This document shows, in pieces, positions 1 through 64,000 of a stretch of DNA of 64,000 nt (position 1 is its first letter; every line of letters starts with the position of its first letter). The position numbers were made by a program, and so were the translations under genes. Source of the DNA: Sphingobium quisquiliarum P25 (lineage in GTDB: Bacteria > Pseudomonadota > Alphaproteobacteria > Sphingomonadales > Sphingomonadaceae). The notes under the pieces were generated by a model that saw only the letters and a list, made by a program, of their open reading frames with translations, ran no database searches and was not told the origin of the DNA. The stretch is from positions 1 to 64,000 of the forward strand of contig NZ_ATHO01000101.1 in NCBI RefSeq assembly GCF_000445065.1. Direction: 5' to 3'.

Positions 1-333
<333 letters not shown>

Positions 334-520
334 GATGTCCGATCCAATCCCAGGAGGAATATTCCCGAGAATGAACCGCTCATTTCCAGGAGCCATTCCT
401 GCACAATTCTTACATGGTGTGTAAGGACATCGTGAGAAATGGCATATTTAACCGAGCACCCTGCGCCTAGAAGCCGCAGGACCCGGAGCCGCCGCCCACA
501 TGTCCCTTCATCAATCAACA

Positions 521-531
521 ATGTCAAAGAA
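521..531 (-). promoter_or_regulatory. boxA-like antitermination element in the rrn leader
   Basis: The minus strand reads TTCTTTGACAT, close to the boxA motif (core CTTT.ACA) bound by NusB/S10 in rRNA leaders. It lies about 190 nt upstream of the 16S 5' end and about 120 nt downstream of the predicted promoter, the usual place for rrn antitermination signals. The role is inferred from motif and position. Confidence 0.6.
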
Positions 532-654
532 CTCGACAACTTAAGAGGGACAGCCATTCTTCCTCGAAACCTGTTCCGAGGGAGATGCGTCCCGTCTATG
601 TTGGCGACCGTCCGTTTCAGCGCCGCGTTGGCGTCGTTCCGTCCGGTGAGGCGG

Positions 655-683
655 CATATATGGAGGGCTTCCCGAACCGTCAA
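655..683 (-). promoter_or_regulatory. rRNA operon promoter (-35 TTGACG, 17 bp, -10 TATATG)
   Basis: On the minus strand TTGACG (678-683) is followed after exactly 17 bp by TATATG (655-660), a good sigma-70-type promoter. Transcription would start near 648 and give a leader of about 315 nt before 16S. An A/T-rich stretch just upstream (about 684-720) could act as an UP element. The 558 bp between 16S and the CBS gene (334-891) contains this promoter, the boxA-like site and one hairpin. I see no credible protein gene there. Confidence 0.7.
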
Positions 684-800
684 ACACTTTTTGCACTTTT
701 GTTTCAGAAATTTTTGGGGGTTAGGCTGTGGAGGCGTGGGACCGGCTGATGGCGCCGAAGACATTGCTCCCCAGCCGACGCGAAAATGCAGAAGGCCCTC

Positions 801-835
801 GCACCGCCTCACACTGCCGTTCTGCAAGGCGGTGC
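801..835. terminator. 9-bp perfect hairpin downstream of the CBS-domain gene
   Basis: GCACCGCCT (801-809) pairs perfectly with AGGCGGTGC (827-835) around a 17-nt loop. It lies 57-91 bp past the stop codon of the minus-strand CBS gene and upstream of the rrn promoter, so it could insulate the two units. No U-tract follows on either strand, so an intrinsic terminator is only a possibility. Confidence 0.35.
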
Positions 836-891
836 GGCTGCTGGTTTCCTATCCGCTTTACCTGACGGCCTAGCTGCCGACGCGCTGGCGA

Positions 892-1320
892 TCAGGCCGA
901 CTGGATATAGTTGCGCAGTGCGGCAGCTTCCGATTCGATGCTGTCTATGCGGAACTTGACCAGATCGCCGATGGACACCAGTCCGGCCAGATTGCCTTCC
1001 ACGACGACCGGCAGATGCCGTATCCGCCGCTTCGTCATCAGCGACAGGCAGTGGATGACCGGAGTCTTCTCATCGATCGTGATCGCGGGCGCGGTCATAA
1101 CGTCGCCCACCCGGCGGTCCAGCGCCGCCGCCCCATCCCGCGCGACATGGTGAAGGAGGTCGCGTTCGGAGAAAACCCCGACGACCTGGCCATCATCCAC
1201 CACCGGCACGCAGCCGATCCGCTTTTCCGACAGCAGCCGCACGGCCGAAAGCACGCTTTCATCAGAGCTGACCTGGATGACCTCGCGTCCCTTGCCTTGC
1301 AGAATCGCGCTGATCGTCAT
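892..1320 (-). CDS. CBS-domain protein (two CBS motifs)
   Basis: A 142-residue protein made almost wholly of a tandem CBS pair. The first motif (about residues 15-60) contains the stretch GCVPVVDDGQVVGVFSERDL, and the second (about 78-128) contains RHLPVVVEGNLAGLVSIGD. CBS pairs bind adenine nucleotides or similar ligands and sense energy state. Stand-alone proteins like this are common in alphaproteobacteria and their partners are mostly unknown. I chose the ATG at 1318-1320 because a strong GAGGAGG ribosome site lies just upstream; an in-frame ATG six codons earlier has no such site. Specific ligand and target cannot be read from the sequence. Confidence 0.9.
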   Translation of the reverse strand: MTISAILQGKGREVIQVSSDESVLSAVRLLSEKRIGCVPVVDDGQVVGVFSERDLLHHVARDGAAALDRRVGDVMTAPAITIDEKTPVIHCLSLMTKRRIRHLPVVVEGNLAGLVSIGDLVKFRIDSIESEAAALRNYIQSA

Positions 1321-1395
1321 GGTCCACCTCCTCATCACCCGGACATTGTGCGCCCGTCACTTGATGATCCCACTTTCACTCCCCAAAGAAAAGGG

Positions 1396-1695
1396 ATGAG
1401 AGACAAACAGGGGTTGGATGACCCGCAAATCGCGGCGGCCGCATGGGGCCGGTTCCGCCGGATCATGCTGTGGATGGCGCTGGGCGGAGCGGCCTGCGTC
1501 GGCCTGGCACTGATCGCGCTGCGCTTGTGGGCAGGGCCGATGCCGCTGCACATGATCCTGGCGACGATCATCGGCGTATGGTTGACTTTCATGCTGGGTA
1601 CCGGATTGATGGCGCTGGTCTTCCTGTCCAGCGGAAGCGGGCATGACCAGCAGGTCATCGACCCGATGAAAGACGAGGTGTCCATTGACGACTGA
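1396..1695 (+). CDS. Small two-helix membrane protein, unknown function
   Basis: A 99-residue protein with a short polar N-terminus, two hydrophobic segments (about residues 24-46, rich in Ala/Leu, and about 53-77) and an acidic tail. It is probably an inner-membrane protein with both ends in the cytoplasm. The ATG at 1396 follows an A/G-rich stretch (AAAGAAAAGGG) but no textbook ribosome site. The stop overlaps the next gene's start by 11 bp, so it is probably translationally coupled to the thioesterase. I do not recognise the family with certainty; similar small membrane proteins sit next to YciA-type thioesterases in sphingomonads. Confidence 0.75.
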   Translation: MRDKQGLDDPQIAAAAWGRFRRIMLWMALGGAACVGLALIALRLWAGPMPLHMILATIIGVWLTFMLGTGLMALVFLSSGSGHDQQVIDPMKDEVSIDD

Positions 1696-2065
1696 CGACA
1701 GGGGCGAGGTGGTTCTGCGCGTTGTGCCGCACCTCAGCCAGATCAACACCAACGGCCATATCTTCGGCGGATGGATATTGAGCCAGATGGACATAGCAGG
1801 CGGCATCGTCGCCGGACGCATCGCACAAGGGGCGGTGGCCACGGTCGCGATCGAAAGCATGAAGTTCATTTCGCCCATGCTGGTGGGCGATATCGTGTCA
1901 GTCTATGCGCGGGAGGAAAGGCGGGGGCGCAGCTCGGTCGGGGTGCGGGTCGACGTCGTTGCGACGAGGGGCCGCGAGCAGCAGCAGATCGACCTCACCA
2001 GCGGCCTGTTCACCTTCGTCGCGCTGGACGAAAATCACCGGCCCCGGGAGTTGCCAGCCAGTTGA
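1685..2065 (+). CDS. Acyl-CoA thioesterase, YciA-type hotdog fold
   Basis: A 126-residue single hotdog domain. The N-terminal motif NTNGHIFGGWILSQMD is the hallmark of the YciA/acyl-CoA hydrolase family: the Asn/His-Gly-Gly segment precedes the hotdog helix and the Asp after Met is the catalytic carboxylate. These enzymes hydrolyse cytoplasmic acyl-CoA thioesters. The start is TTG at 1685, with GAGGTG five bases upstream, inside the end of the preceding gene. A second possible role in membrane-lipid turnover is suggested only by the membrane-protein neighbour. Family call is firm, substrate range is not known. Confidence 0.9.
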   Translation: MTTDDRGEVVLRVVPHLSQINTNGHIFGGWILSQMDIAGGIVAGRIAQGAVATVAIESMKFISPMLVGDIVSVYAREERRGRSSVGVRVDVVATRGREQQQIDLTSGLFTFVALDENHRPRELPAS

Positions 2066-2138
2066 CGCTGTAGCGGTCGGTAAAGAAAGGCTGTGCGATC
2101 CTGATTCACGAGCCGCAACAAGCGCGTTCATACGCAAG

Positions 2139-2165
2139 AAGGACGACGCACGATGCGCCGTCCTT
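2139..2165. terminator. Hairpin between convergent thioesterase and DUF4167 genes
   Basis: AAGGACG-A-CGCA pairs with TGCG-C-CGTCCTT around a CGA loop, a strong stem with one mismatch. It sits between two convergent genes and could stop transcription from both sides. The plus side is followed by CCTGATTTC rather than a run of T, so strength is uncertain. Confidence 0.45.
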
Positions 2166-2195
2166 CCTGATTTCTTCCGCTAAAATAGGCCGCGA

Positions 2196-2954
2196 TCACT
2201 CAGCCGCTTCCGCAGCGGGGCGTGCCCGGCGGGTGCGCTTGCGCGGCGCTTCCTCGACGGGCTCCGCATCATTGTCGGCGCGGGCAATGGAGGGAGGCAG
2301 CACGGCAACGTCCAGACCCGCATCATCAGTGGCTTGCGCCGCTTCGGTCTTGCGCGGACGGCCACGGCGGGGACGAGGTGCTTCGGCCTCCGGCTGGGGC
2401 GCAAGCACGCTTTCCGCCACAGGAGCTTCGGCAACGGGAGCGTCCTGCTCCGGCTGGTCGGCGGCTTCGGCATAGACCGGCCGTTCCCGGCGGCCGCGAT
2501 CGCGGCGGTTGTTCCGGTCGCCACGGTCTTCCCGCTGCTCGCGGGGCTGGTCACGGCGGCGATCGCCTTCGAAGGAGCGCTCGGACTGCGGCTGTTCGGC
2601 ACGGCCTTCCTCGCCCGAAAAGTCGGACGTGTCGAAATCGTCGCCCTCATAATCGAAATTATCGTCCGGGCGGCGGAAGCGTTGCTGCTGCTCTTCCTGC
2701 CGGGCGCGGTTGTCGGCCAGCACGCGGAAATAATGATCCGCAAATTGCAGATAATATTCCGCGTTCACACGGTCCCCGGCCATCTGCGCGTCGCGGGCCA
2801 TGTTCTTGTATTTTTCAAGAAGCTGGGCCGCATTGCCACGCGCGCGGCTGTCGATCCGGTTGCCATTGTCCCCGCCGCCCCGGTTGCCGCCATTGGGACG
2901 GCCATTATTGTTCCGGCCGCGATTACGGCGACCGGCCTGCCTGTTGTTGATCAA
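2196..2954 (-). CDS. DUF4167-domain protein
   Basis: A 252-residue, low-complexity protein. The first ~90 residues form the DUF4167 domain: an Arg/Asn/Gly-rich start (RRNRGRNNNGRPNGG) followed by the helical stretch LLEKYKNMARDAQMAGD and EYYLQFADHYFRVL. The rest is disordered, with Arg/Asp/Glu-rich and Ala/Pro-rich stretches and a basic end (RKRTRRARP). This family is found in alphaproteobacteria, often just downstream of prmC as here, and its RGG-like composition suggests RNA or nucleic-acid binding (inference). Start is TTG at 2952-2954, with AAGGA nine bases upstream. It lies in the same direction as hisS-prfA-prmC but is separated from prmC by about 310 bp. Confidence 0.85.
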   Translation of the reverse strand: MINNRQAGRRNRGRNNNGRPNGGNRGGGDNGNRIDSRARGNAAQLLEKYKNMARDAQMAGDRVNAEYYLQFADHYFRVLADNRARQEEQQQRFRRPDDNFDYEGDDFDTSDFSGEEGRAEQPQSERSFEGDRRRDQPREQREDRGDRNNRRDRGRRERPVYAEAADQPEQDAPVAEAPVAESVLAPQPEAEAPRPRRGRPRKTEAAQATDDAGLDVAVLPPSIARADNDAEPVEEAPRKRTRRARPAAEAAE

Positions 2955-3023
2955 GAGCTGGTCCTTGCGTTCACTTTGCCATCATTCACTGAAAACACTG
3001 TTCAGTCGCCATCCTAAAGCACC

Positions 3024-3190
3024 GCCTGTTCATCAGGCCGGTAGGGCTCCGCCGGACAGGGGCCGCAAGCCAGCCCTTGCCCTCATGCTGCCAGTGGCGC
3101 CTGCGCAGCAGCGCCATCGTGACGTTGAAGGAGCGGGTAAACGGCCTCTTCTAGTCGCGGCCCCACAGGGCAGATCCTCAGGATAGTGCC
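3024..3190 (-). other. Hairpin-rich intergenic leader, possible structured RNA
   Basis: The 312 bp between prmC and the DUF4167 gene (2955-3266) has no convincing reading frame but several strong pairings: a compound hairpin at 3169-3190 (GGCA/TGCC and ATCC/GGAT), a long-range 8-bp pairing of 3059-3066 with 3157-3164 (GGGGCCGC/GCGGCCCC), an inner 6-bp stem 3095-3100/3111-3116 around a self-complementary CTGCGCAG, and a small hairpin at 3024-3038. It may be a 5' leader of the DUF4167 gene or a separate small RNA. It does not match the 6S, SRP, RNase P or tmRNA cores I know. Confidence 0.4.
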
Positions 3191-3266
3191 GTCCCTGCAC
3201 TTCATGTAGTGGCTCCGTGGCAATAAACCAAGCGATTTTAACTTGGACCGGCCGCAATTTCCTTCC

Positions 3267-4097
3267 TCAGTCCGCAAGGCGTCCGCGCTTCGCGATCAGG
3301 CAGCGCGCATGGCCCGCCAGATCGTGCTGTGCACGCACCTCAAGCCCTTGATCGCACAGCAATTTGGTAACGCTCTCGCGCTGATCATGGCCGATCTCGA
3401 TCGCCGCCATGCCGCCATCTGCCAGCAGGCGCGGCAGCATGGGCGCGATCCGGCGATAATCGTCCAGCCCTTCCGGCCCGGCGAACAGGGCCCCTTCCGG
3501 CTCGCGCAGGACGTCGCCGGTCAAATCTGCGTCCCGCGCGATATAGGGCGGATTGATCAGGATCAGGTCGAACCTGCCCTCCAACCCTTCCGCCCAATCG
3601 CCCAGGCGGAAATCGGCCCGCCCGGCCACGCCCAGCCGTTCGGCATTGCCCCGCGCCACCGCCAGTGCGGCGGGCGAAATGTCGATGCCCAGCCCCCGCG
3701 CCTGCGGCCATTGATCAAGCGCCGCCAGCAGCAAGGCGCCCGACCCTGTGCCCAGATCGAGGATGCTGCGGGGCGAATGCGGGCCGAAATGATCGATGGC
3801 GGCTTCGATCAACGTCTCGCTGTCGGGCCGTGGAATGAGGACATCGGGCGTCACATGCAGGCTGATCGTCCAGAAATCGCGCGTGCCAATAATATAGGCC
3901 ACCGGCTCCCCGCCCAGCCGCCGTTCCATCAGCCCGGCAAAAGCGGCAGGCACGGTCAGTTCCTGCTGACGAAGCAGCATTTCGCCGCGATTGATCCCCA
4001 ATGCATGGGCAAGCAGCAATTCGGCGTCCAGCCGGGCCGTGCCGCTGACCGGTTGCAGGATAAGCGCCCCATCCCGCAGCGCCTGCGCGATGCTCAC
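3267..4097 (-). CDS. prmC: Peptide chain release factor N5-glutamine methyltransferase
   Basis: PrmC (HemK) methylates the glutamine of the GGQ motif in release factors, raising their activity. This 276-residue protein has the helical N-terminal substrate-binding domain, then the SAM-binding motif DLGTGSG (114-120) and the diagnostic NPPY (182-185), which contacts the target glutamine. The upstream gene prfA encodes its substrate and overlaps it by four bases: the prfA stop and the prmC GTG start share GTGA. Length is normal for the family. It is the last gene of the hisS-prfA-prmC run. Confidence 0.97.
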
Positions 4098-5185
4098 CCC
4101 GCACTGTCCAGTTGCGCCAGCCGCGCCGCTTCATCCTCGGCCACCAGCGCGTCGATCACCTCGGCCAGGCCGGGGCCTTCCAAAATCTCCGGCAGGCGGT
4201 GCAGGGTCAGGTTGATGCGGTGATCAGTGACGCGGCCTTGGGGGAAGTTATAGGTGCGGATGCGTTCCGAACGGTCGCCGGAGCCCACCATCGCCTTGCG
4301 CGCGCCTGCCTGCTCGCTCTGCGCACGGTCGCGCTCGGCTTCGTAAAGGCGCGCGCGCAACACCTGCATCGCCTTGGCCTTGTTCTTGTGCTGCGACCGT
4401 TCATCCTGCTGGGTGACGACGATGCCGCTGGGCAAATGGGTGATGCGCACGGCGCTGTCAGTCGTGTTGACATGCTGCCCTCCCGCCCCCGAAGCGCGAT
4501 AGATGTCGATCTTGAGGTCGCCGTCGGCGATCTGCACATCGACTTCCTCCGGTTCCGGCAGCACCGCGACCGTGGCGGCGGAGGTGTGGATTCGCCCGCC
4601 GCTTTCGGTGACGGGCACGCGCTGGACCCGGTGGACGCCGCTTTCGAACTTGAGTTTGGCGAAGACGCCGGTGCCAGTGACGCTGGCGACGACTTCCTTG
4701 AACCCGCCGACTTCGGCTGCGTTGGCGGAGATCATCTCCATCTTCCAACCCTGCGCATCGGCATAGCGCTGGTACATGCGGAACAGGTCGCCAGCGAACA
4801 GCGCGGCTTCATCGCCGCCCGTCCCGGCGCGAATTTCCAGCATCGCCGGGCGGGCGTCGGCGGCGTCGCGGGGCAGCAATTGCAGCGCCAGCGCGCGTTC
4901 GGCCTCGGGAAGCTGCTGCTTGATCAGCTGCATCTCCTCCTGCGCCATTTCCCGCATCAGCGGGTCCGCCTCCGCATCGTCGCCGCCCGCCATATATTCG
5001 AGCGCCTTCAATTCCTGCCGCAGCCTGCGCACTTCATGCGCGGCCTTGGCCACCGGCTCGATCTCGGCATATTCCTTCGACAACCGCACAAACTCTTCGG
5101 GCGGCAGGTCGGCGCGCGTCATCGACGCCTGCACCTCGTCCCGGCGCGCCTCGATCTGCGCGATGCGTTCGGCGGAGATATGCAT
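4094..5185 (-). CDS. prfA: Peptide chain release factor 1
   Basis: RF1 reads UAA and UAG stop codons and triggers release of the peptide. The 363-residue protein has the catalytic loop [18 protein letters not shown] segment with GGQ at 235-237. It carries a Pro-Val-Thr tripeptide at 191-193, in the position of the RF1 PxT stop-codon discriminator, followed by [22 protein letters not shown] sequence; this separates it from RF2. The N-terminal coiled-coil domain (1-100) is complete. Its ATG overlaps the hisS stop by one base (TGATG), so the two are translationally coupled; prmC follows with a four-base overlap. Confidence 0.98.
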
Positions 5186-6447
5186 CAGAGCGCCGTCAGC
5201 TTCTCGACCAGGGCAGCGAGAGGAACCGCCTGCTGCTCGCCCGATCGCAGGTCGCGCAGCGCTGCTTCACCGCGCGCCAGTTCATCGTCGCCAAGGATGA
5301 TCGCCCAGGCGGCGCCCGAAGCATTGGCGCGCTGCATCCGCTTCTTCATATTGCCGCGATACCCCATGTCGCACGCGACGCCGTTGCGGCGCAGATCGGC
5401 GATGATGCCGGTGGCCTTGGTTTCGGCCGCCTCGCCCATCGGGATGACCGCGACGCTGGGCCTGTCCTGCTGAGGCGCGTCGATCAGCATCGCCAGCCGT
5501 TCGATGCCCGCCGCCCATCCAACGGCGGGAGTGGCCGGTCCGCCCAGATTCTCGATCAGCCCGTCATAGCGGCCGCCGCCCAGCACTGTGCCCTGCGCGC
5601 CAAGGCGGTCCGTGATGAATTCGAACGCGGTATGGCGGTAATAGTCCAGTCCGCGCACCAGCCGGGAATTGCGTTCCCATGCGACGCCCGCCGCGTCCAG
5701 CCCCGCCGTCACCTTGTCGAAGAAGGCTTTTGCTTCATCGGTCAGATAGGCATCTATGTCCGGCGCGCTGTCGGCGACGGGCCGGTCGCGCGGGTCCTTG
5801 CTGTCCAGGATGCGCAGCGGATTGCGGTTCAGCCGGTCCAGGCTTTCCTCGGAAAGCTGGTCGCGATGCGCCTCGAAATGCGCGATCAGCGCCGCGCGCC
5901 AGGCTTCGCGGCTCTGCGCGTCGCCCAACGTGTTGAGATTGAGCGTCACGCCTTCGGACACGCCAAGTTCACGCAAAAGCTGGTCGGCGAAGACCAGCAA
6001 TTCGATATCGGCGCCTGGTTCGCCCGCGCCGATAATCTCCGCGTCAAGCTGATGGAACTGGCGGAAGCGGCCCTTTTGCGGGCGTTCATAACGGAACAGC
6101 GGACCGTTGGTCGCCACTTTCAGCGGCGCATATTGCTGCCAGCCTTCGGTCACATAGGCGCGGGCGATCCCGGCGGTGAATTCGGGACGCAAAGTGATGC
6201 TGTCGCCGCCGCGATCGTCGAACGTGTACATTTCCTTTGAAACCACGTCGGTGCTTTCGCCCAGGGAACGGGCGAACACGGCGGTCGCTTCGAAGACGGG
6301 CACTTCGACGCGTTGAAAGCCATAGAGCCTGCGCACCTTGTCGAACGCCGCCACGACATGCGCGAAACGTTCCTGGAACGCTTCCGCCGTGCCCCCCAGC
6401 ATGTCCTGCGTGCCGCGCACCGGGCGCGGGGTTTCGATTTTCGCCAT
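5185..6447 (-). CDS. hisS: Histidyl-tRNA synthetase
   Basis: Class II synthetase that charges tRNA-His in the cytoplasm. The 420-residue protein begins with the family N-terminus [10 protein letters not shown], contains motif 2 around [19 protein letters not shown], and the histidine-specific segments LVRGLDYY and GGGRYDGL; the C-terminal ~90 residues form the anticodon-binding domain. It heads a minus-strand operon with prfA and prmC. The promoter would lie in the 153-bp divergent space shared with the M61 peptidase gene. No T-box or similar leader is visible there. Confidence 0.98.
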
Positions 6448-6600
6448 GGGAATGCGCCTTTAGCGACAAAGAACGCCCAAGGAAACGCGCTTTTTTGTCA
6501 GATTATGTCGCAGCTCTTCTTGGGGGTGGACGCGGGCATTTTGGCTCGTCATGCTGATTTCATAAGGCATTCCAGCCTCATCTTTTTTTCGGAGTCAGCC

Positions 6601-8514
6601 ATGATCCGCAGCCTTGCTGCCGCCCTCCTGCTTTCCACTGCCGTCATCAGCCCGCTCGCCGCCCAGGATGCCATAAGGTCAAAACCCACGGCCCTGCCGG
6701 TCAGCGACGCCACCCCCGCCCCGCGCGACATTCCCTATCCCGGCGGCACCATCAGGCTGGAGATTGACGCCAGCGACACCACCCAGCGCATCTTCCGCGT
6801 GAAGGAACGTATTCCCGTCGCGTCCAGCGGCCCGATTACGCTGCTCCTGCCCGAATGGATACCGGGCAATCACGCACCGCGCGGGCAGATCGAAAAGATC
6901 AGCGGCCTCAGCTTCACCGCCGACGGCAAGCCGGTCGGCTGGAAACGCGATCCGCTCAACGTCTATGGCTTCATCATCGACGTGCCGCAGGGCGCGCGCG
7001 AAGTGGTCGCCTCCTTCCAGTTCCTGTCCGCGACCCAGCCTAACCAGGGCCGCGTGGTTGTGACGCCCAAGATGCTGAACATTCAGTGGGAGTCCATGTC
7101 GCTCTATCCGGCGGGCTATTATACGCGGCAGATCCCTGTCCAGGCGACCGTCACCTATCCCGAAGGATGGCAGGCGGCGACCGCGCTGCGCGGCAGGAAA
7201 AGCGGATCGACCGTCACCTACGACACGATCGACTATGAAGCGCTCCAGGATTCGCCGGTCTTTGCCGGACGCTATTTCAAGCCCTTCGACCTGGGCCATA
7301 ACGTCACGCTCAACATCGTCGCCGACGATGCGGACGAACTGGACGCGAAGCCGGAACAGATCGCCAGGCACAAGAAGCTGGTCGATGAAGCGGGCGCGCT
7401 GTTCGGCGCCTATCATTTCGATCATTATGACTTCCTGCTCGCCATCACCGACGAAATGGGCGGCATCGGCCTTGAACATCACCGCTCGTCGGAAAATCAG
7501 GTGGAGCCGGGCTATTTCAAGAAATGGGGCGAAGGCGACGCGCTGCTGGACCGAAACCTTCTGCCGCATGAGTTCACCCATAGCTGGGACGGCAAGTTCC
7601 GCCGCCCGGACCTGCTGTGGACCCCCGATTTCAACGTGCCGATGCAGGACAATCTGCTGTGGGTCTATGAAGGGCAGACGCAATTCTGGGGCTATGTGCT
7701 GGGCGCACGCTCGGGCCTCTTCACCAAGCAGGAGACTCTGGACGCCTATGCCCATATCGCGGCCAAGCTGGACACGGCGCGAGGCCGGGAATGGCGGCCT
7801 ATGGAGGACACCACGCATGACCCCATCATCTCCGCGCGGCGGCCCAAGGGCTGGTCGAGCTGGCAGCGGTCGGAGGACTATTATAATGAAGGGATGATGA
7901 TCTGGCTGGAGGCGGACGCCATCATCCGCCGCCAGACGCGCGGGGCGAAGGGGCTGGACGATTTCGCCAAAGCCTTCTTCGGCATCAATCCGGGCGACTG
8001 GGGTCAGGTCGTCTATAATCGCGACGACGTGATCAGGACGTTGAACGGCGTCGCGCCCTATGACTGGGCGGGCTTCTTCGCCAAATATGTCGACAGCACG
8101 ACGCGCGAAACGCCCAAGGGCGGCTTTGCGATGGGCGGCTACAAGCTGGTCTATAGCGACACGCCCAACGCCTTCACCAAGGCGGCGGAGGGCAAGAATG
8201 TCGACCAGAGCTTTGGCGTCGGCCTGATCGTCAAGGGTGACGGCGAGATTTCGAACGTCGTGTGGGACAGCGCCGCCTTCAAGGCCGGTCTGGTCATCGG
8301 GGCGAAGATCGTCGCGATCAATGGCGATGAATATTCGGGCGACGTCTTCAAGGCCGCGCTGAAAGCCGGAAAGCCGATGGAGATCATCGTCAAACAGGAT
8401 AAATACTACCGCACTTTGACGCTCGCTTATTCCGGCGGCCTGCGCTATCCGCGCCTCGAAAAATCAGGAGAGGGTGAAGGCAGCCTCGACCGGCTGCTCA
8501 AACCAAGGACATAA
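6601..8514 (+). CDS. Secreted M61-family (glycyl aminopeptidase type) peptidase with PDZ domain
   Basis: A 637-residue precursor starting with a clear signal peptide (cleavage likely after Ala21, ...SPLAAQD), so it works in the periplasm. The zinc site is HEFTH (323-327), preceded by an N-terminal beta-rich region and followed by the family stretch NLLWVYEGQTQFWGY, whose Glu would be the third ligand. A PDZ-like domain covers about residues 525-610 (GVGLIVKGDGEISNV onward). M61 enzymes cleave N-terminal Gly/Ala residues. The ATG at 6601 is chosen over upstream in-frame starts because it begins the signal peptide and has a GGAG ribosome site. Neighbours give no pathway hint. Confidence 0.92.
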   Translation: MIRSLAAALLLSTAVISPLAAQDAIRSKPTALPVSDATPAPRDIPYPGGTIRLEIDASDTTQRIFRVKERIPVASSGPITLLLPEWIPGNHAPRGQIEKISGLSFTADGKPVGWKRDPLNVYGFIIDVPQGAREVVASFQFLSATQPNQGRVVVTPKMLNIQWESMSLYPAGYYTRQIPVQATVTYPEGWQAATALRGRKSGSTVTYDTIDYEALQDSPVFAGRYFKPFDLGHNVTLNIVADDADELDAKPEQIARHKKLVDEAGALFGAYHFDHYDFLLAITDEMGGIGLEHHRSSENQVEPGYFKKWGEGDALLDRNLLPHEFTHSWDGKFRRPDLLWTPDFNVPMQDNLLWVYEGQTQFWGYVLGARSGLFTKQETLDAYAHIAAKLDTARGREWRPMEDTTHDPIISARRPKGWSSWQRSEDYYNEGMMIWLEADAIIRRQTRGAKGLDDFAKAFFGINPGDWGQVVYNRDDVIRTLNGVAPYDWAGFFAKYVDSTTRETPKGGFAMGGYKLVYSDTPNAFTKAAEGKNVDQSFGVGLIVKGDGEISNVVWDSAAFKAGLVIGAKIVAINGDEYSGDVFKAALKAGKPMEIIVKQDKYYRTLTLAYSGGLRYPRLEKSGEGEGSLDRLLKPRT

Positions 8515-8554
8515 TCACCCGCAACGCCAACGTGCATCAAAAGGCTTGAAGTCC

Positions 8555-9097
8555 ATGAATATCGAACTGATCCCGGTCGGCGACGATCCGCCCCACAGCC
8601 TGAACGTCATCATCGAAGTGCCGACCGGCGGCGAACCCGTGAAATATGAGTTCGATAAGGCGTCGGGCGCCTTGTTCGTGGACCGCATCCTCCACACGCC
8701 CATGCGCTATCCGGCCAATTACGGCTTCGTGCCGCACACCCTGTCGCCTGATGGCGATCCGCTCGATGCGCTGGTGATCGCCCGTTCGCCCTTCATTCCG
8801 GGTGCGGTCGTCGCCGCCCGGCCGATCGCGGTGCTGAATCTGGAGGATGAAGCGGGCGGCGATGAAAAGCTGGTCTGCGTGCCTGCCGATTCGGTCTTCC
8901 CTTATTATTCCAACGTCAGCGAGAAGGACGATCTGCCCGGCATCGTGATGGAGCAGATCGAGCATTTCTTCACCCATTACAAGGACCTGGAAAAGAAGAA
9001 GTGGGTGCGCGTCGGGACCTGGGGCGGCGCGGAAGACGCCCGCCGCATCACGCTGGAAGCGATTGAGCGCTATCAGGCGGCGAAGAAGGCGGCCTGA
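8555..9097 (+). CDS. ppa: Inorganic pyrophosphatase (family I)
   Basis: A soluble cytoplasmic enzyme that hydrolyses pyrophosphate and so drives biosynthetic reactions forward. At 180 residues it is the usual prokaryotic family I length. The signature DGDPLDALV gives the metal-binding aspartates D66, D68 and D71, and the upstream YPANYGFVPHTL is typical. The start at 8555 begins the conserved MNIELIPVGDDPPHSLNVIIE-like N-terminus; the in-frame upstream extension is not conserved-looking. A strong intrinsic terminator follows immediately, so it is probably the end of its transcript. Confidence 0.97.
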   Translation: MNIELIPVGDDPPHSLNVIIEVPTGGEPVKYEFDKASGALFVDRILHTPMRYPANYGFVPHTLSPDGDPLDALVIARSPFIPGAVVAARPIAVLNLEDEAGGDEKLVCVPADSVFPYYSNVSEKDDLPGIVMEQIEHFFTHYKDLEKKKWVRVGTWGGAEDARRITLEAIERYQAAKKAA

Positions 9098-9116
9098 TCC
9101 GCCTTTGGTGAGATAG

Positions 9117-9153
9117 AAGGCCGCGCAGGATATGTCCCGCGCGGCCTTTTTTT
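9117..9153 (+). terminator. Intrinsic terminator after ppa
   Basis: GGCCGCGC (9119-9126) pairs with GCGCGGCC (9139-9146), loop AGGATATGTCCC, followed by seven T residues. It is the clearest factor-independent terminator in the window and lies 20 bp past the ppa stop. Confidence 0.9.
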
Positions 9154-9173
9154 GTTCCCTCTCGTCCACCGCC

Positions 9174-10643
9174 TCAAATCAGCCGGTCCGCCTCCAGCAC
9201 CGCCGCCACCGAATCGCGCCCCCGCGGCAGGCGCGCGTGGAGCCGGGCGTCCGCCTCGGCGAGCCTTTGCACCCCGCTCGTCAGCTGATCTTCCGTCAGG
9301 GTGAAAGGCAGGCGCAGGAAGCGTTCGAACGCGCCGTTGACGCCGAAGCGCGGACCCGGCGCGACACGCACGCCATGGCTTTCCGCCAGCGCTGCCAGCG
9401 CCGTCGCCTCGCCGCGCGGCAGTTCGGCCCAGAGCGACAGGCCGCCCGCAGGCGATTCGACGCGCCAGTGCGGCAAATGCTGTTCGACCATGCGGATCAG
9501 ATGGTCCCGGCGCGCCCGGAGCACCCCTGCCCGCTGCCCCAGCCCCTCGCCTGCGTCGATCAGTTGCGCGGCGGCCAGTTGCTCCACGATCGGGCTCGCC
9601 ATGTCCATGGTGGTGCGCAAGCGGCCCAGCGCCGCGATCGTCTGCGGATCGGCCCGAATCCAGCCGACGCGAAGGCCGCCCCAGAAGATCTTGCTCGCCG
9701 ATCCCATGGTGATCACCTGCCGCCCGGACGGATCATGCACCGCGACGGGCGGCGGCGGGCTGAAATCCAGCCCCATCTCCACCATCGTCTCATCGATGAT
9801 CAGCGGCGTGTGCGTGCTGGCGGCCGTTGCGGCCAGCGCCCGGCGGGTCGCGGGGTCCATGCTGCGCCCGGTGGGATTGTGAAAGTCGGGAATGAGGTAG
9901 GCAAAGCGCGGGCTCGTCTGCCGGAAGGCCGCGTCCATCGCGTCGATGTCCCACCCCTCCGCTGGAAGGCCGACAGGCACCGGCACGACATGCGCCCTTT
10001 GCAGCGCCTGTATCACATTATGATAGGTCGGATGATCGATCACCCCGCGATCGCCCGGCCGCGCCAGCCATTGCAGCAGCAGCGCGAATCCCTGCTGCGC
10101 GCCGTTGGTGACGATGATCTGGTCCGCGCTGGTCGGGCAGCCCCGCCGTTCGAACCAGGCCGCGATCGCCCGGCGCAGCAAAGGGAGGCCCAGCGGATCA
10201 TAGCCCAACTCGCCCAGATAAGCGGGCAGCGCCTCCACCGCCGCCTGGAAGGCGCGGCCCACGCCCGGCGCGGCGGGCAAAGCGGCATGCGTCCAGTTGA
10301 GAATGTTGCCGCCCCCCTGCTCGCCGGGCAAGTCCGGCGCTTCGGGCTGATCCATCCGGCCGGGCGGAAGGCGCGTCACGCTGCCCGATCCCTGGCGGCT
10401 TTCCAGATAGCCTTCGTCGCGAAGGCGATCGAACGCGGCCGCGATGGTCGTCCGGCTGAGACCCAGCGCCGCCGCCAGTTCCCGCTCGCCGGGCAGGCGG
10501 ACATTAAGGCCGATCCGCCCGTCCAGCACCAGCATTCGCAAGGCCTGGGCGAGCTGCCGATAGGCGGGCTCTGCACTGTCCTCTACGCGCCATGCGCCTA
10601 GCAGGCGCAGAAGAGAGGGTGGCCTAAGGGCGGAAGTGGACAT
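9174..10643 (-). CDS. MocR/PdxR-type regulator: GntR HTH fused to class I aminotransferase domain
   Basis: A 489-residue fusion. Residues ~20-95 are a GntR-type winged helix (LPGERELAAALGLSRTTIAA, then DEGYLESRQGSGSVTRL). A linker leads to a fold-type I PLP domain with the ligand segments DFHNPTGRSMDP and TMGSASKIFWGG, whose Lys would bind PLP. Members sense PLP-linked metabolites and regulate vitamin B6, GABA or taurine genes; the target here is unknown because no metabolic gene is divergent from it. Promoter TTGTAC-N16-TATAAG with an overlapping imperfect palindrome lies just upstream, which suggests autoregulation. Confidence 0.9.
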   Translation of the reverse strand: MSTSALRPPSLLRLLGAWRVEDSAEPAYRQLAQALRMLVLDGRIGLNVRLPGERELAAALGLSRTTIAAAFDRLRDEGYLESRQGSGSVTRLPPGRMDQPEAPDLPGEQGGGNILNWTHAALPAAPGVGRAFQAAVEALPAYLGELGYDPLGLPLLRRAIAAWFERRGCPTSADQIIVTNGAQQGFALLLQWLARPGDRGVIDHPTYHNVIQALQRAHVVPVPVGLPAEGWDIDAMDAAFRQTSPRFAYLIPDFHNPTGRSMDPATRRALAATAASTHTPLIIDETMVEMGLDFSPPPPVAVHDPSGRQVITMGSASKIFWGGLRVGWIRADPQTIAALGRLRTTMDMASPIVEQLAAAQLIDAGEGLGQRAGVLRARRDHLIRMVEQHLPHWRVESPAGGLSLWAELPRGEATALAALAESHGVRVAPGPRFGVNGAFERFLRLPFTLTEDQLTSGVQRLAEADARLHARLPRGRDSVAAVLEADRLI

Positions 10644-10657
10644 GCGCTTACCTGTAT

Positions 10658-10707
10658 CTATCGGGACAACTACGGTCCACTTATAGAAATCTGGCCCTTC
10701 TGTACAA
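10658..10707 (-). promoter_or_regulatory. MocR-gene promoter with overlapping imperfect palindrome
   Basis: On the minus strand -35 TTGTAC (10702-10707), 16 bp, -10 TATAAG (10680-10685). The sequence CTAT-N4-GGAC-N7-GTCC-N2-ATAG (10658-10686) overlaps the -10 and the likely start point, and two TACAG direct repeats flank the region (near 10653 and 10702). MocR regulators often bind direct or inverted repeats at such places. Function inferred. Confidence 0.4.
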
Positions 10708-10798
10708 TGCCAATTTCCGCCACAACAGCGATATGACTTGCCCCCTGACCGGCCGGCAAGGAGCCCCCGTCGGCCGGTCCCTTTTCATCGAAGACTGA

Positions 10799-11284
10799 TC
10801 AGCCCGCCACCAGCCGGATCGAAGCGCTTGATACCCAGCCGCTCATGCAGGGTCCGTCATAAGGCTGTTTCCGCTCGACCGGGCTGGACACTCCGCAATC
10901 GATGCCGCCGCCGCCCGCAGCATTCGCATCTGCCGCTGGCGGCACGACGATGCCCAGCCATTTCTGATCCAGGCTGCGGGTGCAGACATGGGCGCGCGCG
11001 CCCTCCGCCAGCCGCCCGGTCTCCTCCGCTTCGGCGAAGGGTGCAGCGCGCATGGCAAGGCCGGAGGGTCCGACACGCACCACCTGCCCCATCGCCCCGC
11101 ATGCGTCGAGGCGCGGGCCGTCTTCCCCGATCGTCACCGCGCGCTTGATCCGCGCCTCCAGGCGGGTTTCGGGCATCTCGTCGCGCGGCGCTCCGGCTAT
11201 GGAGCTGTTGGGCAGTTGTTCCAGCACGTCACTGCTGTCGGAACAGGCGCAAAGGAGGAGGATGAGGGACAGGATGCTGCGCAT
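10799..11284 (-). CDS. Putative lipoprotein with SH3-like region
   Basis: A 161-residue protein starting with a hydrophobic segment ending in LLLCACS, a short lipobox-like signal with the modified Cys at residue 14, so probably a membrane-anchored lipoprotein. Residues ~65-120 (VRVGPSGLAMRAAPFAEAEE, then GARAHVC and WLGIVV) resemble a bacterial SH3-type domain of the kind that binds cell-wall peptides. Several cysteines in the mature part (at DACGA, HVCTR, DCGV, PCMSG) could form disulfides in the periplasm. It is divergent from gyrB with a 77-86 bp gap. Function unknown; SH3 assignment is by pattern only. Confidence 0.7.
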   Translation of the reverse strand: MRSILSLILLLCACSDSSDVLEQLPNSSIAGAPRDEMPETRLEARIKRAVTIGEDGPRLDACGAMGQVVRVGPSGLAMRAAPFAEAEETGRLAEGARAHVCTRSLDQKWLGIVVPPAADANAAGGGGIDCGVSSPVERKQPYDGPCMSGWVSSASIRLVAG

Positions 11285-11340
11285 GATCAGCCTGATAGAC
11301 CGAGCGCCGCCGGGGCGGAAGCCGCCATGTTTCGCTTTAG

Positions 11341-13878
<2,538 letters not shown>

Positions 13879-13880
13879 TC

Positions 13881-14420
13881 GTGCCGGGGCGGGCTTGCGG
13901 AAAGAGCGCCCTCGCCGCGCTCCTGCCCCTGCTGCTCGCCGCCTGCAACGCCGAACCGGCGAAGGTCGAGACTGTGCGCGAGGACAATCCCGGCCAGCCC
14001 GCCGCCAGCGTGCCGATCATCAACCAGAGCATCGGCAACAGCCAGAATGCGGCGGAGGCGGATAGCCCGCCGCCGCCCCCTGCTCCAGCGCCCCGTCGCC
14101 AGCCAGCGCCCGTACCGGCACCGGCAGAGCGCTATCGCGCGATCGGCACGGAGCCTTTCTGGGCGGTGACGGTGAAGGGATCGACCGCCCTGTTGGAACG
14201 GCCGGACAAGCCGCCCCGCTCCTTCGCCGTATCGCGCAACGGCGATGAACGCGCGATCCGCTATCTGGGCGAAGGGTTCGCCATGACGATTACTCCAGGT
14301 CCATGCAGCGACGGCATGAGCGACGCCATCTGGTCCGACCAGGTGTCCGTCGCTTTCGGCGAAGGCACGCTGAACGGCTGCGGCGGCGACCGGCAGGACC
14401 CGGAGGATGAACCGCTTTAA
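13881..14420 (+). CDS. Putative lipoprotein, COG3650-like C-terminal domain
   Basis: A 179-residue protein starting at GTG two bases after the gyrB stop, so probably in the same transcript. The signal ends in LLLAAC, a good lipobox. A Pro/Ala-rich linker (about residues 60-90) separates the anchor from a small C-terminal domain beginning YRAIGTEPFWAVTVKG, typical of uncharacterised envelope proteins related to the COG3650/MliC-like group. Cysteines at TPGPCSDG and NGCGGD could pair. Its 3' end overlaps the convergent helicase gene by four bases. Function unknown. Confidence 0.75.
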   Translation: MPGRACGKSALAALLPLLLAACNAEPAKVETVREDNPGQPAASVPIINQSIGNSQNAAEADSPPPPPAPAPRRQPAPVPAPAERYRAIGTEPFWAVTVKGSTALLERPDKPPRSFAVSRNGDERAIRYLGEGFAMTITPGPCSDGMSDAIWSDQVSVAFGEGTLNGCGGDRQDPEDEPL

Positions 14421-16825
14421 TCCGGCCGCATCGCTTCGGCGACCAGCGCTTCGGCCTCGATCAGCAGAGCGTCTTCGGCCGCCGCCTGGGCGACCTGTTC
14501 CCGGCCAATGATGATGAGGACGGGCACGGCGAGCGGGCTGACCCGGTCCAGGCTGACATGCAGCATCGTGGCCGATGCGCGGTCGATAAGATCGCCCAGG
14601 CGGCCGACATCGGTCATGCGCGCCCGCGCATCCGCCCATGCCGCCTTCAACAGCATATGTCCGGGCTCATATTTGCGCAGCACGTCATAAATAAGGTCGG
14701 TCGAAAATGTGACCTGCCGCCCGGTCTTGCGCTTGCCGGGATGCTGCCGCTCGATCAGGCCGGATATCACCGCCACGTCGCGAAAGGCGCGCTTCAGCAG
14801 GCTCGACTGTTCGACCCAGTCGATAAATTCATGGTCCAATATGTCGGCGGAAAACAAGCTCTGCGGGTCCGTCACCGGCTTCATGCCATAGACGGCCAGC
14901 GCATAGTCGTTCGACACGAAGCCCAGCGGCATCAGTCCCTGTGCGTCCATGCGGCGGGTCAGCAGCATGCCGAGCGACTGATGCGCATTCCAACCTTCGA
15001 AACTGTAGCAGACGAGATAATGGCGACCTTCATGCGGGAAGGTTTCGATCAGCAATTGCCCCGGCTGCGGCAGCGCCGAACGGTGCTTCTGCATCTCCAG
15101 CCATTCGCGCACATCTTCGGGAAAGCGGTGCCACTCGTCCGGTTCGGCGAGGAAATGGCGCACCCGGTCGGCCAGCCGCGTGGACATGGCCATGCGCGTG
15201 CCGCCCCAACTGGGAATGCGTGCCTGCTTGGCGGTGGCGCGGACCACCAGATCGGTGAGTTCGATCCGCACCACCTCCAGCGCCATGCCGGAAAAGAAGA
15301 AGCTGTCCCCCGGCCGCAGCGTCGCGGCAAAGCTCTCCTCCACCGTTCCGAGCTTGCGGCCATTGGCGAAGCGCACGTCCAGCACCGGCTGATCGACGAT
15401 GATCCCGGCGTTCATCCGGTGCTGCTGGATGAAGCGCGGGTGCGACACGCGCCATGCGCCATCCTCATCGCGGGTCAGCCGCTTGAACCGGTCATAGGCG
15501 CGCAGGGCATAGCCGCCGCCTTCGATGAAGTGCAGGACATTGGCGAAAGCCTCTTCCGTGAGCGCGCTATAGGGCAGGGCCGACCGGACCTCGCGCAGCA
15601 GATCCTCCTCCCGGAAGGGCGCGGCGCAGGCGAGGCCCATGATATGCTGGGCCAGCACGTCCAGGCTGCCGGGGCGGAAGTCGTCGGCGTCCCTCTCCCC
15701 CTCCTCCACCGCGTCCAGCGCCGCGCGCGCCTCCAGATATTCGAATCGGTTGCCGGGGATCAGGATCGCCTCGCTCGGCATGTCGAGCTGGTGATTGGCG
15801 CGGCCGATACGCTGCAACAGGCGCGAACTTCCCTTGGGCGCGCCCATCTGGATGACGCAGTCCACATTGCCCCAGTCGACGCCCAGATCGAGCGAGGCGG
15901 TCGCCACCAGAGCGCGCAGCTTGCCCGCCGCCATCGCGCTTTCCACCTTGCGCCGCGCCTCTATGGACAGGCTGCCATGATGGATCGCGATCGGCAGGTT
16001 CGCCTCGTTCGCTGACCAGAGTTCCTGAAAGATGAGTTCGGCGAGCCCACGCGTATTGCAGAAGACGAGCGTGGTGGACCGGCGCTCAATCTCCGCCATC
16101 ACCTGCCTGGCCGCATATTTGCCCGAATGCCCCGACCAGGGAATGCGTCCTTCGGGGATCAGGATGGCGACATTCGGATCGGCCCCCGCTTCACCGATGA
16201 CCGGCGTCACCGCGTTGATGTCTCCATCGGGCGCGAGCCAGGCGCGATAGGCGTCGATGTCCGCCACGGTCGCCGACAGCGCCACGCGCCGCAATGCCGG
16301 ATTGATCGCCTGCAAACGGGCAAGCGACAGGCTGAGCAGGTCGCCGCGCTTCTGCGTGGCGAAGGCGTGGACCTCATCGACGATGACGGTCTTCAGATTG
16401 GCGAACAGCAGGAAGCTGTCGGGATAGCTCAGCAGCAGCGATAGCGATTCAGGTGTCGTCAGCAGGATTTGCGGCGGCCGGGCGCGTTGCCGGGCCTTGC
16501 GGTCCGAAGGCGTGTCGCCTGTCCGCGTTTCCACTCGAATCGGCAACCCCATTTCCTCGATAGGGGTCAGCAGATTGCGGCGCACATCGACGGCGAGCGC
16601 CTTGAGCGGCGAGACATAGAGGGTGTGCAGCCCCTCCATGGGAATCTCGATAAGGTCGGTGAGCGTCGGCAGGAACCCCGCCAGCGTCTTGCCCGCGCCC
16701 GTCGGCGCGACCAGCAGCGCATGCTCGCCCGCTCTTGCCGCCGCAAGCATGTCCATCTGGTGCCGCCGGGGCGTCCAGCCGCGAGAGGCGAACCATTCCC
16801 GCAGCGGCTCTGGTAAGACATTCAT
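14417..16825 (-). CDS. Ligase-associated DEXH-box DNA helicase (Lhr family)
   Basis: An 802-residue superfamily 2 helicase. Walker A is PTGAGKT (41-47), the DEVH box is at 150-153, motif III-like SATVAD follows, and motif VI is QRIGRANHQL. The C-terminal half carries the Lhr-type winged-helix/beta-barrel regions. Members of this subgroup usually cluster with an ATP-dependent DNA ligase, an exonuclease and the PdeM phosphoesterase, and act in DNA damage repair. Here the ligase and exonuclease are absent from the window, and PdeM is 32 kb away at 49.2 kb. Precise substrate is unknown. Confidence 0.92.
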   Translation of the reverse strand: MNVLPEPLREWFASRGWTPRRHQMDMLAAARAGEHALLVAPTGAGKTLAGFLPTLTDLIEIPMEGLHTLYVSPLKALAVDVRRNLLTPIEEMGLPIRVETRTGDTPSDRKARQRARPPQILLTTPESLSLLLSYPDSFLLFANLKTVIVDEVHAFATQKRGDLLSLSLARLQAINPALRRVALSATVADIDAYRAWLAPDGDINAVTPVIGEAGADPNVAILIPEGRIPWSGHSGKYAARQVMAEIERRSTTLVFCNTRGLAELIFQELWSANEANLPIAIHHGSLSIEARRKVESAMAAGKLRALVATASLDLGVDWGNVDCVIQMGAPKGSSRLLQRIGRANHQLDMPSEAILIPGNRFEYLEARAALDAVEEGERDADDFRPGSLDVLAQHIMGLACAAPFREEDLLREVRSALPYSALTEEAFANVLHFIEGGGYALRAYDRFKRLTRDEDGAWRVSHPRFIQQHRMNAGIIVDQPVLDVRFANGRKLGTVEESFAATLRPGDSFFFSGMALEVVRIELTDLVVRATAKQARIPSWGGTRMAMSTRLADRVRHFLAEPDEWHRFPEDVREWLEMQKHRSALPQPGQLLIETFPHEGRHYLVCYSFEGWNAHQSLGMLLTRRMDAQGLMPLGFVSNDYALAVYGMKPVTDPQSLFSADILDHEFIDWVEQSSLLKRAFRDVAVISGLIERQHPGKRKTGRQVTFSTDLIYDVLRKYEPGHMLLKAAWADARARMTDVGRLGDLIDRASATMLHVSLDRVSPLAVPVLIIIGREQVAQAAAEDALLIEAEALVAEAMRPD

Positions 16826-17024
16826 GGCAGGGATGTAGGATGCGCAGGCAGAACTGTCACTTGCTCCTCATTCCCTGTCATTGGGCAAAGCCGCCCCAAG
16901 CAGGTCAAATCCCGGTGAAATATAAAGTTTCGCCGCCCGCTCTGGCTCCATCACCTCCAAAAGCGTTATTCTTAAACCATCGGACCGGCGCGCCGGATGC
17001 GCCATGCCAAGTCAGGAGAAGCCA

Positions 17025-18350
17025 ATGACCGGCGAAACCGAAGCCGACCTCACAGGCGTGGAACCGGCGCGCAACCGCCGCCGTCCCAAGCAATCCATCA
17101 TGGAAATCGACGGCCGCAAGCTGAAGCCGGCGACATTGATGATGGGCCATGGCTATGACCCCAGCCTGTCCGAAGGATCGCTCAAACCGCCCATCTTCCT
17201 GACGTCCACCTTCGCCTTCGAAAGCGCGGCGGCGGGCAAGCGCCATTTCGAAGGGGTGACCGGCATCCGGCCGGGCGGCGCGGAAGGCCTTATCTATTCG
17301 CGCTTCAACGGGCCTAATCAGGAAATCGCCGAAGACCGGCTGTCCGTGTGGGAGGAAGCGGAGGATGCGCTGCTCTTTTCCAGCGGCATGGCGGCGATCG
17401 CCACCACCCTGCTCGCGCTGGTCCAGCCGGGCGACGTGATCGTCCATTCCGCCCCCCTCTATGCCGCGACCGAATCGCTGATCGGGCGGACGCTGGGCAA
17501 GTTCGGCGTCCAGTGGCTCGACTTCCCCGCCGGGGCGAGCGGGGAAGAGATCGGCGCGGTCATCGAACGGGCGAAACAGCTTGGGCGCGTCGCCCTCATC
17601 TATCTGGAAAGCCCCGCCAACCCCACCAATGTGCTGGTCGATCTGGACGCCGTGGTGGCGCTGCGCAACCAGTTGTTCGATGGCGCCGATCATGTGCCGC
17701 CGATCGCGATCGACAACACCTTCCTGGGGCCGCTCTGGCACCATCCCATCTCCCATGGTGCGGACCTCGTCATCTACAGCCTGACCAAATATGCGGGCGG
17801 CCATAGCGATCTGGTCGCGGGCGGCGTGCTGGGCTCCAATGCACTGATCAACACGATCCGCCTGATGCGCAACACGATCGGCACCATCCTTGACCCGCAC
17901 AGCGCCTGGATGCTGCTCCGCAGCCTGGAGACGCTGGAACTGCGGATGAGCCGGGCGGGCGAGAATGCCGCGAAGGTCTGCGCCTGGCTCAAGGATCAGC
18001 CGCAGGTGGAAAGGGTCGTCTATTTGGGCTTTCCCGACAGCGACCGGCAGGCGGACATCTACCGGCGGCACTGCACCGGCGCGGGATCGACCTTCTCCCT
18101 GTATCTCAAGGGCGGGGAAGCGGAAGCCTTCGCCTTTCTCGACGCGCTCAAGATCGCCAGGCTGGCCGTGAGCCTTGGCGGCACGGAAACGCTGGCGAGC
18201 CATCCGGCGGCGATGACCCATTTGTCGGTGCCTGCCGAACGCAAGAAAGCGCTGGCGATCAGCGACAATATGGTGCGCATCTCCATCGGCTGCGAGGACG
18301 CGGAGGACCTGATCGCCGACTTCGCGCAGGCGCTGCGGGCGGTGGGGTAG
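17025..18350 (+). CDS. Cystathionine gamma-synthase family PLP enzyme
   Basis: A 441-residue fold-type I PLP enzyme of the Cys/Met metabolism family. The PLP lysine is K255 in YSLTKYAGGHSDL; D230 in AIDNTF pairs with the ring nitrogen, and YSRFNGPNQE (~91-100) is the substrate-region stretch. The family includes cystathionine gamma-synthase, cystathionine lyases, methionine gamma-lyase and O-acyl-homoserine sulfhydrylases, and the sequence alone does not separate these. It has an unusual basic N-terminal extension of ~30 residues. ATG at 17025 is chosen because AGGAG lies seven bases upstream. No other sulfur gene is adjacent. Confidence 0.9.
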   Translation: MTGETEADLTGVEPARNRRRPKQSIMEIDGRKLKPATLMMGHGYDPSLSEGSLKPPIFLTSTFAFESAAAGKRHFEGVTGIRPGGAEGLIYSRFNGPNQEIAEDRLSVWEEAEDALLFSSGMAAIATTLLALVQPGDVIVHSAPLYAATESLIGRTLGKFGVQWLDFPAGASGEEIGAVIERAKQLGRVALIYLESPANPTNVLVDLDAVVALRNQLFDGADHVPPIAIDNTFLGPLWHHPISHGADLVIYSLTKYAGGHSDLVAGGVLGSNALINTIRLMRNTIGTILDPHSAWMLLRSLETLELRMSRAGENAAKVCAWLKDQPQVERVVYLGFPDSDRQADIYRRHCTGAGSTFSLYLKGGEAEAFAFLDALKIARLAVSLGGTETLASHPAAMTHLSVPAERKKALAISDNMVRISIGCEDAEDLIADFAQALRAVG

Positions 18351-18370
18351 CGGGATCGCGTCCAAAATGC

Positions 18371-18440
18371 CCGTTCGCCCTGAGCCTGTCGAAGGGCTCT
18401 ACTTCTTCAAATGAAGCGCTTCGGCAAGCTCAGCCCGGAC
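18371..18440. repeat. REP-like inverted pair (sphingomonad palindromic repeat)
   Basis: The first arm (18371-18397, core CCCTGAGCCTGTCGAAGGGC) is followed by an inverted relative (18415-18440; reverse complement core GGGCTGAGCTTGCCGAAGCGC). The shared core CTGAGC.TG.CGAAG.GC is the dispersed repeat familiar from sphingomonad genomes. It lies between two convergent genes, where it may help end transcription. Related copies occur at 40693 and 44831. Confidence 0.7.
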
Positions 18441-18464
18441 AGATGGAGGGATCAGAAACGGCAC

Positions 18465-19139
18465 TCAATCCCAATCCACCCGCGTCCATCCCCGCTGCGT
18501 CGCCAGCTTCGCCAGCGGCTTGTGCGGGTTGGATGCAAAGGGAACGTCGGCGAATTCCAGCATCGGCGCGTCCGACACATGATCGGAATAGGCGCGAATA
18601 TATGCGGAGGAACGGTCGATCGCTTCCGCCGCCATCCACGCCTTGATCATGCGCAGCTTGCCTGTGTCATAGCAATTTTCGCCCGCGATGCGGGCACGGA
18701 CATAGCGAAGGTCCTGGCTCAGATGATCCGTGGCGATCACGGCGTCAAAGCCCAGGCGGCGGGCGATCGGCTCGACATAGAGACGGTAGGACGCGGTCGC
18801 GAGTACGAGGCGGCACCCATCCGCCCTGTCCCGCGCGATCTGCTCCAGCGCTCCGGCGCGAACATTTTCCGCCACCACCTTCGCCGCATAGCTTTCCACA
18901 TGCGGCATCAGCTTGGCGCGCTCGACATTATAGCCGATCATCAGCGCCTGATTGAGTTCCTTCAGCCGCTGCCGCGTAATCAGTTTCAGCACATAGGCGA
19001 GCATCAGCAGGATCACGCCGGGAAACAGGATCAGCCGCCACGGAGCCATGCGGCGCGCGACATGAATCAGGAAGCCGGTATAGGTGCCCGTGAAGGTCAC
19101 CGTGCGATCCATGTCATATATCGCAAGCCGATGCGTCAT
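18465..19139 (-). CDS. HAD-superfamily phosphatase (HAD-IB type) with membrane segment
   Basis: A 224-residue HAD protein. The nucleophile motif is YDMDRTVT (D9, D11, T13); motif II-like LVLATAS occurs at ~115 and motif III/IV Asp pair at ...YSDHVSDAPMLEFAD. A hydrophobic stretch at ~29-52 (APWRLILFPGVILLMLAYVL) suggests membrane attachment, as in some lipid-phosphate or PSP-like HAD-IB enzymes. I start at the ATG at 19137-19139; a longer frame would run into the divergent Mla operon promoter. It faces the mla operon with about 100 bp between. Substrate unknown. Confidence 0.82.
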   Translation of the reverse strand: MTHRLAIYDMDRTVTFTGTYTGFLIHVARRMAPWRLILFPGVILLMLAYVLKLITRQRLKELNQALMIGYNVERAKLMPHVESYAAKVVAENVRAGALEQIARDRADGCRLVLATASYRLYVEPIARRLGFDAVIATDHLSQDLRYVRARIAGENCYDTGKLRMIKAWMAAEAIDRSSAYIRAYSDHVSDAPMLEFADVPFASNPHKPLAKLATQRGWTRVDWD

Positions 19140-19238
19140 GCCGTTCCCGAAACTTTTTGACCTTGCTCGTCGTTCTGCCTTGCGGATGGGCCGTTTCGGC
19201 TTGCCGTGCAACCGATAATGGACCACTAAACCCCCTTG

Positions 19239-20348
19239 ATGAACAAAGCCGCTGATCTTGTGGAAGAACCGCGCGATGACGGCACTGTCGTTCGGCTCAC
19301 AGGCCATCTGTCGATCGCCTGCCTGAACGATCTGCCTGCCCGCCTTGACGCAGTGACCGGCCCCGTCGCCGCCATCGACCTGTCCGGCGTCAGCCATATG
19401 GACACGATCGGCGCCTGGACCGTCCATCGCGCCGCCAAACGGCTGGGGTGCGATCTTTCCGGCGCTAATGACGATGCGGTGCGGCTGATCGAGACGGTGG
19501 GCACGCTGGACGAACCCGTCAGCATCCGCCCCGACTATGTCTCACCCTGGCAGCGCATCGTCGGCCAGATTGGCGAGGCCGTGGTCAATTCAGGCGTGAC
19601 CCTGCTGGGCCTGCTCGGCTTTTTCGGCAGCACCCTGGTCGCGAGCTGGAACGTCATCCGCCACCCAAGCCGCTTCCGCCTCAACGCGGTGGTCCAGCGG
19701 TTCGAGGTGGTCGGCGTGTCGGCGCTGGGCATCATCGGCCTCATGAGCTTCCTGATCGGCATCGTCATCGCCCAGCAGGGATCGGTGCAGTTGCGCCAGT
19801 TCGGCATGGAAATGCTGACGATCAATCTGGTCGGCCGCCTCACCTTCCGCGAGCTGGGCGTGCTGATGACCGCCATCATGGTCGCCGGACGTTCGGGTTC
19901 CGCCTTCGCCGCGCAACTCGGCACGATGAAGCTGACCGAGGAAGTGGACGCGATGCGCACCATCGGCGTATCGCCCATGGAGGCGCTGGTCCTGCCGCGC
20001 ACGCTGGCCGTGGTGGTGATGATGCCGCTGCTCGGCTTCTATTCCTCTATCATGGCGATCATCGGCGGCGGCTTCCTGTGCGCCGTATCGCTGGAAATCC
20101 CGCCGATCACCTTCGTCCAGCGCCTGCGGGAGGTGGTTCCCATCACCGACCTGTGGGTCGGCCTGATCAAGGCGCCTGTATTCGGCGTCATCATCGCGCT
20201 CGCGGGCTGTTTCCAGGGCATGCAGGTCAAGGCCAATGCGGAGGAAGTGGGCCTGCGCACGACATCGGCGGTGGTGCAGGCGATCTTCCTCGTCATCGTC
20301 CTTGACGCCTTCTTCGCCGTCTTCTTCACCTGGGTGGGCTGGAACTGA
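19239..20348 (+). CDS. mlaE: Mla-type ABC transporter permease with N-terminal STAS domain
   Basis: A 369-residue inner-membrane permease of the MlaE family, which moves phospholipid between the inner membrane and the MCE protein. Residues ~1-100 are a STAS-like domain (VVRLTGHLSIACLNDL, IDLSGVSHMDTIGAWTV), equivalent to MlaB, fused here to the permease. The rest has several membrane spans and the conserved cytoplasmic loop RELGVLMTAIMVAGRSGSAF followed by EVDAMRTIGVSPMEALVLPR. It starts the four-gene operon with mlaF, mlaD and a lipoprotein. ATG 19239 preferred over the adjacent TTG. Confidence 0.93.
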   Translation: MNKAADLVEEPRDDGTVVRLTGHLSIACLNDLPARLDAVTGPVAAIDLSGVSHMDTIGAWTVHRAAKRLGCDLSGANDDAVRLIETVGTLDEPVSIRPDYVSPWQRIVGQIGEAVVNSGVTLLGLLGFFGSTLVASWNVIRHPSRFRLNAVVQRFEVVGVSALGIIGLMSFLIGIVIAQQGSVQLRQFGMEMLTINLVGRLTFRELGVLMTAIMVAGRSGSAFAAQLGTMKLTEEVDAMRTIGVSPMEALVLPRTLAVVVMMPLLGFYSSIMAIIGGGFLCAVSLEIPPITFVQRLREVVPITDLWVGLIKAPVFGVIIALAGCFQGMQVKANAEEVGLRTTSAVVQAIFLVIVLDAFFAVFFTWVGWN

Positions 20349-21220
20349 TGGCTCCCGAAGAGGAAGTTGCTGCGGAGGAAGCGCGTGTCGGCGAGGCGGT
20401 CGAGCAGAACGATATCGCCATCTCCGTCCGCGGCCTCAAGAACAGCTTCGGCGATCAGGTCGTGCATGAAGGGCTGGACCTGGACGTGCGCAAGGGCGAG
20501 ATTCTGGGCGTGGTGGGCGGATCGGGCACTGGCAAGTCCGTGCTGATGCGCTCGATCATCGGCCTGCAAACCCCTGACGAGGGGGAAATCCACGTCTTCG
20601 GCGAATCGATGATCGGCCGCCTGGACGATGAAGCGCTGGCCATTCGCAAGCGCTGGGGCGTGCTGTTTCAAGGCGGCGCGCTCTTTTCCACCCTCACCGT
20701 CGCTGAAAATGTCGAAGTGCCGATCCGCGAATATTATCCCCATATCGGCGCGGAATTGCGGGACGAGATCGCGGCCTACAAGATCCGCATGACCGGCCTT
20801 CCAGCTGAGGCAGGCCCCAAATATCCGGCCGAACTGTCGGGCGGCATGAAGAAGCGCGCCGGGCTGGCCCGCGCGCTGGCGCTCGACCCGGACCTGCTGT
20901 TCCTGGACGAGCCAACGGCGGGCCTTGATCCGATCGGCGCGGCGGCTTTCGACGATCAGACCCGCAAGTTGCAGCAGACGCTGGGCCTTACCGTCTTTCT
21001 CATCACCCATGATCTCGACACGCTCTTTTCCATCTGCGACCGGGTGGCCGTGCTGGCCGACAGGAAAGTGATCGCGGTCGGGACGATCGACGAACTGCTG
21101 GCCACGGACCACCCGTGGATTCAGGAATATTTCAACGGCCCGCGCGGCCGCGCCGCGACCGCAGCCGTCGCGCGTGAAAGCGGCAAGGCAGCCGCGCACC
21201 CATCGGACGGAAGGCAATAG
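20348..21220 (+). CDS. mlaF: Mla-type ABC transporter ATP-binding protein
   Basis: A 290-residue ATPase that powers the MlaE permease. Walker A is GGSGTGKS (57-64), the signature is LSGGMKKRAGLARAL, and Walker B is DLLFLDEPTAGLDP. The signature LSGGMKKR with the RAGLARAL continuation is typical of MlaF rather than other ABC importers. An acidic N-terminal extension of ~20 residues is unusual. Its ATG overlaps the mlaE stop (TGATG), and mlaD follows four bases after its stop. Confidence 0.95.
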   Translation: MAPEEEVAAEEARVGEAVEQNDIAISVRGLKNSFGDQVVHEGLDLDVRKGEILGVVGGSGTGKSVLMRSIIGLQTPDEGEIHVFGESMIGRLDDEALAIRKRWGVLFQGGALFSTLTVAENVEVPIREYYPHIGAELRDEIAAYKIRMTGLPAEAGPKYPAELSGGMKKRAGLARALALDPDLLFLDEPTAGLDPIGAAAFDDQTRKLQQTLGLTVFLITHDLDTLFSICDRVAVLADRKVIAVGTIDELLATDHPWIQEYFNGPRGRAATAAVARESGKAAAHPSDGRQ

Positions 21221-21223
21221 GAT

Positions 21224-22186
21224 ATGGAAACCCGATCCAACCATGTGCTGGTGGGCACGGTCACGCTGCTGCTTCTGGCGGCGATCATGGTCGCGGCCTT
21301 CTGGTTCTCCCGCCTTTCCGAAGGCGACAACAAGGAATATGACATCTTCTTCAAACAGTCCGTCAACGGTCTGGCGAAGGGGTCGAGCGTCAACTATTCC
21401 GGCGTGCCGTCCGGCCAGGTGGAAACGATCGAGCTGTGGAAGCGCGATCCCAGCTTCGTGAAAGTGCGCATTTCCGTGAAGGAAGGCACCCCCGTCCTTC
21501 AGGGCACGACCGCCACCATCTCCGGCGTCGGCTTCACCGGCGTCAGCGAAATCGTGCTGGACGGCGCGGTGAAGGGCGCGCCGCCCATCGTCTGCCCGGA
21601 ACAAAATCCCCTGACCGCCTGCCCCGACGGCGTGCCCGTCATCCCGACCAAGCCGGGCGCGCTGGGCGAACTGCTGAACAATGCGCCGCAGCTTCTGGAG
21701 CGGCTGTCTACCCTGACCGAGCGCCTGACGGAGCTTCTCAACGACAAGAATCAGCAATCGATCGCCGGCATCCTCGCCAATGTCGAACGTCTGTCCGATT
21801 CGTTGGCCGACCGCAGCCCCGAAATCGCCGCGACGCTGGCCGAAGCGCGGATCGCGGTGCAGCGCACCGGCATCGCCGCCGAACAGATCGGCAAGCTGGC
21901 GTCGACCACCGACAGCCTTCTCAATGACGAGGGCCGGCCGCTGATGTCCGACCTGCGCAAGAGCGTACAGTCCGCCACGCGCAGCATCGACACGCTCGAC
22001 AAGACGATCGCCGAAGCCCAGCCGGGCGTCCGCGCGTTCAGCAACCAGACCATGCCCGAAGTGAATCAGCTGGTGCGCGACCTGCGCGAAATGTCGCGGG
22101 CCTTCCGCGGCGTCGCTGAAAAACTCGACCAGCAGGGGGCGGGATCCATCGTCGGATCGCCCAAACTGCCCGACTATAAGCCATGA
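21224..22186 (+). CDS. mlaD: MCE/MlaD-family lipid transport protein
   Basis: A 320-residue periplasmic protein anchored by one N-terminal membrane helix (about residues 9-30). The MCE domain follows (NGLAKGSSVNYSGVPSGQVE, then GTTATISGVGFTGVSEIVLDG), which forms a hexameric pore for lipids in E. coli MlaD. After it comes a long helical tail (~145-310) with heptad-like repeats that could reach across the periplasm. An unusual loop with two cysteines (PPIVCPEQNPLTACPDG) sits near residue 130. Same operon as mlaE and mlaF; its stop overlaps the next start (ATGA). Confidence 0.93.
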   Translation: METRSNHVLVGTVTLLLLAAIMVAAFWFSRLSEGDNKEYDIFFKQSVNGLAKGSSVNYSGVPSGQVETIELWKRDPSFVKVRISVKEGTPVLQGTTATISGVGFTGVSEIVLDGAVKGAPPIVCPEQNPLTACPDGVPVIPTKPGALGELLNNAPQLLERLSTLTERLTELLNDKNQQSIAGILANVERLSDSLADRSPEIAATLAEARIAVQRTGIAAEQIGKLASTTDSLLNDEGRPLMSDLRKSVQSATRSIDTLDKTIAEAQPGVRAFSNQTMPEVNQLVRDLREMSRAFRGVAEKLDQQGAGSIVGSPKLPDYKP

Positions 22187-22200
22187 GAGGGACCCTCACG

Positions 22201-22812
22201 ATGTTCCACACGAAACGGGCTGTTCTGCCCGCCGCCCTCGCCCTGATGCTGTCGCTGCCGGGCTGCATTTCCTTCGGCGGAAAGCCCCCCGCGCAACTGC
22301 TCTCGCTCGATGCCGCGCAGAAGGTCGCGCCGGGCACGACGCGCAGCGCGTCGGCAGGCACCAGCATCACCGTGGCCGATCCCGACGCGCCCAAGCTGCT
22401 CGACACCGTGCGCGTGCCGGTGCGCGTGACGCCTACCTCCGTCGCCTATGTCACGGACGTGCAATGGGCCGACACGCCGCGCCACCTGTTCCAGAAGCTG
22501 CTGTCGGAAACGATCGCCGCCACCAGCAACCGCATCGTGCTGGACCCCGGCCAATATTCGGCGGATGCGGGTCAAAGGCTGATGGGCGAACTGGTGGAAT
22601 TCGGCCTGGACGAAGCCAGCAACAGCGCGATCGTCACCTATGACGCGATTCTGGCGGGACCAGGCGGCACCGCGATCGCGCGCCAGCGCTTCACCGCCAG
22701 TACCCCTGTGGGCGCGAAAATCGGCTCCACCACCATCGGCGCGCCCTTGAACAACGCCGCGAACAAGGTGGCGGCCGATGTGGCGGCCTGGCTGGCGGCT
22801 ACCGGCCGCTGA
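22201..22812 (+). CDS. ABC-type transport auxiliary lipoprotein
   Basis: A 203-residue lipoprotein with signal ending LSLPGC (lipobox). The body resembles the PqiC/ABC-transport auxiliary family, whose members sit next to MCE systems and anchor them to the outer membrane: the stretch VAYVTDVQWADTPRHLFQKLL and the end NNAANKVAADVAAWL are typical. I take ATG 22201, with GAGGGA upstream; the ATG at 22183 overlapping the mlaD stop would add six residues and remains possible. Last gene of the Mla operon; a 6-bp hairpin follows. Confidence 0.88.
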   Translation: MFHTKRAVLPAALALMLSLPGCISFGGKPPAQLLSLDAAQKVAPGTTRSASAGTSITVADPDAPKLLDTVRVPVRVTPTSVAYVTDVQWADTPRHLFQKLLSETIAATSNRIVLDPGQYSADAGQRLMGELVEFGLDEASNSAIVTYDAILAGPGGTAIARQRFTASTPVGAKIGSTTIGAPLNNAANKVAADVAAWLAATGR

Positions 22813-22819
22813 GCTTAGC

Positions 22820-22842
22820 GGCGGGTAGGGGCGCTTCCCGCC
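22820..22842. terminator. Short hairpin between convergent Mla operon and pepN
   Basis: GGCGGG (22820-22825) pairs with CCCGCC (22837-22842). It lies between two converging stop codons, with no U-tract, so it is a weak terminator candidate for both sides. Confidence 0.35.
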
Positions 22843-22843
22843 T

Positions 22844-25444
22844 TCAATCCAGGCTCTTGCTCGCCTGCTCGGTCACGTCCCTGGACAGGCCGGGCTGGGA
22901 CAGGATGCGCTGCAACTCGGCGCGCATCATCGCCGCGCGCTCCTCATCGAATCGCCGCCAGCGTCCCAGCGGCGGGACCAGCCGGGCCGCCGTCTGCGGA
23001 TTGATCTTGTCCAGCGCGATGATGCAGTCCGCCACCATGCGATATCCCTTGCCCGATCGATGGTGAAACGCCCACTGGTTCCCGGCAAAGGCCCCGTAAA
23101 GCGACCGCACCCGGTTTGGATTGGACAGGGTAAAGTCGGGATGCCGCCCCAGTTCCTCCACCAGATCGACCGTATCCGGGTGAAAGGCGAAGGCCTGCGT
23201 CTGGAACCATTTGTCCAGCGTCAGCGCGTCATCCCGGTAGCGGTTATAGAATATGTCGAGCGCCGCTTCCCGTTCCGCGCTCGTCCCGTTGGCAAGCGTG
23301 GCGAGTGCCGCCTGCCGCTCCGTCATATTGTCCGCGTCGCTGAACTGTCCAAAGGCAATGGCGGCCCCATCGTCAGCGCCAGACGCATTCAGGTAAAGCA
23401 GCGCCATATTGCGCAATTTCCTCGCCCCCTTGGCGGCCGGGGAAAGCGAGAATGCGTTCGCCTGCGTCTTGCCATGGATGGCCCGCCACAGCGATTCGAG
23501 TTCAGCCCCGATCCGGTACTGAAGCGCGTCTCGCGTCGCGTGGATCGCGTCAGGATCGACCTGGGCCAGCTGGTCACCGATATAGGCTTCACTGGGAAGG
23601 CGGACGGCCTCAGCAATAAATGCCGAATCGAGCAGCGGATCCGTGATCGTATCGCGGATCGCCGCGATCACGGCGGCATCGTCAACCATTTGCCCGCCGA
23701 CGCGCCCGACCAGCACATTGACCATCAACTGCTGCATCGCTTCGTACCGGGCGAAAGGATCATCGTCGTGGCCAGACAGGAAGGCGAGATCAGCCTGGCT
23801 ACGATCCGTCTCGATGATCACCGGCGCTGAAAAGCCGCGATTGATCGACAATATGGGCGGAGTGGCGAAATCGTCGAAGGTAAAGCTCTGCCGCGCCTGC
23901 GTCAGCATCAAAAGCTCGTCCCCGCGGCTCTTGCCGCTATCGCGATCGAACAGGGCGACGCGCAGCGGAATGGCCATGGGCAGCTTGCCGGGCTGACCGG
24001 GCGTCGGCGCCATGTGCTGCTCCAGCGTCAGTTCGGCCGTGCCGCTCGCCGCGTCATGGGTCAGCAGCGCGCGGACATGCGGCGTCCCCGCCTGCTCATA
24101 CCAGCGGCGGAATTGGGCCAGGTCGATGCCGCCCCCCTCTTCCATCGCACGAACGAAGTCCTCGCACGTCGCCGCCTCGCCATCATGACGCTCGAAATAG
24201 AGGTCGGTGCCCGCCCGGAACCGTTCCGGCCCCAGCATCAGCGCCATCATGCGGATCAGTTCCGCACCCTTGTTATAAATGGTGGCGGTATAGAAGTTAC
24301 TGATTTCCATGTAGGATTCCGGCCGCACCGGATGGGCGAGCGGCCCTGAATCCTCCTGGAACTGCGCGGCCCGAAGGACCCGCACATCCTCGATCCGCTT
24401 GACTGCTGCGCTGCCCATGTCGGCGGAAAAATTCTGGTCGCGAAAGACCGTGAATCCTTCCTTCAACGATAGCTGGAACCAATCGCGGCATGTGACCCGG
24501 TTGCCTGACCAGTTGTGGAAATATTCATGGGCCACCACGCCCTCGACCCCGTCATAGTCAAGATCGGTCGCCGTATCAGGATCGGCCAGAATGTACCGCG
24601 AATTGAAGATGTTAAGGCCCTTATTCTCCATCGCGCCAAAGTTGAAGTCGGCCACCGCGACGATGTTGAACACGTCCAGGTCATATTCGCGGCCATAGAC
24701 CCGCTCGTCCCATGCCATGCTATTCTTCAACGCCTGCATGGCATGCGCCGTCCGGGGAAGGTCCGCCTCCTTTACCCAGATGCCCAGTTGCACATTGCGT
24801 CCGCTCTGCGTGGTGAAGCTGTCGGCATTGCAGGCAAGATTCCCCGCCACCAGCGCAAAAAGATAGCAGGGCTTGGGATAGGGATCGTTCCAGCGCGCCC
24901 AATGGCGCCCATCCGGCAAGTCGCCCTTCTCCACCGGATCGCCATTCGCCAGCAGCACGGGATAAAGGCGCTTGTCCGCCTCCAGCCGCACCGAGTAGCG
25001 CGACAGAACGTCTGGCCGGTCGGGAAAGAAAGTGATCCGCCGGAATCCTTCGGCTTCGCATTGGGTGCACAGCAGTCCACCGCTGGCATAGAGGCCCATC
25101 AGCTTGCTGTTGCTCTGCGGCGCGAGCCCGACCAGCGTCTCGACCTCATGCTCCTCACCACCGAGCGGGATGATGAGCGCCCCGCCCTCCATCGCCCATT
25201 GATCGGGCGTCAGCGGCTGGCCATCCACCCTCACCTCCAGCGGAGTGAGTTCGTCTCCGTCCAGCTTCAACGGCCGGTCATGGGCTCCATTCCGCCGGAC
25301 CTTGAGCAGCGATCGGACTTCGGTGCGGGCGGCGTCCAGCACGAAATAGAGTGCGATATCGGGCACCAGCCAGTCAGGCGGACGGTAATCCTGACGACGG
25401 ATGATGAGGGGTGCGGTTCCAGTGGAGGATTGCATGTCTGCCAT
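22844..25444 (-). CDS. pepN: Aminopeptidase N (M1 family)
   Basis: An 866-residue cytoplasmic zinc aminopeptidase that trims N-terminal residues from peptides. The exopeptidase motif is FGAMENKGLNIF and the zinc site is HEYFHNWSGNRVT with the downstream Glu in LKEGFTVFRDQ. The bacterial PepN C-terminal helical superdomain is complete (ends near QPGLSRDVTEQASKSLD). Length matches E. coli PepN (870). No good ribosome site separates the ATG at 25444 from an alternative three codons in. It lies alone, reading away from oriC, after the parB gene with a 68-bp gap. Confidence 0.97.
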   Translation of the reverse strand: MADMQSSTGTAPLIIRRQDYRPPDWLVPDIALYFVLDAARTEVRSLLKVRRNGAHDRPLKLDGDELTPLEVRVDGQPLTPDQWAMEGGALIIPLGGEEHEVETLVGLAPQSNSKLMGLYASGGLLCTQCEAEGFRRITFFPDRPDVLSRYSVRLEADKRLYPVLLANGDPVEKGDLPDGRHWARWNDPYPKPCYLFALVAGNLACNADSFTTQSGRNVQLGIWVKEADLPRTAHAMQALKNSMAWDERVYGREYDLDVFNIVAVADFNFGAMENKGLNIFNSRYILADPDTATDLDYDGVEGVVAHEYFHNWSGNRVTCRDWFQLSLKEGFTVFRDQNFSADMGSAAVKRIEDVRVLRAAQFQEDSGPLAHPVRPESYMEISNFYTATIYNKGAELIRMMALMLGPERFRAGTDLYFERHDGEAATCEDFVRAMEEGGGIDLAQFRRWYEQAGTPHVRALLTHDAASGTAELTLEQHMAPTPGQPGKLPMAIPLRVALFDRDSGKSRGDELLMLTQARQSFTFDDFATPPILSINRGFSAPVIIETDRSQADLAFLSGHDDDPFARYEAMQQLMVNVLVGRVGGQMVDDAAVIAAIRDTITDPLLDSAFIAEAVRLPSEAYIGDQLAQVDPDAIHATRDALQYRIGAELESLWRAIHGKTQANAFSLSPAAKGARKLRNMALLYLNASGADDGAAIAFGQFSDADNMTERQAALATLANGTSAEREAALDIFYNRYRDDALTLDKWFQTQAFAFHPDTVDLVEELGRHPDFTLSNPNRVRSLYGAFAGNQWAFHHRSGKGYRMVADCIIALDKINPQTAARLVPPLGRWRRFDEERAAMMRAELQRILSQPGLSRDVTEQASKSLD

Positions 25445-25512
25445 GCGGACAAGCTAGGCACTGGACCGCGAAAAGGCCAGTGGCTCCGATCATAAAAGGC
25501 TGATCCTGGGCC

Positions 25513-26436
25513 TCAGATTCGCTCGCCGGACAGGCGCTGGCAGAGCATGTCCAGTTGATCCAGGGTCGAGTAGCGAAGCGATAGGGTGCCAGCGCCGCCA
25601 CCGGCATGGGCGATGTCCACCCGCACGCCCAGAATGTCGGCGAGATGCTGCTCCAGCGCGGCGATATCCGGGTCCTTGTCCCCCGTCTGGCGCGCCCGCT
25701 CGCGCGGGGCTGCGTCATTCCCCTTCTTGGCGCGGCGGACAAGTTCCTCCGTGTCGCGGACGGACAGCCCCTTGGCTTCCACGGTGCGGGCAAGGGCTTC
25801 GCAATCAGGCGCGCCGATCAGGGCACGCGCGTGCCCCATGGACAGCTTCTGTTCGATCACCTGCCGCTGAACGGGCGAGGGAAGGTCGAGCAGGCGCATG
25901 AGATTGGCGATATGGCTGCGGGACTTGCCCACCAACCGGCCCAGCGCTTCCTGGCTGTGATGGAACTCGGCGATCAGCTTGCGATAAGCTTCCGCCTCTT
26001 CAATGGGATTCAGGTCCTCGCGCTGGATATTTTCCACCAGCGCGATTTCCAGCGTCTCCGCCTCATCAAAGTCGCGGATAATGGCCGGGATACGATGAAG
26101 CTGCGCCCGCTGCGCCGCCCGCCAGCGGCGTTCCCCCGCAACGATCTGGAACCCGCCGCCATGCGGACGAACAATGATCGGCTGGATCACGCCCCGCTTG
26201 CTGATGCTTTCGGCCAGTTCCGCCAGCGCATCCTCATCGAAATGGCGGCGCGGCTGTTCCGGGTGAGGCTGAACAAGGGCGACTTCGATGCTCTGGATGG
26301 CCTTGCTGGAGGCCGTGGGCATCGCGGGCGCGACGGGCTCCTCCCGGGCAACATCTCCAAGCAGTGCCGACAGGCCACGCCCCAACCCTTGCGGGCGCTT
26401 GGCCACCTTCAGCTTTTCATCACCATCATTGCTCAA
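25513..26436 (-). CDS. parB: Chromosome partitioning protein ParB
   Basis: ParB binds parS, spreads as a CTP-dependent clamp and marks the origin region for segregation by ParA; in alphaproteobacteria it also recruits MipZ. The 307-residue protein has the N-terminal GRGLSALLG start, the CTP-binding ParB/Srx motifs [12 protein letters not shown] and [17 protein letters not shown], then the HTH ([22 protein letters not shown]) and a C-terminal dimer domain. It starts at TTG overlapping the parA stop (TTGA). Three parS-like palindromes lie 0.8-3.3 kb upstream in the same operon. Confidence 0.97.
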
Positions 26437-27215
26437 GCAGCTATCTCCTGTGCAGGAAGCCGGGATATCAGTTCACGTGCAAGACGCATATAGGCTTCCG
26501 ACCCTGAACAGCGAAAATCATAGATCAGCGCGGGCACGCCATGGCTCGGTGCCTCGGAAAGCCGCACATTACGGGGGATGACCGTATCGAACACCAGATC
26601 GCCCAGGCAGGCGCGAACATCGTCCGCAACCTGATCCGTGAGCCGGTTGCGCCTGTCATACATGGTCAGCGCAACTCCCATGATGGAGAGTTGGGGATTG
26701 AACCGCCCCCTGATGCGCTCAACGGTCTGCAACAATTGCGACAATCCCTCCAACGCAAAAAATTCACATTGAAGCGGGACCAACAGGGATTGTGCAGCCA
26801 CCATCGCGTTGATTGTCAAAAGCCCCAGGGATGGCGGGCAGTCGATCAGGCAAATATCCCAGCGGCCCGGCTGCCCTTCGCTCAAAACGCGTTCAAGGCG
26901 ATGGGTACGCTGCTCATATTCGATAAGTTCGATTTCCGCGCCCGACAGATCCTGCGTCGCTGGTACGATATCAAGCTTGGGAACCCGCGTCGGGAGGACT
27001 GCATCTTCCAAAGCACAGTTGCCCACAAGAAGGTCATAGCTGGACTGGCCGCGATCGGCCTGATTCACCCCCAGCCCGGTGGAAGCATTGCCTTGCGGAT
27101 CGAGATCAACGAGGAGGACCCGCAATCCCGTTGCAGCCAGCCCAGTCGCCAGGTTAATCGCGGTCGTGGTCTTACCCACCCCGCCCTTTTGGTTGGCAAT
27201 GGCGATGCGGATCAT
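26433..27215 (-). CDS. parA: Chromosome partitioning ATPase ParA
   Basis: A Walker-type ATPase that forms gradients on the nucleoid and pulls ParB-parS complexes to the poles. The 260-residue protein has the deviant Walker [10 protein letters not shown] (10-18), switch DLDPQGNAS and the ParA motif [13 protein letters not shown]. The start ATG at 27213-27215 is supported by GGAAAGG upstream and overlaps the rsmG stop by four bases; a longer frame would intrude into rsmG. Chromosomal Soj/ParA type rather than plasmid type, given its position in the mnmE-mnmG-rsmG-parAB cluster. Confidence 0.97.
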
Positions 27216-27853
27216 GTTCGACCTTTCCTTGCCTTGGCTTTCACGGCGCGCGCAATGATGATGGCGCTCTCTGCATCCGTGATGCTGCGTTCCACGTGGA
27301 ACACACCTTGCCATGCCGACTGCACCGCCTCCAGTTCATTTTCCGCATTTCGTCCCTTTGGCAGCACCCATAGGGTTTTTTCTGTGGAAAGATGGACCGC
27401 CGACTGGAACAATTTGGGCAGAGGCGCATAGGCGCGGGCACTGATCACCGCCGCAGACATGCCGGGCATATTCTCTACCCTGCCGCCAAAAACACGGGCA
27501 TGTGTCAGTCCCAGGTCATCAATAACTGATTGCAGAAACTCGACCCGCTTGCGTCGGCTTTCAATCATGATCAACGGCCGTACCGACAAAATCGCGGCAA
27601 TTATACCTGGAAGCCCCGCACCCGATCCGAGATCGACCCAACTTCCCTCCCCTGCTTCCTCCGCCCATTTCAGAAGCTGCGCTGAATCAACGATATGCCG
27701 CGCCCAGATTTGGGGACGGGTCGATTCCGCAATTAAATTCTGATGCTCCATCTCGGCAGTCAGGATCGCCACATAGCGCTCCAGCCGATCCCATGTTCCA
27801 CGTGAAACACTGAACTGCGCCTGCAACCAAGCGCGCGCCTCATCTTCTGTCAC
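27212..27853 (-). CDS. rsmG: 16S rRNA (guanine-527 N7)-methyltransferase
   Basis: RsmG (GidB) methylates G527 of 16S rRNA with SAM. The 213-residue protein has the motif [10 protein letters not shown] (74-83), the family stretch [23 protein letters not shown] helix-strand region and the C-terminal [19 protein letters not shown] start at 27851-27853 overlaps the mnmG stop (GTGA). Notably, two parS palindromes lie inside its coding sequence (27288-27303 and 27794-27809), encoding VFHVE and VSRGT. Confidence 0.97.
27288..27303. promoter_or_regulatory. parS site 1 (inside rsmG)
   Basis: CGTTCCACGTGGAACA matches the parS consensus TGTTNCACGTGAAACA in its palindromic core GTTCCACGTGGAAC. It is in the 3' part of rsmG, about 850 bp upstream of the parB start. 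ParB nucleation site, inferred from sequence and proximity to parAB. Confidence 0.85.
27794..27809. promoter_or_regulatory. parS site 2 (inside rsmG 5' end)
   Basis: TGTTCCACGTGAAACA, a full 16-bp match to the canonical parS consensus. It lies near the start of rsmG, 506 bp from site 1. Confidence 0.92.
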
Positions 27854-29697
27854 GCCGCCCGCCGCTTGATATGCGCCAGTAGGGCCGCCAAAGCCGCAGG
27901 CGTCACGCCCCTGATCCTGCTCGCTGCCGCGAGCGTATCCGGCCGCACGTGCTCCAACCGCTCGATCATCTCATTCGACAACCCACCAATTGAGGAGTAA
28001 TCGAATTCACTCGCTATATTGATCCGCTCATTGCGGCGCAGGTCAGCGATCTCCGCTTCCTGCCGTTCGAGATAAGGCGCATAGCGCGCATCCTCCAAAA
28101 GCTCCTCCCGCTGCTCCTCATCCATCCGCATCAGCGACGGAGCCAAGGAAAACAGCAATTCGCGAGAGACTTCGGGAAAGCGCGCCCAATCGAACAAGGA
28201 CCGGCGTGACCCGTCCTGACGCACCGCCGCTCCCGCGCGCATCATCTCCGTAGCGCTCAACGTAGCGCTCAGCTCCTGCTCCGCTTCATTCCTCCGCGTC
28301 TGGCGGAGATCATAATGATGCCCACGCTCATCACCGATAAGGCCATGCTCGCGCCCGATCGCTTCGAGGCGTGACCCTGCATTGTCGGCACGCAGGCGGA
28401 GGCGATATTCCGCGCGCGCCGTCAGCATCCGGTATGGCTCGGTCACGCCTTGCAGAACCAGATCGTCGATCATCACCCCGATATAGCTGCTCGCGCGGTC
28501 AAGAATCATCGGCGCTTCACCCCTAACCTTGGCCGCCGCATTCGCGCCAGCGACAAGTCCCTGCGCCGCCGCCTCCTCATAGCCGGTCGTGCCGTTGATC
28601 TGCCCCGCGCAGAACAGGCCGGGCACCGCCCTCACCTCCAAGCTCGAACTCAGCGCGCGCGGATCGATATGGTCATATTCGACCGCATAGCCCGGCACGA
28701 CAATCTCGGCCTTTTCCAAACCCGCCATGGATCGGACCATGGCAAGTTGAACATCGGCTGGCAGCGAGGTGCTGATGCCGTTCGGGTAGACGAGGTGATC
28801 CGCCAACCCCTCCGGTTCCAGAAATATCTGGTGCCCATCCCGATCGCCAAAGCGGATCACCTTGTCTTCAATGGAGGGACAATAGCGCGGCCCCCGCCCC
28901 TCGATCGCGCCGCTGAACAAAGGCGACCGGCCCAGCCCTTCTCGAATGATAGCGTGCGTCCGCTCGTTCGTCCGGGTAATGGCACAGCTAAGCTGCGGCA
29001 GAAGACGCTCAGGCGTGAGCCCGGACATGGTCCAGCGTCCGTCATCGGAAGGCTGCTCCTCCAGCTTTGCCCAATCGATCGTGCGTCCATCCAGCCGGGG
29101 CGGCGTGCCGGTCTTCAGCCGCGCCATCGGCAATCCCATTTCCCGCATCTGGAGGCCAAGCCGGGTTGCAGCCCGCTCTCCCGTCCGCCCACCCGCATCG
29201 ACATCCTCCCCCCGGAACAGCTTACCGCCCAGGAAGGTGCCCGTGGCCAGAACCACCGCAGCAGCGGTCAGATTCCGTCCGTCCGCCAGGAGAAGGCCAC
29301 TAACCTCCCCCTCAGACAGCAGCAGATCCGAGGCCTCACCTTCAACAATTTCCAGCCCGGCATAATCCTCCAGTAACTGGTGAATGGCCGCGCGATACCG
29401 GGCCCGGTCGGCCTGGATACGTGGCCCTTGCACCGCAGCGCCTTTGCTGCTGTTGAGCATCCGATAGTGGATCGCCGCGGCATCCGCTGCACGACCGATC
29501 AGACCATCAAGCGCGTCAACTTCCCTGACAAGATGCCCCTTGCCAAGCCCGCCAATCGCCGGATTGCAGGACATCGATCCAACGGTGGCGCGCGAGAAGG
29601 TCAACAGCGCCACCTTCGCGCCCTTGCGTGCCGCAGCAGCCGCTGCCTCGCAGCCGGCATGACCGCCGCCCACCACAATCACATCATATCTTTGCAT
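27850..29697 (-). CDS. mnmG: tRNA uridine-5-carboxymethylaminomethyl modification enzyme MnmG
   Basis: The FAD-dependent partner of MnmE; together they install cmnm5 on U34 of certain tRNAs. The 615-residue protein starts with the dinucleotide-binding motif [12 protein letters not shown], followed by [24 protein letters not shown], both strict MnmG signatures. The C-terminus ([29 protein letters not shown]) is the tRNA-binding/MnmE-interacting helical domain. It lies 60 bp downstream of mnmE, with a parS site in the gap, and overlaps rsmG by four bases. Confidence 0.98.
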
Positions 29698-29737
29698 GAG
29701 CGCGCCCTTACCAGAAGGATGGGCTCAGGGTCAAAAC

Positions 29738-29753
29738 TGTTCCACGTGGAACA
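29738..29753. promoter_or_regulatory. parS site 3 (mnmE-mnmG gap)
   Basis: TGTTCCACGTGGAACA, a perfect 16-bp palindrome of the parS type, in the 60-bp spacer between mnmE and mnmG. With sites 1 and 2 it gives three parS within 2.5 kb, about 31-33 kb from oriC. Confidence 0.92.
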
Positions 29754-29757
29754 GCGC

Positions 29758-31038
29758 TCATTTGCCGATGCAGAAACCCGCAAATAGCTGGTCTAGCATA
29801 TCCTCGGTGCTCGCCTGCCCCGTCAGGCGATCAATGGCCCCCCGCGCCCGCCGCAATTCTTCCGCCGTTACAAGCAGATCCCTGGCAGCCCGTGCCGCCA
29901 CTATATGCTCCAGCAATATGGCGGCCCCTTCCCGTTGCCGCTGACGCAGGGCATAATCCCCCTGCTGCGGCAACAAGCCCCGTGCACGCTCCAGCATGAC
30001 CTGTACCAGAGCGCCCATCCCCTCGCCCGTCATGGCAGATACCGGCAACCCAGCGCGACCCGGCAGTCTATCTGCCTGAGCCGCGACCAGAATAGCATCA
30101 TCGCGAGGAAGCTCATCAGCCACTCCCAGCCACAGGATGATGTCCGCTGCTTCAAGAGCCGAGCGGGCACGCTCCATCCCGATCAGTTCGATCGCATCCC
30201 CGGATTCCTCCCGCAGGCCTGCCGTGTCGGTAAAAAGGAAGGCCACCCCCTCAATGGCTGCGGGCACTTCGATCCGGTCCCGTGTTGTGCCCGCAATGTC
30301 GGACACGATCGCCGCCTCCCGCCCCACCAGCGCGTTGAGCAAAGTGGACTTGCCCGCGTTGGGCGGTCCAGCCAGAACGACGCGGATGCCATCCCGCAGC
30401 CGCTCTGCCGAAGGAGCAGCAAGGACTTTCTCCACCTGGCTCACCAGATCATTCAGCCGCGCCATTATGCGGGCCTCGATCCCATCATCCGGGACATCAT
30501 CCTCATCGGAAAAGTCGAGCGCCGCTTCGGCCATTGCCGACACTTGCAGAAGCTGCTTGCGCCAATCCTCTATATGCCGGGAGAAATGCCCTTCCGCCAT
30601 CAGCAAGGCGGCGCGGCGCTGCTGCTGCGTTTCGGCCGCCAGCAAATCCGACAGACCCTCCACCGCGTTGAGGTCCATGCGACCGTTCAGGAATGCGCGC
30701 CTGGTAAATTCCCCCGGCTCCGCCATGCGCAGCCCAGGCAGGGCCGCCAGCGCACTTTCGACCGCCGCGATCACGGCTCGCCCGCCATGGCAATGAAGCT
30801 CCGCCAGATCCTCCCCCGTCACCGTCGCCGGGCCGGGGAACCAGAGGACGACCGCTCTATCCAGCATTTCGCCGGTGCCGGGATCGAAAATCCGGCTAAG
30901 CCGCGCTAGCCGCGGCGCAGGCAGCGCTTTCCCGCTAACCTGCCGCAACGCATCGCCAGCCGCCGGACCGCTTATGCGGATAATCCCTATGCCCGCAGGC
31001 GGTGCACCGCTCGACAGGGCAAAAATCGTGTCCGCCAC
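29758..31038 (-). CDS. mnmE: tRNA modification GTPase MnmE
   Basis: A GTPase that works with MnmG at tRNA wobble uridines. The 426-residue protein has the N-terminal formyl-THF-binding domain, then a G domain with GPPNAGKSTLLN (G1), the DIAGTTRD switch and DTAGLR (G3), inserted in a helical domain. The C-terminal catalytic motif CxGK is present as the last residues FCIGK. GTG start at 31036-31038. It heads the run mnmE-mnmG-rsmG-parA-parB, preceded four bases upstream by the DUF6489 gene. Confidence 0.98.
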   Translation of the reverse strand: MADTIFALSSGAPPAGIGIIRISGPAAGDALRQVSGKALPAPRLARLSRIFDPGTGEMLDRAVVLWFPGPATVTGEDLAELHCHGGRAVIAAVESALAALPGLRMAEPGEFTRRAFLNGRMDLNAVEGLSDLLAAETQQQRRAALLMAEGHFSRHIEDWRKQLLQVSAMAEAALDFSDEDDVPDDGIEARIMARLNDLVSQVEKVLAAPSAERLRDGIRVVLAGPPNAGKSTLLNALVGREAAIVSDIAGTTRDRIEVPAAIEGVAFLFTDTAGLREESGDAIELIGMERARSALEAADIILWLGVADELPRDDAILVAAQADRLPGRAGLPVSAMTGEGMGALVQVMLERARGLLPQQGDYALRQRQREGAAILLEHIVAARAARDLLVTAEELRRARGAIDRLTGQASTEDMLDQLFAGFCIGK

Positions 31039-31042
31039 CAGT

Positions 31043-31300
31043 TCAGGACTTGTCGTTGCCCATTTTGGGGGTCATCCCGGACAGACCGATATCCATCATC
31101 TGCTTGAATAGCTTCATACCCGCGTCACCCATGGGAGCGAAGGTCTTCACCACGGATTCCATCTGTTCGATGCTGGTCACGCCATCGATGCTGTCGAGCA
31201 CGGTCTTCACATATTTGTCGTGAATGGGCGTCACATCAGGCAGGCCGAGGAAGGCGCGCGCTTCGGCCGGGGTGCAATCAACGTCAACGCTTACCTTCAT
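31043..31300 (-). CDS. DUF6489 family protein
   Basis: An 85-residue soluble protein beginning MKVSVDVDCTPAEARAFLG, with no membrane segment or catalytic motif I can name. It matches the small alphaproteobacterial family annotated DUF6489, typically beside mnmE. The ATG at 31298-31300 has AAGGA eight bases upstream. Its stop lies four bases before the mnmE GTG, so the pair is almost surely co-transcribed and may be translationally coupled. A structural role connected to mnmE is only inferred from that. Confidence 0.82.
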   Translation of the reverse strand: MKVSVDVDCTPAEARAFLGLPDVTPIHDKYVKTVLDSIDGVTSIEQMESVVKTFAPMGDAGMKLFKQMMDIGLSGMTPKMGNDKS

Positions 31301-31452
31301 CTTCGCGGATCCTTGCCAGCGGTCTTCCCAGCTTCCGTCATGCCGCAACAGGGCCGCCCAACGCAAATTTTTTACGCGAACGGCTGGTTGGCGTGCCGCT
31401 CAAAGCCGATTACTCATAGGCCTGAAAATAACAGCTGCGGAAAGGTCTTGCC

Positions 31453-32151
31453 ATGACAGCATATACGCCCATCCCCACCCTTGAAGGCGATGCCAGCTTC
31501 GACGCCTATATTGCCCGGCCAGCAGGCAAGCCCAAGGCGGCCATCATCGTCATTCAGGAGATTTTCGGCGTCAATGAAGGTATCCGCCGCAAATGCGACC
31601 ATTGGGCGCAGCAAGGATATCTCGCCGTCGCCCCTGACCTGTTCTGGCGCGACCAGCCGCATGTTGAACTGGATGCCGACAAGCCGGAGGAGTTTCAGAC
31701 GGCGCTCAGCCATATGCAGCGGATGGATCAGGATCTCGCCATTCGGGATATCGAAGCGGCGATCAAGGCAGCGCGCGCCGAACTGGGCGAAGGCGGGAAG
31801 GTCGGCGTGGTCGGTTACTGCCTCGGCGGAAGGCTGGCATTCATGGCCGCTTGCAGAACGGACGGGGACGCTTTCGTCGGCTATTATGGCGTGGGCATCG
31901 ACAACCTTCTGGGCGAGCAGCATGCGATTGGAAAGCCGGTGCTTCTGCATATCCCGACCGCTGATGGCTTTGTTCCTCCTGAAGCGCAGAAGAAGATGCA
32001 TGAGGGCTTGAAGGACAATCGCCACGTCACCCTGCATGACTATGAAGGCCTGGACCACGGCTTTGCCGCGGAGATGGGCAATCGCCGCAACGATGCCGCC
32101 GCGCAACTGGCGGATCAGCGGACGGCGGATTTCTTCGCGCAGAATCTCTGA
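31453..32151 (+). CDS. Dienelactone hydrolase family protein
   Basis: A 232-residue alpha/beta hydrolase with the dienelactone-hydrolase catalytic triad: Cys123 in GYCLGG, Asp171 in HIPTADGFVPP and His202 in GLDHGFA, plus E36 in IQEIFGVN. These align with the triad numbering of Pseudomonas DLH from memory. True DLH opens dienelactones in chloroaromatic degradation; most chromosomal relatives without catechol genes have unknown substrates, as is likely here. Downstream, 12 bp away, lies a quinone oxidoreductase gene, so the two may form an operon. Confidence 0.9.
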   Translation: MTAYTPIPTLEGDASFDAYIARPAGKPKAAIIVIQEIFGVNEGIRRKCDHWAQQGYLAVAPDLFWRDQPHVELDADKPEEFQTALSHMQRMDQDLAIRDIEAAIKAARAELGEGGKVGVVGYCLGGRLAFMAACRTDGDAFVGYYGVGIDNLLGEQHAIGKPVLLHIPTADGFVPPEAQKKMHEGLKDNRHVTLHDYEGLDHGFAAEMGNRRNDAAAQLADQRTADFFAQNL

Positions 32152-32163
32152 CTTGGGACGCTG

Positions 32164-33135
32164 ATGATGGCAAGACCCTGGCATATAGCCGTGCGGGCCC
32201 ATGGCGGCCCGGACGTGATGGAGAAGGAGGAGTTTGATCTTCCTCCGCTTGGGCCCACCGATATCCTCATCGCGCAGGACGCGGTCGGGCTCAACTATAT
32301 CGACACCTATTATCGCTCCGGGCTCTACCCTGCCGATCTGCCGCTGGTGCTCGGATCGGAAGGCGCTGGTTACGTCGCGGATATGGGCTCGGAGGTGACC
32401 GGCTTTGCCATAGGGGACAAGGTGGGCTGCGCCAGCGGGCTTGGCGCCTATGCCACCCACCGCATCGTTCCGGCCAGCCAAGTGGTCAGGATACCGGCCG
32501 AGGTCGGCACCGATGAAGCGGCAGCGCTGATGCTGAAGGGGATGACCGCCTGCTACCTCGCCGAAGACACGGTTTCGCTTGGAGTGGGACAGGTCGCCCT
32601 TGTCCATGCGGCTGCGGGCGGTGTGGGCTCCGTGCTCGTCCCATGGTTGCGCGACAAAGGCGTCGTTGTGATCGCCCATAGCGGCTCTGCCGAAAAGGCC
32701 GCAACCGTTCAGGCCGATCATAGCCTGCACGGGCCGTTCGAGTCATTGCCCGGCCAAGTCCGCGAACTGACCGGAGGCGAGGGAGTGGATGTGGTCTATG
32801 ACGGCGTGGGTAAGGATAGCTGGAGCGCGTCGCTGGATTGTCTCAAGCGGCGCGGGCTCATGGTCAGCTTCGGCAATGCCTCTGGCGCAGTGCCGCCGGT
32901 CAGCCTGCTCGATCTCAGCCGCAGGGGGTCGCTCTATGTGACCCGCCCCACCCTGTTCGACTATATCGCCACGCGCGAGGCATTGGATAATGTCGCAGCA
33001 CGGCTGTTCGACCGGGTAAGCCGTGGCGTGGTGCGCGCGGTCATAGGGCAACGTTTCGCTCTTGAAGACGCTGCCGAAGCCCACCGCTTGCTGGAGGCAA
33101 GGCAGACGACCGGCAGCACAGTGCTGATCCCCTGA
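32164..33135 (+). CDS. NADPH:quinone oxidoreductase (zinc-independent MDR family)
   Basis: A 323-residue medium-chain dehydrogenase/reductase of the quinone oxidoreductase (QOR) type. The N-terminal catalytic domain includes GLNYIDTYYRSGLYP, a signature of QorA-like enzymes without zinc ligands; the Rossmann segment is VHAAAGGVGSVLVPWL (~157). It would reduce quinones or activated alkenes with NADPH in the cytoplasm. Starts 12 bp after the dienelactone-hydrolase gene. Ends near a 12-bp perfect hairpin, possibly a terminator. Confidence 0.92.
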   Translation: MMARPWHIAVRAHGGPDVMEKEEFDLPPLGPTDILIAQDAVGLNYIDTYYRSGLYPADLPLVLGSEGAGYVADMGSEVTGFAIGDKVGCASGLGAYATHRIVPASQVVRIPAEVGTDEAAALMLKGMTACYLAEDTVSLGVGQVALVHAAAGGVGSVLVPWLRDKGVVVIAHSGSAEKAATVQADHSLHGPFESLPGQVRELTGGEGVDVVYDGVGKDSWSASLDCLKRRGLMVSFGNASGAVPPVSLLDLSRRGSLYVTRPTLFDYIATREALDNVAARLFDRVSRGVVRAVIGQRFALEDAAEAHRLLEARQTTGSTVLIP

Positions 33136-33144
33136 TCCATCTGT

Positions 33145-33174
33145 CCGATCCCGCGCTGGACCGCGCGGGATCGG
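33145..33174. terminator. 12-bp perfect hairpin between convergent qor and TerC-family genes
   Basis: CCGATCCCGCGC (33145-33156) pairs perfectly with GCGCGGGATCGG (33163-33174), loop TGGACC. It lies between the two stop codons. No T-run follows on either side, so it may act with Rho or protect 3' ends. Confidence 0.5.
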
Positions 33175-33180
33175 CAATTG

Positions 33181-33903
33181 TCACACAAAGAGCGTCAATA
33201 TCCCGACCTGATTATCGACGATGCCGTCATAGATCATCTTGACCGCGACATAGATGATGACCGCCAGACCGACATAGGCGATCCACCGGAACCGCTCGAT
33301 ATATTTGGCGATGATGTTCGCCGCCACGCCCATCAGGGCGACCGACAGGATCAGGCCGATGATCAGGATGCCGGGATGATCGCGCGCCGCGCCAGCGACG
33401 GCCAGCACATTGTCCAGGCTCATGGAAACGTCAGCGACTGCGACCGCCCAGGCGGCGCCAGCGAAGCTCTTGGCAGGACGCAGACCGGAAACATCATCGT
33501 CGCTGGGATCGTCAGGCGTCTCGGTCCCGCGCTTGGGATGCAGTTCGCGCCACATCTTCCAGCTCACCCACAGGAGGAGCAAACCGCCCGCCAGGATCAG
33601 GCCGACGATCTGCATCAACTGCGTGACCACCAGCGCAAAGCCGATCCGCAGGACCAGAGCGGCGATGATACCGATCAGGATGACCCGCTGGCGCTGCTGC
33701 ACCGGAAGACCGGCCGCCAGTGCGCCGACGACGATGGCGTTATCGCCCGCCAGCAATATGTCGATCATCAACACCTGGCCAAAGGCTGCAAGCGCCTGAG
33801 GCGACCCGATATTGCTGAAATCGTTGACGATATGGCCCCAGATATCGGCGGGAGAGCCAAAACCCTGGGCCGCAGCGGCGGCAGTGGCAAAAAGGTCGAT
33901 CAT
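33181..33903 (-). CDS. TerC/YjbE-family integral membrane protein
   Basis: A 240-residue protein with about seven hydrophobic segments. The TerC-family motifs are present: DILLAGDNAIVVGALAAGLP (membrane Asp pair) and WAVAVADVSMSLDNVLAVAG (second Asp pair). Members include manganese exporters (MntX/YoaE-like Alx) and tellurite-resistance TerC; the short YjbE-type form here may export Mn or support metal loading of secreted enzymes (inference). The acidic loop PDDPSDDDVSG (~105) faces the cytoplasm. No yybP-ykoY riboswitch is evident upstream, though such leaders often precede this family. Confidence 0.88.
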   Translation of the reverse strand: MIDLFATAAAAAQGFGSPADIWGHIVNDFSNIGSPQALAAFGQVLMIDILLAGDNAIVVGALAAGLPVQQRQRVILIGIIAALVLRIGFALVVTQLMQIVGLILAGGLLLLWVSWKMWRELHPKRGTETPDDPSDDDVSGLRPAKSFAGAAWAVAVADVSMSLDNVLAVAGAARDHPGILIIGLILSVALMGVAANIIAKYIERFRWIAYVGLAVIIYVAVKMIYDGIVDNQVGILTLFV

Positions 33904-34013
33904 GGCGGCCTGATGTCCCCTAGTCGATATCGATCAGTAAAGATGACGGGCGGATTGCGCGCCCCGCACTATGGCGAAGCGATCAAGCCGCAGCCTGAAC
34001 GCTTCCGCCATGC

Positions 34014-35270
34014 TTATTGATTCATGGAATCGAAGAAATCCTCATTGGTCTTGGAATCCTTCATCTTGTCGAGCAGGAATTCCATCGCGTCGACCGTGCC
34101 CATCTGCATCAGGATACGGCGCAGCACCCACATCTTGCTGAGCTTGGCCTTGTCGACCAGCAATTCTTCCTTGCGGGTGCCGGACTTGCCGACATCCAGC
34201 GCCGGGAAGATGCGCTTGTCCGCCACCTTGCGGTCGAGCACGATTTCCGAATTGCCGGTGCCCTTGAACTCTTCGAAAATGACTTCGTCCATGCGGCTGC
34301 CCGTATCGATCAGCGCGGTGGCGATGATGGACAGCGATCCGCCTTCCTCGATATTGCGTGCCGCGCCAAAGAAGCGCTTGGGCCGCTGCAACGCGTTGGC
34401 GTCGACGCCGCCCGTCAGCACCTTGCCCGATGACGGCACGACCGTGTTGTAGGCGCGGCCGAGGCGGGTGATCGAATCGAGCAGGATCACCACATCCTTT
34501 TTATGTTCCACGAGGCGCTTGGCCTTCTCGATCACCATCTCGGCGACCTGAACGTGGCGCGAGGCAGGCTCGTCGAAGGTCGAGGACACAACCTCGCCTT
34601 TCACGCTGCGCTGCATGTCGGTGACTTCTTCCGGCCGTTCGTCAATCAGCAGGACGATCAGGAAGACTTCGGGATGATTGTCCGTGATCGCCTTGGCGAT
34701 ATTCTGCAACAGCACGGTCTTGCCGGTGCGGGGCGGGGCGACGATCAGGGCGCGCTGCCCCTTGCCCTGGGGCGAAACGATGTCGATGACGCGCGCCGAC
34801 TTGTCCTTGACCGTGGGGTCCAGCGTGTCGAGCACCAGCTTTTCGGTCGGATAAAGCGGCGTCAGGTTGTCGAAGTTGACGCGGTGGCGCACGACCTCCG
34901 GATCGTCGAAATTAACGGAAATGAGCTTCGTCAGCGCGAAATAGCGCTCGCCGTCCTTGGGCGCGCGAATCTCGCCTTCCACCGTATCGCCGGTGCGCAG
35001 GCCGAACTTGCGCACCTGATTGGGCGACACGTAGATGTCGTCCGGTCCGGCGAGGAAATTCGCTTCGGGCGATCGCAGGAAGCCGAAGCCGTCGGGCAGC
35101 ACCTCGATCGTGCCCTCGCCCATGATCTGCTCGCCATTTTCCGCCTCGGCCTTGAGGATCGCGAACATCAGGTCCTGCTTGCGCAGGGTCGATGCGCCTT
35201 CGACGCCCAGTTCCTCCGCCATGGTGACAAGATCGGCGGGCGATTTCTTCTTGAGGTCCTTAAGGTGCAT
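34014..35270 (-). CDS. rho: Transcription termination factor Rho
   Basis: A hexameric RNA-dependent ATPase that ends many transcripts. The 418-residue protein has the N-terminal Rho helical domain ([20 protein letters not shown]) and RNA-binding OSB fold ([20 protein letters not shown]), then the motor domain with PPRTGKT (179-185) and the Q/R-loop region [20 protein letters not shown]. Length and motifs are standard. With few U-tract terminators in this window, Rho-dependent ending is probably important here. Confidence 0.98.
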
Positions 35271-35540
35271 TCGACTTGAGTCCGATGGAAAGAGGATAGA
35301 GATGACGCTTCGGGAGAATAGGCCCGGCAGGGGAAGCCGGGAGCCCGCGCCGGACGGCGGGGAGAGATTGTTCCGCGTTTAGCGGCGAGGGGCGCGGCAA
35401 GTCAAGGCGGCTGCGGCCCCCGCACGCGCGGAAAACGGCATCAGGCGGGCGCTTCGCGGCAGAAGGTGCTCAAGCTGCGGCAATGGACCAGCCCCGCCCC
35501 GCCATGATATGAAGGAAGATATAGGCTGGAGAGGTGAGTC

Positions 35541-36491
35541 ATGGAACGTCTTCGTTCCATTGCCGTGATCGCATTCCTGTCTTTTGCCGCGCCTGCGCTG
35601 GCTCAAGACCCTCCGCCGCCCGCCGATGACCCGCCCTCCGTCGTCCGCACCCTGCCACAGGATGACCGAATGACGATCCCGATCCACATCGGTGGAAAGG
35701 GCCCCTGGAACTTCATCATCGATACCGGATCGCAGCGCACCGTCCTCTCGCGCGATCTGGCGGAGCGCCTCGTCTTGCCCACGCTGGAGATGGTCACGGT
35801 CATCGGCATGGCCGGTAAGGCGCAGACGCGCACGGTCGCGGTGCCGCAGCTTCGCTATGGCAGCGTCACCGTCGACGGCATCGAGGCTCCGGTGCTGGAG
35901 GCCGCGCATCTGGGCGCGCCCGGCCTCCTCGGCCTCGACAGCCTCCACGCCCGCCGCCTGCTGATCGACTTCCGCGCCGGGCGGATGGAAATCAGCAACA
36001 GCCGCCGCACCTTGCGGGACCCCAACGCCATCATCGTCGAGGCGCGCCGCCGTAAGGGCCAACTCATCCTTCTCCATTCGGACGTGAACGGGACGAAGGT
36101 GAACATCATATTGGATACGGGCACGCACCTAAGCGTCGGCAATCTCGCGCTGATGAACAAGCTCAGCCAAAGGAAACGCGCCCCGCCGCTCGCCCCCGTT
36201 ACACTGCTCAGCGTCACCGGAGAGGTGCTGAGCGGCCTGCTGGGCCACCTCCAGCAGATTCGCATGGGACCGATCCTGCTCAGGAATCTGCGCGTCATGT
36301 TCGCCGACGCGCCGCCCTTCGCCGAACTTGGCTTGCAGGACAAACCTTCCCTGCTGCTGGGCATGGACGCGCTCCAGTCCTTCGACAGGATCGCGATCGA
36401 CTTCGGCCGGGGCAAGGTCGATTTCCTCATGCCCGATGGCAGCGCGCTCGATCACCAGCAGCTTGCGGCGAAACTGCCCGCGGCGGGATAG
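35541..36491 (+). CDS. Secreted aspartic protease-like protein with two DTG motifs
   Basis: A 316-residue precursor with a signal peptide (cleaved after ...APALAQ). It contains two aspartic-protease half-sites: FIIDTGSQRTVL with D61-T62-G63, and NIILDTGTHLSV with D192-T193-G194. Two DTGs in one chain resemble a single-chain dimer, unlike the single retropepsin-type domain of many bacterial proteins. The mature part is probably periplasmic. Substrate unknown; related families are annotated retropepsin-like or aspartyl protease family. It is divergent from rho and convergent, with a two-base gap, to the PBP1A gene. Confidence 0.85.
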   Translation: MERLRSIAVIAFLSFAAPALAQDPPPPADDPPSVVRTLPQDDRMTIPIHIGGKGPWNFIIDTGSQRTVLSRDLAERLVLPTLEMVTVIGMAGKAQTRTVAVPQLRYGSVTVDGIEAPVLEAAHLGAPGLLGLDSLHARRLLIDFRAGRMEISNSRRTLRDPNAIIVEARRRKGQLILLHSDVNGTKVNIILDTGTHLSVGNLALMNKLSQRKRAPPLAPVTLLSVTGEVLSGLLGHLQQIRMGPILLRNLRVMFADAPPFAELGLQDKPSLLLGMDALQSFDRIAIDFGRGKVDFLMPDGSALDHQQLAAKLPAAG

Positions 36492-36493
36492 GA

Positions 36494-38566
36494 TCAATGC
36501 GGCGGCTGCCTCGGCCGGTCACGGCCCAGCACCTGATCGATCCATTGCTGGTCCAGCCGCGGCGGCGCTGGACGGGCGGGCGGCGCCTGCGATACGGGGC
36601 CCTGCTCGCCCGAGTCCGGATCTTCTTCCTCCGGCGGCGGCTGTTGCTGGCCGGGATCGACCGGCAGGCCATTCTCATCGACCATCATGCCGTTGTCGGG
36701 CTGCCCATAATAGGCTTCCTCATCCGGCTCCAGCTGCCATTCGGGCAAGGTCACCTGCGTTTCGAACTGTTCCACCGGACGGCGGGACACGGCGACCTTC
36801 ATGAAATCGGCGAAGGCGCGGGCGGGCGCCCTGCCCCCCTGGAGCACGCGCACCGCGCGGGCATCGTCGCGGCCCATCCACACGCCTGTCGTGATGCCGC
36901 TGGAAAAGCCCAGGAACCAGCCATCCTTGTTGCTGTTGGTCGTGCCGGTCTTGCCTGCCACAGGGCGGCCGATCTGCGCCGCCCTGCCGGTGCCGGTGCT
37001 GACCGCCGTCTGCATGAGGTCGGTCATGCCCGCCGCCACCCAGGGCGCGACCAGCACGCGGCTGGTATCGTCCTGATGCTGGTAGAGCAGCCTTCCGTCG
37101 GCGGTCGTCACCTTGGTGATGCCATAGGGCGTCACCGCCACCCCCTTGCGCGCGATCGATGAGAAGGCGCGCGTCATGTCGATCAGGCGGACGTCCGACG
37201 TGCCCAACACCATCGAAGGATGCGTGTTGATGGGCGTGGTGATGCCGAAACGGCGCGCCATGTCGGCGATGGTCGGAAAGCCGACCTCGACCCCCAGCTT
37301 GGCCGCCACCGTATTGATGGAATAGGCGAAGGCCGTGCGGATATCGATATCGCCCGAATAGCGTCCGCTGCTGTTGCGCGGGCTCCATCCGTTGATGGTG
37401 ACCGGACTGTCGGTGACGCCCGTATCGGGCGTATAACCGGCCTCCAGCGCCGCCATGTAGACGAAGATCTTCCAGGCCGAACCGGGCTGACGCGTCGCGG
37501 TGGTCGCGCGATTATAGTTGGACGACACATAGTCGAGCCCGCCCACCATCGCCCGCACCGCCCCGTCACGGTCCAGCGACACCAGCGCGCCCTGCGCCCC
37601 GGCAGGCGCATTGGCCTTGATCGCCGCCGTCGCCGCCTTCTGCATGCCAAGGTCGATGGTGGTATAGACCTCCAGCGGCTCATTGGGTTCGTCCACCAAT
37701 ATATCGAGCTGCGGCAGCGCCCAGTCGGTGAAGTAGCGGACGCTGTTCTGCGGCGGCTCAGGCGCCATCTTGACCTCGTTCAGGTCGGCGCTGGCCCGTT
37801 CGGACGCGCTGATCACGCCATTTTCCTGCATCAGGTCCAGCACGACGCCCGCGCGGCCGATGGCGGCGTCCGCGTCGGCCGTGGGCGAATAGCTTGACGG
37901 AGCCTTGACCAGACCTGCGATGATCGCCGCTTCGGGCAGGTCCAGCGTGGTCGCGGGATGGCCGAAGAATTTCCGGCTCGCCGCATCGATGCCATAGGCG
38001 CCGCCGCCGAAATACACCTTGTTGAGGTACAGCTCCAATATCTGGCGCTTGGAGAATTTCCGCTCCAGCGCCAGCGCCAGGATCATCTCCCGTACCTTGC
38101 GGCCCCAGCTATAGCTGTTGTTGAGGAAGATGTTGCGCGTCACCTGCTGGGTGATGGTGGACGCGCCCTGCAACCGCCGCCCTTTCCCCCTGTTTTCCAG
38201 CGCCACCCACGCCGCGCGCGCCATGCCGATCGGATCGACGCCGGGATGGTGGTAGAAACGCCGGTCCTCGGTCGACACCATGGCCTCGACCATCACCACC
38301 GGGATCTGGTCATAGGCGAGCCACCGGCCGAAGCTGGGGCCCAGCGACACGATCACGCTGCCATCGGCGGCATGCACGCGGATCATCTGGCCATTGGGCG
38401 ACGATTTCAGCGATTCATAGCTGGGCAGCGACTGATAGGCGATGACAACGGCGATGGCGATGGCGAAGAGGCCGCCCAGCGTCGCCACCAGCCCCAGCTT
38501 CACGGCCCGCATCAGCCATAGCCGCGCCTTGCCGGGCGTTCCGTTGCTCTTGCCTGATCGTGCCAT
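36494..38566 (-). CDS. Class A penicillin-binding protein (PBP1A family)
   Basis: A 690-residue bifunctional peptidoglycan synthase. A short cytoplasmic tail and one membrane helix (about 20-45) are followed by the GT51 transglycosylase (STEDRRFYHHPGVDP with catalytic Glu, QGASTITQQVTRN, ALALERKFSKRQILELYLN). The transpeptidase domain has SxxK in RQPGSAWKI, SxN in AYSINTVAAKLG and KTG in VAGKTGTTN. A Pro/Glu-rich disordered tail (after ~640) ends the protein. It polymerises and cross-links cell wall in the periplasm. Lies alone, between the aspartic protease gene and msrB. Confidence 0.97.
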   Translation of the reverse strand: MARSGKSNGTPGKARLWLMRAVKLGLVATLGGLFAIAIAVVIAYQSLPSYESLKSSPNGQMIRVHAADGSVIVSLGPSFGRWLAYDQIPVVMVEAMVSTEDRRFYHHPGVDPIGMARAAWVALENRGKGRRLQGASTITQQVTRNIFLNNSYSWGRKVREMILALALERKFSKRQILELYLNKVYFGGGAYGIDAASRKFFGHPATTLDLPEAAIIAGLVKAPSSYSPTADADAAIGRAGVVLDLMQENGVISASERASADLNEVKMAPEPPQNSVRYFTDWALPQLDILVDEPNEPLEVYTTIDLGMQKAATAAIKANAPAGAQGALVSLDRDGAVRAMVGGLDYVSSNYNRATTATRQPGSAWKIFVYMAALEAGYTPDTGVTDSPVTINGWSPRNSSGRYSGDIDIRTAFAYSINTVAAKLGVEVGFPTIADMARRFGITTPINTHPSMVLGTSDVRLIDMTRAFSSIARKGVAVTPYGITKVTTADGRLLYQHQDDTSRVLVAPWVAAGMTDLMQTAVSTGTGRAAQIGRPVAGKTGTTNSNKDGWFLGFSSGITTGVWMGRDDARAVRVLQGGRAPARAFADFMKVAVSRRPVEQFETQVTLPEWQLEPDEEAYYGQPDNGMMVDENGLPVDPGQQQPPPEEEDPDSGEQGPVSQAPPARPAPPRLDQQWIDQVLGRDRPRQPPH

Positions 38567-38676
38567 ATGTGTCGCCGGATACCCGCTCAGTCGGAAGGCG
38601 GCCAGCGATCATCAGGCGCGGCCGCATGGAAAGCCTTGGTTCTCAAGAAGATTGACGCTTTACCGGGGATGAACGA

Positions 38677-39081
38677 TTATTCAACCTCGCCGCGCGGCTT
38701 GAAATCGAGCGACGCGCTGTTCATGCAATAGCGCAGGCCGTTGACGCCCGGCCCATCGGGAAAGACATGGCCCAGATGCCCATCGCACTTGGCGCAGCGC
38801 ACTTCGGTGCGGATCATGCCATGGCTGCTGTCGCGCACTTCCTCCACCGCGTCGATATCGACCGGGGCGGTGAAGCTGGGCCAGCCCGAACCGCTGTCAT
38901 ATTTCTCGTCCGCGTCGAACAGTTCAGCGCCGCAGCCAGCGCAATAATAGACGCCATCGGCCTTGTTGCTGTTATATTTGCCGGTGAAGGCCCGTTCGGT
39001 CCCCGCTTCGCGCAGGATATGATATTGTTCGGGGGAAAGGCGCTCGCGCCATTCGGCTTCGCTGAGGTTGAGCTTGTCCAT
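38677..39081 (-). CDS. msrB: Methionine-R-sulfoxide reductase B
   Basis: A 134-residue zinc enzyme that reduces methionine-R-sulfoxide in proteins. Zinc ligands are C47 and C50 (CAGC) and C96 and C99 (CAKC). The catalytic cysteine is C119 in [11 protein letters not shown], where most relatives have Ile instead of Met next to it. SGWPSF (66-71) and [10 protein letters not shown] are the substrate-site motifs. No signal peptide, so it is cytoplasmic. It sits between the holA and PBP genes, on the same strand as both, with no obvious functional link. Confidence 0.97.
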
Positions 39082-39158
39082 GGCGGGAATATGGCGGTGC
39101 GCCCGCCGCCAATCAAGCGCTTAGGATGGGAAGGAAATGCGGCCGCGCCAGGCCGCCC

Positions 39159-40184
39159 TTACCGCTCCCGCGCCGCTTGCCGGGCGATTGCCAGCAACTC
39201 ATGGCGAACCAGCAGATCGCCGATACCCCTGCCCGACCGGCTCGCCCGCTCCGCCTGCGCCAGCCGGTGGATCACGCGCGCAATCCCCTGGGCGTTCCAG
39301 AGGCGAACCTGGCGCGTGACCACGGGCTTGTCCTTCCAGAAGACCTGCTTTCCCGCCCCTTCCACCGCGGCTTCCAGACGGCCGCTGTCATCGAACGACA
39401 TCCTTATGCCGGCGATCAGCATCGCCCGCGTCAGCAACGGCCGCAGCACCGCCGCCATGGCCGTGCCGGTTTCGGTCAGGCGGCCAAGTTCCCGGTGCAT
39501 GGCCCGCAAGTCGCCGCCAAGCACGGCATTGACCAGCGGAGCGGCATCCGAATCGGGATTGTCGGCCGATAGCGCATCCAGCGCCTCCGCCGTCGCCTCG
39601 CGCGGATGTTCAGGCGCCGCGTCCAGATAGAGGATCAGCTTTTCGATCTCGCCCGCCATCAGCGCGCGGTCGCCATTGGCCAGATCGACGATGCGCCTCG
39701 CCAAGTCGGGGGCCAGGCGCAGCCCGCCTTCGCGCACCATGGCGGCGGCAATCTGTTCCGCCTCCCGCGCGTCGGGCTGATAGGATGCGAAGGCCATCGC
39801 CATGGGGCTGTCGGTGGCCAGCTTCAGCAGCTTCGACGTCCCCTTGAGCGCGCCTGCGATGGCTATGACGGGGTTCCCCGCCGCCTCCGCCTGGAGCAGC
39901 GCCGTCACGGCGGGCAGCGATTCATCGCCCATCCCGTTGACGCGAATCCAGCGGCGATCGCCGAACATGGAAAAGGAAGCGGCCTCGTCCGTCAGCCGGG
40001 CGGGGTCGTCCCGCAGCGTTTGACCGTCCAGGTCCACCCGCTCCGCCTGGTCCCCCATCGCCCGCTCCAGCCGCTTGCCGAGCGCGGCGCTGCCCGCTTC
40101 GTCGGGCCCGTGCAGCAGGAAAAGGCGTATGTCGGGAGGCGGCGCATCCAGCGCCTTTTCGATCTGGCCGCGATTGGCCTTCAA
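39159..40184 (-). CDS. holA: DNA polymerase III delta subunit (clamp loader)
   Basis: HolA opens the beta sliding clamp during loading. The 341-residue protein shows FLLHGPDEAGSAALGKRLER near the N-terminus (the vestigial P-loop region of delta), a middle AAA-like lid, and a C-terminal collar domain. Its TTG start overlaps the lptE stop (TTGA). The order leuS-lptE-holA is conserved in alphaproteobacteria and supports the call despite weak overall conservation of delta. Confidence 0.93.
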   Translation of the reverse strand: MKANRGQIEKALDAPPPDIRLFLLHGPDEAGSAALGKRLERAMGDQAERVDLDGQTLRDDPARLTDEAASFSMFGDRRWIRVNGMGDESLPAVTALLQAEAAGNPVIAIAGALKGTSKLLKLATDSPMAMAFASYQPDAREAEQIAAAMVREGGLRLAPDLARRIVDLANGDRALMAGEIEKLILYLDAAPEHPREATAEALDALSADNPDSDAAPLVNAVLGGDLRAMHRELGRLTETGTAMAAVLRPLLTRAMLIAGIRMSFDDSGRLEAAVEGAGKQVFWKDKPVVTRQVRLWNAQGIARVIHRLAQAERASRSGRGIGDLLVRHELLAIARQAARER

Positions 40185-40678
40185 CGCTGCTTTTCCCGCG
40201 CGGCGAACAAGGCGATCCGGGTCACGATCTGGTCGGCGACCGTCTGCGACAGCCGTTCCAGCGCCGTGTCTTCCGCCGCGATGGTCGCATATTCGCTGGA
40301 CGTGACGTCGATGCCCGCGTCCGATCCCGCCGTGTCGTCGATGACCTGCGTGCCGGTCGCCATGTCGATCAGCTGATAGCGCGCGCGCAGCGTCCGCCGT
40401 TCCCGCGTAATGGCGGTGTCGGCGCGCAGGCCAAAGCCGCTGATCTGGTCATCCAGCTTCACCACCAGCTTGTAGGCCGGGCCGCCGCCACCGCCGATGG
40501 TCGAAAGCCGGTCATTGAGCGCATTGCGGACCAGCCAACCGCCTTTCCCCTCGATCGGCTGCACGTCGACATGGCCCAGCGCCTGCGCGACCGCGCCATG
40601 GCTGCCGCCGCTATAGACAGGGCGAAGGCCGCATGCGGAAAGGGAGGCGAGAAGGAGGATGGGGACAACGCGTTTCAT
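40181..40678 (-). CDS. lptE: LPS-assembly lipoprotein LptE
   Basis: A 165-residue outer-membrane lipoprotein that plugs the LptD channel for lipopolysaccharide or equivalent glycolipid export (sphingomonads often carry glycosphingolipids instead of classical LPS). The signal ends ASLSAC (lipobox), followed by GLRPVYSGG typical of the family. The ATG at 40678 is chosen over a TTG one codon upstream. Gene order leuS-lptE-holA supports the assignment. A REP-like palindrome lies between this gene and leuS. Confidence 0.88.
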   Translation of the reverse strand: MKRVVPILLLASLSACGLRPVYSGGSHGAVAQALGHVDVQPIEGKGGWLVRNALNDRLSTIGGGGGPAYKLVVKLDDQISGFGLRADTAITRERRTLRARYQLIDMATGTQVIDDTAGSDAGIDVTSSEYATIAAEDTALERLSQTVADQIVTRIALFAAREKQR

Positions 40679-40692
40679 CAACCAACCTTTAT

Positions 40693-40725
40693 CCGTTCGG
40701 GCCGATCTTGTCGAAGGGCGAACGG
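40693..40725. repeat. REP-like palindromic repeat, single unit
   Basis: CCGTTCG at 40693-40699 and CGAACGG at 40719-40725 form the ends; the core GGGCC-GATCTTGTCGAAGGGC relates to the repeats at 18371 and 44831. It lies in the 54-bp gap between leuS and lptE, two genes on the same strand. Confidence 0.6.
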
Positions 40726-40732
40726 CCGTTGC

Positions 40733-43264
40733 TTAAATTACCAGATTCACCAGACGGTCCGGCACCACGATCACCTTCTTGGGCGTGGCCCCATCCAGGA
40801 TGCGAACCACATTGGGCGCGGCAAGGGCAAGCCTTTCAAGCTCCTCCTTGCTCGTGCCCTTCGGCACCATGATGGTGTCACGCAGCTTGCCCATCACCTG
40901 GCAGGCGACAGTCACCTCATCCTCGACCAGCAGCGCGGGGTCGACCTGCGGCCATGCGGCGTCGGCGATCAGCCCCTGCCCGCCCATGTCGGCCCAGGCT
41001 TCCTCGGCCAGATGCGGCGTCATCGGCGCGACCAGCAGCGCCAGCGCACGGATGGCCGCGCTGCGGCTGGCCGAAGGCTTGGCCTTTTCCACCGCGTTGG
41101 TGAGTTCGTAGATCTTCGCCACCGCCTTGTTGAAGGACAATGCCTCGATATCCTTCGCCACGCCGTCGATGGTCTGGTGCAGCTTGCGGTCGAGAGCCCG
41201 ATCCTGGCCGGAAGCTTCTTGCCCCTCGGCCGCCTTGTCCGCCTCGCCGAACAGCCTCCACAGGCGATTGATGAAGCGCCAGCTCCCCTCGATCCCGCTC
41301 TCTGTCCAGGGCAGGTCGCGCTCGGGCGGACTGTCGGACAGCATGAACCATCGCACCGCGTCCGCGCCATATTGCGAAATAATGTCATCGGGATCGACGA
41401 CATTCTTCTTCGACTTGGACATTTTCTCGACGCGGCCGACAGTCACCGGCGCGCCGCTGTCGATCATCACCACCTTGTCGCCCTGCCGCTCCACATCCTG
41501 CGGAGCGAGCCATGCGCCCTCCGGCGACTTGTACGTCTCGTGCGTCACCATGCCCTGCGTGAACAGGCCGGTGAAGGGCTCGGCAAAGCCGATCTGCCCC
41601 ATATGCTGGAGCGCGCGGGTCCAGAAGCGCGCATAGAGCAGGTGCAGGATCGCATGTTCCACGCCGCCGATATATTGCCCCACCGGCAGCCATTTCTCGA
41701 CCGTTTCCCGATCGAACGGCTTGTCCTTGGGCTGGCTGGCGAAGCGGATGAAATACCAGCTGGAATCGGCGAAGGTGTCCAGCGTGTCCGTCTCGCGCCG
41801 CGCCGCCTTGCCGCATCTGGGGCAATCGACATGCTTCCAGGCCGGATGCCGGTCGAGCGGGTTGCCGGGAATGTCGAAGCTGACATCCTCCGGCAGCAGC
41901 ACGGGCAACTGGTCCTTGGGCACGCCCACCGGGCCGCAATCCTCGCAATGAATGACCGGGATCGGCGTCCCCCAATAGCGCTGGCGCGACACGCCCCAGT
42001 CGCGCAGGCGGAACACGGTGGTGCCCGTGCCCCAGCCTTCCGCCTCAGCACGGCGGATCACTTCGGCCTTGGCGTCCTCGACGCTCATGCCGTTGAGGAA
42101 TTCTGAGTTCACGAGGCGGCCAGGGCCGGTATAGGCCTCCTCGCCGATGCCCTTCTCCTCATCGCCCTCGGCGGCGACGACGCGCTCCACCGGCAGCATA
42201 TATTTGCGGGCGAAATCCAGGTCGCGCTGGTCATGCCCCGGCACCGCCATGACCGCGCCGGTGCCATAGTCCATCAGCACGAAATTGGCCACGAACAGGG
42301 GCAGCTTGCGGCCGGTGAAGGGGTGGATCACCGACAGGCCGGTGTCATAGCCCTTCTTCTCCTGCGTCTCGATCTCCGCCGCGGCGGTGCCGCTATGACG
42401 GCATTCCTCGGCGAAGGCGGCAAGGCCCGCGTCCCTGGCTTCCAACGCCAAGGCCAGCGGATGGTCCGCCGCGATCGCGGCAAAGCTCGCGCCGAAAATC
42501 GTGTCGGGCCGGGTCGAGAAGACCTCGACCTCGCTGATGCCGTCCACCGGCGTGTCGAGCTTGAAGCGGAATTGCAGGCCGACCGATTTGCCGATCCAGT
42601 TCTCCTGCATCAGCCGCACCTTTTCGGGCCACTGGTCCAGCGTCTTGAGGCCACTCAGCAGATCGTCGGCGAACTGGGTGATCTTCAGGAACCATTGGGA
42701 AAGCTTGCGCTTCTCCACCGGCGCGCCCGACCGCCAGCCCTTGCCGTCGATCACCTGCTCATTGGCGAGCACGGTCATGTCGACCGGGTCCCAATTGACC
42801 GCCGATTCCTTGCGATAGACCAGCCCCGCTTCCATCATGTCCAGGAACAGCGCCTGTTCCTGCCCATAATAGTCCGGCTCGCAGGTCGCGAGTTCGCGGC
42901 TCCAGTCCAGCGCGAAGCCCAGCTTTTTCAGCTGCGCCCGCATCGTCGCGATGTTGGATCGGGTCCAGTCGCCCGGATGCACCTTCTTTTCCATCGCGGC
43001 ATTTTCGGCGGGCATGCCGAATGCGTCCCAGCCCATAGGATGCAGCACTTCATGGCCCGTCATGCGGCGGAACCGCGCCAGCACGTCGCCCATGGAATAG
43101 TTGCGGACATGGCCGATATGGATGCGCCCGGAAGGATAGGGGAACATCTCCAGCACGTAGGAACGCGGCTTGTCGCTGCTGTCCGACGCCTTGAACGTCT
43201 GCTTCTCGTCCCAGACGGCCTGCCAGCGGGCGTCGGCCTCAAGCGGATTGAAGCGCCTTTGCAT
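40733..43264 (-). CDS. leuS: Leucyl-tRNA synthetase
   Basis: Class I synthetase that charges tRNA-Leu. The 843-residue protein has HIGH at 49-52 ([14 protein letters not shown]), the KMSKS motif in [15 protein letters not shown], and the editing CP1 domain between ([16 protein letters not shown] region with the threonine-rich site). A zinc-like Cys cluster HCEDCG/CPRCGK occurs around residue 440-485. Length is normal. It follows the DUF3576 gene after ~85 bp and precedes lptE and holA, the usual alphaproteobacterial cluster. Confidence 0.98.
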
Positions 43265-43348
43265 CTATTTCAGTCCTTAAAATGCATGCGGGCCGAGCTT
43301 TTCCAAGCCCAGCCCAGTTATTCAGGAAAAGCGGATGAAAGGAAGGGC

Positions 43349-43798
43349 TTATCCCGTGATCGCCATGCGGCGCAGGTCGCGCGCCTTGGTCAGGATGATC
43401 TCTTCCAGCTTCTGCACGGTGGCCGCCTGCACCGGCGCATCGATCCATTGCCCGCCCTGATTCACCTGACGGCTGGCCGCGACGCGCAGCGCATCGGCGC
43501 GCAGGTCCTGGTCCAGGATCGACACCGTCAGCTTCATCCGTTCGTTCGGGCTGTTCGGATTGGCATACCAGTCCGTGACGATGACCCCGCCGTTCGAATC
43601 CGTCTGCACCAGCGGCATGAAGGAAATCGTGTCCAGCGTCGCCCGCCACAAATAGCTGTTGACGCCGATCGTGGTGATCTTGGACGCGGCGAGGTCGGCC
43701 TTGGGCCGCTCCTTCGATCCGCCGCCACAGGCGGCGAGCGGCAGAAGCGCGGCCAGCAGCAGACCGGCGGAAACAGGAGCGGGAAGGCGGCGGACCAT
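43349..43798 (-). CDS. DUF3576 family lipoprotein
   Basis: A 149-residue protein with a lipoprotein signal ending LPLAAC. The DUF3576 domain follows, including GVNSYLWRATLDTISFMPL and GGVIVTDWYANPNSPNERMK, typical of proteins upstream of leuS in alphaproteobacteria. The fold has structural similarity to other secreted lipoproteins, but no function is established. It is predicted to sit in the outer membrane and probably belongs to the envelope-biogenesis group with lptE, two genes downstream. Confidence 0.88.
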   Translation of the reverse strand: MVRRLPAPVSAGLLLAALLPLAACGGGSKERPKADLAASKITTIGVNSYLWRATLDTISFMPLVQTDSNGGVIVTDWYANPNSPNERMKLTVSILDQDLRADALRVAASRQVNQGGQWIDAPVQAATVQKLEEIILTKARDLRRMAITG

Positions 43799-44019
43799 CA
43801 GGTATGTCCCATATTGAAGGAAAACGCCCCGCTTCTATAGAGGACCGGTTGCAATGGGCAAGAGGGACGCCATCTACGGCGCGGGAGCAGCGGCCGCCCT
43901 GTGCGCGGCGGCCTGTGTGTTCCGTGCAACAGATTGTATAAAAAGGACGTCCGCACTACCCATGGCGGCGTTTCGCTTGTAGAAGAACAGAAAAGGTCGG
44001 TGGGGAAGAGATTCGCGTC

Positions 44020-44748
44020 ATGCGTGTGAATAGGGGATATTTGGCATTGGCAGGCTCGGCGGTCGCCGTGGCCGGCTTCATGCTGTCTCCTGCTCTCGGT
44101 GCTGCGACCGATCTTGTCCGCCTGCGGGCCGATGTTCCGGTGTCGCTTGGCGCCCTGGGCAGCATTTCCTCCTTCACGCCGACTACCAAGGACCCGCGTC
44201 TGGCTGCCGCCTATGCGCGCATCGCCGCTTCGGCGGGACGGCAGAATTTCCGCTTCACCCCCACCAGTGGTTCGCTCAGCGGCCAGCGGTCCGTCACGGT
44301 GATGGTGCGCGCGGGCAATGACGATCGCGTCGCCATCAGCCGCACGCTCGACCCGGTGAACATCGCACCGGTGGCGTTCAGCCTCAACAGCGCGCATAAC
44401 TGGCGCAAGTTCGCCTTGCCTGAAACCATGGGCCGGAAGGAACTGGACCCCGTTTCGCTGGATCAGATGGCGGGCGCCAAGAATTTCTCGCTGGATCAGG
44501 ATCGCAAGACCCGGTTCAGCACCAAGGTCATGATCGAAAATCGCCGCGAGCCCGGCCAGGCGGTCCGCAATCCGGGCGCGGACAAGGATTATTCGCTTGA
44601 TCTGGCCAGTTCCTACTCGCTGACCCGCAACCTGAACGTCACCGCCGGGCTACGCTATAATAACAGCGTGATCGGACGCCTGACGCCGATGACCGATGAC
44701 CGGCAGGACGATCAGGCGGTCTATCTGGGAACCGTCTTCAAATTCTGA
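44020..44748 (+). CDS. Secreted small outer-membrane-like protein, unknown function
   Basis: A 242-residue protein with a signal peptide (cleaved near ...SPALGAA). The mature C-terminus (SYSLTRNLNVTAGLRY, then YLGTVFKF) has alternating hydrophobic residues and ends in Phe, the signature of beta-barrel outer-membrane proteins inserted by BamA. Only about two clear C-terminal strands are visible, so it may be a partial barrel or multimer. The middle part is basic and polar. Such proteins are widespread in sphingomonads and uncharacterised. It is divergent from the DUF3576 gene with a 221-bp gap that holds its promoter. Confidence 0.7.
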   Translation: MRVNRGYLALAGSAVAVAGFMLSPALGAATDLVRLRADVPVSLGALGSISSFTPTTKDPRLAAAYARIAASAGRQNFRFTPTSGSLSGQRSVTVMVRAGNDDRVAISRTLDPVNIAPVAFSLNSAHNWRKFALPETMGRKELDPVSLDQMAGAKNFSLDQDRKTRFSTKVMIENRREPGQAVRNPGADKDYSLDLASSYSLTRNLNVTAGLRYNNSVIGRLTPMTDDRQDDQAVYLGTVFKF

Positions 44749-44830
44749 CCGGCTGATGCTGGTGGAAGCGGCGCTTTCTGCTTACCGTATCTGCGCTTGT
44801 GAAATTCCTGTAGTCAGCCTCACCTCTCAC

Positions 44831-44926
44831 CCGTTCGGGCTGAGCGAAGTCGAAGCCCCCGGCTGAGCGGAGCGAAGCAGCCCCCGCTACGCACGGCAAA
44901 CCTTCGACTTCACTGAGGACAAACGG
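44831..44926. repeat. REP-like inverted pair
   Basis: First arm at 44831-44857 (CCGTTCGGGCTGAGCGAAGT then CGAAGCC); inverted second arm at 44899-44926 (reverse complement starts CCGTTTGTCCTCAGTGAAGT). Both share GTTCG..CTGAG.GAAGTCGAAG with the copies at 18371 and 40693. Between convergent genes. Another CTGAGCGGAGCGAAGC unit at 44862-44877 may be a degenerate third arm. Confidence 0.7.
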
Positions 44927-44955
44927 CAATACCAAAAAGCCGTGGCCTACTATTT

Positions 44956-45513
44956 TCAACCACCTACCAGCCCATCGATCGCAGCCCATCCCGAAGCGCC
45001 CAGCGCCTTCACCATCCGGCGATGATCCGCTTTCACACCCCCCAACGCAATCACCGGCATGGATGCCGTCCGCGCCAGTGCAGCAAAGCGCACCGGGCCA
45101 AGCGTCCTTGCGCCAGGGTGCGACCGGGTGGCGAACAGAGGCGACAGGAACAGCAGATCGGCCCGCAATCGCTGCGCCCGCTCCACCTCCACCCGGTCAT
45201 GGGCGGCCATGCTGTGCAGCAGCAGCCTTCTCCCCCCGCTCTGCACCGGCCCGTGCCACCCATCCGCTTTCCAGGCGGCCGCCAGCCCTTCCGTCCCCGC
45301 GACGAAAACCAGCAGGCGGCGGCGGCGCGCAATCGCCACCACCTGATCGAAAAGCGAGCGGCGCTGCGCGGATGGCGTGCGGTAATGACGGAAGATTACC
45401 CCGGCCCGCCCCTTCGGCAACCCCGCCACCGTCTTCAGGAGCGCATCCACTGGAATCCGCTCATCCGTCATCAGCCAGACCGGCGGCAGATTTTTGCGGT
45501 GGCGGCGCGTCAT
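44956..45513 (-). CDS. ThiE/TenI-like thiamine-phosphate-synthase family protein
   Basis: A 185-residue TIM-barrel-like protein. The stretch LLFLSPLFATRSHPGARTLG and the phosphate-binding IALGGV end match the ThiE/TenI superfamily. Other ThiE residues are diverged: the classical QYR.K start reads FRHYRTPSAQ, and DGVHLGQ reads DGWHGPVQ. Synthase activity is therefore uncertain; a TenI-like or regulatory role is possible. ATG at 45513 is divergent from the yggS gene with only 23 bp between, so promoters overlap. The start region reads MTRRHRKNLPPVWLMTDERI. Confidence 0.8.
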   Translation of the reverse strand: MTRRHRKNLPPVWLMTDERIPVDALLKTVAGLPKGRAGVIFRHYRTPSAQRRSLFDQVVAIARRRRLLVFVAGTEGLAAAWKADGWHGPVQSGGRRLLLHSMAAHDRVEVERAQRLRADLLFLSPLFATRSHPGARTLGPVRFAALARTASMPVIALGGVKADHRRMVKALGASGWAAIDGLVGG

Positions 45514-45536
45514 CCCCCTCGCCTATAGCAGCCCCC

Positions 45537-46271
45537 ATGACGACCGAAAGCATCGAAGCGGCCGACAGGCTGAATGCCGTGCGCGAAGCTGTGCAGCGTG
45601 CCGCCCGCCTGACGGGCCGCACCGCGGACGACATCAACCTGATCGCGGTCTCGAAGACGCAGGATCCCGCCGCGATCCGCCCCCTGATCACGGCGGGCCA
45701 GCGCAGCTTCGGCGAGAATCGCGTGCAGGAAGCGCAGGGCAAATGGCCGCAGTTGCAGGAAGAAGCGCCGTGCATCACCCTGCACCTTGTCGGACAGCTT
45801 CAATCCAACAAGGCCGCCGATGCGGTGGCGCTTTTCGACGTCATCCATTCGCTCGATCGCCCTTCCCTGCTCACCGCTCTTGCGCGGGCGATGAATGCGG
45901 CGGGCAAGCGGGTGCCCTGCTTCGTCCAGGTCAATATCGGCGCGGAGGCGCAGAAAGGCGGCTGTCCGATCGCGGATACCCCTGCCCTGATCCGCAGCGC
46001 GCGCGACGCGGGCATTCCGCTGCTCGGCCTGATGTGCGTGCCGCCCGCCGATGTCGAACCCGCTCCCTATTTCGCCCTGCTGGCCAAGATGGCGCGGGAA
46101 GAAGGGCTGGACCGCCTGTCCATGGGCATGTCGGGCGATTTCGAAACCGCGATCATGCTGGGCGCGACCGACATCCGGGTCGGCACGGCGCTGTTCGGGG
46201 AAAGGCCCTCCGCCGCCCGCCCGGTCCCGGCGAGCGGCAGGGGAATGATCAGAAACTCCCGCGCAACGTGA
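45537..46271 (+). CDS. YggS-family PLP homeostasis protein
   Basis: A 244-residue fold-type III PLP protein (PLPBP/YggS), which buffers free PLP and affects amino-acid and keto-acid balance. The PLP lysine lies in LIAVSKTQ (near residue 40), GENRVQEAQGKW and HLVGQLQSNKA are the family motifs, and MGMSGDFETAI at the end binds the phosphate. Start at the ATG 45537 gives the usual length (~230-245). The last 23 bp overlap the end of the convergent TonB-receptor gene on the other strand. Confidence 0.93.
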   Translation: MTTESIEAADRLNAVREAVQRAARLTGRTADDINLIAVSKTQDPAAIRPLITAGQRSFGENRVQEAQGKWPQLQEEAPCITLHLVGQLQSNKAADAVALFDVIHSLDRPSLLTALARAMNAAGKRVPCFVQVNIGAEAQKGGCPIADTPALIRSARDAGIPLLGLMCVPPADVEPAPYFALLAKMAREEGLDRLSMGMSGDFETAIMLGATDIRVGTALFGERPSAARPVPASGRGMIRNSRAT

Positions 46272-49047
46272 TGCCGTAGGTGCGTGGTTCGGCGAGATAG
46301 GCGGAGATCAACTGGTTCGCCATCGGCGCGCCACGACCGAACTGGCCGATAGTGGAGGTTCCGGGGCTGCTCGACTGGAGCGGACTACTGAACGCGACCT
46401 GGGTGTAATCCTGGTTGAAGATATTCTGCCCCCAAAATTCCACCGCCCAGCGCTGCTGCGGTCCCCTGATGCCGACGCGGGCGTTGAACACGGCATAACC
46501 GTCCTGCCGCTTTTCCGGGAACAGGTCCGACCCCGTATTGAAGTCGCCGGTCATGCGCCCGTCGACGTAAAATAGGGCCGACAGGCCGCTTGACCCCAGC
46601 TCGGGCGTCCAGGATGCACTGACGGTCGTCACCACCTCCGGCGCCTGCGAGTTGATCGATCCGGGCAGCAGGAACAGCGCAGGATCGAGCGGCACGCTGC
46701 CATCGGCGCTTCCGACCAGCCGGTTGGCGAACTTCGCCCGCGCATAGGTCAGCCCGCCCGCCAGCCGGACATTGCGCACCGGTGAGGCAGCCAGTTCCAG
46801 CTCGACGCCCTGGCTGATCAGGCCCGGCCCCACATCGCCATCGTCGCATGTTCGCGCGGGCGACAATGTCCCGTCGCAACCATTGATATTCTGCACCACG
46901 AAGCTGGTGCCGTTGAAGGTATTCAGCTGGAAATTCTTGAACTCCTGCCGGAACGCGGCGATGTTCACGCTCCATTTCGGCTGCGTATATTTGAGGCCGA
47001 TCTCGAACGCGTCGACCTTTTCTGCGGCGAAGCGCAGGCTGGTCACATCCGCGTTGCTGCGCGGCGCGAAGACCGCCGGAACCTGGTTCAGGCCGGTCGT
47101 GCCCAGCTGGAAGCGGTCAAGATTGTAGCCGCCCGCCTTATATCCGCGCGAATAGCTGCCATAGACCAGCATTTCATCGACCGGCTTCCACGACAGGACC
47201 GCCGTTCCCGAAAACTCGCCGTCGCTGATCCGGTCATTGAGATCCAGCGCATTGAGGCCCGTGGAGCTGTTGCCCAGGCACCCCAGAGTCAGGATGCCGC
47301 CAGCCAGTGCCGACGCATCACCCAGCCCAGCCGCCGCGACCCCCGGCAGGGCCGACCCCTGAAGCGCGGCGCAGGTCGCATTATTATTGTTGAAGTCCGC
47401 GGAAAAGCGCTTGCTCTCATGCGTGTAGCGCAGGCCCAGCGTCAGGTCGATCTGTTTAGTCAGGTGGATGATGTTATGGGTGAAAAGCGCCCAATTCTCA
47501 CTCTTCTGCCGATAAATCGACGCCACGTCGCCAGCACCCGATGGGATCGCCGTCAATGCCCGCAACCCATTGCCGAGGCCAGTCGAGATCGCGCCCGCCT
47601 GAGCCGCCGCCACGGGGGCGGAAAGCCCGGCGCCCAGGAAGGCCGCGTTCAACCGTGCATTCAGCAGGCCCTGAAATCCCGTAATGAGCGGCTGCGTCGC
47701 CGCGCCGCTGCCGCACGCCGCCAGTTGGGCGGCCGTGAAATTGCTGGTGGCCCCTGCCCCGGCCATCAGACGGCAGGCGGCAAAGCGTCCATAATCCGCG
47801 CCGAAAACGATATTGTCCTCCAGCGTCAGCTTCTCATGCGCATAATAGCCGCCGATCAGCCAGTCGAGCACGTCATTGAAGGCGGAACCCTGCGCGCGCA
47901 ATTCCTGGGTGAAGGTTCGGAACTGGCGATAGGTGTTGGGATCGCGATAGAGCAGGTCCGCGCCGCTATAATCATAATCGCCATAATCCTGGCTCTTATA
48001 ATCGCGATAGGCGGTGATGCTGGTCAGCTTCACGCCGCCCAGATCATAGTTAACCTCGCCCGACAGGCCCCAATCCTTGACCTTGCTGACATAGTTGCGG
48101 CCTTCGGTGATCGTCAGCTCACGGTCATAGGGATCGGAGGGGAAGACGCTGCCCTGCCCCGCCAATATGGCCGCGATGCGGTTGAAGGGCGCTGTTTCAT
48201 AGCCGCCGCCGGGCAACGGCCGCCGCTCGCGCGTTTCGATATAGGCCGCGCCGCAACAGCTTTCGTCGCGATGCGTGTAATCGCCGATAAGGCGGATGGA
48301 GAGCGCGTCCGTCGGTTCGAACAGCGCCTGTCCGCGCAGGAAATAGCGGTCGCGGTCGTTCGTCTCGCCGACCTTGTCGCCGCTGGCGTCGACCAGATCG
48401 AAAAAGCCGTCGCGCTTCGACCAGACGCCGTCCAGGCTCAGAGCCAGGCTGTCGGTCACCGGCCCCGTCACCCGCCCGGACAAGCGCCAATAATCATAAT
48501 TGCCGTATGTGACTTCCGCCTTGGCGCCGAACTTGAACTCGGGCGCGCGGCTGATGACGTTGATCAGGCCCGCCGACGCATTGCGGCCGAACAGGGTGCC
48601 CTGCGGACCGCGCAGCACCTCGACCCGTTCGATCTCGCCCAATTCGTTGAGGCCAGCGCCCGTGCGAGAGCGATAGACGCCGTCGATGAACACCGCGACC
48701 GAGCTTTCCAGGCCGGGATTGTCGCCGACCGTGCCGATGCCGCGCACGCGGGCCGATGCATTGGCTTCCGATCCGGTGGAGGACACCAGCAGGGATGGGG
48801 CGAGCTGGTTGAGCGTGCGGATATCGCTCGCCCCGCTATTCTGCATCGCCTGCGCGCTGACGGCCGACACGGCGATCGGCACGTCCGACAGCGGACTGGC
48901 CCGCCGGGTCGCGGTGACGATGATGACGGCGCTGTCATCCTCCACCGCTGCGGGCGCGGCGCTTTCTTCCTGCGCCTGCGCGAATGAAAATGGAGCGGTC
49001 AGGGCCGCCAATCCAGCCGAGAGCAGCCAGAGATTCCTATTGTTCAT
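46249..49047 (-). CDS. TonB-dependent outer-membrane receptor
   Basis: A 932-residue precursor with signal peptide (…APFSFAQAQ), TonB box-like VIIVTATRR (~42-50), plug domain (SDVPIAVSAVSAQAMQNSG, VEVLRGPQGTLFGRNASAGL) and a 22-strand barrel ending with an aromatic Phe (…TYGITLRGSF). Cysteine pairs in external loops (residues ~ESCCGA, CRLMAGAG/AACGSG, NGCDGT/TCDDGD) could form disulfides. It resembles the large group of sphingomonad receptors for complex plant-derived or unknown substrates; no adjacent regulator, TonB or transport gene gives its substrate. Its last 23 bp overlap yggS. Confidence 0.95.
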   Translation of the reverse strand: MNNRNLWLLSAGLAALTAPFSFAQAQEESAAPAAVEDDSAVIIVTATRRASPLSDVPIAVSAVSAQAMQNSGASDIRTLNQLAPSLLVSSTGSEANASARVRGIGTVGDNPGLESSVAVFIDGVYRSRTGAGLNELGEIERVEVLRGPQGTLFGRNASAGLINVISRAPEFKFGAKAEVTYGNYDYWRLSGRVTGPVTDSLALSLDGVWSKRDGFFDLVDASGDKVGETNDRDRYFLRGQALFEPTDALSIRLIGDYTHRDESCCGAAYIETRERRPLPGGGYETAPFNRIAAILAGQGSVFPSDPYDRELTITEGRNYVSKVKDWGLSGEVNYDLGGVKLTSITAYRDYKSQDYGDYDYSGADLLYRDPNTYRQFRTFTQELRAQGSAFNDVLDWLIGGYYAHEKLTLEDNIVFGADYGRFAACRLMAGAGATSNFTAAQLAACGSGAATQPLITGFQGLLNARLNAAFLGAGLSAPVAAAQAGAISTGLGNGLRALTAIPSGAGDVASIYRQKSENWALFTHNIIHLTKQIDLTLGLRYTHESKRFSADFNNNNATCAALQGSALPGVAAAGLGDASALAGGILTLGCLGNSSTGLNALDLNDRISDGEFSGTAVLSWKPVDEMLVYGSYSRGYKAGGYNLDRFQLGTTGLNQVPAVFAPRSNADVTSLRFAAEKVDAFEIGLKYTQPKWSVNIAAFRQEFKNFQLNTFNGTSFVVQNINGCDGTLSPARTCDDGDVGPGLISQGVELELAASPVRNVRLAGGLTYARAKFANRLVGSADGSVPLDPALFLLPGSINSQAPEVVTTVSASWTPELGSSGLSALFYVDGRMTGDFNTGSDLFPEKRQDGYAVFNARVGIRGPQQRWAVEFWGQNIFNQDYTQVAFSSPLQSSSPGTSTIGQFGRGAPMANQLISAYLAEPRTYGITLRGSF

Positions 49048-49240
49048 GATGGGGCCCTTTCTCTCCTGAAAAACGCACGGTGTTCCATGTCGTTGACTTT
49101 AGGTGCGATTATGCGGCCACAGAGGAGAGAAGGCAAGCGAGCCAAGCTTTTCCGGGTCCCTTCATGCATTTCGCCAACAGGCCGCTGACCCACTGTTGTT
49201 AAAGCACAACAGGTTTAGATCAGGTTTCCGTAACGGTCCA

Positions 49241-49900
49241 TCATGCCAGCGGAAAGCGCAACAGGCGGTCGGCCACCGGCACCAGAGCCGTCGCTCCCGG
49301 CCCCACGGCACGGCGAATCTCGCCATGGCTGGCGTCAAGGCCGCCGGTCAGCGCGCCCAGAGCTGGCAGGATCAATTTGGACGAGGAACCGACAAAGCAG
49401 CGCCGCGACACATGACGGCCGCGCAGCGACAGCCGCAGCTTGGGGTGGAAATGGCCCGAAATTTCCGGCCGTGCATCATTGGGATCGGCTTCATGCCGCA
49501 GCCAGATGCCTTCCATTTCCGCTTCGGCGAGCCGTCGCCCGCCCGGAGCGCCGGTCATTCCCGCATCATGATTGCCGGTAATCCACACCCAGTCCACCCG
49601 CTCCATCAGCGCCGCCAGACGCTCCCGCGCCTTCCGGGGCAGCCGGGCCGCGCCATCCGCATCGTGGAAGCTGTCGCCCAAGGACCAGACCGATCGCGCA
49701 CCCGTCCGGTCGACCAGCATGGCGATCAGGTCCAGCGTCGCCTGGCTGTCATGCGGGGGCAGGAACTGACCGAAGCGCCCGAACCAGCTCGCCTTTTCGA
49801 AATGCAGGTCCGCCACCAGCAGCGCCGATTTCGCTGGCCAGAACAGCGCGGCTTCGGGCAGCGCCAGAAAGTCGTGACCAGCGAACGAAAGGGGAACCAT
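49241..49900 (-). CDS. pdeM: Ligase-associated phosphoesterase PdeM
   Basis: A 219-residue calcineurin-like phosphoesterase. Metal-binding motifs: DLHFEKASWFG (D-x-H), SLGDSFHD (GD), ITGNHD (GNHD) and SGHFHPK (GHxH). This family belongs to the bacterial ligase-associated DNA-damage-response cluster, where it is annotated endonuclease PdeM. Its usual partners (ATP-dependent ligase, exonuclease, DEXH helicase) are not adjacent; the helicase is at 14.4 kb in this window. Activity on DNA is from family annotation, not seen here. Confidence 0.9.
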   Translation of the reverse strand: MVPLSFAGHDFLALPEAALFWPAKSALLVADLHFEKASWFGRFGQFLPPHDSQATLDLIAMLVDRTGARSVWSLGDSFHDADGAARLPRKARERLAALMERVDWVWITGNHDAGMTGAPGGRRLAEAEMEGIWLRHEADPNDARPEISGHFHPKLRLSLRGRHVSRRCFVGSSSKLILPALGALTGGLDASHGEIRRAVGPGATALVPVADRLLRFPLA

Positions 49901-49964
49901 GACCCGCCTATGCCCCCTCCCGCGCCGTCTTTCAAGAGGGCGGCGGAGCGGCTATGGGCGCGGC

Positions 49965-50777
49965 ATGGCCCGTCCCTTCACCATCGCCGCCCTTTATTGT
50001 TTCGCCGCCTTCGACGATCCGCATCGTCTGGCGGGGGACCTGCGCGCGCTCTGCGATACGCTGGATACCTGCGGCACGCTGATCCTCGCGAAGGAAGGGA
50101 TCAACGGAACGGTCGCGGGAAGCGAGGAGGCGATCTCCGCTCTCGTCGGACATATCCGCGCGCTTCCGGGCTGCGCGGACATGGACGTCAAATATGCGGC
50201 AGCGGAGAGCGCCCCCTTCGCGCGCATGAAGGTGAAGGTGAAGCGGGAAATCGTGACCCTGGATGCAGGCGATCTTGATCCGGCCCGCCAGGCGGGGCGG
50301 CATCTCGATCCCCATGAATGGAACGAACTGATCGCCGATCCCGGCACGATCGTCATCGACACGCGCAACGCCTATGAAGTGTCCGTCGGCAGCTTCGAAG
50401 GCGCGATCGATCCGGGCACCCGGTCCTTCCGCGACTTTCCCGCATGGTTCGACGCCTTTGCCGGAAAGCTGCGCGAAGAAGGCCGCAGCCCGCGCATCGC
50501 CATGTTCTGCACCGGCGGCATCCGGTGCGAGAAATCGACGGCGCTGGTCCGCGCACGCGGCTTTGACGAGGTTTACCACCTGCGCGGCGGCATCCTGCGT
50601 TATCTGGAGGAGATGCCGGAGGCCGAAAGCCGCTGGCGGGGGGAATGCTACGTCTTTGACGATCGGGTGGCGGTCGGCCATGGCCTCAAGCCCGGCATGC
50701 ATCGTCTCTGCCGTGCCTGCGGCCTTCCCCATCATGCGGACGAAGACCATCTCTGCCCGGCGGCCAAGCCTGCTTAG
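49965..50777 (+). CDS. trhO: tRNA uridine-34 hydroxylase TrhO (rhodanese family)
   Basis: TrhO makes ho5U at wobble U34 of some tRNAs. The 270-residue protein has the N-terminal acylphosphatase-like domain (ALYCFAAFDDPHRL, LILAKEGINGTVAGS) and the rhodanese domain with the active-site Cys182 in MFCTGGIRCEKS. The C-terminal stretch has HRLCRACG with a cysteine-rich end, usual for the long form. ATG at 49965; the longer frame runs into pdeM's region. Divergent from pdeM, ends four bases into the convergent SprT-like gene. Confidence 0.95.
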   Translation: MARPFTIAALYCFAAFDDPHRLAGDLRALCDTLDTCGTLILAKEGINGTVAGSEEAISALVGHIRALPGCADMDVKYAAAESAPFARMKVKVKREIVTLDAGDLDPARQAGRHLDPHEWNELIADPGTIVIDTRNAYEVSVGSFEGAIDPGTRSFRDFPAWFDAFAGKLREEGRSPRIAMFCTGGIRCEKSTALVRARGFDEVYHLRGGILRYLEEMPEAESRWRGECYVFDDRVAVGHGLKPGMHRLCRACGLPHHADEDHLCPAAKPA

Positions 50778-51508
50778 GCAGTGAAGCGGTGCAGCGCCGT
50801 CCCATGCGCCCTCAGCCAGGCGCGCGCTGGCCGGGGGTCCTCGCCCAATATGCGCTGGTGCGCCGCGTGAAAGGCCGGGCTGTGATCCATATGCAGCAGA
50901 TGCGCCAGTTCATGGGCGACGGTCGCCCGGCGCACGGCCGCAGGGCACAAGATCAATCGCCAGCTATAGCGAATGCCGCCGCCGGATGAGCAACTGGCCC
51001 AGCGGCTGCGCGGATCGCCGATCCCAACCGATGTCACGATCAGGCCATGGTCCTGCGCCATGGCAATCGTCTCAGCCTCCAGCACCGCCCTGGCCCGCGC
51101 TTTCAGCCAGCGGAGCACGCGCTGCGGCACCGACTCGGCCGCGCCGCCCAGCATCAGCGAGCCGCCCTCTATCCTGATCGTGCGCGACATTTCCGCGACC
51201 CAGCGAATCTGGACATCCCGCCCTTCCAGCGGAAAGATCGCGCCATCATCCAGGACGAGCACCGGCAGCCGCGAAGCCAGTTGGGTGCGGACCCACCCCT
51301 CATGCCCCTGCGCCCAGCCGAGCGCGCGTTTCAGGTCGGCGCGAAGCGGCAGGGACAGGCGCAACTCTCCGCGCGTCCGGTCCAGCGACAGGCGATAGGC
51401 CCGCGCCCGTGCCGACCGGCGCACGCGCACCGGCACCTTGACGCCATCGACCAGGATCGCGCCGTCAGAGTTCCCGGTCGACAAGATGGTTTTCCCAGTC
51501 GCCTGCAT
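50774..51508 (-). CDS. SprT-like/YgjP-type M48 zinc metallopeptidase
   Basis: A 244-residue protein of the YgjP/SprT-like group (DUF45), with zinc site HELAHLLHMDHSPAFHA near residue 205 and the preceding RATVAHELAH helix. The N-terminal ~60 residues (VKVPVRVRRSARARAYRLSLD) form the family beta domain. Such predicted soluble metallopeptidases have unknown substrates. The start used (ATG 51508) puts 44 bp of overlap into the upstream YcgN gene; a TTG eight codons in would shorten it to about 21 bp. Convergent with trhO. Confidence 0.85.
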   Translation of the reverse strand: MQATGKTILSTGNSDGAILVDGVKVPVRVRRSARARAYRLSLDRTRGELRLSLPLRADLKRALGWAQGHEGWVRTQLASRLPVLVLDDGAIFPLEGRDVQIRWVAEMSRTIRIEGGSLMLGGAAESVPQRVLRWLKARARAVLEAETIAMAQDHGLIVTSVGIGDPRSRWASCSSGGGIRYSWRLILCPAAVRRATVAHELAHLLHMDHSPAFHAAHQRILGEDPRPARAWLRAHGTALHRFTA

Positions 51509-51890
51509 CCGCCTCCGCCACCGTCCAGCCGCGCACGGACTGGCCGGCGCGATGCACAGCTTCCCTGTCGCCGCTGATCAGATAATGCCATTCGGGCAGG
51601 GGCTGGCCCTCCTCCCGCAGCCGGTAGGCGCAGGTCCTCGGCAGCCAGCTCAACGTCTTGACCTTCTGCGGCGTCAAGCGGACACAGTCGGGGACGAAGC
51701 GGCGGCGGTCCTTGTAGCTGGAACACAGCCCGCTGTGGCGGTCGAGCAGCTGGCAGGCGACATTGGTGGGATAGATCCGCCCGCTATCCTCATCCTCGGC
51801 CTTGTGCAGACAGCATTTGCCGCAACCATCGCACAGCGCTTCCCATTGCGCGCGGTCGAGCTGGTGGAGAGGCTTTTCCCAAAATTCCAA
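51465..51890 (-). CDS. YcgN-family cysteine-cluster protein
   Basis: A 141-residue soluble protein of the UPF0260 family. The N-terminal cluster CDGCGKCCLHKAED provides four cysteines, with further cysteines at VACQLLDR, LCSSYK, PDCVR and TCAYRL, so metal or iron-sulfur binding is likely (the broader family is annotated zinc/iron-chelating). Function unknown. It starts at TTG 51890 with AGGTGA upstream, three bases after the SCO stop, and is followed by the overlapping SprT-like gene, so it probably shares the SCO transcript. Confidence 0.9.
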   Translation of the reverse strand: MEFWEKPLHQLDRAQWEALCDGCGKCCLHKAEDEDSGRIYPTNVACQLLDRHSGLCSSYKDRRRFVPDCVRLTPQKVKTLSWLPRTCAYRLREEGQPLPEWHYLISGDREAVHRAGQSVRGWTVAEADAGDWENHLVDREL

Positions 51891-51893
51891 CGG

Positions 51894-52532
51894 TCACCTG
51901 ATCCATTTTTCAAGGAAGGCGAACACCTGATCCGGCCCTCCTTCATCCTCGTCCGGCGTGCCGGGGTCGTCCACGGGCACCAGCGCGATGGGTTCACCGC
52001 CCGGACCGAATAGATAGGGCGTGCGGCTGTGGCTGACCAGATAGCTGCTCGTCCCCTTCCCTTCTTCCTTGCCGTAGACGACGACGAAATCCTTCGCCAC
52101 CTTGGCAATGTCTTCCTTGCTGCCGGTAAGGCCGATCAGACGCGGGTGGAAGGCGGCAACATAGGTTTTGAGCACCGCGGGCGTGTCACGCTCTGGATCG
52201 AGGCTGATGAGGATAGGCTGCACCTTGGCGGCGCGCGCCGGATCGGCTTTTTCGAACCTGGTGAAGGCCTGCATGATGCGTTGCAGGTCCAGCGGGCAGA
52301 CGTCGGGGCAATAGGTGTAGCCGAAATAGACCAGCCGGTATTTGCCCTTGAAGTCGTCCCAGCGCACTTTCCCGCCATTCTGGTCGATCAGCGTGAAGGG
52401 CGCGCCGATCTTCGCCCCGGCGAGGTCGCCCGGCGCGCTCTGGCTGTTGCTGGAGGCGTCTCCGCCGCCATTGTTGCAGGCGGCCGCAAAGACGCCAAGG
52501 GACAGGACGAGCGGGAGAAGCGCTTTGTTCAT
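51894..52532 (-). CDS. SCO family copper-delivery lipoprotein
   Basis: A 212-residue thioredoxin-fold lipoprotein. The signal ends GVFAAAC (lipobox); the copper site is C75-x3-C79 in YCPDVCP with H168 in VSHSRTPYL, the SCO1/SenC ligand set. SCO proteins load copper onto cytochrome c oxidase CuA, in the periplasm. No oxidase genes are in the window. I prefer the ATG at 52532 (MNKALL); the ATG five codons upstream (52547) also has an AGGG-like site. Followed by YcgN at three bases. Divergent from the ankyrin gene. Confidence 0.93.
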   Translation of the reverse strand: MNKALLPLVLSLGVFAAACNNGGGDASSNSQSAPGDLAGAKIGAPFTLIDQNGGKVRWDDFKGKYRLVYFGYTYCPDVCPLDLQRIMQAFTRFEKADPARAAKVQPILISLDPERDTPAVLKTYVAAFHPRLIGLTGSKEDIAKVAKDFVVVYGKEEGKGTSSYLVSHSRTPYLFGPGGEPIALVPVDDPGTPDEDEGGPDQVFAFLEKWIR

Positions 52533-52594
52533 GGCGCCGCCAGCCATGCCCTGCTATGGCCGCTTTTGCAAACGCAACGGGGCTTTTCAGGACG

Positions 52595-53218
52595 ATGACA
52601 GGACGTTTTTTGCTTTCGATGGGTTTGGGCCGGGCCGCTGCTCTGGCGCTGGCCCTGCTTTCGCCAGTCGCGGCCCAGGCGCAGTTTTCCGACAATTATA
52701 ATTTCCTGAAGGCCGTGAAGGACGCCGATGGCCAGAAGGTGACGGACCTGATCCAGAAGCCCGGCTCGACGGTGATCAACAGCCGCGACGTGACCACTGG
52801 CGAAACCGCCCTGCATCTGGTGATCGCGCGGCGCGACGCGACCTGGCTGGGCTTTCTGCTGGGCAAGGGCGCCAATCCCAACATCGCCGACCGGCAGGGC
52901 AATACGCCGCTGATGAACGCTGTGCAGGCCCGGTTCGAGGATGGGGTGCGCACATTGCTGGCGCATGGCGCGCAAATCGACAAGACCAATGGCAGCGGGG
53001 AAACACCCTTGATCCGCGCGGTGCAATTGCGCGACCTTGGCCTCGTCCGCCTGCTAGTGGCGCAGGGCGCCGACCCGGACCGGCGCGACACTATTGCTGG
53101 CATGTCGGCGCTGGATTATGCGAAACGGGACGGCCGCACGCCGGGGCTGGAAGAAGCGCTAAGCGCCGCCAAGAGCAAGGCCGCGCCCAAGGGCCCGGTG
53201 CAGGGCCCGGTCTTCTGA
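52595..53218 (+). CDS. Secreted ankyrin-repeat protein
   Basis: A 207-residue precursor with signal peptide (…SPVAAQAQF). Four to five ankyrin repeats run from ~45 to ~185 (GETALHLVIARRDATWLGFL, GNTPLMNAVQARFEDGV, GETPLIRAVQLRDLGLV, GMSALDYAKRDG). Its periplasmic location is implied. Ankyrin repeats mediate protein contacts; small periplasmic forms such as those near catalase genes protect the cell envelope, but nothing here names the partner. ATG at 52595 has CAGGACG upstream. Neighbours are the SCO gene (divergent) and an unknown 78-residue gene. Confidence 0.85.
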   Translation: MTGRFLLSMGLGRAAALALALLSPVAAQAQFSDNYNFLKAVKDADGQKVTDLIQKPGSTVINSRDVTTGETALHLVIARRDATWLGFLLGKGANPNIADRQGNTPLMNAVQARFEDGVRTLLAHGAQIDKTNGSGETPLIRAVQLRDLGLVRLLVAQGADPDRRDTIAGMSALDYAKRDGRTPGLEEALSAAKSKAAPKGPVQGPVF

Positions 53219-53305
53219 ACGCTTCTGCTCCGGCCTTCTTCCCCTTGCGCGCCGGTGCCTGTCTCACCATCTTCAAAGCCTATCCGTTGCAGGATGAGGC
53301 AAGCG

Positions 53306-53542
53306 ATGGACGGCAAGCACATCGAAATGGAGAAGGCCTGGGAACAGGCGCTCGGCAACATCTTCACACCCTATACCGGCGCTGATCATGATCCGGTGCG
53401 CAAGGCGATCAACGGCTTTGCATCGTCACTGGGATCAAGCAGCTACGAGATACGCAGGCATATGGCGCGCACCGCCGCCCGGCAGGGATCGACGGCGCTG
53501 GGTCAGTGCCTTGCCGATGAATATTGGGGAAAGCGCCCTTAG
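53306..53542 (+). CDS. Hypothetical 78-residue protein
   Basis: A small soluble protein: helical, with mixed charge, no signal peptide and one Cys. Contains the stretch KAWEQALGNIFTPYTGADHD and SSSYEIRRHMARTAARQGS. I do not recognise it. The ATG at 53306 has a GAGG ribosome site; another start at 53294 would add four residues. It is convergent with mmcB with a 10-bp gap and has typical high GC3 codons, which supports it as a real gene. Confidence 0.6.
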   Translation: MDGKHIEMEKAWEQALGNIFTPYTGADHDPVRKAINGFASSLGSSSYEIRRHMARTAARQGSTALGQCLADEYWGKRP

Positions 53543-53552
53543 CAAGGCGCGC

Positions 53553-54056
53553 TCACCAGCCTAGCTCGGCCGCATGATCCGGGTCGGCGATCGCGGTCAG
53601 CCGCCGCGCAGCGCGCCGGGCGAAGCGGAGCGTTTCCGCCTTGCGCCGCGCTGCCGCCAAGGGTTCGACCGGGGCAGGGCGCAGCAATTCGGCATCATAT
53701 TGATCCGCCACGATCAATCCGGTCCGGTCCGGCCACAATGCCTGGCTGTCGAAGGGAGACAGATCGAATCCCGAAGGCACGGCCCAGAAGAACCGGTCGC
53801 AATAGTCGAAATATTCCGGCCACTTCATATCGCCCAGCAGATCGGACCGGCTGCATTTGATTTCGACGATGGTGATCCGCCCGGCGCCGTCGATCGCCAT
53901 GATGTCCGCCCGCCGCCCATTGGGAAGGGGCACTTCCATGATCCCGCTCATGTCGTGACGGAAGAACAGGCGCAGCGTGCCCCGCGCCACGGCAAGCGCC
54001 GTGCCGTCCGTCAGGGGCGAGCAGTCCCCGCTGGAAAGAGATGCCAATGCGGTCAT
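53553..54056 (-). CDS. mmcB: MmcB-type DNA-repair endonuclease
   Basis: A 167-residue protein of the MmcB family, a PD-(D/E)xK-like DNA-repair protein induced by damage in Caulobacter. The catalytic core is RADIMAIDGAGRITIVEIKC (Asp, then Glu-Ile-Lys), followed by RSDLLGDMKWPEYFDYCDRF, nearly fixed in the family. The N-terminal part is Ser/Thr-rich and variable. It would cut or process damaged DNA, although the reaction is not proven. No LexA site that I can identify in the short gap upstream. Confidence 0.88.
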   Translation of the reverse strand: MTALASLSSGDCSPLTDGTALAVARGTLRLFFRHDMSGIMEVPLPNGRRADIMAIDGAGRITIVEIKCSRSDLLGDMKWPEYFDYCDRFFWAVPSGFDLSPFDSQALWPDRTGLIVADQYDAELLRPAPVEPLAAARRKAETLRFARRAARRLTAIADPDHAAELGW

Positions 54057-54079
54057 GCCGCAGTCATAGAACAGTAAGG

Positions 54080-54123
54080 GAACAAAAGGAAAGGCCGATT
54101 TGGGCTATACCCGAACCGGCCTT
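54080..54123 (-). terminator. Terminator after the SleB gene
   Basis: AAGGCCG-A-TT-T-GGG at 54091-54104 pairs with CCC-G-AA-C-CGGCCTT ending at 54123, loop CTATA. On the minus strand the stem is followed by TCCTTTTGTTCCC. It lies 24-68 bp past the stop codon of the cell-wall hydrolase gene. Confidence 0.6.
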
Positions 54124-54147
54124 CTCTCAGCTCCGTGAAAGGAGCGA

Positions 54148-54789
54148 TCAGCGATAGAAGATATGGTTGTCGATCGCCGCCAGCTGGCGCTTGCCCCAGC
54201 CCGGCGAAACCCGGCGCGCGTGGAAGAAGAGAGCGCCTTCCGCCTGGCTGTCCCAGCTGTCTTGCATCGCGATCTGGGCGATGGCCACCGCTTCGCGCCA
54301 GCTACGGCTGGCGGTCGGGATGGGGGGCATGCCCCGGCCGCGCACGAAGCTGAACTGACCGGGCTGATAGACGACGCCGCACAGGCTGCTGGCAAAGCGG
54401 CCCGACTTCGCGCGATTGATGATGACGCGGGCAACGGCAAGCTGCCCTTCCAGGCTTTCGCCCTTCGATTCGAAATAAACTGCACCGGCGAGGCAACGCA
54501 TGTCGCCATCGAGCGTTTCTGCATCACCCTGGGCGTCGACCAGAGCGGCGAGATTGTCGGCCTTGACATCGGCGCTGCCGGAAAGGGGGGCCAGCGGCTG
54601 CGCGACTTCGCGCGGCGCGGCGAAAACGATGGCGGGCTTCGTGGCCACCGGCGGAGCTGCATTCAGCTCTGAAAAAGACTGGGCCGAAGGAACTGCTTCA
54701 TTGGCGCTCGACATATCGGCCGCAGTGACCGCCGCGCTGGCGGACAAAGCAAATGCCGCGGCAATCGCGGCCTTCAAACGAAAACTCAT
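54148..54789 (-). CDS. Cell-wall hydrolase, SleB family
   Basis: A 213-residue secreted protein: signal peptide (…SASAAVTAADM), a Pro/Ala-rich spacer (about 30-110), then a Hydrolase_2 (SleB) domain. Its catalytic Glu lies in RCLAGAVYFESKGESLEGQ, followed by VARVIINRAKSGRFASSLCGVVYQPGQFSFV and the C-terminal region ALFFHARRVSPGW. It would cleave glycosidic bonds in peptidoglycan in the periplasm. ATG at 54787-54789 is used. Alone, with DUF1491 upstream at 180 bp. Confidence 0.9.
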   Translation of the reverse strand: MSFRLKAAIAAAFALSASAAVTAADMSSANEAVPSAQSFSELNAAPPVATKPAIVFAAPREVAQPLAPLSGSADVKADNLAALVDAQGDAETLDGDMRCLAGAVYFESKGESLEGQLAVARVIINRAKSGRFASSLCGVVYQPGQFSFVRGRGMPPIPTASRSWREAVAIAQIAMQDSWDSQAEGALFFHARRVSPGWGKRQLAAIDNHIFYR

Positions 54790-54968
54790 CACATCTCAAA
54801 ATCGTGCGGTTCTTGGCCAGGGACGTCGTATTAAACCCTTACTCGCATCGACGTCAGGCCGCCCCCCGTCTGCGTGTTTACCGTGCCCGCCCCCCACGGG
54901 CGAAAACGGCAACCTGCGCGTTCAGCGTTGCCGGGGCCAGTGCCTGCCACGGCCAAAAGAGTCAACGA

Positions 54969-55307
54969 TCAGCAGATCGTTTCAGCGGCGAACCGTTCCG
55001 CATCCGCGATATCGAGTTCGATAATCCACAGATCGGGGTCTGACCGGCGGCGGCGCGCTATATATTGGGACAGCGCCTCAGGTCCCTCCTGCGGCTCCGG
55101 TCCGCAGCGAGTCAGCCGGTATCCTCCTTCCCAGTCGGGAACCCGCTCGAAAAGCCCTGAATCCTGTCCCTTTTCAACGGCCTGGATCAGGATGACGCCG
55201 CTGATTTCGTCGCCTTTCACCAGCACGGTGGCAAAGCCTCCAGCAGCGGCGGCGCGGCGCACCAGCACGTTGACCAGTATCGCGCTGGTCAGCCGGTCAG
55301 CCTGCAT
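54969..55307 (-). CDS. DUF1491 family protein
   Basis: A 112-residue soluble protein with the family stretch EISGVILIQAVEKGQDSGL and the pattern RLTSAILVNVLVRRAAAAGG near the N-terminus, then LTRCGPEPQEGPEA and the ending DLWIIELDIADAERFA. DUF1491 is a small alphaproteobacterial family of unknown function, often next to the ptsN or parB region. Its start overlaps the thioesterase stop by 11 bp, so they are co-translated. Same strand as PaaI-like thioesterase and ptsN. Confidence 0.85.
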   Translation of the reverse strand: MQADRLTSAILVNVLVRRAAAAGGFATVLVKGDEISGVILIQAVEKGQDSGLFERVPDWEGGYRLTRCGPEPQEGPEALSQYIARRRRSDPDLWIIELDIADAERFAAETIC

Positions 55308-55767
55308 AGCCAGGCAGGGAAGAAAGGGGGAATTGCGACCGCATGAAGGTGCCGGTGCCCCGGCCGACTTCCTCGCCTTCCATGTCGATCAGGCTCGCTT
55401 CGGCGACGAAGACTCGCCGCCTGCCGCTGATCCACCGGCCCTCGGCCCGGATTCGGCCAGGCCCGATCGGCCGCGTGAACAGCAGGTTGAACGCGGTGGT
55501 CAGCAGGAATCGATCGCTCACCAGACTGTTCGCGGCATAGAAGGCCGCATCGTCCAGCATCTTGAAATAGACCGTCCCATGCACGGCCCCAGCAGCGTGG
55601 AACTGGCTTTCGTCCACGTCGAATTCGATGACGGAACGGCCCGCTTCGCTGATCGTCAGTTCGGACCGGAACAGCCTGTTGATCGGCGCGGAGCGGTAGA
55701 GATTTTCCAGCGCACGGAAATGCGCCGCCTCGCCGCTGGGAGACGCCGCCGCGTCAGGCCGCGTCAC
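55297..55767 (-). CDS. PaaI-family thioesterase (hotdog)
   Basis: A 156-residue protein with a single hotdog domain: the pattern FHAAGAVHGTVYFKMLDDAAFYAANSL is the PaaI-type active-site loop with helix, and FLLTTAFNLLFTRPIGPGRIRAEGRW plus VFVAEASLIDMEG complete the domain. Such enzymes hydrolyse acyl-CoA. I start at GTG 55765-55767, which trims a frame that otherwise runs into ptsN. The gene overlaps ptsN by 14 bp and DUF1491 by 11 bp. Confidence 0.88.
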   Translation of the reverse strand: MTRPDAAASPSGEAAHFRALENLYRSAPINRLFRSELTISEAGRSVIEFDVDESQFHAAGAVHGTVYFKMLDDAAFYAANSLVSDRFLLTTAFNLLFTRPIGPGRIRAEGRWISGRRRVFVAEASLIDMEGEEVGRGTGTFMRSQFPLSSLPGYAG

Positions 55768-56221
55768 GCGCTTCGCCGCCCGCCAGCAGCGCGTGCAGCG
55801 CTTCAGGGGATTGAGCCCCGCGCAGCCGGGCGACATTGCCTTCCTCGCGCAGATATCGGGAAACCCGCGCCAGCGTCTTCAAATGCTCGGCGCCACTGTC
55901 CACCGGCGACAGCAGGGCAAAGACGATATCCACCGGCGCATCATCCACCGCATCGAAGGGCATGGCGGGGTTGAGCAAAGCAACGACGCCGCGCATCCGG
56001 TCGAGGCCGGGAATCTTCGCATGGGGAATGGCGACTCCGCCGCCAAAGCCGGTCGATCCCAGCTTTTCGCGCTCAAGCAGCGCTTCGGCCACAGCCTGGG
56101 ATTCCAGGCCATAGGCTGATGCCGCGAGTTGCCCGATCTTCTGGAAAAGCGGCCTCTTGCCATTCACCGAAAGGCCTGTGGCGAGCGCATCAAGCGCGAC
56201 GATATCGGTGAAATGAACCAT
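55754..56221 (-). CDS. ptsN: PTS IIA-like nitrogen-regulatory protein PtsN
   Basis: A 155-residue EIIA-Ntr type protein. The phosphorylated His67 lies in GGVAIPHAKIPGLDRM, the site motif. Acts in the nitrogen PTS relay with PtsP and NPr, controlling potassium uptake and stress responses; other members were not found in the window. I prefer the ATG at 56219-56221 (start MVHFTDIVAL); an upstream GTG would add 9 residues. Neighbours are hpf upstream (with a hairpin between) and a thioesterase downstream. Confidence 0.95.
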   Translation of the reverse strand: MVHFTDIVALDALATGLSVNGKRPLFQKIGQLAASAYGLESQAVAEALLEREKLGSTGFGGGVAIPHAKIPGLDRMRGVVALLNPAMPFDAVDDAPVDIVFALLSPVDSGAEHLKTLARVSRYLREEGNVARLRGAQSPEALHALLAGGEARDAA

Positions 56222-56300
56222 GACCAACCCGGAACAGCCGAGCCGCACTCCGTTTCTTCAAATTGCGCGACACTCGGGGATATGAAGCCCGGCCCCATAA

Positions 56301-56330
56301 GCCGCCGGCCAGCGAAGGTCAACCGGCGGC
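56301..56330. terminator. 8-bp hairpin between hpf and ptsN
   Basis: GCCGCCGG (56301-56308) pairs with CCGGCGGC (56323-56330). It lies 19-48 bp past the hpf stop, no U-tract. May attenuate read-through into ptsN or protect the 3' end. Confidence 0.4.
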
Positions 56331-56348
56331 CAGGGGACGGCCTTAACG

Positions 56349-56942
56349 TCAGGAACGCGGCTCTACCCAGCCGATCGTCCCGTCCTGACGGCGATAGACC
56401 ATATTATAGGCCGACGTGCCCGCATTCAGGAACAGCAGCGCATTGGTGTTGCGCAGGTCCAGCATCATCACGGCGTCAGACACGCTGGCTTCGGGAATGT
56501 CCACGCGGGTCTCCGCCACGATCAGAGGCGCTTCGGCGGGCTCCTCCTCGTCCGACGACCCGGCGAAAATCGTATATCCCGCTCCATCCACGCCATCGAG
56601 GTCATAGCCGTTCGCGCGCTGCGCCTCGGCCGCGACGGCCTGCTGGTGCCGGTCCTTCAACCGGCGCATATAGCGCCTGAGCTGCCGTTCGATCCGTTCG
56701 GCCGCCTGGTCGAAGGCGGGGTGCGCTTCCTGCGCTTCTCCCGATCCTTTCAGGATCAGGCCGGTCATGACATGGCAGACGATGTCGCAATGGAAGGCGC
56801 CGTGTGGAGCAGGCCGGAACGTGACCTGCGCGGAAATCGTGCGGGCAAAATATTTCTCGGCCATCGCCTCCAGCCGGGTCCAGACATGCTGCTTGAGCGC
56901 ATCGCCCGTGTCGACCTGATGTCCGGAAACACGAATATCCAT
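56349..56942 (-). CDS. hpf: Ribosome hibernation-promoting factor, long form
   Basis: A 197-residue protein that dimerises 70S ribosomes into 100S particles in stationary phase. The N-terminal HPF/RaiA domain (MDIRVSGHQVDTGDALKQHV… KYFARTISAQVTFRPAPHG) is followed by a linker and the long-form C-terminal dimer domain (MMLDLRNTNALLFLNAGTSA, YRRQDGTIGWVEPR). ATG 56940-56942 is marked by a strong AAGGAG. Upstream of ptsN and in the same direction; the classic neighbour rpoN is absent, so the group is split. Confidence 0.95.
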   Translation of the reverse strand: MDIRVSGHQVDTGDALKQHVWTRLEAMAEKYFARTISAQVTFRPAPHGAFHCDIVCHVMTGLILKGSGEAQEAHPAFDQAAERIERQLRRYMRRLKDRHQQAVAAEAQRANGYDLDGVDGAGYTIFAGSSDEEEPAEAPLIVAETRVDIPEASVSDAVMMLDLRNTNALLFLNAGTSAYNMVYRRQDGTIGWVEPRS

Positions 56943-57023
56943 ATGCCTTCTCCTTATTCTTGCGGGCCGCTGGACAGCGGCCCGGTGGCCGAAACTCAAA
57001 GGTTGGGCTTCACGGCCCCGCCT

Positions 57024-57716
57024 TCAAGCTTCCTCCAGCCAGAGCGGCTTTTCCAGCGTCGCGACGAACGCTGCATGCCGTTCCAGCTCCACCGCGCTCG
57101 CCTGAAAAACGCGCGCGGGACGAACAGGGCGAACCGCGACAATCGCCGCAAGTTCCACCTGAACCGTGCCTTTCTCCTCCTGCTGTGCAAGACCAAGGCC
57201 GATCTGACGCCCCCCGGTCAGTTCGATGTAAAGCTGGGCGAGCAGTTCGGCATCGAGCAGCGCGCCATGCTTGATCCGATGGCTGCGATCTATGCCATAG
57301 CGGCTGCACAGGGCATCCAGGCTGTGCTTCGCGCCGGGATGAAGCTGCCGCGCTATGGCGACGGTGTCGATCATCCGGTGCATGCCTACTTCGGGCAAGC
57401 CGCACAGCCTCAATTCATGATTCAGAAAGCCGAAATCAAACCGGGCATTATGCGCGACGAGATGGCTGTCCTCCAGAAAGTCGAGCAGTTCCTCGACTCC
57501 GGCCGAAAAGAGCGGCTTGTCCCTCAGAAAGACGTCCGACAGGCCATGCACCGCCTCGGCCGCCGCGGGCATGGAACGTTGCGGATTGTAATAAGCGTGG
57601 AAGGTCCGGCCGGTCGGCACGCGGTTGAAAAGTTCGATACAGCCTATTTCCACCAGCCGATCGCCGGACGCCGGGTCAAGGCCGGTCGTTTCGGTATCAA
57701 AGATAATCTCGCGCAT
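57024..57716 (-). CDS. dnaQ: DNA polymerase III epsilon subunit (proofreading exonuclease)
   Basis: A 230-residue DEDDh exonuclease that proofreads replication. ExoI motif IIFDTETTGLDP (D7, E9), ExoII HNARFDFGFLNHE, ExoIII with YGIDRSHRIKHGALLDAELLAQLY carrying the final His and Asp. The C-terminal segment is the polymerase-binding tail. It continues the origin-proximal cluster PPSR-maf-aroE-coaE-dnaQ, the same as in Caulobacter, with a 33-bp gap after coaE. Confidence 0.97.
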   Translation of the reverse strand: MREIIFDTETTGLDPASGDRLVEIGCIELFNRVPTGRTFHAYYNPQRSMPAAAEAVHGLSDVFLRDKPLFSAGVEELLDFLEDSHLVAHNARFDFGFLNHELRLCGLPEVGMHRMIDTVAIARQLHPGAKHSLDALCSRYGIDRSHRIKHGALLDAELLAQLYIELTGGRQIGLGLAQQEEKGTVQVELAAIVAVRPVRPARVFQASAVELERHAAFVATLEKPLWLEEA

Positions 57717-57749
57717 TGGCCTCTTTAACCGATTCTGGCCGGATCTTCC

Positions 57750-58343
57750 TTATCGGCCCCTCTTGGCCTCAAGGCAAGCGACCAGGCGCCGCACCTGCGC
57801 GCGCGTGGCCGCGAAAGTGGTGCCGGTGTCGATGATATGATCGGCGCGCCGCCGCTTTTCGGCATCGGGCGTCTGCAAATGCAGGATCCGGCGGAATTTC
57901 GCCGGAGTCATGCCGGGACGCGAGAGCACGCGCTTGCGCTGCTTCCAGGCAGGGGCGGTGACGACGATCACCCCCGCCACCTTGCGATCATGATGCTTCT
58001 CGAAGAGGAGGGGGATGTCCAGCACGACGAAGCTGCGCGCCCGGTGCCGCCGCAGAAAGGCCATGCGCCGCTGCTGCACCGCCGGATGAACGATCGCCTC
58101 AAGCGCCTTCAGTTCATGCGGATGACCGAACACGGCCGCGCCCAGCTTCACCCGGTCGACGCCCATGGGACCGGTCGTGCCGGGGAAGCGCGCATCGATC
58201 GCGGGAAGCAAGGCGCCACCTGGTCCTTGCAGCCGATGCACTTCGGCATCCGCGTCGAACACCGGCACGCCTTCCCGCCGCAGCATGCGCGCGACGGCCG
58301 ACTTGCCCATGCCGATCGATCCGGTCAGCCCATAGATCTTCAT
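57750..58343 (-). CDS. coaE: Dephospho-CoA kinase
   Basis: Catalyses the final step of CoA synthesis, phosphorylation of dephospho-CoA. The 197-residue protein has the P-loop GSIGMGKSA (8-16), the DVDAEVHRL-type segment FDADAEVHRL and the lid DIPLLFEKHHDRKV. Family length is normal. ATG at 58341-58343, three bases past the aroE stop, on the same strand. An ordinary housekeeping gene here fixed by the conserved origin-proximal order. Confidence 0.97.
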   Translation of the reverse strand: MKIYGLTGSIGMGKSAVARMLRREGVPVFDADAEVHRLQGPGGALLPAIDARFPGTTGPMGVDRVKLGAAVFGHPHELKALEAIVHPAVQQRRMAFLRRHRARSFVVLDIPLLFEKHHDRKVAGVIVVTAPAWKQRKRVLSRPGMTPAKFRRILHLQTPDAEKRRRADHIIDTGTTFAATRAQVRRLVACLEAKRGR

Positions 58344-58346
58344 GGC

Positions 58347-59168
58347 TCAGGCGGCGAGAAGCAGGGCGCGCAGTTCATCGTCCCGCTCGCGCGGCGCCTG
58401 CGCGTCGAAAAATATGTCGAACGCCAGCGCCGCCTGCCCGATCAGCATCTCCAGACCGTCGAGCAGCTTGAACCCATGCTCCCGCGCGTTTTTCAGCAGC
58501 GGCGTCTCCAGCGGCGCATAGACGATGTCATAGACCGTCGCTCCAGTGGCCAGGGGCGTCAGGTCGAGTTCCAGCGGCGGCTGTCCGGCCATGCCCAAAG
58601 ACGTGCTGTTGACCAGCAGGTCAGCGGGCGGAAGCACATCGGCCATGCCGATGACCCGGCCCTTGATTCCCGCACGGTCGAGCAGCGCCTGTCCCTTCGC
58701 CGCATCGCGCGCCATGATGGTGATGTCCGGCACGCCAAGGCTGGTGAGCGCGAACAATATGGCGCGCGCGGCCCCGCCAGCCCCCACCAGAACAGCGCTT
58801 TCGCCCTTCCACTTGTCGCGCAGCAGCGGCTGGAGGAAACCGCCCGCATCGGTGTTCGTGCCGATCAGCGGCCCGCCGGTCTCGCTGGCGATCGTGTTCA
58901 TCGCTCCGATCCGCTCGCGAACGCCGCCCGGATCGTCGGTATAATCCATGACGGCGATCTTGTGCGGGATGGTGACATTGCACCCAAGCCAGTCGGGATC
59001 GGCCCGCCGCTCCAGAAAATAGGCGGCAAGGCCCTGGCTGGTCACATGCGTCTTGCGATATTCCGCCTCGATGCCCAGGCAGTCGAGCCAGAAATTATGG
59101 ATGAGCGGCGATTTGCTGTGCGCGATCGGGTCGCCGATCACTTCGGCATAGGGGAGCGTGTCGGTCAT
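58347..59168 (-). CDS. aroE: Shikimate dehydrogenase
   Basis: NADP-dependent reduction of 3-dehydroshikimate to shikimate in aromatic amino-acid synthesis. The 273-residue protein has the substrate motif SKSPLIHNFWL, the catalytic Lys in NVTIPHK and the Rossmann segment VLVGAGGAARAILFAL; NSTSLGM follows. Its ATG overlaps the maf stop (ATGA), so the two are translationally coupled. Position in the maf-aroE-coaE order matches the alphaproteobacterial origin region. Confidence 0.97.
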   Translation of the reverse strand: MTDTLPYAEVIGDPIAHSKSPLIHNFWLDCLGIEAEYRKTHVTSQGLAAYFLERRADPDWLGCNVTIPHKIAVMDYTDDPGGVRERIGAMNTIASETGGPLIGTNTDAGGFLQPLLRDKWKGESAVLVGAGGAARAILFALTSLGVPDITIMARDAAKGQALLDRAGIKGRVIGMADVLPPADLLVNSTSLGMAGQPPLELDLTPLATGATVYDIVYAPLETPLLKNAREHGFKLLDGLEMLIGQAALAFDIFFDAQAPRERDDELRALLLAA

Positions 59169-59758
59169 GACGGCAGAACGCCCCGTGTGCGCAGAAAGTC
59201 AAGCAGCGGCAGCAGCGGCAGGCCCTGGATCGCGAACTGGCTGCCTTCGATCCTGCTGAACAGCTGCGCGCCGGGCCCTTCGATCCGGTAACAGCCCACG
59301 CACCAGCGGCACTCATCCCATTCCCGGTCGAGATAGGAGGCGATGAATTCATCGGACAGCGGCCGCACGGTCATGCGCACCCGTTCGACATGCCGCCAGA
59401 TCGGCTCTCCGTTGAGGACGATGACGGCGGCGCTGTGCAGATGATGCACCTGACCCGACAGCAGCTTCAATATCCGTTCGGCGTCGGCCCGATCGACAGC
59501 CTTGTCGATCATGCTTCCGTCCCCCAGGCTCAACGTCTGGTCGCATCCCAGCACCAGCGCCCCGGCGACGCGGCGCGAAACGCGAAGCGCCTTCAACTCC
59601 GCCAGTGCATCCGCCAGCGCCCGCGCGTCCAGCCCGTCGGCACGCAGCGCGCCCTTCGCCGCTTCTTCGTCCACGCCGGGCGACAGCGCCTCGAACGGCA
59701 CCTGCGCCGCTTGCAGCAGGGCCCGGCGGCTCGCGCTTTGGGAAGCCAGCACGATCAT
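59165..59758 (-). CDS. Maf-family nucleotide pyrophosphatase
   Basis: A 197-residue house-cleaning pyrophosphatase that hydrolyses non-canonical or methylated nucleotides (dTTP/UTP or m7GTP type). N-terminal motif VLASQSASRRALLQ and GCDQTLSLGDG are diagnostic. Overlaps the PPSR stop by four bases (ATGA) and aroE by four. The substrate subgroup is not resolved. It is the Maf gene next to oriC in the Caulobacter order. Confidence 0.93.
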   Translation of the reverse strand: MIVLASQSASRRALLQAAQVPFEALSPGVDEEAAKGALRADGLDARALADALAELKALRVSRRVAGALVLGCDQTLSLGDGSMIDKAVDRADAERILKLLSGQVHHLHSAAVIVLNGEPIWRHVERVRMTVRPLSDEFIASYLDREWDECRWCVGCYRIEGPGAQLFSRIEGSQFAIQGLPLLPLLDFLRTRGVLPS

Positions 59759-60582
59759 ATGTCATTTCCTTCCGCCAGCACGCGGTCGTTGAACAGGTTG
59801 ATGATGGCCGCGGCGGCTTCCTCGATCGACCGGCGGGTCATGTCGATCACCGGCCAGCCATTGTCGGCGAACATGCGGCGGGCAAAGGCCAGCTCCTCCT
59901 GCACCTTCTCTATGTCCACATAGCTGGTTTCCGGCGCCTGGTTGAGCGACAGCAGCCGGTTGCGGCGGATCTGCACCAGCCGTTCGGGACTGACGGTAAG
60001 GCCGACGACCATGGGATGTTTCAGCGAAAACAGGCTGCGCGGCGGGGGCGATTGCACCACCAGCGGGATATTGGCGGTCTTGTAACCCCTGTTGGCAAGG
60101 TAGATGGACGTTGGCGTCTTGGACGCGCGCGACACGCCCGCCAGGACGATGTCGGCCTCCTCCCAATTTTCATGTCCCACGCCGTCATCATGGGCGATGG
60201 TGAACTGGATCGCCTCGATCCGTGCGAAATAGGCCTCGTCCAATATATGCTTGCGGCCCGGCCGGTTGCGGGTTTCCTGCCCCAATATGTTGGACAGCGC
60301 GTCCGTCACGCTGTCGAGCGCGGCGACATGGGGCAGGCCCAGCGCCCGGCACCGCGTCTCCAGCCGCCGCCGCAACTGGTGATTGGACAGGGTGAAAAGC
60401 ACCAGGCCCGGATTGGCGGCGATCTCCTCCATGATCCGGTCGAGATGGACATCGGACCGCACCATGGGCCAGAAATGCCGTACCGCCTCCACATTTTCGA
60501 ATGCGCCGATCGCCGCCTTGGCGATATTTTCCAGCGTTTCGCCGGTGGAGTCCGACAGGAGGTGAAGGTGAATGCGCGACAT
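59755..60582 (-). CDS. Pyruvate,water dikinase regulatory protein (PPSR, DUF299)
   Basis: A 275-residue bifunctional kinase/pyrophosphorylase that switches PEP synthetase or PPDK on and off. The nucleotide motif is GVSRASKTPTSIYLANRG (P-loop-like), typical of the DUF299 family, and the N-terminus (MSRIHLHLLSDSTGETLE) is nearly invariant. In Caulobacter and Rickettsia this gene (RP001 homologue) flanks oriC; here it sits directly left of the predicted origin, reading away from it. No PpdK/PpsA gene in the window. Confidence 0.95.
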   Translation of the reverse strand: MSRIHLHLLSDSTGETLENIAKAAIGAFENVEAVRHFWPMVRSDVHLDRIMEEIAANPGLVLFTLSNHQLRRRLETRCRALGLPHVAALDSVTDALSNILGQETRNRPGRKHILDEAYFARIEAIQFTIAHDDGVGHENWEEADIVLAGVSRASKTPTSIYLANRGYKTANIPLVVQSPPPRSLFSLKHPMVVGLTVSPERLVQIRRNRLLSLNQAPETSYVDIEKVQEELAFARRMFADNGWPVIDMTRRSIEEAAAAIINLFNDRVLAEGNDI

Positions 60583-60605
60583 GGAGCATATCTCTGTGTG
60601 GAGGC

Positions 60606-60614
60606 TGTGGATAA
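60606..60614 (-). promoter_or_regulatory. DnaA box, perfect
   Basis: TGTGGATAA on the plus strand, that is TTATCCACA on minus, exactly the high-affinity DnaA consensus. It lies 24 bp upstream of the PPSR start and may also repress that gene. Confidence 0.85.
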
Positions 60615-60674
60615 AGCAAGGGATAGGTTGCGGAGCAAATCGCCTCCTTTTCCCTCTCTGCGCTCCGCCTTTTT

Positions 60675-60726
60675 TTACCCACAGCCCTTCAACAAGCCCG
60701 TAATTTCATCCACATGCTGTGAGTAA
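60675..60726. promoter_or_regulatory. Cluster of three near-consensus DnaA boxes
   Basis: TTACCCACA (60675-60683) and TCATCCACA (60706-60714) each differ from TTATCCACA at one base; TGTGAGTAA (60718-60726, reverse TTACTCACA) at two. The three sit within 52 bp, 61 bp from the perfect box, a spacing compatible with cooperative DnaA binding. Confidence 0.65.
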
Positions 60727-60868
60727 CGGGGACAAGCCCATTGAATCGACCGGGTCGGCCTAGCTCGAAAGAGTCAAGCTGTTGGCAAATCCGGGCGTAG
60801 CGCATAAACCCCGCTGCCAAGCGCCCAACTATCTCCATCATCCTTTTAGAATCTAAATAAGAGAGTTT

Positions 60869-61930
60869 ATGACGGGACCAGATGCCGGCCAGTCCGCCGG
60901 GCCTTCCAAGCCGCTGCTTTCCGTCCTCAACGGTGAATGCCCCGCCGTGCCGCCCATGTGGCTGATGCGGCAGGCGGGCCGTTACCTGCCCGAATATCGC
61001 GCGCTGCGGGCTGAAAAGGGCGGCTTTCTGGAACTGGTCTATGACAGCGCGGCGGCGGCCGAGGTGACCTTGCAGCCGCTGCGCCGCTTCGGCTTTGATG
61101 GCGCGATCCTCTTTTCCGACATATTGATCATCCCCTACGCCATGGGCCAGGACCTCTGGTTCGAAGCGGGGGAGGGGCCCCGCCTCGCGCCCACGCTGGA
61201 CCAGACGGATCTTGCCGCGCTGAAACCCGATTTCAGCCGCTTCGACGCTGTCTATGAAACGGTGCGGCAGGTGAAGGCGGCGCTTGATCCCGCCGTCACC
61301 TTCCTTGGCTTTGCGGGCAGCCCCTGGACCATCGCCACCTATATGGTCGCGGGGCAGGGCAGCAAGGATCAGGGCGCGGCGCGGCGGCTCGCCTATAACG
61401 GCCCGGAACGCTTCGCCGCCATCATCGACGCCATCGTGGATGCGACCGTCACCTATCTGTCCGGCCAGATCCAGGCGGGGGTCGAAGCGGTGCAGCTGTT
61501 CGACAGCTGGGCGGGCAGCCTTGCTCCCTTGCAGTTCGACCGTTGGGTGATCGCACCCAATCGCGCGATCGTGGAACGGTTGAGGCAGCTTCATCCCGGC
61601 ATTCCGGTGATCGGCTTTCCCAAGGGCGCGGGCGCGAAGCTGGCGGACTATGCGGCGGGGACCGGCGTCGATGCGGTGGGCATCGATGAAACCGTCGATC
61701 CGCATTGGGCCAACCGCGTGCTTCCAGCGGGGCTGGCCGTACAGGGTAATCTCGATCCGCTTGCGCTCATCGCGGGCGGACGCGCGGTCGAAGAGGCGGT
61801 GGACAATATCCGCGCCGCCTTTGCGGGACGCCCGCACATCTTCAACCTGGGTCATGGAATCCTGCCCGACACGCCGGTTCCGCATGTCGAGGCGTTGATC
61901 ACCTATCTCCGGCAAGGAAAGGACGGCTGA
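60869..61930 (+). CDS. hemE: Uroporphyrinogen decarboxylase
   Basis: Converts uroporphyrinogen III to coproporphyrinogen III in haem synthesis. The 353-residue protein has PPMWLMRQAGRYLPEYR, the family start motif, then FSDILIIPYAMGQ and GFAGSPWTIATYMV; catalytic Asp is in FSDILI. GC-rich codons and length are normal. It lies directly right of oriC, as in Caulobacter, and its promoter is probably in the A/T-rich end of oriC. The hemJ start overlaps its stop (TGATG). Confidence 0.98.
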   Translation: MTGPDAGQSAGPSKPLLSVLNGECPAVPPMWLMRQAGRYLPEYRALRAEKGGFLELVYDSAAAAEVTLQPLRRFGFDGAILFSDILIIPYAMGQDLWFEAGEGPRLAPTLDQTDLAALKPDFSRFDAVYETVRQVKAALDPAVTFLGFAGSPWTIATYMVAGQGSKDQGAARRLAYNGPERFAAIIDAIVDATVTYLSGQIQAGVEAVQLFDSWAGSLAPLQFDRWVIAPNRAIVERLRQLHPGIPVIGFPKGAGAKLADYAAGTGVDAVGIDETVDPHWANRVLPAGLAVQGNLDPLALIAGGRAVEEAVDNIRAAFAGRPHIFNLGHGILPDTPVPHVEALITYLRQGKDG

Positions 61931-62370
61931 TGCCCTATCTTGGCGCTGCCTATCTGTGGGTGAAGGCCGCCCATGTCATCTTCGTCATCTTCCTGATGGC
62001 CGGGCTGTTCATGATGCCGCGCTTCTTCGTCTATCACCATCAATGCCCCGCCGGATCGGACGAAGACCGCAAATGGATCGACAGGGAAAGGCGGCTGCTC
62101 AAGATCATCCTCAACCCGTCGCTGATCCTGGTGTGGGTCTTCGGCCTGATGCTGATGGTGGAGATCGGCGCGTGGAACTTCGGCTGGTTCCACCTGAAAC
62201 TGCTCTTCGTCCTGGGGCTGTCAGCTTATCATGGCTGGATCGCTGGCTATACGAAGAAGCTCGCCAAGGGCCTGCGGCCGATGAGCGAGAAGAAGTTGCG
62301 GCTGCTCAACGAGATTCCGGGGATCGCCGCGGCGGTGATCGTCGTCGCGGTGATCGTGAAGCCCTTTTGA
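61930..62370 (+). CDS. hemJ: HemJ-type protoporphyrinogen IX oxidase
   Basis: A 146-residue membrane protein of the HemJ/CopD-like family that oxidises protoporphyrinogen IX. Four hydrophobic segments (about 8-30, 55-78, 80-98, 125-143); the family residues KAAHVIFVIFLMAGLFMMPRFFVYH include a conserved His (10). A second conserved His lies in LSAYHGWIAG. It is translationally coupled to hemE, fitting a haem-pathway pair. No hemG or hemY seen. Confidence 0.92.
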   Translation: MPYLGAAYLWVKAAHVIFVIFLMAGLFMMPRFFVYHHQCPAGSDEDRKWIDRERRLLKIILNPSLILVWVFGLMLMVEIGAWNFGWFHLKLLFVLGLSAYHGWIAGYTKKLAKGLRPMSEKKLRLLNEIPGIAAAVIVVAVIVKPF

Positions 62371-62385
62371 CAGGCAGCGGCGCTA

Positions 62386-63234
62386 TCATTCAGCCGCCGG
62401 GTTGACCGGGATATTGTCGATCAGCCGGGTCCGCCCCAGCTTCGCCGCGCCGAGCAGCCGGGCAGGGCGGTCCAGCACGCGCATCGGCTCCAGCGTCGCC
62501 GCGTCGCACAGGCTGACATAATCGATGGGGTCGAATCCATGGGCGGCCAGCGTCGCGATCGCCTTGGCCAGCGCCGCTTCCACCGCCATTCCCTTCTCCA
62601 TCTGCCGCGCCGCTTCTCCCAGCGCGCGGGGAAGGGCGAGCGCCTCGCGCCGTTCCTCTTCGCTGAGATAGGCGTTGCGCGAAGACAGGGCGAGCCCGTC
62701 CTCCGCCCGCTGGGTCGGCACGCCGATGATCTCGACCGGCAGGTCAAGGTCCTGCACCATGCGGCGGATGACGGCGAGCTGCTGATAATCCTTCTCGCCG
62801 AACAGCGCCACATCGGGCTGGACCTGGTTGAACAGCTTGGTGACGACAGTGGCGACTCCGTCGAAATGACCGGGGCGCGCCGCTCCATCCAGACCCTCGG
62901 TCAGGCCCGACAGGCTGATATTGGTCGCATAGCCCGCCGGATACATGACCTCGACGCCGGGCGCCCACAGCAGGTCAACCCCTGCGGCCTGGAGCATTTG
63001 CGCGTCCTTCGCCTCGCGCCGGGGATAGGAATCCAGATCCTCATTCGCTCCGAACTGGCGCGGATTGACGAAGATCGACACGACGACATGCGCCGCATGC
63101 CTGCGCGCTTCCTCGACCAGCGCCATATGGCCCTCGTGGAGCGCCCCCATGGTCGGCACGAGCGCGATCCTTCCATCGCTTTTCATCGGTTTGAGAGCGG
63201 ATCGCAGGGCGGGAATATCACGGAAGATTTGCAC
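62386..63234 (-). CDS. panC: Pantoate--beta-alanine ligase
   Basis: Makes pantothenate from pantoate and beta-alanine with ATP, in the coenzyme A pathway. The 282-residue protein carries the nucleotide motif VPTMGALHEGHMALV (HIGH-like), SIFVNPRQFGANEDLDSYPR and VALFGEKDYQQLAVIRRMV. GTG start at 63232-63234. Convergent with hemJ with a 15-bp gap. No panB or panD in the window; coaE, a later step of the same pathway, is 4 kb away. Confidence 0.97.
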   Translation of the reverse strand: MQIFRDIPALRSALKPMKSDGRIALVPTMGALHEGHMALVEEARRHAAHVVVSIFVNPRQFGANEDLDSYPRREAKDAQMLQAAGVDLLWAPGVEVMYPAGYATNISLSGLTEGLDGAARPGHFDGVATVVTKLFNQVQPDVALFGEKDYQQLAVIRRMVQDLDLPVEIIGVPTQRAEDGLALSSRNAYLSEEERREALALPRALGEAARQMEKGMAVEAALAKAIATLAAHGFDPIDYVSLCDAATLEPMRVLDRPARLLGAAKLGRTRLIDNIPVNPAAE

Positions 63235-63346
63235 GGGACGAGGGGCTCCGATAAGGCATCAGCCAAGGGGATTATCCTTGCTAAGGCATGGCCGGGCAAG
63301 GCGGTCAAGAATCATTGCGGCACATGAACGGGGTTATTGAGGTCCG

Positions 63347-64000
63347 ATGGCGAACGCCCAAACGCATCATATCGTCTTCGCCAATGAAAAGGGCGGAACC
63401 GGCAAATCGACCACGGCAGTCCATACGGCGATCGCGCTGACGGCGCTGGGGCATCGCGTCGGCATGATCGACCTTGATCCGCGTCAGCGCACCGTGACCC
63501 GCTATATGGAAAACCGCGCCGAAACCGCGCGGCGGCGCGGTATCGACCTGCCCGCGCCCGACTTCACGGTGCTGAAGGGCGACAGCATAGAAGCGCTGGA
63601 GGAGGAAGCCGCGGCGGTCGCGGAGGGCAAGGATTTCCTGGTCGTGGACACGCCCGGCCGCGACGACCTGTTCGCACGGCACATGGCGGCCCGCGCCCAT
63701 ACGCTGGTGACGCCGATGAACGACAGCTTCGTCGATTTCGACCTGATCGGCCAAGTGGACGCCGAAACCTTCAAGGTCCGCCGCCTGTCCTTCTATTCCG
63801 AACTGATCTTCGAAGCGCGCAAGACGCGGGCGAAGGCTGATGGCGTGTCGATCGACTGGGTGGTGCTGCGCAACCGAGTCCAGCATCATGACGCGCGCAA
63901 CAAGAAGCGGGTGGGCGACGCGCTGATGGAATTGTCGCGCCGTGTCGGCTTCCGCGTGATCCCCGGCCTGTCGGAGCGCGTGATCTTCCGTGAACTTTTC
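63347..64000 (+). CDS. mipZ: Division-plane positioning ATPase MipZ (5' part, cut by window edge)
   Basis: A ParA-type ATPase that forms gradients from ParB at the poles and blocks FtsZ ring formation there. The first 218 residues visible show the Walker A NEKGGTGKST (13-22), DLDPRQRTVTRYMENR and DFLVVDTPGRDDLFAR, and the MipZ-specific helix region FVDFDLIGQVDAETFKVRRL. ATG 63347 has TTGAGG upstream. It lies 2.5 kb from oriC and 36 kb from parAB. The C-terminus (~50 residues) is missing. Confidence 0.93.
   Translation, partial: MANAQTHHIVFANEKGGTGKSTTAVHTAIALTALGHRVGMIDLDPRQRTVTRYMENRAETARRRGIDLPAPDFTVLKGDSIEALEEEAAAVAEGKDFLVVDTPGRDDLFARHMAARAHTLVTPMNDSFVDFDLIGQVDAETFKVRRLSFYSELIFEARKTRAKADGVSIDWVVLRNRVQHHDARNKKRVGDALMELSRRVGFRVIPGLSERVIFRELF

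Follow-up and report, generated by a model that had tools for sequence, protein, structure and literature searches.

A predicted chromosomal replication origin between PPSR and hemE in Sphingobium quisquiliarum P25, with conserved DnaA boxes and GANTC sites

RESULTS

The PPSR-hemE gap carries DnaA boxes and an A/T-rich element

We analyzed a window consisting of the first 64 kb of a 79,764-bp contig of the Sphingobium quisquiliarum P25 genome (4.17 Mb in 181 contigs). The predicted chromosomal oriC is the 286-bp gap at 60583..60868 between the divergent genes PPSR (59755..60582, minus strand; PF03618 kinase/pyrophosphorylase, COG1806) and hemE (60869..61930, plus strand; PF01208). Based on Pfam, the gene order is S30AE-type ribosome factor, dnaQ-type exonuclease, coaE, aroE, maf, and PPSR, all on the minus strand, followed by the gap and hemE on the plus strand. 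With maf-aroE-coaE-dnaQ beyond PPSR, this is the arrangement of hemE/PPSR-type origins. At the protein level, PPSR shares up to 99% identity with Sphingobium sequences, and a DNA match to the gap was present in 56 of 61 same-genus genomes, counting its own. Two assemblies from the genus have the gap split over one contig, with one part matching at its very start and the remaining part far along it, which would fit a circular chromosome linearized within the gap. In the window, mipZ (PF09140; 63347-64000) adjoins panC and lies ~2.5 kb from the predicted oriC. The DnaA gene is on a different contig from the predicted oriC; dnaA has been reported away from ori in Sphingomonadales (PMC8116508). 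Four equal-scoring weak DnaA-domain matches on four other contigs are probably copies of an IstB-like insertion-sequence ATPase.

For comparison, we used the gaps of the window and of the best 80 of 564 confirmed relative stretches (81 gaps). The titles of four of these relatives (L016, L023, L036, and L064) do not name the order, and six relatives without a hemE motif match (L029, L035, L037, L038, L039, and L063) were assigned a fixed gap of 300 bp. A non-redundant subset contained 25 gaps. The close alignment comprised 28 sequences, and a wider one the window, L004, L012, and L028-L081 minus L033 and L042. In a sample across the class, PPSR was found in 81 of 115 genomes, and 70 of these 81 loci were read; of those read, 7 lacked a hemE match in their stretch and 63 had a divergent PPSR-hemE gap. 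Dropping five of the latter (three from the same family and two of ≥1,000 bp) left 58 other-family gaps.

The gap contains four DnaA boxes. Box 1 (60606..60614, minus strand) is a perfect TTATCCACA, identical in all 28 closely aligned sequences and the sole perfect box in the 64 kb. Box 2 (60675..60683, plus strand; TTACCCACA) and box 3 (60706..60714, plus strand; TCATCCACA) have one mismatch each, and box 4 (60718..60726, minus strand; TTACTCACA) has two. Box 2 is TTATCCACA in many relatives, where a GANTC often stands immediately before it, and box 4 is at or near TTATCCACA in most of them and decayed here; at both, the window has lost consensus bases that most relatives keep. Boxes 1-3, with no more than one mismatch each, compare with a mean of 0.046 in dinucleotide shuffles, none of 1,000 of which reached three. 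Across the 81 gaps (window and best 80 of 564), we counted 228 such boxes versus 3.8 in mononucleotide shuffles, and in the alignment of the 28 close sequences, the boxes form islands of conservation. The gap, thus, has the DnaA-box cluster of a hemE/PPSR-type oriC.

Beside hemE, the stretch at 60830..60870 is a candidate unwinding element: the two 40-mers that begin at 60830 and 60831 have a GC content of 27.5%, the minimum of the whole 64-kb window, and by composition the gap has the A/T-rich region expected of such an origin. The alignments also revealed a non-DnaA block at 60771..60821 (plus strand; GAGTCAAGCTGTTGGCA...CATAAACCCCGCTGCCAA) that is strongly conserved in Sphingobium and whose core (GTCAA..TGTTGG-like) is present in 68 of the 81 gaps (window and best 80 of 564), one of which, L057, looks misplaced. 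By eye, this block has a −35-like TTGGCA (60782-60787) and a −10-like ATAAAC (60804-60809) on the plus strand and, therefore, probably carries the hemE promoter. Because the pattern TTGGCA-N15-19-[CT]ATAA occurs in only 35 of the same 81 gaps, which argues against a general promoter reading, we infer this promoter rather than observe it.

The gap in the window has no exact match to the IHF consensus WATCAN5WTR and in this respect lacks a feature of a CtrA-gated Caulobacter-type origin; one imperfect IHF-like match, to a longer consensus, lies at 60772. The consensus occurred 3 times in the 81 gaps (best 80 of 564) versus 9.2 expected and 15 times in the 58 other-family gaps versus 8.5 expected. 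We also considered DnaA-trio modules, for which the published minimum is three repeats (PMC8287927), and required four or more NAN trinucleotide repeats starting ≤16 bp after a DnaA box. The gap in the window had none in either strand setting, and the 81 gaps (best 80 of 564) had them at the frequency of shuffled tails (16 gaps versus 15.3; other strand setting, 12 versus 14.5), and unwinding through a DnaA-trio was rejected. A trinucleotide-looking CAN pattern sits between the promoter-like block and the A/T-rich stretch.

An earlier, sequence-only reading of this DNA had predicted oriC at 60583..60868 from the PPSR-gap-hemE gene order with maf-aroE-coaE-dnaQ, one perfect and three near DnaA boxes, three GANTC sites, and an A/T-rich stretch beside hemE, and had seen no TTAA-N7-TTAA motif. 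Each of these features was recovered here, and the predicted origin is well supported.

parS-like sites and GC skew in the vicinity of the gap

Three parS-like sites are located 31-33 kb from the gap, at 27288..27303 (one mismatch), 27794..27809 (exact to TGTTNCACGTGNAACA), and 29738..29753 (exact). They are the only three with at most one mismatch in the 181 contigs, and the reversed pattern used as a control had no match in the genome. The sites lie within a parAB-rsmG-mnmG-mnmE cluster that includes parB (25513..26436, minus strand; TIGR00180 above cut-off) and an open reading frame for a ParA-like ATPase (26433..27314, minus strand), which matched no model at cut-off and whose true start is probably further in. 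In the relative Sphingobium sp. 15-1, the parS-like sites at 2.473-2.494 Mb and the oriC near 2.527 Mb are about 33-54 kb apart. Over the parA-mnmG-mnmE-parS area, the window has a marked negative GC skew at 26001-32000 (down to −0.167 in 28001-30000).

The sequence-only reading had proposed cumulative GC skew as a check, and the outcome was mixed. On the 79.8-kb contig, the change point is at 60.0 kb, with a mean skew of −0.042 to the left and +0.006 to the right (permutation p 0.0105), while the cumulative curve reaches its strict minimum at 73.6 kb (−1634 versus −1588 to −1602 at the gap); right of the gap, the skew is flat. In Sphingobium sp. 15-1, sampled in 49 stretches (725 kb), the right-left difference at oriC is weak (0.030; permutation P 0.019), and the best fit is at 2.24-2.30 Mb (0.031) rather than at oriC. 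The skew evidence supports the placement of oriC without deciding it.

Exact CtrA sites are rare in PPSR-hemE gaps

The gap contains no TTAA-N7-TTAA with zero or one mismatch and no site under the looser published rule (PMC1914354), and the TTAA tetramer is missing from the gap and from 100 bp on either side; 21% of shuffled gaps also lack TTAA. Two-mismatch sites were discarded as candidates, their frequency in the window being at chance. Among the 81 gaps (window and best 80 of 564), exact sites are present in 2 (0.3 expected) and missing from 79; among the 58 other-family gaps, they are present in 7 and missing from 51. Sites with up to one mismatch numbered 17 in the 81 gaps versus 8.5 in mononucleotide shuffles, and the looser rule (PMC1914354) identified 6 of these 81 gaps versus 2.5 expected and 12 of the 58 versus 7.7 expected. 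CtrA sites are, thus, rare in both sets yet a little more frequent than chance predicts, so that occasional binding of CtrA is conceivable.

The genome encodes a full-length CtrA ortholog (NF045991 above cut-off) with roughly 80% identity to a Caulobacter sequence. TTAA-N7-TTAAC is not enriched genome-wide (three sites versus three for the reversed control), and the CtrA motif may therefore differ here. Because exact sites are scarce in relatives and in other families too, the lack of CtrA sites at this origin is real but ordinary for the group. Of the earlier proposal that this lack means gating unlike that in Caulobacter, one part stands, in that direct Caulobacter-style CtrA gating of the origin appears unlikely; the absence itself is not special.

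GANTC sites are conserved and in excess across related gaps

GANTC is the methylation site of CcrM. The gap has three such sites. The site at 60743..60747 is preserved in all 28 aligned sequences although its middle base varies (C, 24 sequences; A, 4); the site at 60771..60775 is kept in 27 of 28; and the site at 60849..60853, which lies in the A/T-rich stretch, is present in 22 of 28. A fourth GANTC abutting DnaA box 2 occurs in 20 of the 28 sequences and is missing here. Three sites in one gap are, on their own, near chance (shuffle P 0.078), and in a rough list of gaps in the window, the one at 55975-56128 is denser (3 sites in 154 bp versus 3 in 286 bp at oriC). A control for intergenic GANTC based on greedy open reading frames in the window was unusable because spurious frames covered oriC itself.

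Across related gaps, the numbers are larger. The 81 gaps (window and best 80 of 564) have 400 GANTC sites versus 113 expected from dinucleotide shuffles, with at least one in every gap, and the 25 non-redundant gaps have 96 versus 35.3 (sd 5.7), with 58 as the highest of 1,000 shuffles; in the 58 other-family gaps, the excess is 1.3-fold (129 versus 98 expected). At loci of mostly about 8.8 kb, the 300 bp upstream of PPSR have at least as many GANTC sites as any other 300-bp window tested in 66 of 80 relatives and more in 49 (best 80 of 564). In Sphingobium sp. 15-1, A/T-matched 300-bp windows have a mean of 0.80, and 1 of 193 reaches the 6 sites of its oriC. A perfect DnaA box with a GANTC immediately adjoining it occurs in 16 of the 81 gaps (best 80 of 564) and in none of the 58 from other families. 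Among seven control pentamers, AGNCT was also raised in the 81 gaps (best 80 of 564), by 2.23-fold, followed by TGNCA at 1.14-fold; TGNCA reached 1.51-fold in the 28 close sequences. As judged by eye, AGNCT lies in conserved flanks of DnaA boxes, and shared ancestry alone can therefore raise a pentamer count. The changing middle base at 60743 would, for this reason, be a better sign of selection on GANTC than the counts.

Homologs of ccrM and gcrA are encoded in the genome. The CcrM match is nearly full-length and below the model cut-off (613 of 830 bits). The gcrA homolog is split over the ends of two contigs (C144 and C175), with both parts in open frame and the ends not overlapping; this is most simply read as an assembly gap, and a broken gcrA was set aside.

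DISCUSSION

The gene order, the cluster of DnaA boxes, the A/T-rich element next to hemE, the parS/parAB neighborhood, and the local skew change point together give good support to the gap at 60583-60868 as the very probable chromosomal oriC, of the hemE/PPSR type, of a Sphingobium-like alphaproteobacterium. Pointing the other way are the position of the cumulative-skew minimum, the weak skew in the relative, the weakness of boxes 2 and 4, and the location of the DnaA gene elsewhere. Alternatively, the conserved sites could serve only to regulate PPSR and hemE, the two divergent genes, with the origin located elsewhere. The overlap of the putative hemE promoter with the most conserved non-DnaA block and the weak skew in Sphingobium sp. 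15-1 fit that explanation, but it does not account for the DnaA-box cluster, the A/T-rich element, the parS neighborhood, and the contig skew change point, and hemE origins are published for the class; we regard it as very improbable.

That Sphingomonadaceae have their oriC at hemE has already been published (PMC4741004): oriC is close to hemE for most members of the family in DoriC, and the predicted oriC of Sphingopyxis granuli TFA and of other Sphingomonadaceae resembles the present one in its position near hemE, conserved gene organization, and putative DnaA boxes and DUE, although Sphingopyxis is a genus other than Sphingobium. The main text of that report does not mention CtrA. The hemE location is also reported for Novosphingobium (PMC4059872). 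With Caulobacter crescentus Cori, the gap shares its flanking genes (hemE and COG1806/PPSR) and the presence of DnaA boxes, and several GANTC sites are reported in Cori too (PMC3973325); unlike the gap, Cori has five CtrA sites centered on TTAA-N7-TTAA (PMC1914354). The predicted origins of Ehrlichia ruminantium and a pseudoscorpion Wolbachia are likewise flanked by hemE and reported without a CtrA site, but these bacteria are obligate intracellular, COG1253 replaces PPSR as the partner, and IHF sites are reported (PMC1914354).

As for how the origin would work, we suggest that DnaA recognizes the strong 60606 box together with three weaker ones (60675, 60706, and 60718), that the DnaA complex extends toward hemE, and that the A/T-rich stretch at 60830-60870 may then open, in a region that would also hold the probable hemE promoter. 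CtrA probably does not gate this origin by direct binding as in Caulobacter, and DnaA itself would more likely determine the timing, which methylation of the conserved GANTC sites by CcrM may modulate.

CtrA could still control the origin, either through degenerate sites outside TTAA-N7-TTAA or indirectly through other genes. The full-length ortholog and the rare sites somewhat above chance in the 81 gaps (best 80 of 564; exact, 2 versus 0.3) are in agreement with this, and because CtrA influences replication in Sphingomonas melonis (PMC8116508), an indirect role is conceivable. The same report describes that loss of ctrA harms neither growth nor viability in that species, the Brucella abortus origin is reported not to be bound by CtrA (PMC2877005), and the gap has no CtrA site at any of the three stringencies (exact, one-mismatch, and loose), nor any TTAA in or beside it; the equality of TTAA-N7-TTAAC with its reversed control also counts against such control, with the caveat that the motif may differ here. 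On balance, we consider CtrA control rather unlikely.

It seems to us likewise unlikely that CcrM, by methylating the conserved GANTC sites, modulates the origin or its hemE promoter and so substitutes for a CtrA gate. Such modulation would explain the GANTC excess in the 81 gaps (best 80 of 564) and in the non-redundant subset, the preservation of the 60743 site in all 28 sequences despite its changing middle base, the sites abutting perfect DnaA boxes in 16 of those 81 gaps versus none in other families, and the presence of ccrM and gcrA homologs; Caulobacter cells overexpressing CcrM, moreover, accumulate extra chromosome copies (cited in PMC3973325). Against this, the three sites here are near chance, another gap, at 55975-56128, is denser, the site abutting box 2 is missing, AGNCT is raised as well (best 80 of 564), and a promoter role accounts for the sites equally well. 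Orders with CcrM also generally show an enrichment of GANTC in intergenic DNA, and Caulobacter without CcrM has a wild-type-like DNA-content profile, from which its authors conclude that CcrM is not required (both in PMC3973325); in Agrobacterium, CcrM depletion is reported to affect ori2 and not detectably the DnaA-dependent ori1 (PMC11514494). A stronger proposal is that selection maintains a cluster of CcrM sites at the Sphingomonadales chromosome origin, some of them next to DnaA boxes, with firing and re-firing of the origin depending on their methylation state, by analogy with Dam/SeqA and as a substitute for the CtrA gate; we estimate this to be quite unlikely. GANTC clusters at sphingomonad origins are undescribed in the titles and abstract openings of the literature searched, which included few subscription journals.

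Taken together, the analysis places the predicted origin in this genome and indicates that a lack of exact CtrA sites is common at hemE origins, both among the best 80 of 564 relatives and in the class sample. Methylation sites conserved across the order at oriC would offer a testable alternative to Caulobacter-style control.
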